Under the pieces are notes generated by a model. The model was given only the letters and a program-made list of their open reading frames with translations, was not told the DNA's origin and did no database searches. 64,000 nucleotides of DNA from the NCBI GenBank assembly GCA_022600195.1, contig JAHZKX010000041.1, positions 62,001 to 126,000 on the forward strand. The letters are read 5' to 3'. This DNA is from Planctomycetota bacterium. Its GTDB lineage: Bacteria > Planctomycetota > Planctomycetia > Planctomycetales > Planctomycetaceae. Both the position numbers and the translations under genes were made by a program. Of the stretch, positions 1-64,000 are shown piece by piece (the stretch's first letter is position 1; every line of letters starts with the position of its first letter).

Positions 1-1823
1 CCTCCCGCAGCTTCAGCCTCTTTATACATCTGCTCGGTAAATGCATGAGTCGCCTGCTGCAGTTCTTCACATGCAGTATTGATTGCAGCGACATCATCGG
101 TTTCGATCGCATCACTTACTTTTTTCACAGATGCTTCAATTGCTGTCTTGGAAGAGTCATCGATTTTCTCTGCATGCTCTTTCAACAGTTTTTCGACATC
201 GTACACAATGCGGGAACCATTATTCTTCGCTTCAGCCAGTTCCTTTTTCTGCTTGTCTTCATCTGCATGTGCTTCTGCCTGACGCTGCATGTCTTCAATC
301 TCAGCCTCAGACAAACCACTGGACTGCTCAATCTTGACCGATGTTTCCTTTCCGGTGGCAACATCCTTTGCCGAAACATTCAAAATCCCGTTCACGTCGA
401 TATCAAATACCACTTTAATTTGTGGTACTCCACGTGGTGCAGGTGGTATATCTTCCAGATTGAACTGACCTAACAAACGATTGTCAGTAGCCATCTGCCG
501 TTCACCCTGGAACACTCGCACGGTCACTGCGGTTTGATTATCCGCCGCGGTTGAGAACACCTGATCCTTGGTGACGGGAATGGTTGTGTTGCGCTCTACC
601 AGTTTGGTCATCACTCCCCCTTCGGTTTCAATACCCAAAGAAAGTGGAGTGACATCGAGTAACACAACATCTTGAACGTCACCAGAGATAATTCCACCCT
701 GAATCGCAGCACCTATGGAAACGACTTCATCAGGATTGACCCCTTTATGAGGCTCTTTATCGAAGATTTTCTTGACAAAATCGTGGACGAGGGGCACACG
801 AGTCGATCCACCGACCAGTACGACTTCATCGATCTGACTGGCATCAAGTCCAGCATCTTTCATTGCCTGCTCAACTGGCTTTCGACAACGTTCGACCAGA
901 GGGTCAATTAATTTCTCGAATTCTGCACGTGTAATTGGCATCTGCAAGTGTTTTGCACCAGTACTGTCTGCAGTGATAAACGGTAAATTGATATCGGTTG
1001 CTTGAGAAGAAGACAATTCTTTCTTGGCTTTCTCAGCGGCTTCACGCAATCGCTGTAATGCCATTGCATCATCCCGCAGATCAATCCCCTGCTCTTTCTT
1101 AAAAGCATCAGCTATGTGATTGATCAGTTCTTCATCGAAATCATCACCACCCAGGTGACCATCACCATTCGTGCTCAACGTTTCTATAATTTCGTCTCCC
1201 ACTTCCAGAACGGATACGTCAAATGTACCGCCCCCAAAGTCAAAGACGACAATCTTTTCATCGTTCTTTTTCTCTAATCCATACGACAATGCAGCAGCCG
1301 TAGGCTCATTGATAATACGCGATACTTCCAGACCGGCAATCTGTCCTGCATCTTTAGTCGCCTGTCTCTGGGCATCATTGAAGTAAGCTGGTACTGTCAC
1401 CACTGCTTTATTGACTTTGTGCCCCAGATAGCTTTCGGCGGCTTCTTTTAATTTCCGTAAAATCGAAGCAGATATTTCCGGTGGTGTAAAAGTCTTTGTA
1501 CCCGCTTCAATTTTGACGTAATCTTCCGGGCCACCAATAATTTTATAAGGAACGATTTTTTCTTCGCTCTGCACTTCATTATGCCGACGTCCCATAAATC
1601 GCTTGACGGAATAAACCGTATTTTTGGGATTCGTCACAGCCTGACGTTTTGCCGGCTCTCCTACCAGCGTCTCGCCTTTATCCGTGAAAGCGACCACACT
1701 CGGGGTAATCCGGTTTCCCTCCAGGTTGGGAATCACTTTGGCCTCCCCACCTTCCATAATGGAAACCACTGAGTTTGTGGTTCCTAAATCAATTCCAATG
1801 ATCTTTTCACCTTGAGACGACAT
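1..1823 (-). CDS. dnaK: Molecular chaperone DnaK (Hsp70), 3' end cut by window edge
   Basis: ATP-dependent cytosolic Hsp70 chaperone that works with DnaJ and GrpE. Reading from 1823 down, the protein opens [20 protein letters not shown], with the Hsp70 phosphate-binding signature. It continues through [14 protein letters not shown] and [12 protein letters not shown] in the ATPase domain and [14 protein letters not shown] at the start of the substrate-binding domain, and runs into the helical lid. About 607 codons lie in the window and stay open to base 1, so roughly the last 30 residues are missing compared with the usual 635-645. The ATG at 1823 is chosen because the Hsp70 start motif follows directly. 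The upstream region carries two copies of a palindrome (2089-2105, 2135-2151) also found near secA. Confidence 0.97.
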
Positions 1824-2088
1824 TCCTGTTTCTCCTCTTTTTTATTCTTGATTCAGATGTGTACAAAAGACGGATTCAGGACGAATCTCACAGCCTCGTA
1901 CACCACTCTTGTTCTAGATTTCAGTTTCAATGAAGCCAGTTCATTTTTCATAACCGGATTGCTGTATTACAAATTAGCAATGAGTGTGCCAAGCAGCAGT
2001 CTGTAGCGAAAATTGACTCTTAAATTATTTATATACAATGACTTATAAATTAGAAGACTTTATACATCCCAAATAGCTAACTATAAAA

Positions 2089-2105
2089 ACTGCCATATTG
2101 GCATC
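2089..2105. promoter_or_regulatory. Putative operator, 7-3-7 palindrome, copy 1
   Basis: The sequence ACTGCCATATTGGCATC contains the perfect inverted repeat TGCCA-TAT-TGGCA. A second close copy starts 46 bases further on, and a third lies upstream of secA. Shared sequence, spacing and position before two protein-quality genes suggest a repressor or stress-regulator site. The regulator is unknown. It lies about 270 bases upstream of the dnaK start. Confidence 0.45.
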
Positions 2106-2134
2106 AGCCTTAATCAGGACTGTCTGTACAACAA

Positions 2135-2151
2135 AATGACATATTGGCAGT
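2135..2151. promoter_or_regulatory. Putative operator, 7-3-7 palindrome, copy 2
   Basis: The sequence AATGACATATTGGCAGT matches copy 1 at most positions, with the same TAT spacer and the same TGGCA half-site. Two copies 46 bases apart in one intergenic region are unlikely by chance. It could serve dnaK or pheA. Confidence 0.45.
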
Positions 2152-2517
2152 TTGTAGCGTACTTCTATCAGAATAAAGTCTAAACGATTCACAGCAAAGG
2201 CTCAACCGCTTGACAGTCCTTAAATGCGGCGGTACAAACTAGAACAATTGAAGACTGAGCTGTTATTCTAAAAGTCTTTGGAAGCATCCTCAGACTTTTA
2301 CTATACAAGACAACCATAACCCATTACTCTGTAATGTTTTATAAAATATATCAGTAGTGAAAATCGGGAGAAATCCCCAACTGATTATGCTTAAGGGATT
2401 GTAATCCAATTGTGAAACTGGCAGTAATCAATGCAGCACAACCAGGGAGGGTGTGTAATCTGTCTACCGTGCATTTTCTGAGAGACAGAAACGAGACTCG
2501 CATCCTGAAAGATTCCG

Positions 2518-3699
2518 ATGGCCAAGAAAAAAGCGGTTAAAAAACGCACTTCAGCAAGCACCTCGAAGTCGCCAGCCAAAAAAACAGTCGCAGCCAAGAA
2601 ACCAGTCGTCCGAAAAAGCAGCAAAAGCAACCCTGCCTCGCTTCAGTCTGAACTAAAGAAACTTGACCGCGAAATTGTAAAACTAGCCAATAAACGCTGT
2701 GCAATGACCGTCAAGCAGATTAAAGCGGATCCCGAACCACGTAAAGCAATGTTCGACCCGAAATCAGATGAAGAGTTAAGAGAAAACATAGAAAAATTCA
2801 ACTCATCTGGCATCATGACCAACAATGCGATTCGAGGGGTTTTCAGACAGATTCTGAGTTCTGCGCGGCGACAGATTCACCCGCAGCGTGTTGCCTATCT
2901 TGGGCCTGCTTATAGTTACACACACCTGGCTGCCCTCGAACGATTTGGGGATCAGGCAGATATGGTCCCTGTTAACACCATTGGATCTGTCTTTGAAGAA
3001 GTAAACCGAGGTAATACGGAATTTGGTGTCGTCCCCATCGAAAACAGTACTGATGGTCGCGTCGTAGATACACTCGATATGTTTACCAGACTTCCACTCC
3101 GTATTTGTGGTGAAGTCCTTATCGCCGTCCATCATAACCTGCTGGCACGGTGTGAACGGAGTGAAATCACAGAAATCTACAGTAAACCGCAGGCGCTCTC
3201 GCAATGTCGTGAATGGCTCTCACGAAATATGCCACAGGCACACTTACATGAAGTCACCAGCACTTCAACGGCAGCACAACTCGCGGCAACCAAACCAGGC
3301 GCAGCAGCGGTTGCCAGCCATCAGGCTTCGGTTGAATATGATTTGCAGATTATTGTGGAAGGCATTGAAGATAACGTCAATAATGTGACCCGCTTTGCCG
3401 TCATTGGAGAAGAAGTCTGTGACCCAACCGGCTCAGATCGTACTGCCATTTTAGTACAAATTAAACATACCGCTGGTTCACTGGCAGATACACTGCAAAT
3501 CTTCAAGAAAAACAAAGTGAACCTGACTTGGATTGAATCGTTCCCCTTAAGAGGCGACGAACCAGGTTACCTCTTTTTTATTGACTTCGAGGGTCATATT
3601 CAGGAACCCCAAATCAAACGCACCATCAGCGAACTGGAAAAACGAGTGGTTCGACTGGAGGCAATGGGCTCCTATCCTCGCAGTGGTATCATGGAGTAA
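2518..3699 (+). CDS. pheA: Prephenate dehydratase with N-terminal chorismate-mutase-like domain (P-protein)
   Basis: Makes phenylpyruvate from prephenate in phenylalanine synthesis, with a mutase-type domain in front. Residues 1-40 form a Lys/Ala/Pro/Ser-rich basic tail resembling histone H1-like proteins. Residues about 41-120 are AroQ-like. The dehydratase domain starts at [14 protein letters not shown] and includes [13 protein letters not shown] and the catalytic NNVTRF motif. A C-terminal ACT domain has GSLADTL and ESFP where family members usually have GALV and ESRP, the phenylalanine-binding motifs. In the mutase domain the usual Arg-Glu pair before the long helix reads as Ser-Asp, so mutase activity is doubtful. 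Dehydratase identity is firm. A hairpin terminator follows at 3861. Confidence 0.93.
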
Positions 3700-3860
3700 T
3701 TGCTCGAGAAAAATTCTTCATAATCGCTTGCTGTTCACCACATCAGCTTCAGAAACGAGTGAAAAAGGGCTGGATCTCAGGTTTTTCAGTTGGAATCCTT
3801 GAATCATAGGCTCCGACTCAATAACTTACCTGTCACGCAATGGCTTCTCTGTGTCAACAC

Positions 3861-3902
3861 CGATCCGTAATTCAAGACCCTGACTACACGGATCGTTTTT
3901 TT
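3861..3902 (+). terminator. Rho-independent terminator after pheA
   Basis: A perfect 8-bp stem (CGATCCGT at 3861-3868 with ACGGATCG at 3888-3895) encloses a 19-base loop and is followed directly by seven Ts. It lies 162 bases after the pheA stop and before tpiA. Confidence 0.65.
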
Positions 3903-3980
3903 GCTCACTTTTCTCACCAGAAGCGAAAGCGATGTCGAAACACTTTCAATATTTCACACTCATTAATCACAGGATGAATT

Positions 3981-4754
3981 ATGCGTCGCTTTCTTGTAGC
4001 TGGTAACTGGAAAATGAACACGACCAGAGAGTCTGGTTCGCAATTGGCTCAGGCGTTGGTAAAAGAAGTTCCCACTGAGAATCAGGCGGTCGAAGTTCTG
4101 GTTTGCCCTCCTTTTCCTTACCTGACCACAATTGGCGAAATTGTCGGCGCATCAGGAATTGGTGTCGGAGCCCAAAACTGCTATCACGAAAAACCAGGGG
4201 CCTTCACAGGTGAAACCGCGACAGAAATGCTATCTGACATCGGTTGTCGTTCTGTGCTCTTAGGCCACAGCGAACGCCGACATATTCTTAAGGAAACCGA
4301 TGTCGACATCAATCTCAAAGTCAAAAAGGCACTTGCTGACGGACTACAGGTCGTTCTATGTGTAGGAGAACTCCAGAGTGAACGCGAATCCGAACAGACT
4401 GAAACGGTCCTCAATACACAAATGACAGGCGGTCTGGATGGAATTGATGCCTCCGCTTTTGATCAGATTGTGATTGCCTACGAACCAGTCTGGGCGATTG
4501 GCACAGGCTTGACTGCCAGCCCCGATCAGGCCGAATCAGCACACCAATACCTGCGAAACTGGCTGAAAGACCACTATTCATCAGAAATCGCTGATGCGAC
4601 TCGAATTCTGTATGGCGGCAGCGTGAAACCAGATAATGCCAGAGAGCTGCTCTCTCAGGAAAATGTGGATGGTGCACTAGTCGGAGGAGCCAGCCTGAAA
4701 CCTGAACAGTTTATCCCCATTATTCAGGCCGCCATTGAATTATCTGCCAATTAA
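3981..4754 (+). CDS. tpiA: Triosephosphate isomerase
   Basis: Cytosolic glycolytic enzyme interconverting dihydroxyacetone phosphate and glyceraldehyde 3-phosphate. At 257 residues it has normal length. The N-terminal GNWKMN motif (8-13) carries the substrate-binding Asn and Lys. The catalytic His is in GHSERR (His96), and the catalytic Glu is in [11 protein letters not shown] (Glu168), followed by the mobile loop. The phosphate-binding YGGSVKPDN and GALVGGASL segments are intact. secG follows about 190 bases downstream on the same strand, a neighbour pair common in bacteria. Confidence 0.98.
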
Positions 4755-4942
4755 TGGAAAGCCGCTATTTTATCTCGATTCGTCTACACTCGGATACCAG
4801 AATCGATTTACAGATCGTATCTCACTACGATATGATGCAGCGGTTCAAATTCCAAAGGTGCGTTTTTTCTCCGCATGGAATCTCGTTCACTAATTTTTTC
4901 AATTAATAGCAACGGCTCATCACAGCTAACCAGGATAACATA

Positions 4943-5500
4943 ATGATTCTTGCAAATTTAGTGGATGCCATCACGGATCCTGCTACCTTATTAATGACCC
5001 TGTTAATGTTGTTCGGAGTTCTACTGATCATCATCATCCTCCTGCAAAAAGGTCGTGGTGGTGGATTGGCTGGTGCCTTTGGCGGCTCTGGCGGGCAAAG
5101 TGCTCTCGGAACAAAAGCCGGTGATGTCTTTACCAAGATCACAATTGTCATGGCGGTCATCTGGGTAATCCTGGCCGGTATTTCGGGAATCACAACCAGA
5201 GCCAGTTCAGGCAAATACGGGGGCGGCTCTGAAGCAGTCGCAGAAGAACCTTCTGTCACAAATCCAGAGGAAAAACCAGACACGGATCCACCCGTTAAAG
5301 AAGACAGCACGCCGTTTAATAAAATCGAAGAGAATAAAGAGGCACCAGCAGCACCAGCGAAAAAAGCTGACGAAAAACCAGAGGCAGCTAATAAGAAAAC
5401 AGAACCTGCCAAACCTGACGATGCTGACAAGCCTGCAGAGAAAAAACCGGAAGCTCCTGCAAAATCTGACACAAACAAGTCAGAATCAAAACCAAAGTAG
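4943..5500 (+). CDS. secG: Preprotein translocase subunit SecG with long charged tail
   Basis: Small membrane subunit of the SecYEG channel that helps SecA-driven export. Two membrane segments are visible at about residues 14-34 and 64-84. They are joined by the conserved SecG loop LLQKGRGGGLAGAFGG and the following G/S-rich stretch. The protein is 185 residues against about 75-110 in typical SecG. The extra length is a disordered tail rich in Glu, Lys, Pro and Ala (about 95-185). The topology and loop make the call firm, and the role of the tail is unknown. Confidence 0.92.
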   Translation: MILANLVDAITDPATLLMTLLMLFGVLLIIIILLQKGRGGGLAGAFGGSGGQSALGTKAGDVFTKITIVMAVIWVILAGISGITTRASSGKYGGGSEAVAEEPSVTNPEEKPDTDPPVKEDSTPFNKIEENKEAPAAPAKKADEKPEAANKKTEPAKPDDADKPAEKKPEAPAKSDTNKSESKPK

Positions 5501-5582
5501 TCGGCTTGCTTTGACATAAATGAAACCAAGAGACCGTTCTCTTAACATCCATCGATTCCTGTAATTCAGAAAAGAGTGTGTT

Positions 5583-6467
5583 GTGCTTCTAGGCATGACT
5601 GGTTTTGGAAGTTCGACTGCAGAAGATGACCGCTTATCGGTTCACGCTGAAATTCGAACGGTCAATAACCGTTATTTAAAAATATCGTCCCGTTATCCGG
5701 AACTCTACGCAAAACTTGGCAGCCAGATTGATAAGTTATTGCGGAGTTCGATTACGCGCGGAACCGTCAATCTTACACTCAGAATTGACAATCTCGACCG
5801 CACGAGCGACTACCTGCTGGATGAAGAAGTGGCACAACAGTATTGGTCTCAACTAAAACACCTGACGGAAGTCTGCCACCTCCCCCTGCCCGACAACTTG
5901 AACAGCCTGTTGGCACTACCTGGAATTGTGATTGACAACTACTCCCGATCGCATACTCCGGAAGCCGACTGGCCGCTGATCGAACAGGCCATTCAAGGAG
6001 CACTCACTGAATTAACCGAATTCCGAATCAAGGAAGGCGAATCTGCACAATCCGATCTTATTACCAGTAATCAAAAAATATGCGATCAACTGGAAGTGGT
6101 TAAAGAGAAAGCCCCGCGGGTCGTCACTAGTTATCGTGATCGTCTACACCAGAGGCTCACTGATCTTTTGCAGGACCAGGATGTTGACTTTGATTCAGAA
6201 AGCCTGATACGTGAAGTCAGTCTGTTTGCGGATCGTTGTGATATCAATGAAGAAATCAGTCGGCTGCAATGCCATCTGGAACAATTCGATACCATCATTA
6301 AAGGCGATGCATCCCAGGGTAAAAAACTGGAGTTTCTGGTTCAGGAGATGTTTCGGGAAATCAATACCATTGGCTCCAAAGCCAACGATGTTGAGATCTC
6401 ACACGCAGTCATCGAAATGAAACTGGCTGTCGAAAAAATCAGAGAAAACGTTCAGAACGTTGAATAA
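5583..6467 (+). CDS. yicC: YicC family protein (RNase-adaptor type)
   Basis: Member of the YicC/YloC family, linked in E. coli to RNA turnover and often found next to gmk. The N-terminus MLLGMTGFGSS is the family start signature. The first codon is GTG at 5583, chosen because family proteins have three or four residues before MTGFG; an ATG at 5595 is possible. The C-terminal part contains ADRCDINEEISRLQCHLEQF and LEFLVQEMFREINTIGSKA, the conserved acidic and amphipathic segments of the family. At 294 residues it is full length. Its end overlaps the gmk start by 8 bases, which implies coupled translation. Confidence 0.94.
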   Translation: MLLGMTGFGSSTAEDDRLSVHAEIRTVNNRYLKISSRYPELYAKLGSQIDKLLRSSITRGTVNLTLRIDNLDRTSDYLLDEEVAQQYWSQLKHLTEVCHLPLPDNLNSLLALPGIVIDNYSRSHTPEADWPLIEQAIQGALTELTEFRIKEGESAQSDLITSNQKICDQLEVVKEKAPRVVTSYRDRLHQRLTDLLQDQDVDFDSESLIREVSLFADRCDINEEISRLQCHLEQFDTIIKGDASQGKKLEFLVQEMFREINTIGSKANDVEISHAVIEMKLAVEKIRENVQNVE

Positions 6468-7149
6468 TATAAATTATTGTCCACAAACAGTTAAATACCA
6501 GGACGACACAGCGATCCCTCTGGAATTTTGTAACGTGCCAAATCCTCATCAAAACACACAGCTGGAAACACCGATCATTGTACTCTCGGGACCAACAGCC
6601 AGTGGTAAAACAACTATTGTGAAACGGCTACTCGAGGATTCGCCGGTTAAACTGATTAAAGCAATCTCAGCCACAACCCGCCCCAGGCGGAATGGCGAGG
6701 TGGATGGCCAGGATTACTATTTCCTGACAGACACAGAATTTGAAGAACGACTAAAAAATAACGAATTACTGGAGTGCGAACAGGTCCACGGTTTAGGATA
6801 CTGGTATGGAACGTTAAAATCCGAGGTAGATCGGGCTGCCCGGGAAGGTGGCTGGCCTTTTCTGGAAATTGATGTTCAGGGTACGTTGAAACTGAAAGAA
6901 CAATTCCCACAGGCTATCACGCTGTTTGTAAGAACATCATCCGATGAAGAATATGAAAAACGAATTCGGAGCCGAGGGACAGAATCGGAAGAAATTATCG
7001 AAAAACGGTTAGCCACAATTCGCAAGGAATTGGAGCAAGCCAAACATTATAGTCATGTCATTATTAATGACGAACTGGATCGGGCTGTTTCTGAAATTGG
7101 CACCATCCTGAAAAAACGGGAGCAAGAAATCAATGCTGGAAGAATTTAA
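6460..7149 (+). CDS. gmk: Guanylate kinase
   Basis: Phosphorylates GMP to GDP with ATP. The core has the P-loop at residues 44-52, the GMP-binding [17 protein letters not shown] segment, LLECEQVHG, the FLEIDVQG motif and the RGTESEE lid. The P-loop reads GPTASGKTT, a form typical of MiaA-type transferases, where guanylate kinases usually have GPSGAGKST or similar. The N-terminus is about 35 residues longer than in E. coli Gmk; an internal start is possible, but the ATG at 6460 gives the typical short overlap with yicC. The 3' end overlaps rpoZ by 17 bases. Confidence 0.96.
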
Positions 7150-7411
7150 AGAAGAAGAGATCGTTAACAAAGTTGGCGGTCGTTTCAAATTGTCTTCACT
7201 CATCCAAAAGCGCATCGTCGCTCTGAATCGGGGTGCCAGACCGCTGGTTGAATTGCAAACCAAAAACCACCTCGAAGTTGTGGTCAAAGAAATCATGGAA
7301 GACAAAATCTATCTGGACCAGTCTGGCGAAGTGGCTATTGTCGAAGAAGCCAAACCGCTGGATGGAATTGAGTACGATGACAAAGGCCCCTCATTAGAAG
7401 ATATGATTTAA
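7133..7411 (+). CDS. rpoZ: DNA-directed RNA polymerase omega subunit
   Basis: Small subunit that assists assembly of beta-prime into RNA polymerase. The 92-residue protein begins in the last codons of gmk, and gmk-rpoZ-coaBC is a conserved bacterial order. The segment [20 protein letters not shown] followed by NRGARPLVE matches the omega core (the usual form is RFxLxxLxxKRAxQLxxGA). The tail is acidic. The call rests on both motif and context. Confidence 0.9.
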
Positions 7412-7448
7412 CTCATACACCAAATCCATTTGCACCGGAAATCAACTC

Positions 7449-7988
7449 ATGCAAGGGCGTGAAATCCTATTAGGTGTCTCTGGAGGGATCGCTGCATACA
7501 AAACGGCTGACCTCACCAGTAAACTGGTCCAGCAAGGGGCAGCCGTCAGCGTCGTTATGACTCAGGCGGCTCAGAAATTTATTGGTGCAACCACTTTTGA
7601 AGCACTGACAGGCCGACCTGTATATCAAGGTGTGTTTTCGCCTCAGGAACATTTCCAGGGAGAACACATCGGCCTGGCTCGGAGGGCGGAACTTTTTGTA
7701 ATCGCTCCGGCAACAGCAAATGTCATCGCACAAATGGCGCATGGCTTCGCCGAGGATCTACTCTCCACACTCACATTGACCTGTACCGCTCCAATTCTCA
7801 TAGCCCCTGCCATGAACGCAGACATGTGGGCTAAACCCGCAGTACAACGAAATCTGGCGCAGCTGAAAGAAGATGGCATTCAGATTGTAGAACCAGGAGA
7901 AGGCTGGTTAAGTTGTGGCATCTCGGGTAAAGGCCGCATGGCAGAACCTGCGGAGATATTATCTCGAATGAAAGAAATACTGAGCTGA
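7449..7988 (+). CDS. coaC: Phosphopantothenoylcysteine decarboxylase (CoaC half, stand-alone)
   Basis: FMN-dependent decarboxylation of phosphopantothenoylcysteine in coenzyme A synthesis. The N-terminal [12 protein letters not shown] is the flavoprotein signature. The active-site His lies in [20 protein letters not shown], which merges with the PASANT-type motif. Further motifs are PAMNADMW and [12 protein letters not shown], the substrate-clamp Cys. At 179 residues the gene stops where most bacterial CoaBC proteins continue into the synthetase domain, which here is a separate gene 43 bases downstream. Confidence 0.94.
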
Positions 7989-8031
7989 TCTGATTTAGCT
8001 CGTCGCCACTTCCTTGACGTGAATAAAACGC

Positions 8032-8658
8032 ATGCGAATTCTTATCACTGCCGGACCCACACGCGAATATCTGGACGATGTCCGCTACCTTTCCAACGCC
8101 AGCAGTGGTCAAATGGGATATGCCCTGGCACGCTCAGCCATTCAAGCAGGCCATGAAGTTGCATTGGTTTCCGGTCCAGTCATACTTCCTCCGCCTGAAG
8201 GATGTGAAGTGTTTCAGGTCGAAACAACCGATGAGATGTTCGCGCAATCCGAGAAACTGTTCTCGGAATGCGATGGCGTTATCGGAACGGCGGCCGTCTG
8301 CGATTATCGCATCAAAACCCGTAAAGCAGGCAAAATCGCTAAAACCGGAGAAGCGATCTCCCTGGAACTGGTTGAAACGATTGATGTTCTGGCCGAACTG
8401 GGAACACAAAAAGGAAACCGCTGGGTGATCGGTTTCGCCCTTGAGTCGCAAGACGCCCGGTTTAATGCGGTTCGCAAGCTTTATAGTAAAAAATGCGACG
8501 CAATTGTCCTCAACGGAGTGAGTGCCATCGGTTCTACAGAGAATTATGTCGAAGTCATCGACCAGACTCAGAAAACCGTCGCCACCTACTCTGGCGAAAA
8601 AGCTCAGGTAGCAGATTCACTGATCGCCTGGATTCAGGAACATATCGTAGCAAAATAA
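8032..8658 (+). CDS. coaB: Phosphopantothenate-cysteine ligase (CoaB half, stand-alone)
   Basis: Joins phosphopantothenate and cysteine, normally with CTP in bacteria, in the step before CoaC. The first residues MRILITAGPTREYLDDVRYL and SNASSGQMGYALA match the start of the CoaB domain. TAAVCDYRIK and the following lysine-containing KIAK correspond to the conserved KxKK region, with Ala at its third position. The FALESQD segment and VLNGVS complete the nucleotide site. It is 208 residues, the size of a separate CoaB domain. The ATG sits at the exact domain boundary, so the split looks genuine rather than a frameshift. Confidence 0.93.
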   Translation: MRILITAGPTREYLDDVRYLSNASSGQMGYALARSAIQAGHEVALVSGPVILPPPEGCEVFQVETTDEMFAQSEKLFSECDGVIGTAAVCDYRIKTRKAGKIAKTGEAISLELVETIDVLAELGTQKGNRWVIGFALESQDARFNAVRKLYSKKCDAIVLNGVSAIGSTENYVEVIDQTQKTVATYSGEKAQVADSLIAWIQEHIVAK

Positions 8659-8967
8659 GCCAGCTCTCGTGAGACATCGAAGCCTCTCATCGACGCCTGC
8701 TCGAGATAGTTTCAACAAAGGTCACTACCAGGGTATCGGCTCAATTCATATTATCAGCATAATCCGCCCTTAAAGCTTCTACTGATTTCACTAACCGGAC
8801 CAGCCTCCACCTCTGATGCGGAAACACAACGCACTTTGTTGATTTATTCCGACAGCCCTCCATTCATGTGCTAAGTTTGAATAGTTAAGGAAATCAAAAT
8901 CTAACTGAATCCATACTTTTGTTTGGTTCGCCTCAATACTCCCCCATTGAGGCAATAGTCGTGAAAA

Positions 8968-9020
8968 TGTTCCCGTCTGTTGATGTTCTTGGGTTTAATC
9001 TCAGACGGGAACAATTTTTT
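8968..9020 (+). terminator. Rho-independent terminator between coaB and ftsK
   Basis: A perfect 12-bp stem (TGTTCCCGTCTG at 8968-8979 with CAGACGGGAACA at 9002-9013) has a 22-base loop. Six Ts follow at 9015-9020, and four As precede it, so it may work in both directions. It lies about 310 bases past the coaB stop. Confidence 0.65.
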
Positions 9021-9047
9021 CTCCAACTTAAGATCTGGATCACTCCA

Positions 9048-9067
9048 AAAAAAGTGACCACTTTTTT
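9048..9067. promoter_or_regulatory. Short perfect dyad upstream of ftsK
   Basis: AAAAAAGTG (9048-9056) and CACTTTTTT (9059-9067) form a 9-bp perfect dyad with a 2-base centre, about 80 bases before the ftsK start. As RNA the loop would be too tight, so a protein-binding site is more likely than a terminator. No regulator is identified. Confidence 0.3.
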
Positions 9068-9148
9068 GCGATCGCTTTGCGCGCAGTTGATTCCCTATTA
9101 AATAATACATACGAACTACTCACAATTCACTATTACAGGTTGGTCCTG

Positions 9149-11431
9149 ATGATAGACATTCAACGGTTTAAAACAGATATCATTGCGTTAGGATTGCTGG
9201 CAGTCACAGTCTTTCTTGGACTGAGCCTGTTTAGCTATGATCCAGCCGATCCTCCTGCGCAATTAGTATATCCTGTCCGTGATGTCGCTCAAAACCTCTG
9301 TGGAACTACGGGAGCCCACACCGCTCATCTCTTACGATCTGGATTTGGAGTTGGTGCCTGGGGCATCTTTCTCGCGTTGATCGTGATCGATATGCGTATG
9401 TTCTCACGACAGCAAGCAGTCGGTGTCTTCGTTGAACTCTTTGGATTGACCCTGATTCTGACCTCAACCTGTATTGCCACTCAAATGATGCTGGGAGCGA
9501 ATGGTACCACTCCGTTAATCGGTAGTGGTGGCTATATTGGTGCGCTCGGCTTCTCTTTGCTGGAATCCAAATTTTCCGTTGCTGGTTCCATCATTCTGCT
9601 GATATCCATGTTCTTTGCAGGACTCTTACTAACAGCTGATACGCTTCCCGTTCGAATCTTTTTTTCCTGCCTCACATTTCCCTTCAGGGCCTTAAGCAGC
9701 GATTCTTCAGATGTTGATGAAGAAGAGGAAGAAGAATACGAAGAGGAAGAAGATGTTGTAGCAGAAGACGAAGAAGAGTACGAAGAGGAAGAAGTCTCAG
9801 TACCAAAAGCTAAAAAAATCAAAAAACGCAAGCCCATTAAAGTCAATCCGCCTGCCGGCCTTCGTCTGATACGGCAGCCAAAACCAATCGATCAAAAAAA
9901 AAACAGCTCGTATAAGCTGCCCGGCTTAGATCTTCTGGAAGAGGCCGAAGCTTTTCCCTTTGAGCTTTTGGCAAAAAAAGCGGAAGAAGCAGCCGAGGTT
10001 CTGGAAAGCACATTTGCTGACTTTGGTCTGGATATTCAGGTCTCTGAAATTGACACAGGGCCCGTGTTAACTCTTTTCGAACTCAACTTGAAACCAGGTC
10101 TGCGTGTTGCCAAAGTCACAGCGCTTGCCCACGATCTGGCTGTCGCGTTACGCGTTCCTTCCGTTCGAGTCGTGCCTTCGATTCCAGGAAAAAATACCGT
10201 CGGTGTTGAAGTTCCTAATGAAAAACAAGTCATGGTGCGGTTGAAAGAACTGATTGAAGCCTGTTCTGATGAAGCAGAAAAAAGTCGTATTCCGCTCTTC
10301 ATGGGCAAAGATGTCAGCGGGCACCCTTTGACTGCCGACTTGTCCAAACTGCCTCACTTATTAATTGCCGGTCGTACGGGAACCGGTAAAAGTGTCTGTC
10401 TGAATACATTGATTCTCTCGCTGTTGATGACGCGTACTCCCAACGAAGTCAAAATGCTCATGATCGACCCGAAAATGGTTGAGTTGAGCGGTTACAAACG
10501 CATCCCGCATTTGATGCACCCCGTCATTACCGATATGAAAAAAGCGGAAGCCGTTTTAGCGTGGGCCGTCGACAAGATGGAAGAACGCTATGACCTCCTG
10601 GCACGTTGTGGCGCGCGTAATATTGAAAGCTTCAACAAACTCGGCAAAGACAAAGTACTCGATCTTGCGGGTATCGATCCGGATTCGGAAGAAGCCCTGA
10701 AAATGCCAGAAAAAATGCCTTCCATTGTGATCGTAGCTGATGAAATTGCAGATATGATGATGACCTCTGGTAAAGATGTGGAAGGACATATTATTCGACT
10801 GGCTCAGAAATCTCGAGCTGTAGGAATTCACCTGGTCCTCGCAACTCAAAAACCAACTGTTGACGTGATTACCGGGCTGATCAAATCGAACCTGCCTGCA
10901 CGGGTCTCATTCCAGGTTGCCAGTCGCGGTGATAGCCGAGTTGTTCTGGATGAAAATGGTGCCGATGCCCTGCTCGGCAACGGAGACATGCTCTATCTGG
11001 CCCCCGGCACCAGTAAACTGACTCGCGCTCAAGGTGCTTTTGTCAGTGACGAAGAAATCGAAAACGTAATCGACTTCTTTAGCGATATGGCTCCGGAATA
11101 CAGCCCCGAACTGGCACAAATCACTGCTGCCAACGCCAAGAAAAACAACGGCGCTGATTCTGATCGCAAAGTAGACAGCCTGTATAATGAAGCGGTCGAA
11201 ATTGTGATTCGCGAAGGTCGTGGCTCTGTTTCTCTGCTCCAACGAGCCCTCGGCGTGGGCTACGGTCGCGGTGCCCGACTCATCGATTACATGGCAGAAG
11301 ATGGAATCGTCGGCGAATACAATGGCTCACAGGCACGCGAAGTCCTGTATACACTTGACGAGTGGGAAGCGTCAAAACAAGGCGAATTTGAAGATGATTA
11401 TGACGAAGAATACGAAGAAGAATTAGTCTAA
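9149..11431 (+). CDS. ftsK: DNA translocase FtsK/SpoIIIE
   Basis: Membrane-anchored motor that moves DNA through the division septum. The ATG at 9149 is preferred over one at 9077, since the first membrane segment (DIIALGLLAVTVFLGLSLF) follows directly. About four membrane segments fall in the first 170 residues. A strongly acidic Glu/Asp/Tyr linker follows at about 188-216. The motor has Walker A GRTGTGKS at 408-415, Walker B IVIVADEIADMMM near 526-536, and ATQKPTVDVITGLIKSN. The C-terminal winged-helix gamma domain contains SLLQRALGVGYGRGARL. The linker is short for the family and the protein ends with an acidic tail. Confidence 0.96.
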   Translation: MIDIQRFKTDIIALGLLAVTVFLGLSLFSYDPADPPAQLVYPVRDVAQNLCGTTGAHTAHLLRSGFGVGAWGIFLALIVIDMRMFSRQQAVGVFVELFGLTLILTSTCIATQMMLGANGTTPLIGSGGYIGALGFSLLESKFSVAGSIILLISMFFAGLLLTADTLPVRIFFSCLTFPFRALSSDSSDVDEEEEEEYEEEEDVVAEDEEEYEEEEVSVPKAKKIKKRKPIKVNPPAGLRLIRQPKPIDQKKNSSYKLPGLDLLEEAEAFPFELLAKKAEEAAEVLESTFADFGLDIQVSEIDTGPVLTLFELNLKPGLRVAKVTALAHDLAVALRVPSVRVVPSIPGKNTVGVEVPNEKQVMVRLKELIEACSDEAEKSRIPLFMGKDVSGHPLTADLSKLPHLLIAGRTGTGKSVCLNTLILSLLMTRTPNEVKMLMIDPKMVELSGYKRIPHLMHPVITDMKKAEAVLAWAVDKMEERYDLLARCGARNIESFNKLGKDKVLDLAGIDPDSEEALKMPEKMPSIVIVADEIADMMMTSGKDVEGHIIRLAQKSRAVGIHLVLATQKPTVDVITGLIKSNLPARVSFQVASRGDSRVVLDENGADALLGNGDMLYLAPGTSKLTRAQGAFVSDEEIENVIDFFSDMAPEYSPELAQITAANAKKNNGADSDRKVDSLYNEAVEIVIREGRGSVSLLQRALGVGYGRGARLIDYMAEDGIVGEYNGSQAREVLYTLDEWEASKQGEFEDDYDEEYEEELV

Positions 11432-11841
11432 TTCACGATTCATCACCTGTTCTTTCCAGAACATCATATTAAAAAGAGATGAATTCAGGATTTCGTTTGA
11501 CTACCTCAGCCACTCTGCTTATGATCTTCACAATATAGAACGTGAAATCAAGGTACTTGCTCGAATTGAAGGTCTTCCAGTCTATCATGCCTGTTTCTTA
11601 TACTGACAACGTCAGCAGCATTATTATTATTTGCAAAATCACAGGCTCGTCATGACTTGAGGATCATTACTAATTTAACAGATTTTCAAAACCTCAGGTC
11701 ACTCCCTGAGGTTTTTTTATTGCTTACAACAGGACTCCTCAAGACTTTCTACAAGATCGCATGAGAGCGTGAAGTCAAAATTCAGACAAAGAAACCAAAC
11801 CAGCGATTCTTTAATTACAACAGAAAAAGAAAGCCCCTACG
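11432..11841. other. Intergenic region between ftsK and cimA
   Basis: No gene is supported in these 410 bases. A strong terminator sits at 11688-11718, about 257 bases after the ftsK stop. The intervening DNA could be a long 3' untranslated region or hold a small RNA, but no promoter stands out. Confidence 0.4.
11688..11718 (+). terminator. Rho-independent terminator before cimA
   Basis: An 11-bp perfect stem (AAAACCTCAGG at 11688-11698 with CCTGAGGTTTT at 11705-11715) with a 6-base loop runs into seven consecutive Ts. This is the classic form and the best terminator in this part of the window. Confidence 0.85.
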
Positions 11842-13416
11842 ATGGCCCGAATTCAGATGTATGACACTACTTTGCGGGATGGCAGCCAGGGAGAAGGCGT
11901 GAACTTCTCATTAGAAGACAAGCTGCAAATTACCACAAAGCTCGATGAAATGGGCTTCGATTACATTGAAGGCGGCTACCCCCTTTCCAATCCGAAAGAT
12001 ACCGAATACTTCCAACGCGTGGCTGAAATGGATTTGAAACATGCCAAAGTGACTGCCTTTGGTATGACCCGCCGCAAAGAGATTGCCGCGAAAGATGATG
12101 TCGGCATGCAGGCGCTTCGCGATTCAGAGGCACCCGTGGTCACCATCGTTGGTAAAACCTGGGATTTACATGTGACTGAAGTGCTGCGCGTGTCGCTCGA
12201 AGAGAATCTGGCCATGATTACCGACTCGGTTGCCTTTATCAAATCGTGTGGGCGGGAAGTCATCTACGATGCCGAACACTTCTTTGATGGCTTTCGCGCC
12301 AATCCGGAATATGCCTTAAAAACCATCAAAGCGGCTGCCGAAGCGGGCGCAGATATCATCGTCCCCTGCGATACAAACGGTGGCAGCCTGCCTGAAGTCA
12401 TCACAAAATATCTGAATCTCGTTCAAAGTGAAATCAAAACCCCGCTGGGTATTCACTGCCATAACGACTGCGACGTTGCCATTGCCAATTCGTTAACAGC
12501 CGTGGAACAGGGGGTTGTACAAGTTCAGGGAACAATCAATGGAATTGGCGAACGCTGTGGAAATGCAGACCTGATCAGTCTGATTGCCAATCTGGTGACA
12601 AAGAAAGAAGAGTATTCCGTTCTGCTCGACAATAACTTGCATAATCTGACCGAGCTGTCACGCTATGTTTATGAACTGGCCAATATGAATTTTCGATCCA
12701 GCCAGCCTTTTGTTGGCACTAGTGCTTTTGCCCACAAAGGTGGCATGCATGTTCACGCCGTCAATCGTATCGCCAAAAGCTACGAACATATAGTACCAGA
12801 AGTGGTAGGCAATGAACGAAAAGTGCTCGTCAGCGAGCTCTCAGGCCGTTCTAATATCGTTGCCAAAACTACAAAGTACAAACTCGATAATGACCCCCAA
12901 CTTCTTACGAACATTCTGGAAAAAGTTCAGGACCTGGAAAACCTGGGTTATCAGTTTGAAGCAGCAGAAGCTTCCTTCGATCTGCTGGTCAAAAAAGTTG
13001 CAGGAACCTTTAAACCACATTTCGAAAAGATTCACTATCGTGTGAATGTGGAATCAGACAACTCACACGAACCTCTGACCGAAGCCACCATTAAATTGAA
13101 AGTGAACGGACAAGAGGAACATGTAGTCGGCGAAGGAGATGGCCCGGTGAATGCATTGGATACGGCCCTTCGAAAAGCACTCTGCCCTGCTTTCCCCGCA
13201 CTCGAAAAAATGCACCTGGTCGATTACAAAGTACGCGTCATCAACTCAGCAGAAGGGACTGCAGCCCGTGTAAGGGTCGTAATTGAGAGCAAAGACGAAC
13301 AGCATGTCTGGAGCAGTATCGGCGTCAGTGAAAATATCATAGAAGCAAGTTGGCTTGCACTGGTCGATAGTGTCGAATACAAACTCTACAAGGATGAAGG
13401 GACTTTTTTCGACTAG
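11842..13416 (+). CDS. cimA: Citramalate synthase
   Basis: HMGL-like enzyme condensing pyruvate and acetyl-CoA to citramalate, the start of the pyruvate route to 2-oxobutyrate and isoleucine. Features are YDTTLRDGSQGEGVNFSLEDK at the N-terminus (catalytic Arg-Asp), GIHCHNDCDVAIANS with the metal-binding His-x-His, QGTINGIGERCGNADL, and AFAHKGGMHVHAV. A LeuA-type allosteric domain occupies about 395-524. The 524-residue length and the HCHNDCDVAIANS form fit the CimA/LeuA-like group better than isopropylmalate synthase, although 2-isopropylmalate or homocitrate synthase cannot be fully excluded. It stands alone between a terminator and valS. Confidence 0.88.
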   Translation: MARIQMYDTTLRDGSQGEGVNFSLEDKLQITTKLDEMGFDYIEGGYPLSNPKDTEYFQRVAEMDLKHAKVTAFGMTRRKEIAAKDDVGMQALRDSEAPVVTIVGKTWDLHVTEVLRVSLEENLAMITDSVAFIKSCGREVIYDAEHFFDGFRANPEYALKTIKAAAEAGADIIVPCDTNGGSLPEVITKYLNLVQSEIKTPLGIHCHNDCDVAIANSLTAVEQGVVQVQGTINGIGERCGNADLISLIANLVTKKEEYSVLLDNNLHNLTELSRYVYELANMNFRSSQPFVGTSAFAHKGGMHVHAVNRIAKSYEHIVPEVVGNERKVLVSELSGRSNIVAKTTKYKLDNDPQLLTNILEKVQDLENLGYQFEAAEASFDLLVKKVAGTFKPHFEKIHYRVNVESDNSHEPLTEATIKLKVNGQEEHVVGEGDGPVNALDTALRKALCPAFPALEKMHLVDYKVRVINSAEGTAARVRVVIESKDEQHVWSSIGVSENIIEASWLALVDSVEYKLYKDEGTFFD

Positions 13417-13574
13417 AATTAAGAAACCGCGACCGTCAACAATGCCCGCAACAGTCATTTTTGCTATATCTGAGTCTGATCAGCCAGTTCCCGCTGTCAA
13501 AACATCCTCGATTTATTAGAAATTACTGTTGCTTCTCTATTCCTGGCCTTTAAAACAAGACTCAACCGTATCCC

Positions 13575-16499
13575 ATGACCGAATCGCTTGATAAACAATA
13601 TAACCCTGCCAGTGCACAAAAGAAGTGGTATCCCTACTGGGAAGAGAAAGGCTATTTCCACGCCGAACCCAACCCGGAAAAAGAACAACACACCATTATG
13701 ATTCCGCTCCCCAACGTCACAGGAGCGCTGCATATGGGACACGCGTTGAATGGGACCCTGCAGGATCTGATCACACGTTGGCGTCGAATGCAGGGATACG
13801 AAGCCCTCTGGATGCCAGGAACCGATCACGCAGGCATCGCAACCCAGGCGGTCGTCGAACGACGGATGAAAGAAGAAGAAAATCTCACACGCCACGACAT
13901 CGGCCGTGATGCTCTGGTCGAGCGCATCTGGAACTGGAAAGAACAATACGAAAAACGCATTTTAAATCAGTTAAGAGAACTCGGAGCCAGTTGTGATTGG
14001 CAACGCACACGATTCACGCTGGATGAAATGTGTTCCAAAGCAGTCAGACGCACATTTCTGAAACTCTTCTCCGACGATCTGATTTATCGTGGAAAACGCC
14101 TGGTCAACTGGGACCCGTTCCTGCAGACCGCTGTCGCCGACGATGAAGTATTTTCCGAAGACATCGCAGGGCAATTCTGGACCTTTCAATATCCAGTAGT
14201 CGACAGTGAAGAACGGATCTCCTTCTCTACAACCCGCCCGGAGACGATGCTTGGCGATACTGCCGTCTGTGTGCATCCTTCGGATGAACGATATACGCAC
14301 TTGATTGGAAAGAATGTACGAATTCCATTGAATGGACGCGAAATTCCGATTATTGCGGACGCTTTACTGGCAGATAAAGAACTGGGAACAGGAGCCGTCA
14401 AAGTCACTCCCGCCCATGACCCTAATGACTATGCCTGTGGATTACGCAACAGCCTGGAACTGATAAACATCCTCAATCCTGATGGGACCATGAACGAGGC
14501 AGCCGGCGAATACGAGGGACTCGATCGTTACGCAGCACGCAAAAAAGTCGTCGCGGATATGGAACAGTTGGGTTTCTTCATTGAAGTCGAAGATCGACAG
14601 ATTCCCGTCAAACACAGTGATCGCTCGAAAACACCGATCGAGCCTTATCTGTCCGATCAGTGGTTCGTTAAAATGGATACGCTGGCACAATCGGCCATCG
14701 ATGCTGTGGAAGACGGACGCGTACGCTTCTTTCCCAGTCGCTATTCCAAAACTTATCTCGACTGGCTTAAAGAAAAGCGAGACTGGTGCATCAGTCGTCA
14801 ACTCTGGTGGGGACATCGCATTCCTATCTGGTATTGTGAAACCTGCTCTGAAGAGGATCTCAAACAAGCATTTGACGACCGTTACGACGTCAGCTATCGG
14901 CGAAATGACGAAGACACCTGTTGGCTAATCTGTAGTGAAACGGATCTCACTGGAGATGAACTGGGAGCCGAACACCAATTAACACAGGATGAAGATGTCC
15001 TCGACACCTGGTTCAGCAGCGCATTATGGCCGCACGCAACACTTGGATGGCCGAAGAAAAACCCTGACCTCGACTATTTTTACCCGGGAAGTGTCCTCGT
15101 TACCAGCCGCGATATTATTACTCTATGGGTAGCCCGCATGGTGCTGACCGGTTTGTACAATCTGGGTGATATTCCGTTCAAACATGTTTGTATCCATCCA
15201 AAAATTCTGGACGGTTTCGGACAAACCATGTCAAAATCCAAAGGAAACGGCGTCGACCCGATGGATCTGATTGACAAATATGGTGTTGATGCCGTTCGAT
15301 TCACCATCGCATCCTTCGCGGGGGAAACACAGGACGTCAGACTGCCCGTTGGCTATGAAGATCCCGAAACAGGCGAAGTCGTTCCGCAAACATTGGAACA
15401 CCAGACAACCATCCCCGGCGGTGGAGAAAAACCACGTATTAAATTCCCTAAAAGCGGTAAATCGTATCAGTACACGAGCCCCTGGTTTGATCCAGACCCG
15501 GGAGAAAAAGTAGCTCGTATCGTGAGTGAACGTTTTGAGTATGGCAGGAATTTCTGTAATAAACTCTGGAACGCCAGCCGCTTTGCGATGCTGAATCTGG
15601 AAGGCTACACCCCTGCTCCTCTCGATGAAAACGATTTAACAATGGAAGATCGCTGGATTCTGAGCCGTCTCTCCAGTGTTGCGGAAGAAATGACAACCGT
15701 TTTAAATCGCTACCAGTTTGATTTGGCAACGCGTGCCATTCGCGACTTTACCTGGAATGAATTCTGTGACTGGTATCTGGAAATGATCAAACCACGTCTG
15801 TGGGATGAGAATCAAAAACCAGCCGCACAACGTGTGCTGGTCGGCGTGCTGGATGCTCTCCTGCGTCTGCTTCAGCCTTTCGTGCCATTTATCACCGAAG
15901 AACTCTGGCAACGCTTGAATGAGATTGCACCCGAACGTGGATTGTTCACTCCCGAAACCGCTGCAGAAAGTGTCACAGTTGCTACCTGGCCAGAACCACC
16001 TCAAACCTGGCAAGATCCGGCACTGGAAAAACGTTTTGAACGTCTGCAGGAAATGATTGTCGCCGTTCGCAATATTCGCGCGGTTTACAAAATTTCGCCC
16101 GCGACACCTCTGCAATTATTCCTGCGCTGCGAACCAAATATCGCCGACGATATGCAGAATGTTGCCAGCCAGTTTGATAACCTTGCCAAAACACTGCTGG
16201 AATCGGCCGGCGCTGATGTCCAGCGCCCAAGTGGATCTGCGACATTTTCTTTAAATGATGTGGATGGATTTATCTCACTGGAAGGGGTGATAGACCTCGA
16301 AGCAGAACTGGAACGCCTTCAGATAGAAGCGGATAAAGTAAAAAAACATATAGAAGCGAGCGAGAAAAAACTGGCAAACAAAAGCTTTGTCGACCGGGCA
16401 CCAGCAGACGTTGTTGCCGGTGTGAAAGAAACAAAGGAAGTTCAACAAAAAAAGTACCAGAGCATCCAGGAAACAATCTCGCAGTTAAAAGGAAAATAG
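13575..16499 (+). CDS. valS: Valyl-tRNA synthetase with internal insertion
   Basis: Charges tRNA-Val. Class I signatures are HMGH at residues 53-56 (in PNVTGALHMGHAL) and MSKSKGN beginning at residue 552. The editing domain includes TTRPETMLGDTAV and the GTGAVKVTPAHDPNDY segment. Anticodon-binding helices contain RNFCNKLWNASRF, and a C-terminal coiled coil (about 905-970) matches the tRNA-core-binding arm. At 974 residues it is close to the usual length. Just after FAGETQDVRLPV there is an extra block of about 60 residues (593 to about 654), rich in Pro/Gly/Lys, that E. coli ValRS lacks. Confidence 0.97.
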   Translation: MTESLDKQYNPASAQKKWYPYWEEKGYFHAEPNPEKEQHTIMIPLPNVTGALHMGHALNGTLQDLITRWRRMQGYEALWMPGTDHAGIATQAVVERRMKEEENLTRHDIGRDALVERIWNWKEQYEKRILNQLRELGASCDWQRTRFTLDEMCSKAVRRTFLKLFSDDLIYRGKRLVNWDPFLQTAVADDEVFSEDIAGQFWTFQYPVVDSEERISFSTTRPETMLGDTAVCVHPSDERYTHLIGKNVRIPLNGREIPIIADALLADKELGTGAVKVTPAHDPNDYACGLRNSLELINILNPDGTMNEAAGEYEGLDRYAARKKVVADMEQLGFFIEVEDRQIPVKHSDRSKTPIEPYLSDQWFVKMDTLAQSAIDAVEDGRVRFFPSRYSKTYLDWLKEKRDWCISRQLWWGHRIPIWYCETCSEEDLKQAFDDRYDVSYRRNDEDTCWLICSETDLTGDELGAEHQLTQDEDVLDTWFSSALWPHATLGWPKKNPDLDYFYPGSVLVTSRDIITLWVARMVLTGLYNLGDIPFKHVCIHPKILDGFGQTMSKSKGNGVDPMDLIDKYGVDAVRFTIASFAGETQDVRLPVGYEDPETGEVVPQTLEHQTTIPGGGEKPRIKFPKSGKSYQYTSPWFDPDPGEKVARIVSERFEYGRNFCNKLWNASRFAMLNLEGYTPAPLDENDLTMEDRWILSRLSSVAEEMTTVLNRYQFDLATRAIRDFTWNEFCDWYLEMIKPRLWDENQKPAAQRVLVGVLDALLRLLQPFVPFITEELWQRLNEIAPERGLFTPETAAESVTVATWPEPPQTWQDPALEKRFERLQEMIVAVRNIRAVYKISPATPLQLFLRCEPNIADDMQNVASQFDNLAKTLLESAGADVQRPSGSATFSLNDVDGFISLEGVIDLEAELERLQIEADKVKKHIEASEKKLANKSFVDRAPADVVAGVKETKEVQQKKYQSIQETISQLKGK

Positions 16500-16556
16500 T
16501 GTCATTTTCGAAGTGTCGAATAGACAAGAAATCTGTTATCTGGAGATCTGTCGGTG

Positions 16557-16562
16557 TATAAT
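16557..16562 (+). promoter_or_regulatory. Possible -10 element for the nuclease-family gene
   Basis: A consensus TATAAT preceded by TG lies 70 bases before the next start codon, in the 132-base gap after valS. No good -35 hexamer is present at 16-18 bases upstream, so support is limited to the -10 match. Confidence 0.3.
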
Positions 16563-16631
16563 ACTCACATCAAAAACATCGATGTTCTGATTCACTAACA
16601 TCAAAATCATTCTGGCTGGCGGTGTCATTTT

Positions 16632-17066
16632 ATGAACTCTGTCCAACCTCTGGAGGCTCTTTTGCTTGTGGAAATGGAGTTATCTCGCATTATTATCAGT
16701 GAGCTGGGTGACCAGCAGGTAATTTATCTGCGCGAAGTGAACGGGGATCGAATCTTTCCGATACTGATTGGAATTTTCGAAGCCACCACCATTGATCGGC
16801 GTGTGAATCAGGAACAGGCTCCACAGCGTCCCTTAACGCACGACCTGCTAAAAAACACAATCGAAGCACTGGGTGGCAATCTCCAGGATATCGTCATCAC
16901 AAATCTTGAAGATCATACTTACTATGCAGTCTTGCGAGTCGACCGTGATGGTCAATTAATTGAAATCGATAGTCGACCCAGTGACGCCATCGCATTATCA
17001 ATTCACTATGACCCCATCGTACCAATTTTCGTACATGAATCGGTTTTGGAACAGACTTCAAAGTAA
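16632..17066 (+). CDS. Bifunctional nuclease family protein (DUF151)
   Basis: A 144-residue protein of the DUF151/BFN family, whose plant members were reported to have RNase and DNase activity; the bacterial role is not settled. Recognisable family features are VIYLREVNGDRIFPILIGIFEA near the start (the usual form is LPIxIGxxEA), the PQRPLTHDLL segment, and DSRPSDAIALSI, the most conserved family motif. It is an isolated gene, followed by a bidirectional terminator shared with the convergent NagB-like gene. Confidence 0.88.
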   Translation: MNSVQPLEALLLVEMELSRIIISELGDQQVIYLREVNGDRIFPILIGIFEATTIDRRVNQEQAPQRPLTHDLLKNTIEALGGNLQDIVITNLEDHTYYAVLRVDRDGQLIEIDSRPSDAIALSIHYDPIVPIFVHESVLEQTSK

Positions 17067-17093
17067 GCGTTTCCACAGGTCAACTTTTCATAT

Positions 17094-17142
17094 AAAAAAA
17101 GGCAACTCCGAAGTTGAATCGAAGCTGCCTTAATTGTTTTTT
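17094..17142. terminator. Bidirectional terminator between convergent genes
   Basis: An outer stem AAGGCA (17099-17104) pairs with TGCCTT (17126-17131), and an inner CAACT-CCGA-AGTTG hairpin extends it. A run of As precedes and a run of Ts follows, so it can end transcription from both sides. Confidence 0.7.
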
Positions 17143-17152
17143 CTGGATCGAT

Positions 17153-18103
17153 TTAATTGCATTCCGCCTGTAACGGACCGGCGAGTTCATCCAGAATGAT
17201 CAATCGACCGGGTTGCGTGGTCATATAAGTGGAAGGTATCCAACTCGTTGGCTCGTGCCTCAAAGTCATCCAGACACTCATGCCTTGCCACTGCATTCCC
17301 CGTGAGAAAATGCCATCACAGCCACCAATAATCTTGTCTGCCTGTAGAAAACAACCGGGACCAATCGTGTTGGCATACGCGGGAACAAGAGTCGTTCGGC
17401 TCTTGAAACTCGTCACTGCATTCTGCTCGATCGTCAGTGGGTGCAGTTTCGCTCCGATCCGATGCGTTTGTTTTTTCCATTCCTCTTCTGAATTAAACTC
17501 ACCAGCAAAGTGAGGTTCCCAGAAAGCAATATGACAGACGCGACCAATGCCGAAGATCACTCCCAGCTTGGCACCGGCTGACTTCAACTCACCGATTTTC
17601 TCGGCATACGATGGCAGGACATCTGCCGTAGCAAAGTGTCTTTGATTTTCCGGAACCGTCAAGTCTCCCAGAGGCCCATAAAAGGCTTCCTGCATCGCAT
17701 ATTGAAATGCACCAGGATTGGTTGGCGGCAACGTGTTTCCCTCAGCGTCACTCCATTCATCCATATTAAATCCATACACATGATCGCAGGAAACTCCCCA
17801 CTCTTTCAGGAAAAATACAGCCCAGCGATACATGCCCATCGGACCTACCGGCAAAATCAATGCCAGTTTCTCGCCGGCGTCGCGTGACTGTTTGATCGTC
17901 AACGCAATTTCATGCCCCAGAATCGTATCAAAATCGGTCACACTGCTACACATGACCGGTTCAAAGTCTGCATGCCACCAGGACTGCCGATCTGTTATCG
18001 AAGCTGGATCCGCATTCATACACTCATCTATCTTTGCCAGATCCCAACCAGCTGGAAAATAACCTTCCATCATCGAACCGGCAATCGTACTCATTAAATC
18101 CAT
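17153..18103 (-). CDS. Glucosamine-6-phosphate deaminase/isomerase-like protein (NagB family)
   Basis: NagB-type sugar-phosphate isomerase fold, 316 residues. Visible are [17 protein letters not shown] (the usual phosphate loop is LGLATGSTP), [10 protein letters not shown] carrying the Asp that acts as general base in NagB, and [13 protein letters not shown] at the active site. The catalytic His and the Glu are present in HIAFWEP. The Asp that precedes the His in E. coli NagB (NDGH) is replaced, because the motif reads RVCH. The protein is longer than NagB (about 266). The substrate is therefore uncertain; it may act on another amino or phospho sugar. It is transcribed alone, convergent with the DUF151 gene. 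Confidence 0.75.
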
Positions 18104-18598
18104 AACACTCCCCTTATCAAAGCAATTTCACAGGTTTGTCAAACGATGTAAAATCTAAAAATCGCAGATTTTCTTATCATTGTTGCATAATTCACGCTCA
18201 GCCGTGGATTTTAACAAAGACTGACTATGAAAACAGGAAACAGATGGCAACGATTTCATAAACAAAAGAAGATTTAAACACCCCCCCCTCACACAAAACA
18301 TCTTGAATTCTCTCGCCGATCTAGTTCTAATAGTACAGTTGAGTTGATTGCTCTCCTGAGCTTCCAATCCTGCCCGAATAGTACCTCCCTCATAAACCAA
18401 ACAGTTTATCATTACGATAAGTGTCAACCTGCCTGATTGAACGACAGAGTCCTCTCTGCTGTGATATATCAGGGGCGTTTTTCAATAAATATTCAGTCCA
18501 TCTTAGTTAGACTTTGATTGCGTTCCTGATTGGTCCGATGGATATTTTATTGAACAAATACCCCTGCTGCGGTTCATCCAACCGGAGAAATAGAATCT
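18104..18598. other. Divergent intergenic region
   Basis: This 495-base region lies between the NagB-like gene (minus) and the efflux operon (plus). It contains a C8 run near 18281-18288 and no supported gene. A 90-codon frame on the minus strand has atypical, Cys-rich composition and no ribosome site. No clear operator was found. Confidence 0.4.
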
Positions 18599-19804
18599 AT
18601 GAAAGTACTGATAGCACCCACCTGTACGGCAATAGCCATGATCATTGGCTGGTTTGTTTATGAACAGTCCCTCAGCGATACGCAGACCACTCCCAAGACG
18701 ATTATCACCCAACCGATCGCCGTCCAGGTCACACGCTCAACTGAAAAATCCCTCGTCAAGCGGATTAACCTGGTAGGGAATCTCGAAGCAGGTTCTCAGG
18801 TCGAAATCCGAACCCGCTACAGTGGCTACATTAAATCGATGCCTTTCAATGTTGGTGATCAGATCAAAGCAGGAGAAGTCATTCTGGAATTGAATGACTC
18901 CGAAAATCAGGAACTGGTTAGTAAATCCAAGGCGGCGCTTACAGTCGCGAAAGCCCAACTCAAGGCACAGGAGACCTCCGAAGAACTCGCACAAAAGGCA
19001 TTCCAACGCCTGGAACTTTTGCAGAAATCAGGTGTGAGTACAAATCAGCAGTTGGAAGAAGCAGTTGCCAATGTAACCATCGCGAAAGCACAAACCAGAC
19101 TTGAAAATGCACGCGTCGAGCAGGCAGAATCTGATCTGAAACAGAGTAGCTTGCGTTTACAGGAAAATAAAATCCTGGCGCCCATCAACGGATTTCTCGC
19201 AGAACGACTGGTTGACATCGGTGATTTAGCCAAACCCGATGTTGCATTGATGAAAATTGTCAATCTAGACCATGTCCGCACGATCGTACACATCGTCGAA
19301 AAGGATTATGAAGATGTGAAAAAGGGTCAGAAAGCCAATATCACAGTTGATACATTCCCAGGTAAAACATTTTCAGGACACGTAATTCGCAAAGCTCCCG
19401 TATTAGATCCGGAGACACGTACAGCCGCTGTTTATATTGAATTCCCCAACAGTGATTACTCATTAAAACCCGGAATGCATGCCCGCGTTCAAATTGTGTT
19501 TGAACAACGAGAGAAAGCCAATGTGTTGTCGGTTGCTTCTTTAACCCGGCGAAAAGATGGTCCCGGATCGGCAGTATTTGTCATCGTTGGAGATCCACCC
19601 ATTACAGAACGACGGAACATTGAAATTGGAATCAATGACGGAGAACTGGTCGAGATTCTTTCTGGAATTAATTCAAAAGATCTCGTCATTACACTCGGTA
19701 ACCGACTCGTTGATGAAGGCCAGAAGGTCACGCCGATCGAAGTCCCCATGGAAGAGGTTCTTGAAACACCACTGCCACCAATACCACAAAAAACCAATTT
19801 GTGA
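18599..19804 (+). CDS. RND efflux periplasmic adaptor (membrane fusion) subunit
   Basis: HlyD/AcrA-type adaptor linking an inner-membrane RND pump to an outer-membrane channel. A hydrophobic anchor at residues 4-22 is followed by the lipoyl half-motif GSQVEIRTRYSGYIKSMPFN, then VGDQIKAGEVILELND. A coiled-coil hairpin (about 100-185, heptad-rich Ala/Leu/Glu) leads to the second lipoyl half ILAPINGFLAERLVDIGD. The beta-barrel and membrane-proximal domains follow, with a C-terminal tail of Pro and Glu. It is 46 bases upstream of the permease gene. No outer-membrane factor gene is present in the window. Confidence 0.9.
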   Translation: MKVLIAPTCTAIAMIIGWFVYEQSLSDTQTTPKTIITQPIAVQVTRSTEKSLVKRINLVGNLEAGSQVEIRTRYSGYIKSMPFNVGDQIKAGEVILELNDSENQELVSKSKAALTVAKAQLKAQETSEELAQKAFQRLELLQKSGVSTNQQLEEAVANVTIAKAQTRLENARVEQAESDLKQSSLRLQENKILAPINGFLAERLVDIGDLAKPDVALMKIVNLDHVRTIVHIVEKDYEDVKKGQKANITVDTFPGKTFSGHVIRKAPVLDPETRTAAVYIEFPNSDYSLKPGMHARVQIVFEQREKANVLSVASLTRRKDGPGSAVFVIVGDPPITERRNIEIGINDGELVEILSGINSKDLVITLGNRLVDEGQKVTPIEVPMEEVLETPLPPIPQKTNL

Positions 19805-19850
19805 TTTGGATCATCGATTGTATTAACCACAGATCATTGAAGAATAGTAT

Positions 19851-22800
19851 ATGTCCCTCACCCGACTGGCAGTGAAGCGCCCCATCACAACACTCATGGC
19901 CTCCCTGGTATTGGTCATGTTGGGATGTGTTTCTTTATCGCAACTGGCAGTGGATTTGATGCCGGACATTCAAAACCCCAGCGTCAGTGTCATTACGATC
20001 TACAAAGGCGCCGGTCCAAACGAAGCGGAAACGCTCATCACGCGCCCCATAGAACAGACACTGAGTTCGGTTTCAGGAGTCGAAAACATCCTCAGCAGCA
20101 GCATGGATGGCAGCAGTACTGTGCGTCTGCAATTCCAATGGGGAACCGATCTGACTTTGGCGATCAATGATGTCCGCGATTCTCTTAATAAGCTGAGAAA
20201 TTCTCTCCCTGAAGGAGCAGAAGACCCGTATATCCGCCATTTTGATGTAGCAGATAGTCCCATTATTTATATGGGCTTGAACAGTGAACTTGATCCGATC
20301 TCCCTGACACGTCTAACAGAAAATCAACTCATCCCCCAGTTTGAACAATTGGAAGGCGTCGCCAGATTACGCATGCGAGGTGGGATTGAACGCGAAATTC
20401 AGATCAACCTGGATCGAAGCAAACTCGAATCTCTCAACATGGGTGTGAACGAAGTCATCAACGCCCTCAAACAAGACAATATCAATCAACCCGCTGGAAA
20501 CTACAAAGAAGGTCATTTTAACTTACATATTCGCAGCCAAGGTGAATTCACTAGCTTGGAACAAATTGAAGATACAGTGGTACGCGAAAAAACAGGTGCC
20601 ACAGTACGCGTGGGGGATGTCGCAGAAGTAGTCGATGGCAAAAAAGAACGTACCGAGCTGACGCGAATGAATGGACAACCGGGAATTCTGTTGTATGTCT
20701 ATAAGCAATCTGGCGCAAACACGATCAGCGTCAGCGACCGTGTTCGAAAACAGATTGAGAGAATTAACCAATCGAATCCTGATGTCAACCTAAGTCTCCG
20801 TGTAGACAAATCGGATTTTATTCGACAATCAATCTCTAACATTAAAGAAGCAGCACTCTACGGCATGGCTCTGGCCATTCTGGTACTGGTCCTCTTTCTG
20901 AGAAGCTTTCGCAGTATGTTGGTAATCGGCGTCTGCATGCCACTTTCTGTTCTGGCAACATTCATTCTGATTTACTTTCAAGGCTATACCCTGAACATCA
21001 TCTCGTTCGGAGGATTAGCACTGGGGGTCGGCCTTCTGGTCGATAATTCCATTGTGGTCCTGGAAAGTATCTTCCGCAAACGGGAAGAGGGCCTCGACCC
21101 CATCACAGCTGCCATAGAAGGGACCGAAGAGGTCTCCTCTGCGATTATCGCCAGCACACTGACGACACTGATTATCTTCCTGCCTCTGGTCTTCATTCAG
21201 GGAACAACGGGAATTCTTCTTCACCAACTGGCCTGGGTCGTTTCGTTTTCTCTGATTTGCTCCCTGTTTGCCAGTCTGACACTGACTCCTGTCATGAGTG
21301 CTTATTGGATCCCCGTAGAGACAAAGAAAATTCATTCGCGTTGGTCGAGACCCTGGTTCAGCGTCGTTGAAGCGTTTCATAACATAAACCATAAATTTCT
21401 GATGTTACTGGAACGAGTCTATGAGCGAATTTTATGCTTCAGCCTGAAACGATCTGCCATTGTGAGTTTTCTGTTACTGGTCTGCTTTACGGCAACGCTG
21501 GGCTTAACCCCGCGTATCAAAACAGAATTTCTTCCCAAAACCGACGAGAGCGCAGTCAATATTTTTGCGAGAATGGCCGCTGGTATTCAACTTAATAAAC
21601 TGGATCAACAAACACAGATTCTGGAAAAGGTTGCAATCAAATCCGTCCCGGAATCAATCGCACTCGCTTCATTCATCGGTGATAGTGCTGATGATGCAGA
21701 CCGCTGGAACCGCACGACATTGCGTATTCAGCTCTTGCCACGTAGCGAACGAAAACGGGACATCGAGGAAATTCGAAAAGCACTTGAAGACGCAATCGGA
21801 CCTATTGCAGGTATGAAAGTCCAGGTGAAAGCGCAAACCGAGATGATGTTGATGAGGATGATCAGCAGACGAGGAGGTGGAGATCTCGTCGTGCAAGTGG
21901 CAGGACACAATTTACAATTGTCGCAAAAAATTGTTGATCAGGTTGTAGAAGTAATGAAGCAGATCCCCGGCTTAATCAATGTGGAAGCAGAAATCGCAGA
22001 TCAAAGGGAAGAATTAACCACTTCAATTGATAGAGATAAAGCGGGTCTATTGAAAATCAGCGTTCAGGATATCGCACAAACACTAGAGACGACGATCCAG
22101 GGAACCGAAGCCACTCTTTATCGTGAAGAAGGTGATGAGTTTCCTGTCGTTGTCAGACTCCGAGAAGAAGATCGCGATCGTCTCTCGGATGTGCAAATGG
22201 TGGGAGTCACCACGGCAACCGGGAAAACGATACCCTTAATCAACCTGCTGGAATTTAAGACCGACGAGGCACCTGTGGTGATCGAACGCCAGGAGCAGCA
22301 ACGTGTCCTCAGAGTCTTTGCTGATGTAGAAGGTAGAGACTTAGGTAGTATTGTTCCTGATTTGCAACATCATCTGAATTCGATCCAGATCCCCTCCGGA
22401 TTTTCAATCAGAGTCGCGGGCGACTGGGAAGAACAACAAAAGAGCTTCAACGCGTTAAAACAAGGTTTTGTTCTGGCTATCATCTTGATGTATATGGTCA
22501 TGGCTTCCCAGTACGAATCGCTGCGTGATCCATTTTATATTCTGTTCTCTGTTCCTCTCGGGATGATTGGTGTCATCTGGGTCTTTGTCTTCACAGACAC
22601 AACTTTAAATGTTCAGTCCTTCATCGGCATCGTTGTCCTTTCCGGAATCGTCGTGAATAACGCAATTGTCCTGGTCGATTATATCAATCAATTACGCAGG
22701 CGTTTTCCTGAAAAACCGTTGAGAGAACTCATCATCCAAGCGGCGACACGTAGATTCCGGCCCATATTGATGACCACCCTCACCACCGTCCTCGCGATGA

Positions 22801-23015
22801 TCCCAATTGCCCTCGGATGGGGCGAAGGAGGGGAATTACAAGCACCGATGGCCCGTGTTGTCGTTGGTGGGTTATGTGCCGGCACTATCATCACCCTGAT
22901 TGCAATTCCTTTGATTTATCAAGCCTGTACATTGCCTGTAAAAACGCGAATTCATGAAACGCAATCAGTGCCATTGGAAGGTTCGCAATTAGCACCTTCG
23001 GCAAAATCCACTTGA
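19851..23015 (+). CDS. RND efflux permease (AcrB-type, HAE1-like)
   Basis: Proton-driven inner-membrane pump of 1,054 residues with the two-fold RND layout: membrane helix 1, a large periplasmic loop, helices 2-6, then a second half in the same order. Seen directly are the N-terminal LAVKRPITTLMASLVLVMLG, the first-half ALGVGLLVDNSIVVLES in helix 4, and the second-half GIVVLSGIVVNNAIVLVDYI. Helix 4 has Asp-Asn where AcrB has the Asp-Asp proton-relay pair. No metal-binding clusters typical of CzcA are visible, so hydrophobic or drug-like substrates are more likely than metals. It is co-transcribed with the adaptor. Confidence 0.92.
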   Translation: MSLTRLAVKRPITTLMASLVLVMLGCVSLSQLAVDLMPDIQNPSVSVITIYKGAGPNEAETLITRPIEQTLSSVSGVENILSSSMDGSSTVRLQFQWGTDLTLAINDVRDSLNKLRNSLPEGAEDPYIRHFDVADSPIIYMGLNSELDPISLTRLTENQLIPQFEQLEGVARLRMRGGIEREIQINLDRSKLESLNMGVNEVINALKQDNINQPAGNYKEGHFNLHIRSQGEFTSLEQIEDTVVREKTGATVRVGDVAEVVDGKKERTELTRMNGQPGILLYVYKQSGANTISVSDRVRKQIERINQSNPDVNLSLRVDKSDFIRQSISNIKEAALYGMALAILVLVLFLRSFRSMLVIGVCMPLSVLATFILIYFQGYTLNIISFGGLALGVGLLVDNSIVVLESIFRKREEGLDPITAAIEGTEEVSSAIIASTLTTLIIFLPLVFIQGTTGILLHQLAWVVSFSLICSLFASLTLTPVMSAYWIPVETKKIHSRWSRPWFSVVEAFHNINHKFLMLLERVYERILCFSLKRSAIVSFLLLVCFTATLGLTPRIKTEFLPKTDESAVNIFARMAAGIQLNKLDQQTQILEKVAIKSVPESIALASFIGDSADDADRWNRTTLRIQLLPRSERKRDIEEIRKALEDAIGPIAGMKVQVKAQTEMMLMRMISRRGGGDLVVQVAGHNLQLSQKIVDQVVEVMKQIPGLINVEAEIADQREELTTSIDRDKAGLLKISVQDIAQTLETTIQGTEATLYREEGDEFPVVVRLREEDRDRLSDVQMVGVTTATGKTIPLINLLEFKTDEAPVVIERQEQQRVLRVFADVEGRDLGSIVPDLQHHLNSIQIPSGFSIRVAGDWEEQQKSFNALKQGFVLAIILMYMVMASQYESLRDPFYILFSVPLGMIGVIWVFVFTDTTLNVQSFIGIVVLSGIVVNNAIVLVDYINQLRRRFPEKPLRELIIQAATRRFRPILMTTLTTVLAMIPIALGWGEGGELQAPMARVVVGGLCAGTIITLIAIPLIYQACTLPVKTRIHETQSVPLEGSQLAPSAKST

Positions 23016-23064
23016 AATTAATGGTAAACGCATTCTACGATAGCATCAAATCAACCAGAGTGTC

Positions 23065-23117
23065 TATAATGTGACACTTAAGAATTGACTGGCTGTTTCC
23101 CCTTCAATTCTTAAGTG
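23065..23117. promoter_or_regulatory. TATAAT followed by a perfect 14-bp inverted repeat
   Basis: A TATAAT hexamer at 23065-23070 is followed five bases later by CACTTAAGAATTGA (23075-23088), which pairs perfectly with TCAATTCTTAAGTG (23104-23117) around a 15-base loop. No T run follows, so it is not a standard terminator. Its place at the expected transcription start of the next gene suggests an operator or a 5' mRNA hairpin. The -35 region is weak. Confidence 0.5.
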
Positions 23118-23179
23118 GCATGCGGCAGTCGGAACGCCAATTCTCTCATCTGTGGGCCCCTGGATAATCATTCTGATAT

Positions 23180-24448
23180 ATGATGAATCAAAAACCTTCT
23201 CTCAGTTCAAAACCGATACCGTATAAAACACTTTTTCCCTGGCTGCATCTATTTCGAGTCTTTCGACTGGCTGTCGATTTTCAAAAAATCATGCTGGCCT
23301 CAACAGCGATTTTGTTGTTATTTTTAGGAAATCAACTGTTTAACAACCTGCCATTTGCTCCTGTGCATCAGGCAGAAAATGCCCAGGCTCTACAACATCA
23401 TATTCTGTTTCCCCGTCAGTCTTCACTTCTGACACCCAATCCCCATCACTCACTCAGAGAGAATCTCTCGCAGTCAATTAATTCTGCCATCGAAGGGCGC
23501 GGGCTGCTGGAACCAATGTCATATTTTACCAGACCAGTCTTAACACTCTTTCAGTCTGGAGCTGGCTGGAGTGAACTGGCTTATGCCACAACTCAACTCA
23601 TCTGGGCGATTATCATCTGGTCGCTATTTGGTGGTGCGATTACCAGAATTGCAGCGATCCAATTTGCACAGGATGAGCATATCGGATTTATAGCCGCATT
23701 ACGCTTTTCCAGTAAACGCATTCTCTCACTCGTAAGTGCTCCCCTGCTCCCTTTTGCGGGGATGGGTTTTTTCTGGGTCTTATGCCTGCTGATAGGTCTG
23801 TTTGGACATATTCCGGGCGCGGGAGCCATTATTGTCAGTCTGCTCTGGGGACTGGCATTTCTGTTCGCGTTTGTCATGAGTTTGATTCTGCTGGTCACAC
23901 TCGCCGGTTGGCCTCTGATGATGACGACGATCAGTGTAGAAGATAGCGATGGATTTGACGGATTAAGTCGCGTTTTCAGCTATCTGTTCGGTCGCATCTG
24001 GTATTTTCTCTGGCTCGTGATTGTCACGCTCTGCTATGGTTCGCTCTGTCTCTTCTTCGTAGAGTTACTTATGCAACTGGTCACCTATCTCTCCTACTGG
24101 GGGGTAAGCTGGGGAATGGGTAGCGAGGAAACTGCGAAACTGTTCCACCAGAATCAAAATTCCATAGCAACAACCATTTCCCTGGGCTGGCAATCCATTC
24201 TCAGTATCTTATTCTCAGGCTTTGTCATCAGCTTCTTCTGGTCTGCTAATACAGTAATCTACTTTCTACTGCGAAACTGTGATGATGGCACTCCTCTGGA
24301 CCATGTGTATAACGCAGACGAGGAAGAAGAACAGGCAGCCGACTTGCCCTTGGCTGGTGTTGCTAAAGCAGGGGAACCTGTCATTGAAAGACCTGTTACC
24401 CCAGAAAAATCAGACGAGGAAAAACCAGATCCAGAAGAAACGGAATAA
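23180..24448 (+). CDS. Multi-pass membrane protein of unknown function
   Basis: A 422-residue integral membrane protein I do not recognise. Hydrophobic segments appear near residues 36-55, 136-160, 185-212, 213-240, 270-300 and 340-370. Between the first and second lies a loop of about 85 residues, possibly outside the membrane. The middle segments are rich in Gly, Leu and Phe and contain a GHIPGAGAIIVSLLWGLAF stretch. The C-terminus is a soluble acidic tail of Glu, Asp, Pro and Ala (about 375-422). It follows the RND genes after 165 bases but has its own promoter-like region, so a link to efflux is not established. Confidence 0.75.
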   Translation: MMNQKPSLSSKPIPYKTLFPWLHLFRVFRLAVDFQKIMLASTAILLLFLGNQLFNNLPFAPVHQAENAQALQHHILFPRQSSLLTPNPHHSLRENLSQSINSAIEGRGLLEPMSYFTRPVLTLFQSGAGWSELAYATTQLIWAIIIWSLFGGAITRIAAIQFAQDEHIGFIAALRFSSKRILSLVSAPLLPFAGMGFFWVLCLLIGLFGHIPGAGAIIVSLLWGLAFLFAFVMSLILLVTLAGWPLMMTTISVEDSDGFDGLSRVFSYLFGRIWYFLWLVIVTLCYGSLCLFFVELLMQLVTYLSYWGVSWGMGSEETAKLFHQNQNSIATTISLGWQSILSILFSGFVISFFWSANTVIYFLLRNCDDGTPLDHVYNADEEEEQAADLPLAGVAKAGEPVIERPVTPEKSDEEKPDPEETE

Positions 24449-24482
24449 AACTGGCAAGAGCAAATAGAGTGCGCGACGGAAT

Positions 24483-24513
24483 GATACGATCCAAAATTTT
24501 GGATCAGGGTATC
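24483..24513. terminator. Perfect 18-base palindrome between convergent genes
   Basis: GATCCAAAATTTTGGATC (24488-24505) is a perfect palindrome, flanked by GATAC (24483-24487) and GTATC (24509-24513), which extend the stem past a small bulge. It sits in the 98-base gap between two convergent genes. A bidirectional terminator hairpin is most likely, with the central AT pairs forming the loop. Confidence 0.5.
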
Positions 24514-24546
24514 GCTCAGAACAAGATTAAACATCCATTCTGCAGA

Positions 24547-25719
24547 TCACCAGCGGAACAAACCGGTTCCCCATGCTAAACCGGCACCGAAACCACTCAA
24601 AAGAATGGTATCGCCGCGGTTAATCAAACCGGCGTTGAAAGCTTCATCAAGCACAATCGGAATCGAACCGCCTGAGGTATTTCCATATTTATCCAGGTTG
24701 TTAAAAACTTTTTCCCGGGGAATTCCCAATTGCTCACAGGCAGAGTCAATAATACGAATATTCGCCTGATGCATCAAAAACAAATCGACGTCATGCACAC
24801 TCATGCCGGTTTTCGTTAACATCAGCTCGATAGAATCGGCAACCGTTCTAACCGCCCATTTAAAGACGCTGCGGCCATCCATGTTTAAAAAATGACGACC
24901 CTCTTTAATATCTTCGACTGTCGCTGGATTGCGCGTACCACCTGCGGGTCGATCCAATAACGAACAACCACTCCCATCGGAACCGGTCTGATAACAGGTT
25001 AAGCCCTGATGTGGATCCCCCTTGGCAAGCAGCACTGCACCTGCTCCGTCACCAAACAAGGGAGCAACGCGGCGATCTTCCGGATTGACGATCCGGCTGT
25101 TGCAATCACCGCCAATCACTAATGCCAATTTACTGTTTCCAGTCGCCACGTATTGAGCGGCTGTCACTAACGCGTACATAAAACCGGCACAAGCAGCCTG
25201 TAAATCGATAGCTGGTGCATCAAGACCTAAACGGTCTTGAACCAGACACGCGACAGAAGGGCACTGAAAATCTGGCGTAAATGTCCCTACGATGAGTAAA
25301 TCAATATCTTCAGGACGGACGCGCGCTGCGCGAATTGCCTTTTGTGCTGCTTCATAGCATAAGTCACTGGTCGCCATCTCTGGTGGCGCATGACGCCTTT
25401 CCAGGATACCAGTTCGTTGTTCAATCCATTCAGGATCAAAACCAAAACGCTCCTGCAGATCCTGATTCGTAACGACATTGTCAGGTACGTAAGATCCACT
25501 CGAAACAATTTGTACTCCCAATAATGAGTTAGTTCTTTGACTAATCACCTGGCGACCACGCTTGTTCTCTCTTTTTTTATTCTCAGGCGACAATTGCAAC
25601 TGCTGATTCAGCAGCCCGGATGCATCCAGAACCGATTCGAGATCGGATGAATTCACCTGATTGTTAGTTTGATATTTTAAAGAAACTTTGTGCATTTTTC
25701 TGACATCCTTATTCAGCAA
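24547..25719 (-). CDS. fabH: 3-oxoacyl-ACP synthase III (KAS III) with N-terminal extension
   Basis: Condenses acetyl-CoA with malonyl-ACP to start fatty-acid synthesis. The catalytic triad is clear: Cys177 in DLQAACAGFMYAL, His317 in LMHQANIRI and Asn347 in YGNTSGGSIP. The terminal GFGAGLAWG motif is also present. The catalytic domain begins near residue 66 (LLGVQIVSSGSYVPD). The first 65 residues are an extra polar, Lys/Gln/Asn-rich segment absent from typical FabH of about 320 residues. A second ATG lies at 25695, which still leaves most of the extension. No other fatty-acid genes flank it, so a FabH paralogue with other substrates remains possible. Confidence 0.92.
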   Translation of the reverse strand: MLNKDVRKMHKVSLKYQTNNQVNSSDLESVLDASGLLNQQLQLSPENKKRENKRGRQVISQRTNSLLGVQIVSSGSYVPDNVVTNQDLQERFGFDPEWIEQRTGILERRHAPPEMATSDLCYEAAQKAIRAARVRPEDIDLLIVGTFTPDFQCPSVACLVQDRLGLDAPAIDLQAACAGFMYALVTAAQYVATGNSKLALVIGGDCNSRIVNPEDRRVAPLFGDGAGAVLLAKGDPHQGLTCYQTGSDGSGCSLLDRPAGGTRNPATVEDIKEGRHFLNMDGRSVFKWAVRTVADSIELMLTKTGMSVHDVDLFLMHQANIRIIDSACEQLGIPREKVFNNLDKYGNTSGGSIPIVLDEAFNAGLINRGDTILLSGFGAGLAWGTGLFRW

Positions 25720-26180
25720 TTGTTGAACTCTGTTGATTTACAGAGATCAACCTCCATTCAACACGAATCCTATCGTGATGTAGCACAATTCCACCCAATA
25801 CAGGGAGTGATTACAAAATAATGCCTGTTATAAACGTAGATCTACAAAGTAATTACCAAAACGATTCTGGATTGATAACCAATGAGCAATACAAATTGCA
25901 TGTGAGAAAAGACAGGATCGACTCTCACTAGCCATCGACAGTTCCGACAAAACTTTAAGTTACGAACAACGACGCAAAGTATAGCGATTCATAAAATTGG
26001 AAACTAGCGAAATTTAGAAAATTCTGGTTACGATATAATATAGGTAATCTTAATTGCCATGCAAATGTACATAAATACCCATTTTCCCAAATTTTAGCAC
26101 AATCTCCTTACCCAAATCACCACCAAGGCTTCATCAGACTGAGTCTCTGAATCCAGTAGAGTCATTTTATACTGCCCTTT
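25720..26180. other. Intergenic region upstream of fabH
   Basis: An AT-rich stretch of 461 bases between two minus-strand genes. It should carry the fabH promoter. I see no gene, strong hairpin or recognisable operator in it. Confidence 0.4.
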
Positions 26181-27179
26181 TCAGGCAGCCTCTTCATTTA
26201 TTTGTTGATTGCTGATCTGATAATGTAAATATGTATTAAATTCCGAATCCAATTCGCCTGTCCGTTTCACCTCTACACTGATGCCATAACCACGTGTTTC
26301 AAGTACACGAAACCGGACCGGCATTCCAATCGCAAAAGAACACGAGACAGAAATGTTTCCCTCCATCGGTGGCGACAGCCCAATATGTACGATGCTCACC
26401 TTTTGGTTCCTGGAAAACTGCACGCGAGTTCCGCCTTCAACCACTTCCACTCCCTCCGAACCCATCGTTCGGTTCATCCACTGAGAGCGGTTTTCATCGC
26501 GTTCATTAATCTCAAGGGGGGGCTGATTGGAATCTTTCTGATCTAACAAAGCCTCAAACAGTGCTTCGTTGTTCTCGTCAATCATATCTGGCGATTCCGT
26601 AGCTAAGTCTTCTTCAGCCACGATCGGATTTTGTTCAGAAACTGGATTATGATTGAATGCAGTGACAAGATCGGTCGCCTTGTCCTTTTCAATAAAATGA
26701 TTCTCTGTCGCACGATTATTGGACACTTCACGGTTGATCAATTCCAGAATACCAGCATATCCCAAAAAATAGACCAAACCAATGGAGAGTGCACCGGTCA
26801 TCGTCAACGCTTCAGCAGGCAACAGTGCTAGCATTCCTGCTATAACCGGGAGAACGGTCACCAGGGTTAAACCGTTTTGTTGACCGACTGTCAGGTTCAT
26901 TAACCGCAGAGCACGTATCAAAAATAATTCAGCAAATGAAATACATGACATCACACCGCCAACGGTCAGGAGAGGGAACAAACTCTGCGGAATTTGTAAC
27001 ACACCCGTCGCCCGCATCAGCAGTAAAATTGCTGCGATTAGAAAATGGAAGCTGATCAGAAGAAAAGGGAAGAGCCACCTCAGTCGAGATGGCTTTCTCT
27101 GATTCGCTCGATCCTCGAATTGACTGTATTTTGCTTCGTTCATGTCGAGCATCCTCCATTCTGCCCGGCGAGAGTTCAT
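26181..27179 (-). CDS. Membrane protein with C-terminal soluble domain, unknown function
   Basis: A 332-residue protein not assigned to a family. Four hydrophobic segments lie between about residues 35 and 150 (for example LFPFLLISFHFLIAAILLL). A polar, Glu/Asn-rich linker follows (about 150-235), then a soluble C-terminal domain with beta-strand character. That domain holds GGTRVQFSRNQKVSIVHIGL, VSCSFAIGMPVRFRVLETRG and YGISVEVKRT. It starts 25 bases after the metK stop on the same strand and is likely co-transcribed with it. The start at 27179 is the furthest upstream; a Met at residue 10 or 13 is also possible. Confidence 0.7.
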   Translation of the reverse strand: MNSRRAEWRMLDMNEAKYSQFEDRANQRKPSRLRWLFPFLLISFHFLIAAILLLMRATGVLQIPQSLFPLLTVGGVMSCISFAELFLIRALRLMNLTVGQQNGLTLVTVLPVIAGMLALLPAEALTMTGALSIGLVYFLGYAGILELINREVSNNRATENHFIEKDKATDLVTAFNHNPVSEQNPIVAEEDLATESPDMIDENNEALFEALLDQKDSNQPPLEINERDENRSQWMNRTMGSEGVEVVEGGTRVQFSRNQKVSIVHIGLSPPMEGNISVSCSFAIGMPVRFRVLETRGYGISVEVKRTGELDSEFNTYLHYQISNQQINEEAA

Positions 27180-27204
27180 TCAAAAGTCAAATCACATCCT
27201 GAAT

Positions 27205-28383
27205 TCAGGACATGGCAAATTGAGGTTCAGGAACTTCTGCTCCCAATCCTGCAGCATCTCTCAATTCTGCAGCTTTGTCCGTTGCTTCCCAGGTAAAATC
27301 GGGATCGTTGCGACCAAAGTGTCCGCCCCAGGTTGTCTTTCTGAAAATAGGACGACGCAACTGTAAATGATTGATGATTCCCTGTGGATTCAAAGGGAAA
27401 ATCTCTCTGACCAGTTCTGAAATTCGTTCTTCCGGAATAACGGCCGAACCCTTGGTATCAACATAAATACTGGTTGGTTCCGCAACTCCGATAGCATAAG
27501 AAAGCTGTACTTCGCATTCGGTTGCCAGACCAGCGGCTACAATATTTTTAGCAATATAACGTGCCATATACGCTGCAGAGCGGTCTACCTTGGTTGAATC
27601 TTTTCCGCTGAATGCCCCACCACCATGACGACCCCATCCACCATAGGTATCGACGATGATTTTTCGTCCTGTCAAACCAGTATCTCCGTGTGGGCCACCA
27701 ATCACAAATCGACCCGTTGGATTGATATGATACTTCGTTTTATCGCTAAGAAAGTTTGCTGGAACAATTTCTTTAATGACATTTTCAATGATGAAACTTC
27801 GGATCTCTTCCTGTGTCACATCATCTGTATGCTGTGTAGAAACCACAACAGCAGAAACTCCGACTGGCTTGCCATCTTCATAATCGACAGTCACCTGACT
27901 TTTGCTGTCGGGCAACAACCAGTTCACTTCACCATTCTGACGAATTTCTGTCAGTTTATTTAAAATCCGATGGGAAAGGGCAATCGGAACCGGCATGTAT
28001 TCTTCTGTCTGATTGCAGGCATAACCAAACATCAACCCCTGGTCTCCCGCACCTTCTGCATCAACGCCTTGTGCAATATCTGCACTCTGTTGATGCAGCT
28101 TCACCAGAACTTCACAGGTATCTGCGTTAAAACCGATATCTTTGCTGGTGTAGCCTATATCTCGTATCACATCACGAGCAATTTTCTCGTAATCCACCTT
28201 GGTATTACTGGTAATTTCTCCTGAAAGAACAACAAAGTCTGTTGTACACAATGTTTCACAAGCCACGCGTGAATAGGGATCGCCAGCAAGCAAGGCATCC
28301 AGAATTCCATCCGAAACCTGATCAGACACTTTGTCTGGGTGCCCCATACTGACCGATTCACTTGTGAACGAGAATTTAGTCAT
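27205..28383 (-). CDS. metK: S-adenosylmethionine synthetase
   Basis: Makes S-adenosylmethionine from methionine and ATP. The 392-residue protein opens with [20 protein letters not shown], holding the ATP-binding His. It continues through [36 protein letters not shown] and the P-loop-like [18 protein letters not shown]. All standard motifs and the normal length are present. It lies between waaA and a membrane protein on the same strand. The 270 bases upstream were checked for SAM-riboswitch features and none could be recognised by eye. Confidence 0.98.
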
Positions 28384-28653
28384 GCGTTACTCCACTCTTT
28401 TGCAATTAACCTGGGTCATGAATTGTGTTGAGCCCAAATGCGGACTGACTAGAATATCAGGTGCACCATTACAATAAAGAGACTTAAATTAACGTCTCGG
28501 TAGTACACTCTTTTTAAATATTCCTCGAAAACAATTGTAGAGACCGAGAATCGACTCAACAAGAGTTTCCCCCCTTCAGCTTAACGTTTTGAACAAGGTT
28601 TCTCAAAAAACAACCTGTTTCCATCGACATTTTGCATATCTTTTCTCATGACG

Positions 28654-30015
28654 CTAAGCAGCTCGTTCACAAGATATCGCGTCAGTATCCACAATCAGTG
28701 AAGTAATCAAATTCACAGTACGACTGGTAGCCCCTCGTTGATTCAATACAAAATCCTGCGCCCGAGACCCCTGTCTCTTCGCTGAGTTGGGATCTTCCAG
28801 CCAGTCTCTGAGTGTATCGAGGAAGTCCGCCTGATCACTGACGACCGTGGCTGCATGGTGTTGGATTAAAGCATCAACCACATCTTTGAAATTCCAGGTA
28901 TTCGGACCAAACATCAAGGCCGCTCCATAACCTGCCGGCTCTATCATATTTTGACCACCTCGGTTCGTCAGACTACCGCCCACAAATGCAAAATCAGCCA
29001 AACCCCAACAGGCCTTCAATTCCCCTAATGTATCAAGTAAGCAAACCGATGGTTGTTCCACATTCGAAAAAGGCAATACTGGACTCAGATCATTCTCCCC
29101 CTGATCGCTTCGACGAATTAAGGGCAATCTGAAACTCTTCACAATCCCGGCAACTTCTTCAAACCGTTCCTGATGTCGCGGAACCAGAATCAATCGAAGA
29201 TCAGGATAAGCTCTCCTCGCTTCCAGATAAACTTCCAATGCCAGACGTTCTTCAGGCGACTGAGTACTACCTGCTACCAGAATGGTCTGCGACGCATTCA
29301 ACTGGAACATCTTGCGTAATTCATCCGTTAATGAATTATTACGTTCTACCTCAATTCCATCAAATTTAATGGAACCTGTCACATGAATTCGGTCTTGATT
29401 TCCTTTTAACTTCTGAAATCGTTTGGCGTATGTCTCTGTCTGAGTGGCAATCAAGTCCAACCGATTCAATAGTGGACCAATCAATTTGCGAATTCGCCAA
29501 TAACCTCGAAAACTTTTTTCACTCAGACGGCCGTTGATAATCGAAACCGGAACCTGCAATTTTTCTGCCGCTAGAACAAAATTTGGCCAGAGTTCCATTT
29601 CGACCAGAATCACCGCCGTCGGTCGAACACGTTGTAGAGCACGCCGCACTGCCCAGGAAAAATCCAGTGGAAAATAACAAATCTCATGTTCAGGAATGTT
29701 CTCTTTGGCTACAGCATATCCGGTATGTGTTGTTGTTGTGACAACAATTTCCACGCCGGGAATCTCTGCTTCCAATGCCCGAATTAAAGGGGGTAACTGA
29801 AGCACTTCGCCGACACTGACCGCATGAAACCACAGACAGGGACGCTGACTCTCACGAACAGGCAGGCTACCTAGAAATTTCTGCCCCCATCCGGATCGAT
29901 ACTTCTTGAGAACAAGAATCCGATAGCAAATTAGAGGGGAAGCAACAACCAGTAACAGGCAATAAGCCAGATTCAAAATATAAGAATACAATGGCACGGG
30001 ATTCCGTTCCCTCAC
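28654..30015 (-). CDS. waaA: 3-deoxy-D-manno-octulosonic acid (Kdo) transferase
   Basis: GT30 enzyme that adds Kdo to lipid A precursor at the inner membrane, which implies an LPS-type outer membrane. An N-terminal anchor (about residues 10-30) precedes CLWFHAVSVGEVLQLPPLI, which holds the catalytic Glu. ILVEMELWPNF follows in the acceptor domain. The C-terminal GT-B donor domain has GSIKFDG, VAGSTQSPEE, LVPRHQERF and the conserved FVGGSLTNRGGQNMIEPAGYG. At 453 residues it is slightly longer than E. coli WaaA (425). It starts 37 bases after the secA stop and may share its transcript. Confidence 0.96.
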   Translation of the reverse strand: MRERNPVPLYSYILNLAYCLLLVVASPLICYRILVLKKYRSGWGQKFLGSLPVRESQRPCLWFHAVSVGEVLQLPPLIRALEAEIPGVEIVVTTTTHTGYAVAKENIPEHEICYFPLDFSWAVRRALQRVRPTAVILVEMELWPNFVLAAEKLQVPVSIINGRLSEKSFRGYWRIRKLIGPLLNRLDLIATQTETYAKRFQKLKGNQDRIHVTGSIKFDGIEVERNNSLTDELRKMFQLNASQTILVAGSTQSPEERLALEVYLEARRAYPDLRLILVPRHQERFEEVAGIVKSFRLPLIRRSDQGENDLSPVLPFSNVEQPSVCLLDTLGELKACWGLADFAFVGGSLTNRGGQNMIEPAGYGAALMFGPNTWNFKDVVDALIQHHAATVVSDQADFLDTLRDWLEDPNSAKRQGSRAQDFVLNQRGATSRTVNLITSLIVDTDAISCERAA

Positions 30016-30052
30016 AAGGCTAAGTCTTGACTAAATCATTTCCTATTGAAAA

Positions 30053-33000
30053 CTAAAGGTTCTTCCCACAGCACTTTTTATATTTTTTCCCGCTACCGCA
30101 GGGGCAAGAGTCATTTCTGCCGACTTTGGGTTGTTGATTGACAATCGGATCAATCTTACGCTCAATAGATTCAGAAGAGTTGTCAGACTCGTCAATCGAT
30201 TCGTCGTAGTTATAGTCATCCGTCACTTCTTCATGCACCGTCGACGTCACCTGCCACAGCGAACCGACAAAATCAGGACTCTGTTTTTCCAGACGGAAGA
30301 TAGCCGAAGTCACTTGCTGACCAATACGCCCCCACATCGCATCAAAGGCTTTCATCCCTTCACGACGATATTCCGTTTTGGGGTCTTTTTGAGCATAACC
30401 TACCAGACCGATCCCAGACCGCAAGTGGTCCATATAATACAAATGATCTTTCCAGGAGGTATCCAGCACTTCCAGTATCAGAGAGCGTTCCGCCTGACTC
30501 AGTTCTGGACGATACCGATGATTATAAGCCTGATACAAACGCGAACGAACCTCTTCATCTGATAAAGGCTCAAGTTCCTCGGCTGTTAGTTCTGTTGCCA
30601 GTTCCTGGTTAGCCCACTCAACAAGCTCACCTAAAGCTGGGTTTTGAGAATCGGCAGGAACACCATTCCCTGAACTCGCTGGACTTTCTTTGGAATTAGC
30701 ATTTGTGAGGAACTGCTCGATCTGCGAAGAGGCTTCTCCGTTCACAAATACTTTTTCACTTTCAGCAGAAAGAATATTTTGAATCTCATTGACCGGCTTC
30801 CCTTTGAACGATTCCGGATCCAGATTCGATTGAAACCTGGTATTGGCCCAGTTCACCAGACCAATGCGGCTGTTGCCTTCGTTACCTGACTGTTGAATAC
30901 CCAGAAAGTTATACATGCCAACCGTCACGGGGAATGTCACTTCTTTTTCTCGGTAAAGCTCTTTGACTTTATCGAGAATCTTCTCCTTGACTTCGGGAAC
31001 ACTCATATCCTTAAAATCGTCAGCGTCAGCCATGATGCCAAACTGATAATCCAGATATCCCACCAGAGAACGCGAACCCCATTCCGAATCAAGAAATGCC
31101 TGTAGCGGCGTAAAATCGATACGATCTATGGCCTTCAAGGCATGCTCGTACAGATTATGATGTAAGCCATCTCGGCCAATTTTCTTTAACTCTCGATCAT
31201 TCAAATTCAGATTAAAATACGCATTCGCCCATTTACTCAGTGCCTGCCAGTTCCAGTCATCTTCATACTCTTCGGGCAGATTTTCAGTAATCTGCTCCGC
31301 AATTAAATCATCCGCCTGAAGACTGGCCTCGTCCTTGAGATAGCCGACTAACTGCTCGTAATCCATATCTTTAATATTGGAAGAATCGATATCAATATGC
31401 GATTCCTGGCCACACCAGGCTGCAATCGTCTCCCAACGATAATTATTGTCTAGCAGACGTTCGGTTTCTTCATCAATCTGCCGTTCTATCATTTCTAGAA
31501 TCAAATCACGGCAATTACACCCATCCAGAATCTGCTGGCGATATCCATAAACATTCTTACGTTGCTCGTCCATCACTTCATCATATTCGAGCAGATGCTT
31601 ACGTTGCTCAAAATGACGTTCTTCGACTTTTTTCTGTGCGCCTTCAATCCGTTTCGAAACCATTCCACTTTCGATGGCTTCCCCTTCTTCCATCCCCATT
31701 CGCGACAGGATATTTTTGACCCACTCACCGGCAAACACACGCATCAGCTTGTCTTCCAGCGAAAGGAAGAAGCGACTGGAACCCGGATCACCCTGACGAC
31801 CCGATCGACCACGCAACTGCAAATCAATGCGACGCGAATCATGACGCTCTGAACCAATCACATGTAGACCACCCACACTCATGACTTCTTCAGCTTCAAC
31901 ATCCATCCCTTCCCGTTTTTCAATCTCTTTCACCAGTTGATCCCATTCCGCTTTGGGCACCTGTAAGCGAGATTCATATTTCTGACTCAATTCATCCCAG
32001 GCAATATGCTCGGCACTACCACCCAGAATAATATCCGTTCCACGACCAGCCATATTGGTAGCAATGGTCACTGCCCCTTTACGACCCGCTTGCGCAATGA
32101 TTTCCGCTTCCCGCTCGTGGTGTTTCGCGTTCAGGACGTCATGTGGAATCCCATATTTACTTAGCCGGTGACTGACGATTTCGGACTGCTCGATTGAAAC
32201 CGTTCCCACCAGAATCGGACGTCCTGTTTCATGGACTTCTTTCACCTCATCTGCAATCGCAGTCCACTTTTCCTTCTCGGTCTGATAAATCACATCGGGA
32301 TGATTCACACGCTGCATCGGGCGGTTCGTCGGAATACTGACCACATCCAACTGATAAATTTTCCAGAACTCTTCCGCTTCGGTCATCGCGGTACCGGTCA
32401 TCCCGGCTAACTTATCATACAGCTTGAAAAAGTTCTGTAGCGTAATTGTCGCTAGAGTCTGTGACTCTTCCTTGATTTTCACGCCCTCTTTGGCTTCCAC
32501 AGCCTGATGTAATCCATCGCCCCATTGGCGTCCCGGCATTAAACGACCCGTGTGATCATCTACAATAATCACTTCGCCCTGCTGAACCACATAATTCACA
32601 TCACGTTTATAAAGATGGTGCGCCTTCAACGCATTATCAATTAAATGCGGCCACTCCATATTACCCGCGGTATAAAAACTTTCCACACCCGCCAGCTCTT
32701 CCGCGTGTTTCACTCCCGTATCCGTTAAGTGGCACGTGTGTTCTTTTTCTTTGACTTCAAAATCCGATCCCTGATTAAGCTTGAGCGAGACGGAATTTGC
32801 CTTTGTGTATTTCGTAAGATCATCCTGAGCCGGTCCCGAAATGATCAATGGTGTCCGGGCTTCGTCGATCAGAATATTATCAATTTCGTCGACAACCGCA
32901 TAATTCAAAGGCCCCTGCACCTGTAGTTCTTTGACCGGTTTCATGTTGTCGCGGAGATAATCGAAACCGAATTCGTTGTTCGTTCCATAGGTAATATCGC

Positions 33001-33601
33001 AGCCGTAATGCTGCTGACGTTCTTCAGGCCCCATCCGCGATTGAATCGCTCCCACAGTCAGACCCAAAGCGATATGAATCGGGCCCATCCACTCCATATC
33101 GCGGAGTGCCAGATAATCGTTCACCGTCACAATATGAACTTTACCCGACAAGGCATTCAGAAACGCAGGTAAGGAAGAAACCAGCGTCTTCCCTTCACCC
33201 GTGACCATTTCGGCAATCATACCTTTATGTAAAAAGTAGCCACCGATCATCTGAACGGAATAATGACGCATATTCAAATTACGCCACGCAGACTCACGCA
33301 CCGCAGCAAAGGCATAAGTCAGAATATCATCAAGAGTTTCGCCGGCTTCCAATCGCGCTCGCAATTTAGATGCCGTCTGCTTCAATTCCTCATCTGACAA
33401 TTTCCTTAATTCCGGTTCGAAGCTATCGATTTCTGCCAGCATCGAACCAGGCACGACTTCGTCTTTGCCCTCTTTATTTCGGTGAAATCCCAGCTTCCGA
33501 ATTTGTCGCTCGTTTGATGAACCAAACAGAACCATAAGGACGCGTTCGAACCATGCCGTAACAACAGTCAGCCATTCACCCAGTTTGTCTAGGAATTCCA
33601 T
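30053..33601 (-). CDS. secA: Preprotein translocase ATPase SecA, enlarged form
   Basis: ATPase that drives proteins through SecYEG. Seen are MVTGEGKTL (Walker A, about 132-140), VVDEIDNILIDEARTPLIIS (DEAD-type), ATNMAGRGTDI and QLRGRSGRQGDPG. The scaffold-helix segment LDTSWKDHLYYMDHLRSGI is at 1046-1064. A C-terminal zinc motif NDSCPCGSGKKYKKCC (1163-1178) is linked by an acidic Asp/Ser/Glu linker. At 1,182 residues it is about 280 longer than E. coli SecA (901). The extra length lies at about 700-1030, the helical wing region, which contains five degenerate repeats (separate entry). The start at 33601 gives the normal SecA N-terminal helix. Confidence 0.97.
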   Translation of the reverse strand: MEFLDKLGEWLTVVTAWFERVLMVLFGSSNERQIRKLGFHRNKEGKDEVVPGSMLAEIDSFEPELRKLSDEELKQTASKLRARLEAGETLDDILTYAFAAVRESAWRNLNMRHYSVQMIGGYFLHKGMIAEMVTGEGKTLVSSLPAFLNALSGKVHIVTVNDYLALRDMEWMGPIHIALGLTVGAIQSRMGPEERQQHYGCDITYGTNNEFGFDYLRDNMKPVKELQVQGPLNYAVVDEIDNILIDEARTPLIISGPAQDDLTKYTKANSVSLKLNQGSDFEVKEKEHTCHLTDTGVKHAEELAGVESFYTAGNMEWPHLIDNALKAHHLYKRDVNYVVQQGEVIIVDDHTGRLMPGRQWGDGLHQAVEAKEGVKIKEESQTLATITLQNFFKLYDKLAGMTGTAMTEAEEFWKIYQLDVVSIPTNRPMQRVNHPDVIYQTEKEKWTAIADEVKEVHETGRPILVGTVSIEQSEIVSHRLSKYGIPHDVLNAKHHEREAEIIAQAGRKGAVTIATNMAGRGTDIILGGSAEHIAWDELSQKYESRLQVPKAEWDQLVKEIEKREGMDVEAEEVMSVGGLHVIGSERHDSRRIDLQLRGRSGRQGDPGSSRFFLSLEDKLMRVFAGEWVKNILSRMGMEEGEAIESGMVSKRIEGAQKKVEERHFEQRKHLLEYDEVMDEQRKNVYGYRQQILDGCNCRDLILEMIERQIDEETERLLDNNYRWETIAAWCGQESHIDIDSSNIKDMDYEQLVGYLKDEASLQADDLIAEQITENLPEEYEDDWNWQALSKWANAYFNLNLNDRELKKIGRDGLHHNLYEHALKAIDRIDFTPLQAFLDSEWGSRSLVGYLDYQFGIMADADDFKDMSVPEVKEKILDKVKELYREKEVTFPVTVGMYNFLGIQQSGNEGNSRIGLVNWANTRFQSNLDPESFKGKPVNEIQNILSAESEKVFVNGEASSQIEQFLTNANSKESPASSGNGVPADSQNPALGELVEWANQELATELTAEELEPLSDEEVRSRLYQAYNHRYRPELSQAERSLILEVLDTSWKDHLYYMDHLRSGIGLVGYAQKDPKTEYRREGMKAFDAMWGRIGQQVTSAIFRLEKQSPDFVGSLWQVTSTVHEEVTDDYNYDESIDESDNSSESIERKIDPIVNQQPKVGRNDSCPCGSGKKYKKCCGKNL
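30527..31432 (-). repeat. Five degenerate helical-wing modules inside SecA
   Basis: Five related blocks of about 30-35 residues occur at SecA residues 724-755, 786-821, 844-879, 913-946 and 991-1025. Each has an aromatic or Trp-Ala-Asn start (AAWCGQE, SKWANAYF, GYLDYQF, VNWANTRF, VEWANQEL), then a hydrophobic residue four to six later. A short polar stretch with Leu or Phe follows, then an acidic-hydrophobic helix ending Ile/Leu-Leu or Leu-Tyr. E. coli SecA has one comparable unit in its helical wing (the segment around [20 protein letters not shown]). I infer serial duplication of that unit. Confidence 0.6.
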
Positions 33602-33998
33602 TTTTTAACCTGAACTCGAATTCTCGAAAAATAGTCTTCAATATTGCTTCTGAATCAAACCATACCGACTGTCATACTGGCAGTAACAATGGTTCGCTCA
33701 CCGATTTTGAGACTGTATAACGCTCGTAGAACATCCCTGACCGGAATGCATTGAATCTCTGTAAGTTCTTCGCTTTCCGAAGTTTATTTACTTTGAAAAG
33801 TATGGTCAATGGCGGTATTGCCTTCATACTTAAGCTCTGATTCAATAGATTGATAGGATCACTCATAGTGAAATGCAACCAATGTGCCAAGTCTGGGCAA
33901 TTTGTAATATCTTCCTCTGGATTATTTTACGGGATTTCCTATATTTTTGAAACAAACCCAAAAACCCATCGTGACCTAAACCTCTATGGAGCTTACAG
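33602..33998. other. Divergent region between secA and a molybdoenzyme gene
   Basis: A 397-base AT-rich region with promoters for secA (minus) and the plus-strand gene at 33999. It contains the third copy of the dnaK-type palindrome (33668-33684). A looser inverted repeat TGCC-aagtctg-GGCA lies near 33884-33898. No gene is supported. Confidence 0.45.
33668..33684. promoter_or_regulatory. Putative operator, 7-3-7 palindrome, copy 3 (upstream of secA)
   Basis: ACTGTCA-TAC-TGGCAGT is a 7-3-7 inverted repeat with one mismatch. It aligns with the two sites upstream of dnaK; the shared consensus is ACTGNCATAYTGGCAGT. It lies 67 bases from the secA start, a suitable place to control secA. Confidence 0.45.
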
Positions 33999-34727
33999 AT
34001 GTATAACGGCCCCGAGGCGGAGAAATACCAGGATGGTGACCCACCCCCACCTCCTGAAACAGATTCCAAAATTATCGTCAGCTCAGATACTTTCCGTGAA
34101 AATCGGATTCCCGCCGGTCAAACCAGGACTCGGAAATGGCCCGTTCTCCATGCAACAACTGTCCCTCCCATCAATCTCGACACCTGGAAACTGGAAGTAG
34201 GAGGCCTCGTTGAAACCCCCCTTTCCTTCAATTGGAATGAATTTCAACAACTTCCACGGACTCAAGTCTTCGCCGATTTCCATTGTGTCACTCGCTGGTC
34301 ACGCCTTGGAAATCTCTGGGAAGGCGTCTCCGGCAAAGAAATCATGCTACGTGCGAATGTAAAACCAGCAGCCAAATATGTTCTCGCCACCGGCTACGAT
34401 GGGGACTGGACCACAAACATCCCTTTAAAAGACTTCCAGTCTGAAGACGTCCTCTTCTGTGATCGACATGATTCAGAACCATTGGACGCCGATCATGGCG
34501 GTCCCCTGCGTTTGATCGTCCCCCTGCTCTACGCCTGGAAAAGCGCCAAGTGGCTCAAACGAATCGACTTCATCGCCGACGACGATCCCGGCTATTGGGA
34601 ACGCTGCGGCTATCACAATCACGGGGATCCGTGGGTCGTCGATGAAAACAACCCCGATGGTGAACGCTTCCAATCCAAAGACAACATCCCTCCCGGCTTC
34701 GACGACGTCCCTCCCGACCTGTTTTAA
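33999..34727 (+). CDS. Molybdopterin-dependent oxidoreductase, sulfite-oxidase/MsrP-like, no signal peptide
   Basis: A 242-residue protein of the sulfite oxidase molybdenum-cofactor fold. The sequence shows LEVGGLVETPLSFNWNEFQQLP, the molybdenum-ligand Cys at residue 96 in FHCVTRWSRLGNLWEGV, YDGDWTTNIPLKDF, and HGGPLRLIVPLLYAWKSAKW, all standard. Unlike MsrP (YedY) it has no twin-arginine leader or membrane segment, so it should be cytoplasmic. The start has a Pro run at 15-19. The substrate is unknown; no partner heme or MsrQ gene is adjacent. Confidence 0.85.
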   Translation: MYNGPEAEKYQDGDPPPPPETDSKIIVSSDTFRENRIPAGQTRTRKWPVLHATTVPPINLDTWKLEVGGLVETPLSFNWNEFQQLPRTQVFADFHCVTRWSRLGNLWEGVSGKEIMLRANVKPAAKYVLATGYDGDWTTNIPLKDFQSEDVLFCDRHDSEPLDADHGGPLRLIVPLLYAWKSAKWLKRIDFIADDDPGYWERCGYHNHGDPWVVDENNPDGERFQSKDNIPPGFDDVPPDLF

Positions 34728-34846
34728 CTAAGCAACACATTCAAAAACATTTGATCCTCAATCCCAACTTGAACGTTTTCAATTCATAGACCATTTTTAT
34801 TCTATGATGACAGTGTCACTGAAATCACTTACAGGAGACAGTTCTC

Positions 34847-35242
34847 ATGAAATGGCCCCTCGTTCCACGCTGGATGCGTGAGCCTGACGATGAATACGTT
34901 AGTCGAACGCGTTGTTACATGTCATTCTGGAGTCGCAGTCGCTTTTTAATGATTCTGTTTAACGTCTGCATTCTTGCCACTGTGATCTGGCTATTACCCA
35001 ATACGATGCTAACGATGTTAGCACTGCAAGAACCTCAGAATGCACCACTTGTAACAGGCTCAATCATACGTGGTACAACAATTGGTATTTTTATGGGTAT
35101 CGCAATTCAAACGGCCTTTAACGGTTTAATTATGGGTCTGTCCGGGTTCCGAACGGAACGCCTCCTGCTCAAATACTATGATGCTCATAAATCTCAATGC
35201 CCCGGGGATGATGAATACGAAGATACCAGATCCCAATTTTAA
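34847..35242 (+). CDS. Small two-helix membrane protein, unknown
   Basis: A 131-residue protein with hydrophobic segments at about 33-55 and 72-98 and a soluble polar C-terminus. An AGGAG ribosome site lies at 34832-34836, ten bases before the ATG, which supports the start. I recognise no family. It precedes the sigma-factor gene by 117 bases on the same strand, but a functional link is only a possibility. Confidence 0.65.
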   Translation: MKWPLVPRWMREPDDEYVSRTRCYMSFWSRSRFLMILFNVCILATVIWLLPNTMLTMLALQEPQNAPLVTGSIIRGTTIGIFMGIAIQTAFNGLIMGLSGFRTERLLLKYYDAHKSQCPGDDEYEDTRSQF

Positions 35243-35359
35243 GGTGGCTCAGCCTCTAGGCTCAATCACACCTCAAGAGATGACAAAAATTCATCATTTG
35301 GGGTTCAGTGGCCTGATTTTCGTATGTTGTCTCTTTGAAGGGATAATTTTCGAAAATGA

Positions 35360-35962
35360 ATGAACCAAACGCGAACTGGCTACGACTATAGTAACAGTTC
35401 CATGACACATTCACCCAATGAAATTTTTGACGAACTTCTGGTTCTAAAGTGCCAGGACGGCGACGAAACAGCATTCAAAACTCTGGTTTCTCGTTGGCAC
35501 AGCCGATTACGGCGCCATGCCTGGTATTTGACCCAGGACTGGGAAGCCGCAGGAGACATCGTTCAAGATGTCTGGTTGGATATCGTTCGTAGTATCCGTC
35601 GGCTCAAAGACCCAGCATCGTTTCGCAGCTGGTCGTACCGCATTGTCAGGAACAAGGCCAACGATTGGCTACGGAGTAAGCAGCGTCAAAGAACACTCTG
35701 GAAAGAAATGGCAAGTCAGAAACAGAATGACGACAAACTTACACCCCAGAAAGAAAACACAGTTCATACACAATCGGTAATTCAGCAAGGCATCAAAGCC
35801 TTATCTACAAGCAGCCAACAGATTCTTTCGATGAAATACATGGATCACATGTCAACGCAAGATATCTCACAAGCATTAGGAATTCCCGAAGGAACCGTAA
35901 AGTCGCGGCTACATCACGCGCGGGAGCAACTAAAGCAAGTCATACAAAGGAACGAGTCATGA
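35360..35962 (+). CDS. ECF-type RNA polymerase sigma factor
   Basis: Sigma-70 family regulator of the ECF type. Region 2 covers about residues 33-105 (DETAFKTLVSRWHSRLRRHA, then DIVQDVWLDIVRSIRRL and SFRSWSYRIVRNKANDWLR). Region 4 has LSTSSQQILSMKYMDHMSTQ, then ISQALGIPEGTVKSRLHHAR, a clear helix-turn-helix. No region 3 is present. The start is uncertain: an ATG at 35402 (MTHSPNEIF) is more natural for the fold, and neither has a strong ribosome site. The stop overlaps the next gene by four bases (ATGA), the usual layout of a sigma factor with its regulator. Confidence 0.9.
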   Translation: MNQTRTGYDYSNSSMTHSPNEIFDELLVLKCQDGDETAFKTLVSRWHSRLRRHAWYLTQDWEAAGDIVQDVWLDIVRSIRRLKDPASFRSWSYRIVRNKANDWLRSKQRQRTLWKEMASQKQNDDKLTPQKENTVHTQSVIQQGIKALSTSSQQILSMKYMDHMSTQDISQALGIPEGTVKSRLHHAREQLKQVIQRNES

Positions 35963-36360
35963 AAGAAATTGAAGAACAGATCCGAGAGGCGCTCCAGGCA
36001 GAACAGAATGAATTGAACGATGGATATCACTTGGACAATGCAGGCATCTTGAAAATGTTTCAAGGTCACTCAAAGTGGATCACGATAGTTTGGTTTGCAC
36101 TGATGGCGGTGACAGTCACTGTGATGATCGTATCTGCGGTCCAGTTCTTTCGCGTTGAGAGCATCCGCGCCATGATTGCATGGGCCACTGGTTTTACCGT
36201 CTGCTTTGTCCTGGAAGCATTCATTGAGTTTTGTTTTTTAGCAGAATGCCGCAAGAACGCCCTTCAATGTCAAATAAAACGACTGGAGTTACAAGTCGCA
36301 ACATTAGCCAGCGGATTGCAGAAAGAGACAGATCAAACAGGATATATGGGCCAGGAATAG
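35959..36360 (+). CDS. Small membrane protein coupled to the ECF sigma factor (possible anti-sigma)
   Basis: A 133-residue protein overlapping the sigma gene by ATGA. The first 40 residues are polar and acidic (MKEIEEQIREALQAEQNELN), followed by two membrane helices at about 43-65 and 70-92 and a basic, helical C-terminus. The layout suits a membrane anti-sigma factor, although no zinc-binding ZAS motif is seen. It resembles small planctomycete proteins found behind ECF sigma genes (I believe the DUF6768 type, unverified). The role is inferred mainly from position. Confidence 0.65.
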   Translation: MKEIEEQIREALQAEQNELNDGYHLDNAGILKMFQGHSKWITIVWFALMAVTVTVMIVSAVQFFRVESIRAMIAWATGFTVCFVLEAFIEFCFLAECRKNALQCQIKRLELQVATLASGLQKETDQTGYMGQE

Positions 36361-36384
36361 AATAATCAAACGAGCCTATAAACC

Positions 36385-39300
36385 TCACTCCGCAGCCGTC
36401 AACGTTTCCAAAGCAAACCACGATTTATTCAGATAGCTGCAACTGCAGGCCGCCGAAGCATCGGGAACCAGCACAAGACCGCCGGCGGGAATCGCGTTGA
36501 TCCAGCAACCGGGACGCACGCCGCCGTAATTTTCGATTTTGCTGTTTTTATTGAAATCGAAATATCCGAGCGTGGCGGACCGGAAAAACATCATGTTTTC
36601 ACAACTTGCCATAATACCGCAGCCATACGAACGTTTGAAATTGAACGGCTTCGGCTTTCCCGAAAGCAAATCCCAGGCGCCACCCTGTGCATAAACGGTC
36701 TTTCCATTAATCAAGGGGCGAGAACTGTAATTTGCTTTGGCCTCCCACGTCTTTTTTCCGGTTTTGCTGTCAAAGACGCTAAGCCTGCCTCCTGTTTCTG
36801 AAGACAGCCTGAAACTTGTCGGCTGATAACTCATCAGCAATGCATCATTTTGGGGACTGACCGCCAGCATCGTACCATAGATATCCTCTTTGTTTTTCCA
36901 GATCACATAACCATCCGAAATACTCAAACACAACAACTCACCCGTGGGTTGCTTCCACGATTTGGGACGCGGTTTCCGTCTCTCCAATTTCGTTCGATCA
37001 AAATCTGCCAGCGGACGATCAATCAGATAAATTTTATCATCGGCAATCGCAATCGCATTGTGACGAAAGGAATCCTTCGATTCGTGTTGCCATTTCAGTT
37101 TTCCCGTTTTGACATCAAAGGTAAACAGCCTGTTCGACTCAGTCAGCTGCTTGCTCATATCGCCCGTCGTGTGGTGATAACGGAAGGCGACCACATGCTT
37201 TGGGTCTGCTGCAGTTCCAATGAGCGCCCCGTCGTGAAAGGCGATATAACCCCAGGGCTGCACTTCTTTTTTCGCGGAATCATCTTTAGACGGCGGAACG
37301 ACAAACGTCTTCATCAGCTTTCCAGTGGCGGCGTCCAACTGAAAACATTTCTGTTCGTGACGAATAAACACCGAATCGCCTCCCAGACAATAATTACTGC
37401 CCGTTCCGGAAGCGCCCATCAGTTCATCGCCATCATAGGCTTTGAGCACACCCTTGATCTGAAACCGCCACAGTTCATGACCATTGAATGCATCCACGGC
37501 GATCAGGCCATCATTCCCTTCATGAAACAATCGTCCGTTCGAAAACAAGGGTGCCGGACCGCGACCATGCCGCGAGGGAATCACAAAATCAAAATCACGA
37601 TACCATAACATGCCTAATCGACCGTTAACCAGTTTATCATCACTACACAACGAATTCGCCGCGTCTGCATATTGATGCGTCCATTCTCCAGCTCCTTTAA
37701 TCACTCCCCGCCGGTCCGTTTTTAATGCACCCGGTTTGCCATAGCAGATGACACCGCCATAGGGACGCTGTAACCGCCTCGCTTCGTCTAATGCAAGCGA
37801 TTCCGCGCCAGCGTCAATGGATCGACGGGAGACAATCAGGTTGGCCACTTTATTAGGGCAGTTCGTTTGATCGAGCGGACGATGTAATACCGTCACCCGC
37901 GTCCCATACACGCCCGCTGCAGTCAGGTTCTTGCGTGCCAGAGCAACCAGCTCTGGATCCGACTCAATCGCCACCACCCGCAGTTTCGAGCGACTCACTA
38001 ATTCATACGTCAGAGCCCCATCACCACAACCGATGTCAAAACAGTAACCTTTGTCAAATTTTGACTCTTTCAGAATTTCCGCTGCCGCTTTCGCTACAGT
38101 GGAATCACCGGGAAACGGTGACTTCATTACCGGTCTCTCTTCTAAACCAGCGGGTAATGCAGAATTAGCGCCGTACGAGTAAATATTTCCCCGATCCGTG
38201 CTGACTACCAGATGACCATCGCTCACCGCCAAACCGTAAGCCACACCTTCCACGACTGAAGAAGAGACGTTGGCACCTGCTTTCAAATCAAAAACATCTA
38301 CAAATCCTGCAGAACCAGAAACGATTTTATCCCCCGCAATGACCAGGCTTTCGCTGGGATGTGGTAATTTTACTGTCCAGATTTTTTTGAGTCCTTTCGT
38401 GCGGACCAGCTTACCTTTACGATCAGGGTTTTCCGTTTCAATCCATTGATAACGGGACACCGTTCGCCCCCCCGCGACAACCAGACCATCCTGCGTTGCA
38501 GCGATTTGACCACCCTCGGATTTCCCGATGGCCTGCCCGTCCGAAGATTGAAAAATCACGCCGCTGTTCAGAAACAGATCGTTGACAACAACAGTATCGC
38601 CCCCACCCTCTTTCCTGTTTTTTTGCAGATGAAAGTATTCGAACTTTCCTGAGCGCCGATCCATGGAAGCAGGAACCGCACGACCAGCAGGAACCAGCAG
38701 ATGATTCCCGGCAATTGCCAGATATCCCTGTGCAGAGATGCCACTGTTCGCGTTCGCGCCCCCGTGTGGTTGAGGCATGTAAATCTGGCCGGAATCTTTG
38801 TTCGACCAGACCTGCTCTCCCGATTTGGCCTTGAGCGCATAGAGAAAAATACCATCACTGGGCCAGATCCCCGCGGCATAGTACACCATGTCACCTGAAA
38901 CAACCGGCGCACCACGGGCAGGCCATTTGGAAATCACACGCTCGTTCCCCACCACCATTTTGTCACTCGGTCCGCCTCGATGTTTCCATAATAGTTCTCC
39001 CTCATCCACACGCAGCGCATAAAGATGACCATCATCACTGGCAACCAGTAATTGATCACGCCAGACCACCGGGGCAAACCGTACAGGGCCTTCCGTATAA
39101 AATTCCCAGATTGTTTTCCCCGTCTTCAAATCCAGCGCGTGAACTTTTCCGGTCACACTATCACCAAAGAAAACATGACCATCGGCGATCACACAATGAT
39201 TAGCACGGTCATAGGTCAACCGCGTACTTCGCGGCCAGGCAGGCTCAGGTGTATGTGCAGTCTGAGATTTCCAGTGCAACACAAGTTTCGTCGGCAGCGA

Positions 39301-39447
39301 CTCAGACGTGTATCCACTACGATTCGCATCGGCCCGGTAAGTCGGCCAGTCCGCCGCAAACAGAGAATGACCACTCGAACAAATCCCCACCACAAACAGA
39401 GTGTAGTAGTAGAAACAACGAGAGATTCGATGAAATAATTCGTGCAT
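36385..39447 (-). CDS. Exported PQQ-type beta-propeller protein with embedded methyltransferase domain
   Basis: A 1,020-residue protein with a signal peptide (hydrophobic 12-27, probable cleavage near LFAADWP). Residues about 33-430 and 585-1010 are PQQ/BamB-like propeller repeats, with signatures such as VHALDLKTGKTIWEF, LYALRVDEGELLWKH, LYALKAKSGEQVW, LFTFDVKTGKLKW and LSVFDSKTGKKTWEA. Between them, at about 445-575, lies a class I SAM-methyltransferase-like domain: YCFDIGCGDGALTYEL is motif I, VVAIESDPELVALARKN the acidic loop after strand 2, and NLIVSRRS strand 4. SAM is a cytoplasmic cofactor, so a methyltransferase in an exported protein is odd. The substrate is unknown. It stands alone on the minus strand. 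Confidence 0.85.
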   Translation of the reverse strand: MHELFHRISRCFYYYTLFVVGICSSGHSLFAADWPTYRADANRSGYTSESLPTKLVLHWKSQTAHTPEPAWPRSTRLTYDRANHCVIADGHVFFGDSVTGKVHALDLKTGKTIWEFYTEGPVRFAPVVWRDQLLVASDDGHLYALRVDEGELLWKHRGGPSDKMVVGNERVISKWPARGAPVVSGDMVYYAAGIWPSDGIFLYALKAKSGEQVWSNKDSGQIYMPQPHGGANANSGISAQGYLAIAGNHLLVPAGRAVPASMDRRSGKFEYFHLQKNRKEGGGDTVVVNDLFLNSGVIFQSSDGQAIGKSEGGQIAATQDGLVVAGGRTVSRYQWIETENPDRKGKLVRTKGLKKIWTVKLPHPSESLVIAGDKIVSGSAGFVDVFDLKAGANVSSSVVEGVAYGLAVSDGHLVVSTDRGNIYSYGANSALPAGLEERPVMKSPFPGDSTVAKAAAEILKESKFDKGYCFDIGCGDGALTYELVSRSKLRVVAIESDPELVALARKNLTAAGVYGTRVTVLHRPLDQTNCPNKVANLIVSRRSIDAGAESLALDEARRLQRPYGGVICYGKPGALKTDRRGVIKGAGEWTHQYADAANSLCSDDKLVNGRLGMLWYRDFDFVIPSRHGRGPAPLFSNGRLFHEGNDGLIAVDAFNGHELWRFQIKGVLKAYDGDELMGASGTGSNYCLGGDSVFIRHEQKCFQLDAATGKLMKTFVVPPSKDDSAKKEVQPWGYIAFHDGALIGTAADPKHVVAFRYHHTTGDMSKQLTESNRLFTFDVKTGKLKWQHESKDSFRHNAIAIADDKIYLIDRPLADFDRTKLERRKPRPKSWKQPTGELLCLSISDGYVIWKNKEDIYGTMLAVSPQNDALLMSYQPTSFRLSSETGGRLSVFDSKTGKKTWEAKANYSSRPLINGKTVYAQGGAWDLLSGKPKPFNFKRSYGCGIMASCENMMFFRSATLGYFDFNKNSKIENYGGVRPGCWINAIPAGGLVLVPDASAACSCSYLNKSWFALETLTAAE

Positions 39448-39611
39448 GATAAATTCTCTATTTCCAACAGGCAGGATATCACCACCATCAAAGGTAGGAT
39501 TTACGGAAAGGTAAGATTGCAGGTCGATGAATATTTTGTTCCCGATAACAAGTTCATAGCGTCAATCTGTAGAATATACCATCCCTACAGGCATTTCAAA
39601 AAGCAAGGGCA

Positions 39612-40592
39612 TTACTTACGTTTTTTATCATTTCCCTCTCGTAAATCTTTCACATTCGACCTCGGTGGTACTTCGATATTCTGAAAGAAATCCAACGAAT
39701 AACGGGGAGCGAGTGAAACATCAGTCAGTTTGATCTTCGTAATATTACCCACTACAGTTTCTCCTTTGCTTGCTGCCGTTTCAAAATTCACAACATTTTT
39801 CACTTGAAACGGAAACCAGACGTCAGGCGCCAATTCTTTCCAGTCTGTAACATTCACAATCTCCAAAGGAATCGACTCACTATACCCAATCGCATACCCC
39901 ACACCGCGCACCGGTATGTAGTTTCTCTCGGGGGCGAGCCACATCAACCAATAATCTCGTGTTTTCTGACCCTTCACCCAGCTTTCCACTCGAATACGAT
40001 GGCAATCCAATTCTTGTACAACTTCTTCTCCTTCATAAATCACGTTTAAGAAGTATCCACCAGATTTCCCACACGACAAATACTCCGCAAGCGATTTTCC
40101 TCGAGCGTGCTTACCAAGAATAAACATGTGCGGTCGATACATACGAGGTAGCGGTTCTTTTCTCGGAATCAGTCTGACATCAGAGTTTTCCACCTGCCTC
40201 GATAAAGTCCCATCATAAGTCGACCTGATACGAAAAACGCTCTTCTGACCCGTGAAAGAGAGACCAGACACACTTTCCTGAAAAGAATACAACTCATTTT
40301 GAAAAACATTATGTGAGATTCTCTCTAGTTTCTTAAAAAGATTCTTTCCTTTGGGGCCTTTCGTTATATAGTCGGGCAAGACACACAACATCTCTTTCTT
40401 CTTTCGATACTCCAGGTTTTTATAAAGGACCTCGTTAGCAGAAATCTTCTCTAGCAGCGCCATCAATTGAGTCTCTTCTGCATCTGCCTGATGAGAGACG
40501 CAAGCAATGAAAACGAGAAAGAAACAACATAAACGACTCAGAAATGAAAGGCTGCTTTCATTATAGAATTTTGTCACTAATATCGCCTCCAT
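39612..40592 (-). CDS. Secreted protein of unknown function
   Basis: A 326-residue protein with a late signal sequence (hydrophobic about 15-33, SFLSRLCCFFLVFIACVSHQ, probable cleavage after QADA). The mature part is beta-rich with aromatic residues, including SYSESIPLEIVNVTDW-like and DVWFPFQVKNVVNFET segments. This style resembles LolA/outer-membrane-lipoprotein-type proteins common in planctomycetes, but the family is not certain. The N-terminal 14 residues before the hydrophobic stretch suggest the real start may be further in. It is a single gene between the PQQ protein and the next operon. Confidence 0.7.
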   Translation of the reverse strand: MEAILVTKFYNESSLSFLSRLCCFFLVFIACVSHQADAEETQLMALLEKISANEVLYKNLEYRKKKEMLCVLPDYITKGPKGKNLFKKLERISHNVFQNELYSFQESVSGLSFTGQKSVFRIRSTYDGTLSRQVENSDVRLIPRKEPLPRMYRPHMFILGKHARGKSLAEYLSCGKSGGYFLNVIYEGEEVVQELDCHRIRVESWVKGQKTRDYWLMWLAPERNYIPVRGVGYAIGYSESIPLEIVNVTDWKELAPDVWFPFQVKNVVNFETAASKGETVVGNITKIKLTDVSLAPRYSLDFFQNIEVPPRSNVKDLREGNDKKRK

Positions 40593-40882
40593 TCATCTGA
40601 TTTGGTGTACGCGATACTACATAAGGAGTAGAAACGATCCGCGTTTTCTTTTGTTTAATTTTCATTACATATTATACAACAGAAAACTTTCTATTTTCGA
40701 TTCAAATCGGTTGAATTATTCTTGTGAATCGAGTGCAATGAAATTGTGTAAAGAGTAAGACGCTCGCCTGCTTTAACGCCGACCTGTTTGCACCTTAAGA
40801 TTCACCTCTATAGAAAAACAGACTCGGCGAGCAACGAAACATTTCTATCTACAATCACATGACTATATATTGGAGCCCCAAA

Positions 40883-41869
40883 ATGAAACAACTCATAGTG
40901 AGTGCTGCGCTGATTCTAGGTCTCGCAAATTTGCAATTTGCAAGATCTGAAGAACAGCCAGCCGATTCGAAAACAAAAACGGTCATCAAACAATTAACCA
41001 AAACGCAGAACAAAAGCCCTGAGACAACAGAAGCGATCAACCAGTTAAAAGCAAATGCAACCGCTGAAATTCAAAGTGCGGTAAAGTTGTATGTCGAAGC
41101 CTACAACGCTCGCGATGCCAAATCTCTGGCAGCACTCTGGGCTCCTGATGCTGTCTATTTAAGTCAGGTCACAGGAGATATCATCAGAGGTCGATCGGCA
41201 CTGGAAACCGAATTCGCGGGCCAGTTCCAGAATCTTGACCAGGCAAAGATCGAAGTAGCAACAGATTCGATCGAATTCATCTCCCCTAGTGTCGCTTTGG
41301 AATCAGGCATTGCAACCGTCATTGTGCCAGACACAAAACCTGAAAAACGAAATTACAACGCGATCTACATCAGACGCGAAGGAAAATGGTTACTCGATCG
41401 TGTCACGGAAAACCCGGAAGCAGACGTGGATACGTCACACCACGATAAACTCAAAGCACTCGATTGGATGGTCGGCTCCTGGGTCGATCGGGATGAAAAC
41501 TTTACGATCAAAACGGATTGTAAGTGGATCGGAAACAATAACTATCTACTTCGTGCTTTCAAGGTGACTTCCATTGAGGAAAATGACAACGTCAGCGGCA
41601 TGCAGTTCATTGGCTGGGATGCAAACAAAAAACAGATCCGATCCTGGGTATTCGATTCAAAAGGAGGGTACGCGGAAGGCGTCTGGTCTCAAAAGAAAGA
41701 CCGTTGGATCGTAAAAACAAAGGCCACACTGGCTGGAGGTGAAATTGCAACTTCGACCAGTATTCTGAAGCCGGTTGACGATGATACCTTTACCTGGCAA
41801 AAAGTGAATCGCGTTGTGGAGGGTGAAATTCTGCCCAACATTGATGAAGTCTTCATCATCAGAGAATAA
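40883..41869 (+). CDS. Secreted SnoaL/NTF2-like (SgcJ/EcaC type) protein with second beta domain
   Basis: A 328-residue exported protein. The ATG at 40883 is preferred over 40859 because a GGAG precedes it and MKQLIVSAALILGLANLQFA is a standard signal peptide. Residues about 55-175 form an NTF2-like cone domain: VKLYVEAYNARDAKSLAALW, PDAVYLSQVTGDIIRGRSAL and YIRREGKWLLDRV. Residues about 185-328 form a separate beta-rich domain beginning LDWMVGSWVDRDENF, with GMQFIGWDANKKQIRSWVFD. Related NTF2-like proteins are often ligand binders. The gene is 63 bases from the low-complexity surface protein and probably shares its operon. Confidence 0.82.
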   Translation: MKQLIVSAALILGLANLQFARSEEQPADSKTKTVIKQLTKTQNKSPETTEAINQLKANATAEIQSAVKLYVEAYNARDAKSLAALWAPDAVYLSQVTGDIIRGRSALETEFAGQFQNLDQAKIEVATDSIEFISPSVALESGIATVIVPDTKPEKRNYNAIYIRREGKWLLDRVTENPEADVDTSHHDKLKALDWMVGSWVDRDENFTIKTDCKWIGNNNYLLRAFKVTSIEENDNVSGMQFIGWDANKKQIRSWVFDSKGGYAEGVWSQKKDRWIVKTKATLAGGEIATSTSILKPVDDDTFTWQKVNRVVEGEILPNIDEVFIIRE

Positions 41870-41932
41870 ATTCTACCTTCTGACAAATAGGAGGCAGTAA
41901 ATAATCACCAACACAATATACAGGAAACAAAA

Positions 41933-43468
41933 ATGAAAAAATTCAATTATAAATCGTTAGTGCTGATTTGCAGTCTGGCGATCACTTTCAGTTATCCCCT
42001 TTATGAGTTATCAGCCCGCGGCGGGCGTGGTGGAGGCGGAGCCCGTGGTGGCGGTTCTCGCGGAGGTGCTTCGCGCGGTGGAGCCTCGCGATCCAGACCA
42101 TCTTCTGGACGCACCCCTTCAATGAGTAGACCATCTTCCAGCAGAAGACCCAGTTCAAGACCGAGCTCAAGACCAAGCTCGCGTCCCAGTAGACCCAGTT
42201 CGAAACCTTCTTCGAGACCCAGCTCTCGACCTAGTCGGCCAAGTTCAAAACCCAGTACTCGCCCCAGTACTCGCCCCAGTACTCGCCCCAATACCCGGCC
42301 CAGTACCCGGCCATCGCAGGGGACAAGGCCGACAAGACCTTCTGGTAATCAAGGACGCCCCTCCCAGCGAGACTTAAACAATTTCCTGGACTTTGGCAAA
42401 AAACCATCAGGCGGGAAACGTCCCGTAATTGGCGGAGGAAGCAGCGCTATTGGTGGTGCTGTGGGTGGAGCTGCTGTCGCTGATTTTCTGAATAATCGTC
42501 CCAGTACGGGACAACGTCCCTCAACGCGTCCGGGTACACCTTCTACACGACCTACCCCAGGAGACCGTCCCGGTGGAGGAGATCGCCCAAATCGGCCCGG
42601 TGACGGGAATGGCGACCGACCAAATCGACCCGGTGGCGGCAATGGCGACCGACCAAATCGACCCGGTGATGGCAATGGCGACCGGCCAAATCGACCCGGC
42701 GATGGCAATCGGCCTAACCGCCCCGGAGACGGAGACGGTAATAGACCCAATCGCCCAAACCGTCCTGGTGACGGAAATGGTAACAGACCCACGCGACCAC
42801 CAAATCGTCCTGGTAATGGGAATCGACCGAATAGACCCAATCGCCCACGTCCTCCTCGCCCTCCACATTGGGACTTCCATAAGCATCATCCAAACTACGC
42901 ACGTTGGAACTGGAACCGCCCTTACCGATGGGCTACCTGGGCAGGCTTAGCCGCCTTCTTCCCCTGGAGTACCGGCGGATCTGAAATCTACTACAACTAT
43001 GGTGATAATATTTATTATGAAGGTGACGAGGTTTATCAAAATGGCGAACCCATTGCCACAACGGAAGAGTACGCCGAACAGGCTCAAGAGTTGGCAACGA
43101 GTGCACCAGAACCCACCGATGATACTGAATGGATGACACTTGGCGTCTTTGCTGCTACTGCAAAAGATAGTGATTCAGGTGCCGACCCGGCATTCTATCT
43201 GCAGTTGGCTGTCAGCAAGGACGGTATCATCGGCGGTACAGTTCACATGAGTGAAACCGATAAAACTTCGACGATCGAAGGAATGGTCGATCATAAATCG
43301 CAAAGAGCGGCCTGGGCCATGACAGGCAAAAGTTCGCCTATCATGGAGACGGGGATTGCGAATCTTACCAAAGATGATGCAACCGCCTTGTTGCACTTTG
43401 AAGATGGTACTACGCAACAATGGAATCTCATTCGTCTGGAAGAACCTGAGGAAGATAAGAAAAAATAA
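41933..43468 (+). CDS. Low-complexity Arg/Pro/Ser/Gly-rich surface protein (mu-protocadherin-like)
   Basis: A 511-residue exported protein: signal peptide (1-28), Gly/Arg segment (29-53), Ser-Arg-Pro repeats (65-128), a Gly/Ala hydrophobic patch (166-186) and an Asn-Arg-Pro-Gly repeat block (217-305). Next comes an aromatic stretch HWDFHKHHPNYARWNWN with YNYGDNIYYEGDEVYQNG. The last 120 residues (from TEWMTLGVFAA) form a globular domain. This layout, notably the YYEGDEVY segment followed by ATTEEYAEQA, matches planctomycete proteins labelled mu-protocadherin cell-surface protein. The function is unknown; the basic repeats suggest binding to polyanions. A hairpin follows at 43506. Confidence 0.8.
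   Translation: MKKFNYKSLVLICSLAITFSYPLYELSARGGRGGGGARGGGSRGGASRGGASRSRPSSGRTPSMSRPSSSRRPSSRPSSRPSSRPSRPSSKPSSRPSSRPSRPSSKPSTRPSTRPSTRPNTRPSTRPSQGTRPTRPSGNQGRPSQRDLNNFLDFGKKPSGGKRPVIGGGSSAIGGAVGGAAVADFLNNRPSTGQRPSTRPGTPSTRPTPGDRPGGGDRPNRPGDGNGDRPNRPGGGNGDRPNRPGDGNGDRPNRPGDGNRPNRPGDGDGNRPNRPNRPGDGNGNRPTRPPNRPGNGNRPNRPNRPRPPRPPHWDFHKHHPNYARWNWNRPYRWATWAGLAAFFPWSTGGSEIYYNYGDNIYYEGDEVYQNGEPIATTEEYAEQAQELATSAPEPTDDTEWMTLGVFAATAKDSDSGADPAFYLQLAVSKDGIIGGTVHMSETDKTSTIEGMVDHKSQRAAWAMTGKSSPIMETGIANLTKDDATALLHFEDGTTQQWNLIRLEEPEEDKKK
42125..42316 (+). repeat. Ser-Arg-Pro coding repeats
   Basis: Short tandem units coding for SSRP, SRPSSKP and STRP, including two consecutive copies of a 15-residue SSRPSSRPSRPSSKP block and runs of the 12-base unit AGTACTCGCCCC. 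Such repeats tend to change copy number between strains. Confidence 0.8.
42581..42709 (+). repeat. 33-base tandem repeats coding DRPNRPGDGNG
   Basis: Four consecutive units of 33, 33, 33 and 30 bases code for the 11-residue motif DRPNRPGDGNG (Gly replaces Asp once). Looser copies continue to about 42850. The DNA copies differ at synonymous positions, so they are not a very recent expansion. Confidence 0.85.
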
Positions 43469-43505
43469 TCCTCAATACCAGAAGATTCTCGGGAACAGAG
43501 ATCGC

Positions 43506-43547
43506 CGTGTCAATTGAATTGCAAGCAACGTAATTCAATTCGACACG
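43506..43547 (+). terminator. Terminator-like hairpin after the surface protein gene
   Basis: CGTGTCAATTGAATT (43506-43520) pairs with AATTCAATTCGACACG (43532-43547) with a single bulged base and an 11-base loop. Only a short T4 follows seven bases later, so termination strength is unclear. Confidence 0.5.
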
Positions 43548-43633
43548 CGGTCATGTTTTCTCATGTAACTAGCGCCAGAGTCAAGCTCATCGAAAACCCG
43601 ACACCGATTCCTTTTTGATGCTCAAGCAATCCC

Positions 43634-44524
43634 TTATTCCATTTTAGTTTGCCTGTGTTTGAAATTGTTTTTCTGTGGAGATGTAGACTGTTCGTGCTGC
43701 CTGTTATACGAAACTGAAACGCGGGAATATTGTCCCTTTGGAGCTAAAGAGGATTCCGAGAGTGCCTGTAATTCTTCAGCCACAACCTCATTCAAAATAG
43801 ACTCAAATTGTTCCAGATATTTCGCAACCGTTAATCCATCAAGTACACGATGATCGTACACAAAAGTGATGCGCACCGCCCCATCATCTTGGACAGGACC
43901 ATAAGTAATCACAAGATTTCCCAATGTCGGAGGATGTATACTGTTGGCGCCGCAAGCTGCGACTGAAGTCACCCCAACCGTTCCCGTCATACTGGTTCTG
44001 ATATTTCCCGAAAGACTGAGAGCAAACCACCAGATCATACGGCGAAAAAACCAGGGCAGTCGGCAAAATTTCAGTCGCGCCTGAAACAGTCGGTTTTTCT
44101 CAAGTGATTGAGTCTGCGCCTCATGGATCGAATCCTGGATTTCCAACAGAGAACTTGATTCAGGTTTTTCAATCCGATGAAATATGAGTATGTCTTCTTC
44201 AACATCATCGCGGCTGACAGCTACATACCCCACCTGGTGCGGGTGCAGATAGAGATGCCCCCAAGGCCATTTCATATAAGAATAGCGCAATTCCGGTTCG
44301 CGATCTGCCAAATGTGCAATCGCTTTCAGCATTATGGATGCCCATCCAAATCGTCGCGTACCCTTCTTTCGTAATTCGACCAGCCCTGTCACATTACAAT
44401 CTCGTGAGATTGGCTGGCTGGGAACTTTTTTACAAAAGTACAAATAGTCAACCATAAACCGACGACTCGATTTCAGCTTGAATCTTTGCCCACGTTTACG
44501 AGATGGGGGTTTATGACTACTCAT
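43634..44524 (-). CDS. Stand-alone 2-oxoacid-dehydrogenase E2-type acyltransferase domain
   Basis: A 296-residue protein of the CAT/E2 acyltransferase fold. The catalytic signature YDHRVLDGLTVAKYLEQFE is the E2 HxxxDG motif, and LGNLVITYGPVQDDGAVR and GTVGVTSVAACGA match segments around the E2 core. There is no lipoyl domain and no peripheral-subunit-binding domain, and no dehydrogenase E1 or E3 genes lie nearby. The N-terminus is short and basic. The acyl donor and acceptor are unknown; a CoA-dependent acyl transfer unrelated to the large complexes is plausible. A divergent gene of unknown function lies upstream. Confidence 0.8.
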   Translation of the reverse strand: MSSHKPPSRKRGQRFKLKSSRRFMVDYLYFCKKVPSQPISRDCNVTGLVELRKKGTRRFGWASIMLKAIAHLADREPELRYSYMKWPWGHLYLHPHQVGYVAVSRDDVEEDILIFHRIEKPESSSLLEIQDSIHEAQTQSLEKNRLFQARLKFCRLPWFFRRMIWWFALSLSGNIRTSMTGTVGVTSVAACGANSIHPPTLGNLVITYGPVQDDGAVRITFVYDHRVLDGLTVAKYLEQFESILNEVVAEELQALSESSLAPKGQYSRVSVSYNRQHEQSTSPQKNNFKHRQTKME

Positions 44525-44817
44525 ACTACCTCTATACCAGCCGCAAAAATTAGAAAATTGATCACAGAGATGTGCAACCTATTCATAATACAGTTGTGCA
44601 AACACCTTTGGCCACAAAAAAAGAGCACACTGTGAAATGTTTCCTCAGTAATGATCAATTTGATGTATTGTCATTGCTCTAGCCCCATGTCAAACCATTA
44701 TTTAGGGTCAGCCACTGGATTAGTGATTTTGTTTGAACATCATTCATGTTAGAATCGTTTCAACGAATATTATCTTTACGTCTCCCATAGAAAATCGATC
44801 CTGGTGAATGGTTCAGA

Positions 44818-45768
44818 ATGCTTTTAAAATTGAACAAGTCTCTCTTTCTTCTGTTTTGCTGGTCTTCTCCGACATATTTATCTCTTCCGCTTCTCTTCAG
44901 CGATACTCCACTCTCCGGGAATGCGGTCATCCGTCGTCAGACTGGCAAGTCGGAAATCGTCATCAAGACGACCAACCGACTGGCAGGTGCAATTGACTCA
45001 CTGACCTGGAATGGAAAAGAATTCATAAACAGTTTCGATCATGGTCGACAATTACAATCCGCCGCCAGCTTCGACTTCCGTTCGACTGATCCCTACTGGG
45101 CAGAACGCTATAATCCGACTGAAGCCGGATCCCGCTCAGATGGAGCAGGAAAAACCTCGTCCAGCAAACTCATTTCACTTCGTGCGCAGGGAGCGGAACT
45201 GCAAACAACAACCCGCATGGCATTCTGGCTCGCACCGGGACAGAAATCTTCTGGCAGACTGGCCCTCAATGACAAGCCCCTGTCCAACCATCTCATCAGC
45301 AAACGAGTTCGCATCGGTTATAAAAAACTCGATAACGTTATTGATTATCAGGTAACCTTCACTGTCCCCAAAAACGAACAGCATGCTTATGCCCAGTTCG
45401 AAGCTCTCACCGGCTACATGCCCGAAGACTTCGAGATATTCTGGGCGTTTCATCCAGCAACTGGCAAACTTGAGCCACTCAGCGACGGTCCGGGGGAGCA
45501 GAAATTTCCCGTCGTCCTGAGTACAAAAGACGGTCAATACGCGATGGGAATTTTTTCTCCGGATCAACCATCAAAAGGTTATGAACATGCCGGCTACGGC
45601 CGCTTCCGCTTCAAAGCAGCCAAAGTCGTCAAATGGAATTGCGCCTTTCGCGTTCGTAACAGGCAGGGAATAAAACCAGGCGAATATTCCTTTCGCATGT
45701 TCGTCGCTGTTGGTACTCGTGAAGACGTCAGACGTGCTCTCGCTTCACTTGTCAGAGAAAAATCATGA
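44818..45768 (+). CDS. Secreted protein of unknown function
   Basis: A 316-residue protein with a hydrophobic N-terminus (SLFLLFCWSSPTYLSLPLLF). The mature part looks like an all-beta domain with SEIVIKTTNRLAGAIDSLTW, GKEFINSFDHGRQLQSAASF and AYAQFEALTGYMPEDFEIFW. These segments recall carbohydrate-active or galactose-mutarotase-like beta sandwiches, but no catalytic residues can be named. The gene stands alone. I do not recognise the family. Confidence 0.65.
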   Translation: MLLKLNKSLFLLFCWSSPTYLSLPLLFSDTPLSGNAVIRRQTGKSEIVIKTTNRLAGAIDSLTWNGKEFINSFDHGRQLQSAASFDFRSTDPYWAERYNPTEAGSRSDGAGKTSSSKLISLRAQGAELQTTTRMAFWLAPGQKSSGRLALNDKPLSNHLISKRVRIGYKKLDNVIDYQVTFTVPKNEQHAYAQFEALTGYMPEDFEIFWAFHPATGKLEPLSDGPGEQKFPVVLSTKDGQYAMGIFSPDQPSKGYEHAGYGRFRFKAAKVVKWNCAFRVRNRQGIKPGEYSFRMFVAVGTREDVRRALASLVREKS

Positions 45769-46107
45769 AAGCGTAAACTGGAGAAAGAAGACAAGTACCT
45801 TACAGTATGTGAGTTTCGGCCTCTCCGGATGCGTCCCGATTGTCAAACACTGTGTTTTCACTCGACATGCTTCATCAAAATAATATCTCAAGACCACTTA
45901 CCCTACATGCTCTGCTTCGAAATAAGTAAGCCGGCCTGTCCTAACTGCCGAAACGGGATTTCAATCAATTGATGGTAGATGACACATCTCGCAACAATCT
46001 GCTTGAGAATACTTGATTCATCCCAGATCATAGGGATGATATAGATAGCGAATGTAGCATCTTCTAGTATCGCATCTTGTTTTGAATTAGAGATTGAGAG
46101 TCATATC
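45769..46107. other. Intergenic region before the serine hydrolase gene
   Basis: About 340 bases with no supported gene, strong hairpin or repeat. It probably holds the promoter of the gene at 46108. Confidence 0.4.
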
Positions 46108-47226
46108 ATGAAATATCAGTGGCGTGTTTATCCAAAAATCTTCATCCTGTTGTTGATTTGCCTTTACGTGGCAAGACTCGCACAGGCACAGTCCGTCACC
46201 CCAGCTGACCTGGAAACAGTCGTTGATACCATCGCAAAAAAGTCCATCGAAAAACAGTCCGCTGTCGGCTTGAGCATCGGAATGGCCCTGGGTGATCAAA
46301 TCGTACTGGCCAAAGGATATGGCACAGCGGATCTGGAACTGGAAGTGCCCGCAACAGAACAAATGGTGTATCGCATTGGCTCCATCACCAAACAGTTTAC
46401 AGCAGCCGCGATTTTATTACTGGCCGAAGAGGGAAAGCTCAAACTGGATGACCCGCTCACCATGTATCTTCCAGATTACCCTACACAATCAAAGGTTGTA
46501 ACACTCCGACAACTCTTGCAACACACTTCAGGAATCATTAATTTCACAAGCCTGCCCACTCATCGACGACTATTGGCTCAGAATGTCACGCATGCAGATA
46601 TTCTGAATCGTTTCAAAGATAAACCCTTTAATTTTGAACCAGGCACGAAATTTCAATATTGCAACTCAGGGTATTATCTGTTGGGAATGGTCATTGAAAA
46701 TATATCTGAACTTTCATATGAAGAGTTCATACAAAAACGGATTTTTAATCCGTTAAAAATGAATACGACCTATTACGATAAAGCCAGTCGCATCATTCCG
46801 CACAGAGCCAGCGGCTATTCTCGCTGGGGAGACAAATTTCGGAATGCCGGTTATGTCAATATGAAGCAGCCCTTTGCTGCGGGTGCGATGGCTTCCACAG
46901 TTTCCGACCTCATTCTCTGGCAGCGTGGCTTAGTCAACAACAGTCTGCTCAGACCTGACTCGTATAAGCTGATGACCACACCCGGAAAACTCTCGAACGG
47001 CAAATTCACCAGCTATGGCCTGGGTGCGTTCTTGCGAAAAATCAACAACAAACAAACCATAGGTCACGGCGGCGGCATTATCGGTTTTCAGTCAGATCTG
47101 ATTTATTACCCGGAACTGGATTGTACGATTGTCGTGCTGGCCAATTGTGAGAACACAAATCCAGCCCGCATTTCCAGACAAATCGCGACATATTTGATCA
47201 AATCAAAAACAGAAACCACCAAATAA
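46108..47226 (+). CDS. Secreted serine hydrolase of the class C beta-lactamase / DD-peptidase fold
   Basis: A 372-residue exported protein with a signal peptide ending near AQA (27). The active-site SxxK tetrad is Ser92-Ile-Thr-Lys95 in YRIGSITKQFTAAAILLL. The YxN motif is Tyr184-Cys-Asn186 in FQYCNSGYYLLG, and the third element is His320-Gly-Gly-Gly (GHGGGIIGF), where class C enzymes have KTG. That form is typical of EstB-like esterases and peptidases rather than true beta-lactamases. Antibiotic resistance cannot be inferred. It may act on peptidoglycan-like peptides or esters. Confidence 0.88.
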   Translation: MKYQWRVYPKIFILLLICLYVARLAQAQSVTPADLETVVDTIAKKSIEKQSAVGLSIGMALGDQIVLAKGYGTADLELEVPATEQMVYRIGSITKQFTAAAILLLAEEGKLKLDDPLTMYLPDYPTQSKVVTLRQLLQHTSGIINFTSLPTHRRLLAQNVTHADILNRFKDKPFNFEPGTKFQYCNSGYYLLGMVIENISELSYEEFIQKRIFNPLKMNTTYYDKASRIIPHRASGYSRWGDKFRNAGYVNMKQPFAAGAMASTVSDLILWQRGLVNNSLLRPDSYKLMTTPGKLSNGKFTSYGLGAFLRKINNKQTIGHGGGIIGFQSDLIYYPELDCTIVVLANCENTNPARISRQIATYLIKSKTETTK

Positions 47227-47246
47227 ACATCGCTGGCTTCAACAAA

Positions 47247-48833
47247 TCATACCCTGGGTGCTGCCTTGAGAACTTCTGCGGACACACCCGATGCGTATTT
47301 CATGAAGTTTTCGTTGAAGGCTGTTGCCAGCTTGACCGCGGTTGCTTTGTAGGCACTCTGATCGGCCCAGGAATGATGAGGAACCAACATTTTATCATCC
47401 ACATTCGGACACTTCGTGATGGTTGCCGTTCCAAAAATGGGATCGATCTCGGTCGGAGCGTCATTGAGCGTACCAGAATGAATGGCATCAATAATCGCCC
47501 GAGTGTGTTTCAGACTGATACGACTACCAACACCATACGCACCACCATTCCAACCCGTGTTGACCAGCCAGACATTCGCATTGGTTTGCCTGATTTTCTC
47601 CGCTAATAAGTCGGCGTATTTCCCCGGATGCCACACGAGAAATGGACCGCCAAAACAGGGTGAAAATGTCGCTTCCGGCTCATTCACACCGACTTCCGTC
47701 CCCGCAACCTTCGCGGTGTAACCACTGATGAAATGATACATGGCCTGCTCGGGCGTCAGCTTACTCACCGGAGGCAACACACCAAACGCATCACAGGTCA
47801 GAAAAATGACATCAGTAGGATGATCAGCCACACACGGAATTTTGGCACTTGGCATATATTCAATCGGATAGGCGCCGCGTGTGTTTTGGGTCAGGCTGGT
47901 ATCATCAAAATCCACATGGTGATGTGCTTCATCATACACAACGTTTTCCAGCACTGATCCATAGCGCAATGCCTGAAAGATTTCGGGTTCATTTTCGCGC
48001 GATAGATAAATCGCTTTGGCGTAACATCCCCCTTCAATATTAAAGATGCCTGAATCCGTCCAGCAATGCTCATCATCACCAATCAGATATCGCTTGGGGT
48101 CGGCAGAAAGTGTCGTCTTACCTGTTCCTGAAAGACCGAACAACACCGAAGAGCGCCCCGTCTCGCGGTCGGCAGTTGCCGAACAGTGCATCGAAAGAAT
48201 TCCCTGTTTGGGCATCAGGTAATTCATCACTGTGAAAATACCCTTTTTCATTTCTCCCGCATATTCAGTTCCGAGAATGACGATTTCACCATCTTCAATA
48301 CTTAAATCCACACTCGTTTTAGAGGTCATTCCCGTTGTGAATCGATTCGCCGGAAAGGTACCTGCATTGTAGATCACATAATCGGGCTTGCCAAAATCTT
48401 TTAGTTGTTCCTGAGTCGGACGAATGAGCATGTTATGCATAAACAAAGCATGGTAAGGCCGAGAACAGATCACGCGCACTTTTATCTGGTGCTCAGGATC
48501 CCAGCCAGCGAAAGCATCAATCACATACAGATGCGGGCAGATATTCAGATAATCGGTGGCCCGTTCACGGTTACAGTAGAAAGCATGCTGATCTAAGGGA
48601 TAATTCACATCGCCCCACCAGATATCATCAGCGGACTTCTTGTGTTTGACGACCCGTTTGTCTTTAGGAGAACGGCCCGTTTTTTCACCCGAATAGGCAA
48701 TCAAAGCACCCGTATCTGAAATTGAAGCCCCCGGTTCAAAGCGAATTGCTTCCTCATATAACATGGATGGATCGGGATTCCGCATCACCCATTCCACGTT
48801 GATGCCATGCTCCGAAAGATCAAACGACTCCAT
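47247..48833 (-). CDS. pckA: Phosphoenolpyruvate carboxykinase (ATP)
   Basis: Gluconeogenic enzyme converting oxaloacetate and ATP to phosphoenolpyruvate. The N-terminal half has AYSGEKTGRSPKDKRVV and RVICSRPYHALFMHNMLIRP. The kinase P-loop is GLSGTGKTT (233-241), followed by LIGDDEHCWTDSGIFNIEGGCYAK with metal ligands, and TRGAYPIEYMPSAKIP. The length of 528 residues is normal for the ATP-dependent class. It is convergent with the serine hydrolase gene (20 bases apart) and lies 160 bases downstream of oleD on the same strand. Confidence 0.98.
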   Translation of the reverse strand: MESFDLSEHGINVEWVMRNPDPSMLYEEAIRFEPGASISDTGALIAYSGEKTGRSPKDKRVVKHKKSADDIWWGDVNYPLDQHAFYCNRERATDYLNICPHLYVIDAFAGWDPEHQIKVRVICSRPYHALFMHNMLIRPTQEQLKDFGKPDYVIYNAGTFPANRFTTGMTSKTSVDLSIEDGEIVILGTEYAGEMKKGIFTVMNYLMPKQGILSMHCSATADRETGRSSVLFGLSGTGKTTLSADPKRYLIGDDEHCWTDSGIFNIEGGCYAKAIYLSRENEPEIFQALRYGSVLENVVYDEAHHHVDFDDTSLTQNTRGAYPIEYMPSAKIPCVADHPTDVIFLTCDAFGVLPPVSKLTPEQAMYHFISGYTAKVAGTEVGVNEPEATFSPCFGGPFLVWHPGKYADLLAEKIRQTNANVWLVNTGWNGGAYGVGSRISLKHTRAIIDAIHSGTLNDAPTEIDPIFGTATITKCPNVDDKMLVPHHSWADQSAYKATAVKLATAFNENFMKYASGVSAEVLKAAPRV

Positions 48834-48993
48834 TACTTCACTCCGTTCAAATTAATTATTTAGTTAGATTCTTACTCTTCCCTGCGAGACTGAAGAATAT
48901 CCTCTTCAACAGAAAGGGCTGGCGTCAGTGTAATCTCTCTCCTAAGTTTCCCCAAGAGAGATTCACACCTTTGAGTCCTATTTCATCAAAGCA

Positions 48994-49998
48994 TCAGGAA
49001 CCTGTAGCCAATCGTTTCAGTTCAGGCTGCATACGCCGCATGGCCTCTTCAAAGTTGACGCTGGGTTGATAGCCAAAATCATGACGGGCACGGCTGATAT
49101 CATAATAGTGTGAACTACTGAGCTGTGATGCCAGAAATTGAGTCATAGGCGGCTCACCTGAAAGAGGCAGTACTCGATAAATAAATTCCAAGACAGACCC
49201 AACCCGTTTGGCAGATTTTACAGAAATCCGCTTACGGACCGGCGACAAACCAGCCGTCGTCAACAGTTGATTGATCCATTCCCACAACAGAACAGGCTCA
49301 GGCTCATTGATAAAATACGCCTGCCCTCCCACCGGAGAATCATAAAACAAGCGGGATGCAACCTGTAAATGCGCTGCAGCTGTATTCTCGACATAACTCA
49401 TCGATACCAGATTGGTCCCATCACCCACCTGTCTCAAGCGACCGGATTGGGCACGTTGGATTAATCTGGGAATCAAATGATTGTCGCGAGGCCCCCAGAT
49501 TAAGTGAGGTCGTAATGCGACCGTTGCGAATCCGTCTGTACCATTGGCAGCCAACACTGCTTTTTCCGCCAGCATTTTTGTATGCGGATAGTGGCAAAGA
49601 TAATGATCGCTATACGGTAAATTTTCATTCGCATTCTTATGTTCAGATCCATCATAAACAACACTTGGCGAACTCGTGTAAACAAGTCTGCTGACCCCCT
49701 GCGATTGACAGGCTTCGAGAATATTCAACGTGCCCTGTGTATTGATGCTGTAAAAATAATCCCAAGACCCCCAGATACCGGAAACCGCTGCCGTATGATA
49801 CACTGTGTCGATACCATCGCAGGCGCGCTGGACTGCAGAGGCATCACGGAGATCCCCCTGCACGGTTTCCACATTCAATTCTTTGAGACGCGGGTACTCT
49901 CCTCGACAGAAAACGCGAACCGACTCTCCCGCTTCCACTAGCTGTTCCACAATATAAAGACCAAGGAAGCCTCCCCCCCCGGTCACAAGTACGTTCAT
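48994..49998 (-). CDS. oleD: NAD(P)-dependent short-chain dehydrogenase, OleD-like
   Basis: Extended short-chain dehydrogenase of the 3-beta-hydroxysteroid dehydrogenase type, 334 residues. The N-terminal [19 protein letters not shown] is the dinucleotide-binding motif. The catalytic Tyr137-xxx-Lys141 (HYPHTK) and upstream Ser ([12 protein letters not shown]) are present, and [20 protein letters not shown] is the family signature. Pairing with an OleC gene through an ATGA overlap makes OleD the best call; OleD reduces the 2-alkyl-3-ketoacid made by OleA in long-chain olefin synthesis. No OleA or OleB gene is in the window. Confidence 0.8.
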
Positions 49999-51656
49999 CG
50001 GATTTTTTTCTCTGCCCAGGGGGTCAGTTTTTCACGAAAGATTTTTACGTTGTGCCGTATATCGACGGGTAATGAGCGGTGAAACAAAATTGTTTCAATC
50101 GACTCGGTTAAGGGATTTGCCTGACCCAATTCCAAAAGTTCCTGCGTGAATCGCTCGCGGGCTGTTTGGTTTAGGGGAAAGTCCCCCTGCTCTGGTTCAA
50201 CAATGATCACCGGTTTCCGAGTTGGTAAAGCACCAACCCCAACCAGCGCACACCGATAAACGCGAGGATGCTGATTGAAAATCGCCTCGCAACAAACTGT
50301 GAACATCCGCCCTTCTGATGTCTCCACAATATGAGATTTTCGTCCACAGAACCAGAGTTTCCCCGCGGCATCGCGATATCCAACGTCTCCCATGCGATGC
50401 CAGAATTGTTCTCCATCCGGTATTTTCGCCAGTGCTGTTGCCTCGGGTCGCTGAAAATATTCGCGAGTCGCCATCGGCCCTTGCACGATGATTTCCCCGA
50501 TTTCACCCGCCGGTAATTCTCGAACCTGTTCAAACGCAGTGATCGGTTCATGATGAATCTCAATAATTTTGAACTGCACTCCCGGAAAGGGTGTGCCCAC
50601 ACAGGTGCCGGCTCCACCCTGAGTTTGTACCGCTGTTTCTTCAATCACTTCTCGTCCACTGATCGAAGCCACCGGCAGCGACTCGGTCGCTCCATAGGGA
50701 GTATGGATATCAGTTTCCGGATTCATAAAAGTCTTTCGCATACGTTCAATAACATGTACGGGCACCGGAGCACCTGCTGAAAGAATTCGTTTCAAAGAAG
50801 GCAGTTTAATCTGATGCTGTTCGCAATAGCGCCCAATCTGATTCCACATCGCCGGGGATCCAAACGCCTGTGTGACCCCCTGATCATTGATTTGTCTGAT
50901 AATTTTGGCAGGCTCAACGTGCGCCGGTCTGGTCGGGTTCATATCGGGAACAACCGTAGTAACACCCATCGCCGAATTAAACAACGCAAACAGGGGAAAG
51001 CCAGGCAAATCGACTTCTCCCGGTTGAATTTGATAATAATCGCGCAGAAGATCAACTTGTGACCAGAACATTCCATGTTCGTAAGCAACACCCTTGGGAG
51101 GCCCCGTACTGCCACTGGTAAATATGATAGCAGCAGGATCGGTTCCGGTCCGCTGGATCATTTCCAACGGTTCCCAGTCACCACCTCGCAACCAGTCATA
51201 ATCAATACCGGACGTCAGCACCGGTTTTCCCACAGTCACATTCAAACGGGCTTTGGGAAATGTTCGCTGTTTAAATTTGCGAATTACCTGTGCTAAGGGA
51301 ATCGCCACAAAGCCTTCCGGCTCGACTTCTGACAAACAGCGAATGATATTTTTCCCACCCATCCCCGGATCAATTAAAATGATCACAGCGCCCGCTTTGA
51401 ATAACGCAAACGTCAAAGCGATAAATTCCAGGCCGGGACGCACCATCAATGCCATTCTCGTACCTGGCTGCACGCCCAGCTGAATCAAACCGCGGGCCAG
51501 TCGATCACTCTCCTGATCAAGTTGCCGAAACGTCAAACTACTGTAGGTATACCGTTTCTGTTTGTCTTTTCCTGCAGGAAAGACAACCGCTTTTTGAAAG
51601 GGATAGTCGAGAGCCGACTGACGAAGACGATCGGCTATATTACGTTGAATAGACAT
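49995..51656 (-). CDS. oleC: Adenylate-forming ligase, OleC-like (beta-lactone synthetase)
   Basis: A 553-residue member of the acyl-adenylate family. The ATP motif [20 protein letters not shown] is at about 173-192. The OleC-type segments [19 protein letters not shown] followed by [36 protein letters not shown] and [17 protein letters not shown] are all visible. These distinguish it from ordinary acyl-CoA synthetases. OleC closes 2-alkyl-3-hydroxyacids to beta-lactones on the way to long-chain olefins. The oleD gene overlaps its stop by four bases. The start follows the fhcC stop by 40 bases, so the three may be co-transcribed. Confidence 0.85.
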
Positions 51657-51696
51657 GGACTTAAGGAACGCCCGGTGTTACCAGAGGAGGCGAGCT

Positions 51697-52518
51697 TCAC
51701 TGACGAACCAGAATTTCCCCCTTACCGAATGCCAGAAAATCTCCGCAGTATCGTCGATAATCACTTTCGAAACAATCATCGGAGACGGGAAAACCAGATG
51801 CGATTAATTCTCTTAAAAAAAAGGAAAGCCACGTCGGTCTGTACAAACACGAATATTGAAAGGTTGGCAGAAGCTCCAACTCGTTTGACTCACCAAACAG
51901 ACCAATGGTTCCGCGCCGCATGCCGGCACCCAGCTGCTTGCCGATTTTCCCAAATGAAAATATAGAACCTGCGATCATATCAAAACCGATCGCATCACCT
52001 GAAGTACCACCGATGGCGATCGTGCCCCTCCGCATGCGGTGCCCCGCTTCATTACCTGCATTCCCATGTATCAAAATGGTACCACCATTCATACCCCGCT
52101 TACTTCCCGGATAGGCTGACCCCACCAGATCACCGGCGTTGCCTTTGATACAAATCGTGCCCCCCTTCATCTCGGTCGCAATCCAGTCTGAGACATCACC
52201 CTCCACCAGAATCTCGCCACCCGACATCTCTGCACCAAGGTGCATTCCGGCGTTACCTTCCACTCGAACCCGCCCTGTCGTCAACCCTGCGCCGATATAC
52301 TTCACACGGGAACAATCACCCGACCAGACAATGAGATCTTCGTCACGGGAAGTCTGCTGCACATCAAAAAAATCGGTAACCGCTAATTGACGATTGCCAT
52401 GCAACACCGGAATCGAACGTATTTTGTCGGTCGACTGCTGACTCACCGATTCATGATTCACTAAATTCACTTCTAGAGGAATCGTGAGTGTCTGCTTAAG
52501 AGTCAGCGTAAGGGCCAT
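51697..52518 (-). CDS. fhcC: Formylmethanofuran dehydrogenase subunit C homologue (FhcC)
   Basis: Right-handed beta-helix protein with repeating GxxGxxx(M)xxGxI units from about residue 75 to 215, for example GAEMSGGEILVEGDVSDWI, KGNAGDLVGSAYPGSKRGM, RRGTIAIGGTSGDAIGFDMI and AGMRRGTIGLFG. The C-terminal region LLPTFQYSCLYRP to YCGDFLAFGKGEILV matches bacterial FhcC rather than the glutamate synthase GXGXG domain. FhcC is a subunit of the formyltransferase/hydrolase complex in H4MPT-dependent one-carbon oxidation, present in methylotrophs and planctomycetes. The partners fhcA, fhcB and fhcD are not in the window. It starts 17 bases after a secreted-protein gene. Confidence 0.85.
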   Translation of the reverse strand: MALTLTLKQTLTIPLEVNLVNHESVSQQSTDKIRSIPVLHGNRQLAVTDFFDVQQTSRDEDLIVWSGDCSRVKYIGAGLTTGRVRVEGNAGMHLGAEMSGGEILVEGDVSDWIATEMKGGTICIKGNAGDLVGSAYPGSKRGMNGGTILIHGNAGNEAGHRMRRGTIAIGGTSGDAIGFDMIAGSIFSFGKIGKQLGAGMRRGTIGLFGESNELELLPTFQYSCLYRPTWLSFFLRELIASGFPVSDDCFESDYRRYCGDFLAFGKGEILVRQ

Positions 52519-52535
52519 TCAGGAAGCATTCTTTA

Positions 52536-53324
52536 TCAGCCAGTGACGGAAGTTTTTCCCATGTTGATCAGACCCTCAATGAATCCGCGTGCAGCCAGAT
52601 AGTCATTAGGAAGCATGTGACGAATCTGACCTCGGAGGAGATTTTTCATCGAGTTTGCTTCATCACTAATTTGCCGAGAAAGGCTGGAAGTCACACCAGT
52701 CGAATTTTTTAAGGAATAGAGCTCTTGTAACTTTTCACGAGACGCTTGAAACTCATTTCCCATCAGTGACTCAGGCCAGGAGATTTCTCCCGTTGCAGGA
52801 TTGAGCTGACTGGAATTCAATCTTTCGCTATCCTGTGAGGCAGACGCATTAAAATAAGGACTTAAACCCGATTCACGGCGCTTGCGATTGATCTCAGTTT
52901 GTCTTTCATTAGCGGCTTGCCTTGCAGCATCTTTGGCTTTGATAATTTCCTGCTGTTCGGCGATGGAGGCTCTTTGTGCTTTTTGGCGGGCAACATAAGT
53001 CTCAGCCATCTTCTTCTGGTTATCAAGCTGCTTACTTTGCGCCTCTTGATAATTGATCATCGCTTTTGAGCGATCGACCTGCGCCTTCCCCTGTGCACGA
53101 ATATATCCAGCGCCACTATCATAATATCCGCCACCGTAATAGCCACCACCGTATCCACCCCATCGGTTACCGTAATAAACGGAAGGACTTAGTCCTCCGC
53201 CAAAATTATAAATGGTTCTTCTCGGGAAAAAGGGGCCTGCAGCCTCCAGGATGGGTCCGGCTGATATCAGGACCATTAAACATAATCCAGATAAGGTCAA
53301 TTTGCGCATGGCTGTATTCATCAC
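52536..53324 (-). CDS. Secreted glycine/tyrosine-rich and coiled-coil protein, unknown
   Basis: A 262-residue protein with a signal peptide (hydrophobic about 9-25, cleavage near LEAAGP). A glycine/tyrosine-rich stretch follows, YYGNRWGGYGGGYYGGGYYD (about 50-69). A long charged alpha-helical region comes next (about 75-150, rich in Gln, Lys, Ala and Glu), then a C-terminal globular part ending GFIEGLINMGKT. No family is recognised. The role is probably structural or in the envelope. It lies immediately upstream of fhcC on the same strand, an odd neighbour for a C1 enzyme. Confidence 0.7.
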   Translation of the reverse strand: MMNTAMRKLTLSGLCLMVLISAGPILEAAGPFFPRRTIYNFGGGLSPSVYYGNRWGGYGGGYYGGGYYDSGAGYIRAQGKAQVDRSKAMINYQEAQSKQLDNQKKMAETYVARQKAQRASIAEQQEIIKAKDAARQAANERQTEINRKRRESGLSPYFNASASQDSERLNSSQLNPATGEISWPESLMGNEFQASREKLQELYSLKNSTGVTSSLSRQISDEANSMKNLLRGQIRHMLPNDYLAARGFIEGLINMGKTSVTG

Positions 53325-53579
53325 TCACCCCTGAACATAAACTAACAACGAGAAACCCACCACAATATGAACTTTTCAATTCATTCTTGAGGGCTTATCT
53401 TTTTTCCTGACGAAACTGATAAGAATTACTTGATTTTTGAACTCAGATCATGATATCTATAATAATACAGTTTAATGTTCTTCATCCAACTTCGCCAGTC
53501 TTTAATTCAAAAGGTAATACGATTTCTTTACCTTTAGGAAAAATTGGCATTCGAAATGTGATTAGCAGGATCAATGCTC

Positions 53580-55658
53580 ATGCGTCAGTTACTTACAGCA
53601 GGACTTTTTTTGGGAATTTGCTTACTCTGTACCGATTTTGCAGCTGCACAAGCTCCTGACATTAATTCACTGATTCTTGAGTTAGACAGTAAGGATGAAG
53701 GGAAAAAGGAATTAGCGGCTCACGAACTGGGAAAGCTCGGTCCCCTTGCGAAATCAGCGGTTCCAGCCTTGATCAAAGCGATTAAGACGGACTCTGTTGG
53801 ATTACGGAGTGAAGCGATCATTGCTCTGGGTGAAATCGGTCCAGAGGCTGCCGCTGCCGTTCCCGAGCTCGCAAAAATCCTGCGAAGCCATTCCATCATT
53901 CTCAAATTTAATGCATTAAAAGCCTTGAGACAGATTGGTCCCGATTCTCTACCGGCGGAAAAACAAATTGCCACTTTACTGGAAAGTAATAATTCCTACA
54001 TCAAAGTTGCCGCTGCCTGGACACTCTGGTCCGTTGACACAGATAATGCTGAAAACCAAAGCAAGGCGATTAAAGTTTTGATCAACAGTCTCGATCTGCC
54101 GATTAACGAAGTGCGCTCCGACGCTGCCGTCGCGCTTGCGGAAATTGGTGCCCCCGCAGTCAAACCCCTGCTGGCAAAATTAAAAACCAAATACCAGGGT
54201 AATCATACTGTCGAATGCCAGCAAATCTGCGATGTCTTTGCTCACATGGGTGTTCAGGGTGAAGCAGCAATTCCCACTTTATTGAAAGCATTGAAAGTAG
54301 AAGAAACCAGCTTAGTCTGGCGATCAGCTCATGCATTGGGCGCTATCGGTGCTAAACCTGAAGAAGTCGTTCCAGCATTGATTCCATTGCTTACGAATTC
54401 CTCTGCTGAAGTGCGTGCGCATGCTGCCATCGCCTTGGGAAATTATGGATCAGAAGCAAAATCGGCAGTACCTGGGTTATCGAAGTTACTCTCTGACTCT
54501 GATCTGAATGTCAAGTTGGATGCTGCTTCCGCTCTGGGTTCAATTGGGCCCGATGCCTCTTCAGCTGTCCCGCAACTTTCGAAAGCCATGCAGGAGGGAC
54601 CAACTGCATTAACGCTTACTTCTGCCTCTGCTCTAGCTGCCATTGGGGAAGCCTCCGTCCCTGCGTTAAATAAATTATTATCCAATGATTCTTCCCTGAA
54701 ACTACTGGCTATTCATGTATTGGGCGAAATCGGATCTGGGTCATCAGCAGCCATACCCGAATTGATAAAGCTCACAAAATCAACAGATACCGATATTCGT
54801 GAGAACGCGATTGTCAGTCTGGGAGAAATTGGTCCTGCCGCAATCAAGGCAGAGTCTGATCTGATTGATATTATGAAAAATGGAAAAGGCAAAACCAGAA
54901 ATACTGCCGTTTATGCCCTCTCAAAAATTGGTAGCAAAAAAGCGTTACCACTCATTAAAAAATATGCCGCTTCTCAGTCTGAAGACGAACGATTTCATCT
55001 GGTCTGCTCCTGGGCGCTGCTTCGAGAAAATCCTCATGATCCCGAAACTGTCAAAGCCGCATTACCAGGACTGATCAAAATCCTTTCAGATGAAAATCCC
55101 CTTGTACGCCGCGAAGCAGCCAATGCGATTTCCATGACGGGGTCTCTGGCAAAATCAGCAACACCCAACCTCAGTAATGCTCTCAAGCAGGAAAAAGATC
55201 AAAGTGTTATCATGGAACTGATTACTGCTCTGGCAGAAATCGGGCCACCAGCTGCTTCCGCCATTCCTCTGATCACACCTTACCTGAATTCTCACGATCC
55301 TATGCTACGAGTCGTTGCCACATATGCTTTAGCTCGATTCGGAAAAGCAGCCAAATCCACAGTCCCCACTTTAGAAAAAGATCTCGCGAAACATCATGGG
55401 GATGAAAACGCGATCACACTCTGGGCGCTATCAAAAATTGACCCGAGCCCCAAAAGAGCAAAAGCCGCTGCTCCCGCGTTGACGGCTCTCCTCACAGAAC
55501 ACCCTAATCCTGATGCACGTCTGGAAGCTGCCATCAGCCTGGGAGAGTTTGGAATCAAAACACCAGAAATTACACAGGCCTTAAAAACTGCTGCGAAGGA
55601 CAAAGACCCCAACGTCAAAAAAGCAGCCGAAGCGGCTCTCAAAAAACTGGGCAGCTAA
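53580..55658 (+). CDS. Exported HEAT-repeat protein
   Basis: A 692-residue protein with a signal peptide (MRQLLTAGLFLGICLLCTDF, cleavage near AAAQ). The whole mature part consists of HEAT/PBS-lyase-like helical repeats of about 36-38 residues. Typical units read VPALIKAIKTDSVGLRSEA followed by IIALGEIGPEAAAAV. The start at 53580 gives a better ribosome-site spacing (AGGA nine bases away) than the ATG at 53574. HEAT arrays form protein-binding solenoids; the partner is unknown. Such proteins are very common in planctomycetes. A strong hairpin follows at 55730. Confidence 0.88.
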   Translation: MRQLLTAGLFLGICLLCTDFAAAQAPDINSLILELDSKDEGKKELAAHELGKLGPLAKSAVPALIKAIKTDSVGLRSEAIIALGEIGPEAAAAVPELAKILRSHSIILKFNALKALRQIGPDSLPAEKQIATLLESNNSYIKVAAAWTLWSVDTDNAENQSKAIKVLINSLDLPINEVRSDAAVALAEIGAPAVKPLLAKLKTKYQGNHTVECQQICDVFAHMGVQGEAAIPTLLKALKVEETSLVWRSAHALGAIGAKPEEVVPALIPLLTNSSAEVRAHAAIALGNYGSEAKSAVPGLSKLLSDSDLNVKLDAASALGSIGPDASSAVPQLSKAMQEGPTALTLTSASALAAIGEASVPALNKLLSNDSSLKLLAIHVLGEIGSGSSAAIPELIKLTKSTDTDIRENAIVSLGEIGPAAIKAESDLIDIMKNGKGKTRNTAVYALSKIGSKKALPLIKKYAASQSEDERFHLVCSWALLRENPHDPETVKAALPGLIKILSDENPLVRREAANAISMTGSLAKSATPNLSNALKQEKDQSVIMELITALAEIGPPAASAIPLITPYLNSHDPMLRVVATYALARFGKAAKSTVPTLEKDLAKHHGDENAITLWALSKIDPSPKRAKAAAPALTALLTEHPNPDARLEAAISLGEFGIKTPEITQALKTAAKDKDPNVKKAAEAALKKLGS

Positions 55659-55973
55659 AGATCTGTCGAGAGACAACGTTGATTTTTATCAACCAAAATC
55701 GAATGCATGTTGATTAAATACAACATCCGGAATCCAGCAAGCTGGTCCAGCTTGCTGGATTCGTAGATATATTCAGGGATAATCTCTTGTTGTAACAGGA
55801 ATATTCCCAACGCTTTATTATCATATTCGGTTTTCATGCCGCAATCCGGTTAGAAATTGAGACAGTACCGTTAGCCTCATTCGTATGTGGCACGATTGTT
55901 GCGATTCTATTAAGGAACCTCTCTTTACCGAAGATTTAAAACGCTACATATCTTTCTCATGATCGGAGTCGCC
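55659..55973. other. Intergenic region between the HEAT and GNAT genes
   Basis: About 315 bases with one strong hairpin (listed separately) and no supported gene. A 60-codon minus-strand frame spans it but includes both arms of the hairpin and has no ribosome site. Confidence 0.4.
55730..55762. terminator. Strong hairpin after the HEAT-repeat gene
   Basis: GAATCCAGCAAGCT (55730-55743) and AGCTTGCTGGATTC (55749-55762) form a perfect 14-bp stem with a 5-base loop, about 70 bases after the HEAT gene stop. No T run follows, so it may be a factor-assisted terminator or an mRNA 3' stabiliser. Confidence 0.55.
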
Positions 55974-57254
55974 ATGATCACTGTTGCCGAAATCAACGAT
56001 ATTGATCGCCTTGACAATTTTCGTCTGGCATGGCGTTCCCTGCTCGGCAAAACCAAAGGAGTCACCTTCGCTCATTCTCCAGAATGGCTGGAAAATTATT
56101 GGGAGCATTTCGGCGAAGGGCTCAAATTACGAGTACTCTTCATCACGCTGGGAAACAAGATCATCGGAATCGTACCTCTGGTTGTAAAACCTGTTCAGAC
56201 AAAAATGGGAACCATGCGCGTATTGACCAATCCCCTGGACGGATGGGGAGCATTTTATGGTCAGATCGGACCAAACCCGGCTGCAACAATGGTCACAGCC
56301 ATGCGACATATCAAAACTTCCAAACGCGATTGGGATCTGATTGACTTTCGCTATATTGATCAGGAAGGCCATGACCGCAAACGCACATCCAATGCCTTTA
56401 AATCTGTCGGCTTTCAGGGAACACAGGCCGTGTGGCGCCAACTTCCCATGATCAATACGCTGGATACAAACTGGAACTCTTATCTTGAGAGTCGAACAAT
56501 ACAAACAAAAAATCGCATTGAAACTGCTGAGCAGATCTTAGCGGAAGCAGGACATACCTCCTTTTATCGATCAAGGTTGGAAGACCCTTCAGCTCCAGGC
56601 TGGAACCCACGCTGGGATCTCTGGTCCGAATTCGAACAGATGGATTTCACTCTCGGAAATCGGACCACGCTCGCCGGTGGTCACTATTCTCAAAGCAGAA
56701 AGCTGGCCTTCCTGAAAGAAATTCATGCGCCCGCCGTTCGACAGGGAATGGCACGCATTGATGCTCTATTTATTAACCATTCACTGGCGGTGTGCGCTTA
56801 TGGGTTGCAGCATGCGGAAGGAACCGACTATCTGGCGCTGGGTCATCGAGATCAGGTTCCTGAGGAAATCGTGACTGCGTTGATCGCCCGCATGATCCAA
56901 CAATCAATTCATGACGGAGAACAGGCTTTAAATCTGGCGTCACTAAGCCCGCAATTAGCCAATGAGTGGAAGAACCAGAATAAAAACAGTTATCGGTGCT
57001 CCCATTTCCCCGTCACTGTTCCACGCTCACAGGTCTTACGCGTGAATCGCTGGATGAAAGAACCCATTCTGAAAAACAACACGACAAAAACGGCAAATAC
57101 CGGCAAACTAGATCTGAGTGCGACAATGAAGAATGAACACCATTCCAACATTGAAATATTAGCAGAGGCACCACAAGAATGGGCTGATGAGAAAAAAACT
57201 CGCTCTGATGGAAGCCACAGCGAAGACCGTCCAAAATTTAGAATCGTCGGTTAG
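55974..57254 (+). CDS. GNAT-fold acyltransferase-like protein (CelD/BcsL or FemAB-related)
   Basis: A 426-residue protein. The ATG at 55974 has a GGAG five bases upstream and is preferred over 55959. The N-terminal half resembles the CelD/BcsL region (FAHSPEWLENYWEHFGEGLK, then LRVLFITLGNKIIGIVPLVV). The second half carries GNAT-like elements with AFLKEIHAPAVRQGMARIDA, LFINHSLAVCAYGLQ and YLALGHRDQVPEEIVTALIA. Members are linked to polysaccharide or peptide acylation. No cellulose or exopolysaccharide genes are adjacent. The last 60 residues are polar and probably disordered. Confidence 0.75.
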   Translation: MITVAEINDIDRLDNFRLAWRSLLGKTKGVTFAHSPEWLENYWEHFGEGLKLRVLFITLGNKIIGIVPLVVKPVQTKMGTMRVLTNPLDGWGAFYGQIGPNPAATMVTAMRHIKTSKRDWDLIDFRYIDQEGHDRKRTSNAFKSVGFQGTQAVWRQLPMINTLDTNWNSYLESRTIQTKNRIETAEQILAEAGHTSFYRSRLEDPSAPGWNPRWDLWSEFEQMDFTLGNRTTLAGGHYSQSRKLAFLKEIHAPAVRQGMARIDALFINHSLAVCAYGLQHAEGTDYLALGHRDQVPEEIVTALIARMIQQSIHDGEQALNLASLSPQLANEWKNQNKNSYRCSHFPVTVPRSQVLRVNRWMKEPILKNNTTKTANTGKLDLSATMKNEHHSNIEILAEAPQEWADEKKTRSDGSHSEDRPKFRIVG

Positions 57255-57260
57255 ACGGGT

Positions 57261-58847
57261 TCAATCATCGTTGCGTGCAAATTTAACGACCATCAGAGTC
57301 CGATCATCCCCATCATGTCCACCTTCCAGATGCTCCTGCAATTTGGACCAGATCCCTTCCAGAACGACTTCAGCAGTATCTTCAGTATGGCTCTCCAGGA
57401 CTTTCATGATCCCATCCGAGCGAAACATTTTTCGCTCACTGCTCATCGCTTCACTGATTCCATCGCTGAAACCAACAATCATGTCATTCGTACATAATGG
57501 CATAACAGAGTAATCATAATCGTTCGCTTCGGTGACTCCCAGTAGCATACCGTGAGACATTAAATTATTGATCTTCCCCTTATGTACCCAGAATGGAGCG
57601 GGATGCCCAGCGTTTGTGTAGGTAAAAGTCCGATTCCTGGTGTCAATCACACCGTAAATCATGCTCATAAACTGATGAGGTAGTGAAGTATGATATAAAG
57701 ATGTATTAATTCGACTAATCACAAATCGTGTATCTTTTGCCTGTTCGATTGGTCCTTCGGTCAAGGTATGCAAGGCGCCCCTGACCGATGCCATCACCAC
57801 TGCAGCGGGAATACTGTCTCCGGAGGCATCACCTAACGCAAAACAGGTCACATGCGGTGAAAGCTTGATAAATTCGCATAAATCACCACCCACTTCATGA
57901 TGGCTGATTGTCTGGACGGCTGCCTTAAATTCGCGATCCTGAGTGGAATCTCGTACTAACTCAGCCGGAAAAGAATCTGAGATAACCTTGAGTTCTTTTT
58001 TCAGACGAATCTGATTCTGGCTCTCTTTCAATAAAACCGTTCTCTCCAAAATCGTACTGATCTGGGCACCGATCGATTTTAATACGTGGATATCACGATC
58101 TTTCACTTGACGGGCACGACGGTCAAATGCCCAAAGCGTTCCAAACGGGCCGGAATCGGACTGCACCGAAACACAGATTCCCGTCAAACACCCTTCTGGT
58201 AACCAGTCAGACTGCTCGGAAGCATCCAGGCGGCTGATAACCACTCCCTCGTCAGTAAACGCTTCCATATCAGGGGTAGATTCAGATAACTTTCTGCGAT
58301 GAAATGGGATTTCAAAGTGAGTCAGCGAGGACTGAACTCGAAGTGATAATTGATTTGAATCTGAACTCAGCAAAAAGAAGCCGGCAGTCCGCAGGCCGGT
58401 AAGTTGTAATGCCGCTTCTAATAACTTTTGCAAGGCATCCTGCAAGCCATCCTGCTTTGCAGAAGACAGACCGACATCCATCAGTGTTGTCACTTCTTTG
58501 TTCTTGACTTCCAACGACGTGTTCATCGTTTCAATGCGGGAAATCAGACTACCGACCAGTTCCGCAAATTTCCTCGCGGTGTCAAATAAATAATCATTGG
58601 TCGATTCTTCAGGTAGCGTCAGATAAAGATAACCCAGACACTGATTCCCGTCTTCAATCGACTCATACCAGCAGTATTTATCGCTCTCAGACAGCTCCTC
58701 TTCCAATGATTTTCGCTCTTCCGGTTTGGAAGGCGCGAAGAGCAAAGGCCATCCGGTGATTTCCGTAAACTGATCACAAACGCTGTGAATCCATTCGAGA
58801 GGTTGGGTGAGTGTCTGTTCCATTTCACCTGATCCAGGAGACGCCAA
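57261..58847 (-). CDS. GAF-domain SpoIIE-type serine phosphatase
   Basis: A 528-residue cytoplasmic regulator. A GAF-like sensor spans about residues 120-290 (LQLTGLRTAGFFLLSSDSNQ, then WAFDRRARQVKDRDIHVLKS). A short coiled coil (290-325) connects to a PP2C/SpoIIE phosphatase domain at about 325-525. That domain includes GGDLCEFI and CFALGDASGDSIPAAVVMAS with metal-binding Asp residues, TYTNAGHPAPFWVH and MIVGFSDGISEAMSS. Such proteins usually dephosphorylate an anti-sigma-factor antagonist; no antagonist or kinase gene is close by. It converges on the GNAT gene with only 6 bases between the stops. Confidence 0.88.
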   Translation of the reverse strand: MASPGSGEMEQTLTQPLEWIHSVCDQFTEITGWPLLFAPSKPEERKSLEEELSESDKYCWYESIEDGNQCLGYLYLTLPEESTNDYLFDTARKFAELVGSLISRIETMNTSLEVKNKEVTTLMDVGLSSAKQDGLQDALQKLLEAALQLTGLRTAGFFLLSSDSNQLSLRVQSSLTHFEIPFHRRKLSESTPDMEAFTDEGVVISRLDASEQSDWLPEGCLTGICVSVQSDSGPFGTLWAFDRRARQVKDRDIHVLKSIGAQISTILERTVLLKESQNQIRLKKELKVISDSFPAELVRDSTQDREFKAAVQTISHHEVGGDLCEFIKLSPHVTCFALGDASGDSIPAAVVMASVRGALHTLTEGPIEQAKDTRFVISRINTSLYHTSLPHQFMSMIYGVIDTRNRTFTYTNAGHPAPFWVHKGKINNLMSHGMLLGVTEANDYDYSVMPLCTNDMIVGFSDGISEAMSSERKMFRSDGIMKVLESHTEDTAEVVLEGIWSKLQEHLEGGHDGDDRTLMVVKFARNDD

Positions 58848-59028
58848 GAGAGAAAATGATTAGTTAAAAGCGGACTGCTCTATTTTCTTCTATCGACAAT
58901 CAGGGACTGGCAGAATACCCGGTAGCCCAATTATGACGGTTGGAACGGTTATCCCTGAAGAAATCTTTGACAATCACAGATTCCAGCAGCTTCGGGTCAA
59001 CTTGCAAACGGAATTGAATGAATCACTC

Positions 59029-60600
59029 TTAGCGAAAACGCTCAATCACGGCACTTCCACAAGCGTCGCTCCAGACATTGACGGAAGTACGACACATATC
59101 CAATATCCGGTCGACCGCAATAATGACACCTTGTGCTTCAAGCGGCAGGCCAACTGCCTGCAAAACAATGGCCATCATCACCAGTCCTGCATGAGGAATT
59201 CCTGCAGCACCGATGCTCGCCAGTAATGCGGTAATGGCAACCAGAACTTGTTGCTCTAAAGGCATGACCACCCCGGAATAAGCCTGTGCGATAAACAATA
59301 CAGCCACCGCTTCATACAAAGCGGTTCCATCCATATTGATCGTTGCACCTAAGGGAAGTACAAACGAACTGACCTCATTGGAAACCTCTGCCTTCTCTTC
59401 TACACAGGTAATCGTCAGGGGAAGCGTTCCGTTTGACGATGCCGTTGAGAATGCTGTCATCAATGCCGGGCTCATGGCACGCGCAAATTCTATGGGCGAA
59501 CGCCGCGCCACAAATTTCAATATACAGGGCAATATGATTAAAGCATGCGCTAGCAGAGCCAGAAAGACTGTGATCATATACCAGCCGAGAATCTTGAAGA
59601 TCTCAATTCCCTGCGAAGAGACCGCATAAAACATAAATGCAAACACACCAATCGGAGCCAGACTGATGATAAACATCGTCATCCGCATCATGACTTCGAA
59701 ACCGGCCTGAAAGAAATCCGTCAATAGTTTTGCATGTTTGCCACCAACAAGAATAATAAAAATTCCCACCAGCATACTGAAAGAAATAATCGAAAGAAAT
59801 TCTCCTTCTCCTAACGAATAGATAATATTCGTAGGAATCAGACGATCTGCCATATCAAGAAAGATGGAGCTGACAGAGTCTTGTCCGGTAGAGAGACTGC
59901 CAGTACCTCCCGGGAGGTCCGCGCCAATCCCGGGGCGTATCAGGTTTACAAAAAAGATACCGGTAGAGATAGCAAGCAGACTGGTCGAAAGATAATACAG
60001 GAGCGTTCGGGAAAACATCTTTCCAAACCGTGCTGCATTCCCCAAACTTGCAATGCCCGTCACTAAGGAGGTCACTATCAAAGGAATAGTCACCATCTTA
60101 AGCAACCGCAAAAACAGGTCACCTAACCATTTGGAAATCGCCATCGCATTGTAGGAAACACCTGTGCCATGCGCCTTATATTCCGCATCCCACCTGGGAT
60201 AGGTTTTCACCAACTCCTCACCGTTCGGCGCAGAATACGTTGTGAGAATGGTCTTACGATTCACCTTCCTGCTATAACTTAGCTCATACTTTTTTGCAGA
60301 GTCAATAAAGTGAATCAACCGCTCAGTCACTTCGACCGTCACCGGTTTTTTCGGTTCGCCTTTGGCCAGGATCTTTTCGAATTCTGGAAAGCGCACGAGT
60401 AATTCTTCACGGTCTTTAAACTGATATTCTGTTCGAACTTTTTTGACATCCTCTTCGATTACCTGAAAGCCAGATTCAGAGTGGCTGAGTGTTAATGAAA
60501 TATTATTCAGAGAAAATTCACCAGGATTAAAAATAAATCCGAGAACGGTACCAAAAATCAAAGCAATTAGAATTTGGTAATGCAGTGGAAGATTCTTCAT
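59029..60600 (-). CDS. Sodium/proton:dicarboxylate (glutamate-type) symporter with large insertion
   Basis: DAACS-family inner-membrane transporter, 523 residues. Helix 1 is at about 8-25. Hallmarks are TAFSTASSNGTLPLTITCVE (hairpin HP1, 383-401), GATINMDGTALYEAVAVLFIAQ (helix 7) and DRILDMCRTSVNVWSDACGSAVI (helix 8, 497-519). The substrate residues in helix 8 fit dicarboxylate or amino-acid transport. Typical members are about 420-440 residues. The difference is an extra soluble segment of about 115 residues (30-150) between helices 1 and 2, rich in Lys and Glu. The substrate is unassigned. Confidence 0.9.
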   Translation of the reverse strand: MKNLPLHYQILIALIFGTVLGFIFNPGEFSLNNISLTLSHSESGFQVIEEDVKKVRTEYQFKDREELLVRFPEFEKILAKGEPKKPVTVEVTERLIHFIDSAKKYELSYSRKVNRKTILTTYSAPNGEELVKTYPRWDAEYKAHGTGVSYNAMAISKWLGDLFLRLLKMVTIPLIVTSLVTGIASLGNAARFGKMFSRTLLYYLSTSLLAISTGIFFVNLIRPGIGADLPGGTGSLSTGQDSVSSIFLDMADRLIPTNIIYSLGEGEFLSIISFSMLVGIFIILVGGKHAKLLTDFFQAGFEVMMRMTMFIISLAPIGVFAFMFYAVSSQGIEIFKILGWYMITVFLALLAHALIILPCILKFVARRSPIEFARAMSPALMTAFSTASSNGTLPLTITCVEEKAEVSNEVSSFVLPLGATINMDGTALYEAVAVLFIAQAYSGVVMPLEQQVLVAITALLASIGAAGIPHAGLVMMAIVLQAVGLPLEAQGVIIAVDRILDMCRTSVNVWSDACGSAVIERFR

Positions 60601-60706
60601 AAAACACCAACTTCCCGATTCTCTTTTGATGAACGATCAACAGGATATCTACAAGCTCTCAGTCTGGAAAATCACTCCCTCAATTTTAAATCTGAATGAG
60701 CAAGTT

Positions 60707-61906
60707 CTAGCTGCGGGCACTCTCACATTGAAAAGGAAGCCAGGCACCATTTTCGTGACTGCTGGCAACAGATTGCTGGATAAAATACATCCCTTCCACG
60801 CCATCATACACGTTTGGATAAATGGTATTTTTTGGTTCAAATGGCTGACCCGTAATGCGGTTAATCATGGCATCAAAGGCAGAGCGATAAATATTCGCAA
60901 AAGCCTCAAAGAACGCTTCCGGATGACCGGAGGGTAATCGACAGGCGGCTGCACCGGATTCATTCATATACGGCGCATTCGGATCGCGTATATAAACGGA
61001 ATGCGGTTGACCATTGCGTCGAATCACCATCTGATTAGGCTCTTCCTGTCGCCATGCCAGCGCCCCTTTAGTTCCGTCGATCTCAATGAATAAATCATTT
61101 TCGCGACCGTGTGAAATTTGACTGGCTGTCACAGTTCCCATAGCCCCATTTTGAAACCGAACGACGGCGTGACCGTAATCATCCAGTTTTCGTCCTGGTG
61201 CGAAAATCTTCAAATTGCACGAGATTTCTTCCGGAAGTAGCCCGGTCATATAACGGCCCAGGTTGTAAGCATGTGTGGCAATATCGCCAAACGCACCAGC
61301 CGCTCCCGATTTTGCCGGATCGGTCCGCCAGGCAGCCTGTTTCTGGTCTTCCTCTTCCAGACGCGAACGCAACCAACCCTGAATATAATTCGAACGCACC
61401 GCTTGAATCTCACCAAATTCACCGCTCAGAATCATTTCCCGTGCCATCCGCACGAGAGGGTAACCTGTGTAGTTATGACTGACGGCAAACACCACACCCG
61501 ATTTCTCGACCAGGCTTTGCAATTCTTCCGCCTGCCCCAGATCAAATGTCATTGGCTTATCACAAACGACATTAAACCCGGCCTCAACTGCCGTCTTCGC
61601 AATCGAAAAATGCGTAAAGTTCGGTGTTGCAATACTGATAAAATCAACTCGCTCGTCTTCAGGCAGACCGGATTCTTTTTCAACCAGTTCTTCAATGGAA
61701 CCGTAGGCACGTTCCGGTTTGATATCATAAGCGGGTGCCGATGCCTTCGCTCTTTCTGGATTTGATGAAAGAGCACCAGCCACCAGCTCTGCACGATTAT
61801 CCAGACAGGCGGCAATGGAATGAACGCGTCCGATAAACGAACCTTGACCACCCCCCACAAGTGCCATTCGCAATTTACGATTGAGTTGACCGTTCATTGT
61901 TTCCAT
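60707..61906 (-). CDS. Gfo/Idh/MocA family NAD(P)-dependent oxidoreductase
   Basis: A 399-residue oxidoreductase with an N-terminal Rossmann motif RMALVGGGQGSFIGRVHSIA. The Lys-Pro signature of the family is in NVVCDKPMTFDLGQAEEL, and the C-terminal alpha/beta sheet domain contains GAAGAFGDIATHAYNLGRYM. The metal-free family acts on sugars or inositols. The start at 61906 has a good GGAAGGAG eight bases upstream. Planctomycetes carry many paralogues with unclear substrates. No sugar-catabolism genes are adjacent. Confidence 0.9.
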   Translation of the reverse strand: METMNGQLNRKLRMALVGGGQGSFIGRVHSIAACLDNRAELVAGALSSNPERAKASAPAYDIKPERAYGSIEELVEKESGLPEDERVDFISIATPNFTHFSIAKTAVEAGFNVVCDKPMTFDLGQAEELQSLVEKSGVVFAVSHNYTGYPLVRMAREMILSGEFGEIQAVRSNYIQGWLRSRLEEEDQKQAAWRTDPAKSGAAGAFGDIATHAYNLGRYMTGLLPEEISCNLKIFAPGRKLDDYGHAVVRFQNGAMGTVTASQISHGRENDLFIEIDGTKGALAWRQEEPNQMVIRRNGQPHSVYIRDPNAPYMNESGAAACRLPSGHPEAFFEAFANIYRSAFDAMINRITGQPFEPKNTIYPNVYDGVEGMYFIQQSVASSHENGAWLPFQCESARS

Positions 61907-62299
61907 TGTTGAACTCCTTCCTCTTTGTAATTCATTCTATACCCGTACCAGTAGACGAGTTAGTGTTGAGCAGCAAGATGTTGAATTTGACCGGCCCTCC
62001 GGACAGTCACTTACAAGTCAGCATACTTTTGGATCATCGGAATTACAACCAATGTGAATTACAGAGCATAATCTCGCAATAAACATCCCATTTTCTCAAA
62101 CAGAATTTGCCATTTTTTTCCTTTTTAATCAACTCTGGCAGCGAACAAAGTTCTTGGATACAATACAGTAGCAGGTCTGAGTCCAGACCAGTTCGAATGC
62201 TTCAAGTGTTCGAAATATTTCTTCAATTTCTGTTTTCTAACTGTAGTCTGTGTGCAAACACACACTCTACATGCTTACAAAGAACATGGGGAGGCATTT
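61907..62299. other. Divergent intergenic region
   Basis: About 390 bases between the Gfo/Idh/MocA gene (minus) and the small plus-strand gene. No gene, hairpin or operator is recognisable apart from the GGGGAGG ribosome site at 62287-62293. Confidence 0.4.
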
Positions 62300-62803
62300 G
62301 TGGTGAAAAAACAAAATGGCGAACGCCGATTCCTTTGGTTAACTGTCGGTGTCATCTGTGGAATGTGTTTATCCTATTTCTGGCCACATGAGCCTGCTCT
62401 GGCGGTCGCTACGGACAGAGATACTGACCGCTTCGCAATTTCAACGGTCCCTACCAAAGCAGGCAATGCGGAAGCCGTCTTTGTGCTCGACTTCTTAACA
62501 GGTCGACTACAGGGGGCAGTATTAAATTCACGATCAGGAAAATTCACACAGGCCTACTTCCGAAATCTGGCTGCAGACTTTGGTGTTGATCCAACGGCAA
62601 AACCACATTACGTGATCGTTCCTGGTACCGTTGATTTACCAGCACAGGGACGTGTCCAATTTGCAAATGGCGGCCTTTATGTTGCCGAGATGTCTTCTGG
62701 TGTTGTTGCCTGTTATGGTTTTTCATTCCTCTTCAACAATGCTCCTACACCACCTCAACAATTAATTCCGATCGACAAATTCCAATTCCGGGCAGCTCAA
62801 TAA
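62300..62803 (+). CDS. Small membrane-anchored conserved protein, unknown
   Basis: The start is taken at GTG 62300 (or GTG 62303), because a strong GGGGAGG ribosome site lies 6-9 bases upstream and the upstream ATG at 62252 has none. The 167-residue product has one N-terminal membrane anchor or signal (FLWLTVGVICGMCLSYFW) and a soluble domain with DRFAISTVPTKAGNAEAVFV, LDFLTGRLQGAVLNSRSGKF and QLIPIDKFQFRAA. I recognise the layout as a planctomycete conserved hypothetical type without known function. A clear terminator follows at 62857. Confidence 0.75.
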   Translation: MVKKQNGERRFLWLTVGVICGMCLSYFWPHEPALAVATDRDTDRFAISTVPTKAGNAEAVFVLDFLTGRLQGAVLNSRSGKFTQAYFRNLAADFGVDPTAKPHYVIVPGTVDLPAQGRVQFANGGLYVAEMSSGVVACYGFSFLFNNAPTPPQQLIPIDKFQFRAAQ

Positions 62804-62856
62804 ACCAGATCAGCCCAGTAATCCCGGTCAGAGTTTGCTGCATCTAATGAAAACTA

Positions 62857-62887
62857 ACGGGAGTCAGTTAATGACTCCCGTTTTTTT
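62857..62887 (+). terminator. Rho-independent terminator
   Basis: ACGGGAGTCA (62857-62866) pairs with TGACTCCCGT (62872-62881) around a 5-base loop, followed by a T run to 62887. It lies between the small plus-strand gene and the convergent methyltransferase gene. Confidence 0.85.
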
Positions 62888-62915
62888 ATTACTGTTAAAA
62901 AAAAAGAGAGTGGTA

Positions 62916-64000
62916 CTATTCACGCTCACAAATCAAAGCGCGGGCTTTTCCCTCTAAGCGGGCAATGATTAACACACCCGCTGCTTCGCCTTTCAGTGAC
63001 AACTTGCGGCGCAGACCTTCAATCGAAACAGGTATTCGCCGACATTTAATTTCCAGTTGACCAAATGACGCAGTCCGAAAATATTTCCGGATCTCCCGTT
63101 CATTGTTTGGCAACTCTGCCAGAATTTTGAAGCGTCTGAAAAAAGGGGAATCTACCGGATTCGTTGAGGTCAAATATTCTTCTTCAGAATCGAGACGGCT
63201 CAGCGAAAACTGGCTCGCAGCCACATCCAGTAATCCGGAACGGACAACTGAAGGATCGGGGTCGTAAATATAAGAACCCGGTGGGGTGATGTTCACAAAG
63301 GCATCCAGTGGATGGCCGGCAATACTGTTGACCTCACCCGTTTTTGAAATGGCAGTCGCCCGAAATTCCTGGTCCCCGGCTAGATCACCAAACCAGATCG
63401 TGGCTTCTTTGCATTCACCATTCAGGCTGATCAGTTCCGTCTCGGTTTCAGGAAACTTTCCCGCAAAATTACTGGCGGGACTGAGTTTGATCGCCCCACC
63501 CTGAAACTGGGGGATCAATTTGAGAAGAGTCTCAAGCCCCGGCAGATAATCTTCGATCCGAATAACCTTGCCACCCGAACCGGGCCGCCGATCCGGATCA
63601 ATGTGCAATCTCCCTTGTCGATCCGAAAATTCCTCAAGAGGAGAATTGATCACACTCACCATTTCCGAAACACCATAAACTTCACTGTTCCAGACCGCAA
63701 ACTGACACAGTAATGGATCCAGATCAACGCCGGTGACGCTAGCCTCTTTTGCTAACGCAACCAGATCCCCACCCATACCACAACAAAAATCGTAAACCGT
63801 ACCGGAAAATCTTGCTGCTTTATGTCGCGAGACCAGCTCCGGCGTCGACTGCTCCAGGCTTTTGCGATCAAACCACATCTGTCCCGCTTGGGAAAATTTT
63901 GCCCGCCCGCGTGTTCGTAATTCGGATAAGGTCAACGCCGCACGCACCATGTCCTGCGAATAGTTTTTTCTTAACTGATTCTGCAGTTGGAACTCAGATC
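62916..64000 (-). CDS. Class I SAM-dependent methyltransferase (THUMP-like domain), 5' end cut by window edge
   Basis: An RNA- or protein-methyltransferase-like protein. The reading frame stays open past the first ATG in the window (63950) to base 64000, with no stop, and 16 more codons fit the protein style (SEFQLQNQLRKNYSQD). The true start therefore lies outside. SAM motif I is GTVYDFCCGMGGDLVALAKE, and VTGVDLDPLLCQFA is the motif II region. The C-terminal half (from about GSYIYDPDPSVVRSGL) matches the THUMP-like domain associated with these enzymes. The substrate is unknown. Confidence 0.85.
   Translation of the reverse strand, partial: SEFQLQNQLRKNYSQDMVRAALTLSELRTRGRAKFSQAGQMWFDRKSLEQSTPELVSRHKAARFSGTVYDFCCGMGGDLVALAKEASVTGVDLDPLLCQFAVWNSEVYGVSEMVSVINSPLEEFSDRQGRLHIDPDRRPGSGGKVIRIEDYLPGLETLLKLIPQFQGGAIKLSPASNFAGKFPETETELISLNGECKEATIWFGDLAGDQEFRATAISKTGEVNSIAGHPLDAFVNITPPGSYIYDPDPSVVRSGLLDVAASQFSLSRLDSEEEYLTSTNPVDSPFFRRFKILAELPNNEREIRKYFRTASFGQLEIKCRRIPVSIEGLRRKLSLKGEAAGVLIIARLEGKARALICERE

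Follow-up and report, generated by a model that had tools for sequence, protein, structure and literature searches.

Gene and module order

The window, by which we mean the whole analysed stretch of 64,000 nucleotides, encodes on its minus strand (36385..39447) a protein of 1020 amino acids that carries an export leader, two propellers and a methyltransferase-like domain. The gene follows from the open reading frame and from the full-length orthologues L059, L030 and L031 with 80-93% identity, L059 being the closest at 93%. The signal peptide (aa 1-32, 39352..39447, minus) ends in LFAA followed by DW; it is assigned from the sequence, the leaders of relatives, a simple leader rule and hydropathy. 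Propeller 1 (aa 33-430, 38158..39351, minus) is complete, eight-bladed and of the BamB/PQQ_2 type. A methyltransferase-like Rossmann domain comes next (aa 447-580, 37708..38109, minus), recognised by Pfam, a sequence profile, the predicted model and structural matches, and the propeller 2 region (aa 583-1015, 36403..37701, minus) completes the protein.

The earlier note placed a methyltransferase domain at 37723-38115, inside a propeller. This segment does correspond to residues 445-575 and does hold FDIGCGDGALTYEL, and the recognition of a SAM-type motif I domain in a leader-bearing protein was correct; the embedding was not. We reject it since propeller 1 is already closed where the domain begins, so that the domain sits between two propellers, and since a paralogue (L029:6924-10004) has the permuted order of leader, methyltransferase-like domain, propeller 2 and propeller 1.

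The PQQ_2 family matches the protein at 114 bits (cut-off 27.6), and propeller 1 has the eight-bladed PQQ_2-type architecture of BamB. Propeller 2 is based on a Pfam PQQ stretch at residues 632-791, a phmmer match to 1kv9 starting at residue 583 and the strand pattern of the model; the matches listed in the whole-model fold search concern propeller 1. The protein is not BamB itself: TIGR03300 reaches 71 bits, far under the NCBIfam equivalog cut-off of 285.2, and the leader end (SLFAA-DW) lacks the lipobox cysteine, which we take to be the mark of BamB as a lipoprotein. It is not a PQQ-dependent alcohol or methanol dehydrogenase either (TIGR03075, 56.2 bits against a cut-off of 480), and the window protein nowhere contains two adjacent cysteines, a pair that is presumably a feature of the PQQ site in those enzymes. 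It differs from propellers of the BamB/PQQ_2 and Rv3035 types (9p3g) in having two propeller regions and a Rossmann domain.

Fold and site residues of the domain

Methyltransf_25 matches the window protein at 37.4 bits (cut-off 27). A profile of 52 domain sequences (the window and 51 relatives) finds the SAM methyltransferase 3dlc in the PDB with E 1.2e-17 and 3bus with E 6e-11, and the AlphaFold model, structural matches and profile search all point to a methyltransferase core of the Rossmann type. A chance match to motif I can be discarded given the Pfam, profile and structural matches. Motif I itself (DIGCGDG, aa 471-477, 38017..38037, minus) conforms to (D/E)xGxGxG. Calcium loops have alternating acidic residues; by eye DIGCGDG has none in such an arrangement, and we set that reading aside. 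The end of strand 2 carries an acidic residue, E495 (37963..37965, minus), in what we take to be the ribose-site position of class I methyltransferases. Position 524 after strand 3, which we assume to be the adenine-site acidic position, is a proline in the window.

A complete class I methyltransferase sheet includes helix E and strands 6-7. The predicted models contain strands 1-5 and one last strand, and helix E/strand 6 is unseen in them; that last strand, a short one, does align with the C-terminus of 3dlc. Compared with the class I SAM-dependent methyltransferases 3dlc (MMP1179) and 3bus (RebM), the window domain thus differs in its export leader, its setting between two propellers, the unseen helix E and strand 6, and the proline that the genus has at the adenine-site position. 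SpnF (4pne) and RdmB (1qzz), both among the matches, likewise have, judging by their entry titles, a methyltransferase fold in another use; unlike the window protein, they are presumably stand-alone enzymes with no propellers.

Conservation and loss of motif I

We aligned 118 rows: the window, 80 loci (the best 80 of 556 stretches encoding a relative) and 37 others from genome searches and from loci of the window's own genome. The closer set comprises 100 sequences, the window included, with at least 43% identity to the window outside the domain; since the best 80 of 556 were used, these are the nearest sequences rather than a random draw, and since the rows include near-copies and some fragments, the counts are of sequences and not of independent events. 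L022_2308 and the permuted L029_6924 were dropped ahead of this alignment and L022_13839 ahead of another; by eye, L022_2308 and L022_13839 are not members of the family. Of the 80 loci, 73 went into A2, and 51 of those into A3.

Within the closer set D471 is found in 95 sequences, C474 in 78, G475 in 89, G477 in 92, D/E495 in 84 and D497 in 91, with G473 in only 63. When motif I is called intact for an acidic residue at 471, G/A/S at 473, G475 and G477, it is so in 72 and not intact in 28. Position 524 is D in 64 of the 100; together with the proline of the genus and the count for G473, this means that even the binding site is imperfect. Distant homologues have G475 in 4 of 18 and G477 in 7 of 18, all three glycines without the acidic residue in 4 of 18, and an acidic residue at 494-497 in 18 of 18. 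Loss of SAM-binding residues, which the earlier note raised against its own observation, holds only in part: it applies to the distant homologues, all 18 of which lack acidic 471, and to the 28 closer sequences with a non-intact motif, and not to the closer majority with an intact one.

Every closer sequence has 21-24 residues between the strand 5 GG and the Trp that comes first in propeller 2; the 18 distant ones all have 45-61. According to the alignment and the predicted models, in sequences whose motif is intact the C-terminal part of the domain is missing about 25 residues that the distant ones possess; on the models, the missing part probably corresponds to helix E/strand 6. None of the 118 sequences combines the extra C-terminal part with the acidic residue of motif I, and this is our main reason to doubt catalysis.

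A working extracytoplasmic methyltransferase, acting on a periplasmic or surface substrate such as a glycan with SAM transported or released there, is accordingly a reading that we consider quite improbable. D471, G475, G477 and acidic 495 are kept over long branches, which is the pattern of a working SAM site and makes catalysis with SAM supplied by some route conceivable; the R-P-x-G-G region is also kept in most closer sequences along with motif I and the strand 2 acidic residue. Against it, helix E/strand 6 is unseen, the domain construct, at 143 residues, falls short of the smallest SAH-bound chains (153-160 residues, 5bxy and 5fad) among the 50 matches listed, the flanks examined contain no conserved neighbour such as a transporter, and SAM is not expected beyond the bacterial cytoplasm. 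A precedent for such a supply may exist in plants, where SAM is imported into the Golgi for pectin methylation, as the title of a 2007 paper cited in PMC6397879 has it.

Eight domain residues (G467, R505, G515, R517, A535, P562, G564 and G565) are kept in both sets, in at least 93% of the closer and at least 80% of the distant sequences. None of them belongs to motif I, which suggests that the domain may serve both sets as a scaffold, independently of the SAM site. The domain could then be purely structural, a relic spacer that binds nothing and in which motif I persists in one branch for the folding or packing of its loop; we regard this as possible, though somewhat unlikely. It agrees with the placement of those eight residues and with the 28 non-intact closer sequences, which have a spacer of the same length and can be aligned in the propeller parts covered. 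It also agrees with the tree (FastTree, propeller columns alone; 112 rows, 109 of them different, 68 of the 112 intact), where motif I switches between intact and non-intact at least 16 times, 11 of these forced by well supported branches; having long branches that meet and an arbitrary root, the tree speaks only for repeated change of motif I, and no direction was assigned to the changes. The tree alone omits six fragmentary or frame-broken loci (L062, L105, L113, L116, L121 and L124). Yet the retention of D471 (95), G477 (92), G475 (89) and D/E495 (84 of 100) tells against a mere relic: an acidic pair together with a glycine loop is not obviously needed by a spacer.

Within the genus, purifying selection acts on the domain: dN/dS is 0.13 in the comparison with L059 and 0.07 in those with L030 and L031 (where dS, at 1.6-2.1, is near saturation), similar to propeller 1, and that of the leader is higher at 0.35-0.55. 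A counter-indication is the pair L030-L031, for which the domain has 0.26, higher than both propellers.

As a separate observation, four cysteines of propeller 2 (C943, C981, C1001 and C1003; 36439-36621, minus) are nearly invariant where covered, being present in 93-95 of the 100 closer rows and in 13-14 of the 18 distant ones; nearly all of the remaining closer rows, and all of the remaining distant ones, have gaps there. They may form a metal site or two disulfides.

Distribution and related architectures

At E<=1e-5 the domain profile finds ten copies in the window's own genome, all ten within double-propeller ORFs, and no stand-alone copy. Only the window copy has the full D/E-x-G-x-G-x-G; a second copy, in L022, shows GxGxG but not the acidic residue.

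Of 101 genomes from the same family, 19 (counting that of the window itself) have close relatives at E below 1e-200, and 15 of 245 genomes drawn from the phylum have matches at E<=1e-100, a patchy distribution. The 80 loci, the best of 556, include metagenome-assembled genomes of Planctomycetota, Verrucomicrobiota, Kiritimatiellia and Omnitrophota; a few are titled Nitrospiraceae, Nealsonbacteria or Emcibacter and may be mis-binned. Among viral contigs, 22 stretches fitted a pattern and none encodes a relative.

Some relatives carry further domains: CHB_HEX_C_1 and 3keto-disac_hyd at the C-terminus of L034:1426-5331, and Malectin in the C-terminal extra part of L022:7379-11122 and L025:6517-10860. 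These glycan-type domains hint at a possible contact with glycans, which would favour a working enzyme with such a substrate.

Export and location

The leaders of the relatives compared are hydrophobic and mostly end ahead of a conserved DW or W motif. The simple rule accepts a leader in 110 of the 115 family members with a complete N-terminus, a figure that is favoured by the start codons of most members having been chosen by script 15-45 residues ahead of the mature motif; the same rule passes 10 of the 33 other ORFs of the window, several of which look exported by eye. After residue 35 the window protein has no clear membrane segment (best 19-residue hydropathy 1.34), and the leader itself, being short, reaches just 1.18 by this measure. 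As regards Tat export, a twin arginine is absent from the leader of the window protein, and 7 of the 70 intact members have RR among their first 30 residues.

That the domain lies on the cytoplasmic side, or that the protein is retained in the cytoplasm with ordinary SAM available, we hold to be very improbable. Apart from the presence of motif I we found nothing in its favour, and it conflicts with the leaders of those 110 members, with the absence of a clear second transmembrane segment and with the listing of BamB, a Gram-negative envelope protein, among the related propellers. A periplasmic location is the one we infer.

That a protein with an export leader should carry a SAM-type motif is a real puzzle, the leaders being conserved and the motif being intact in most of the closer set. 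The earlier note also allowed for an unusual compartment and pointed to the invaginated membranes of planctomycetes; this option is weak, as Boedeker et al. 2017 (PMC5394234) support for planctomycetes a Gram-negative plan with an enlarged periplasm. On that plan an exported domain would simply be periplasmic, and invaginated membranes alone would bring it no SAM.

Interpretation

Of the options in the earlier note, a structural domain or one with a different ligand agrees best with the data, since the intact-motif sequences lack the C-terminal residues that the distant ones possess; the earlier interpretation is in this sense supported in part. We propose an exported protein in which a former methyltransferase domain, no longer a working enzyme, bridges the propellers and keeps a nucleoside-type pocket in this branch, and put its chances at about even. 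What the computations show is the fold, the motif, the leader, the module order, the pattern of conservation and loss, and purifying selection; from these we infer the location, ligand binding, lack of catalysis, bridging and the name given to the missing part. Sec would export the protein into the planctomycete periplasm. A domain descended from class I SAM-dependent methyltransferases may have been captured between two exported propellers and have stayed as their bridge in the descendants seen. It would have lost catalytic completeness with the helix E/strand 6 part in the subfamily, and one branch would keep the motif I loop and the acidic residue after strand 2 as a pocket, which probably holds SAM/SAH or another ribose-bearing ligand in a structural or sensing role.

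The wider proposal, that Planctomycetota, Verrucomicrobiota and their neighbours share a widespread Sec-exported family whose conserved SAM-type site is used in envelope methylation or sensing, is tentative and in our opinion unlikely. If true, it would mean that SAM, SAH or a related nucleoside is present beyond the cytoplasm of these bacteria. Should the pocket bind SAM/SAH, it would be an exception to cytoplasm-only bacterial SAM chemistry that can be tested on one protein; should it not, the family would be a clear case of a methyltransferase fold that has become a building part of exported proteins, with one intact and nine decayed copies together in a single genome. For such proteins an annotation as methyltransferase or as BamB would be misleading.

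The propellers and the methyltransferase domain are each of known kinds, and their combination is a variant that we did not find described in titles and the beginnings of abstracts, a scope that leaves most subscription journals outside. PMC10215855 is unrelated to it. The accessible part of a study of the planctomycete Tuwongella immobilis (PMC8567305) reports 28 BamB-type paralogues of 43-193 kDa and names five of them in different cell fractions; unlike for the window protein, that part mentions no methyltransferase domain.

Gene neighbourhood

An operon clue to function was sought and rejected, there being no conserved neighbour gene in the flanks of the 80 relatives, many of which are cut short where the contig stops; the most frequent cluster of neighbours, identified by eye as a sulfatase-like protein, occurs at just 11 loci. 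Twelve window neighbours gave no match in two same-genus stretches of 19.5 kb, and the 11.4-kb L059 contig has matches for 6 of the 12, two of them short pieces.

Adjoining the gene, 39612-40592 (minus) encodes a leader-bearing protein of 326 aa with no Pfam match above cut-off; it has no match in L059, where the flanking genes are only 458 bases apart. A gene that by eye looks like metK (SAM synthetase) lies at 27205-28383 (minus), on the strand of the propeller gene and about 8 kb from it; between the two stand genes that, again by eye, resemble secA and waaA, with no sign of linkage. At 35360-36360 (plus) an ECF-type sigma factor overlaps a DUF6768 protein by 4 bases, and the two are perhaps a regulator pair. 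The protein encoded at 41933-43468 (plus) has a leader and contains long repeats of Arg/Pro/Ser and of Gly/Asn/Arg/Pro.
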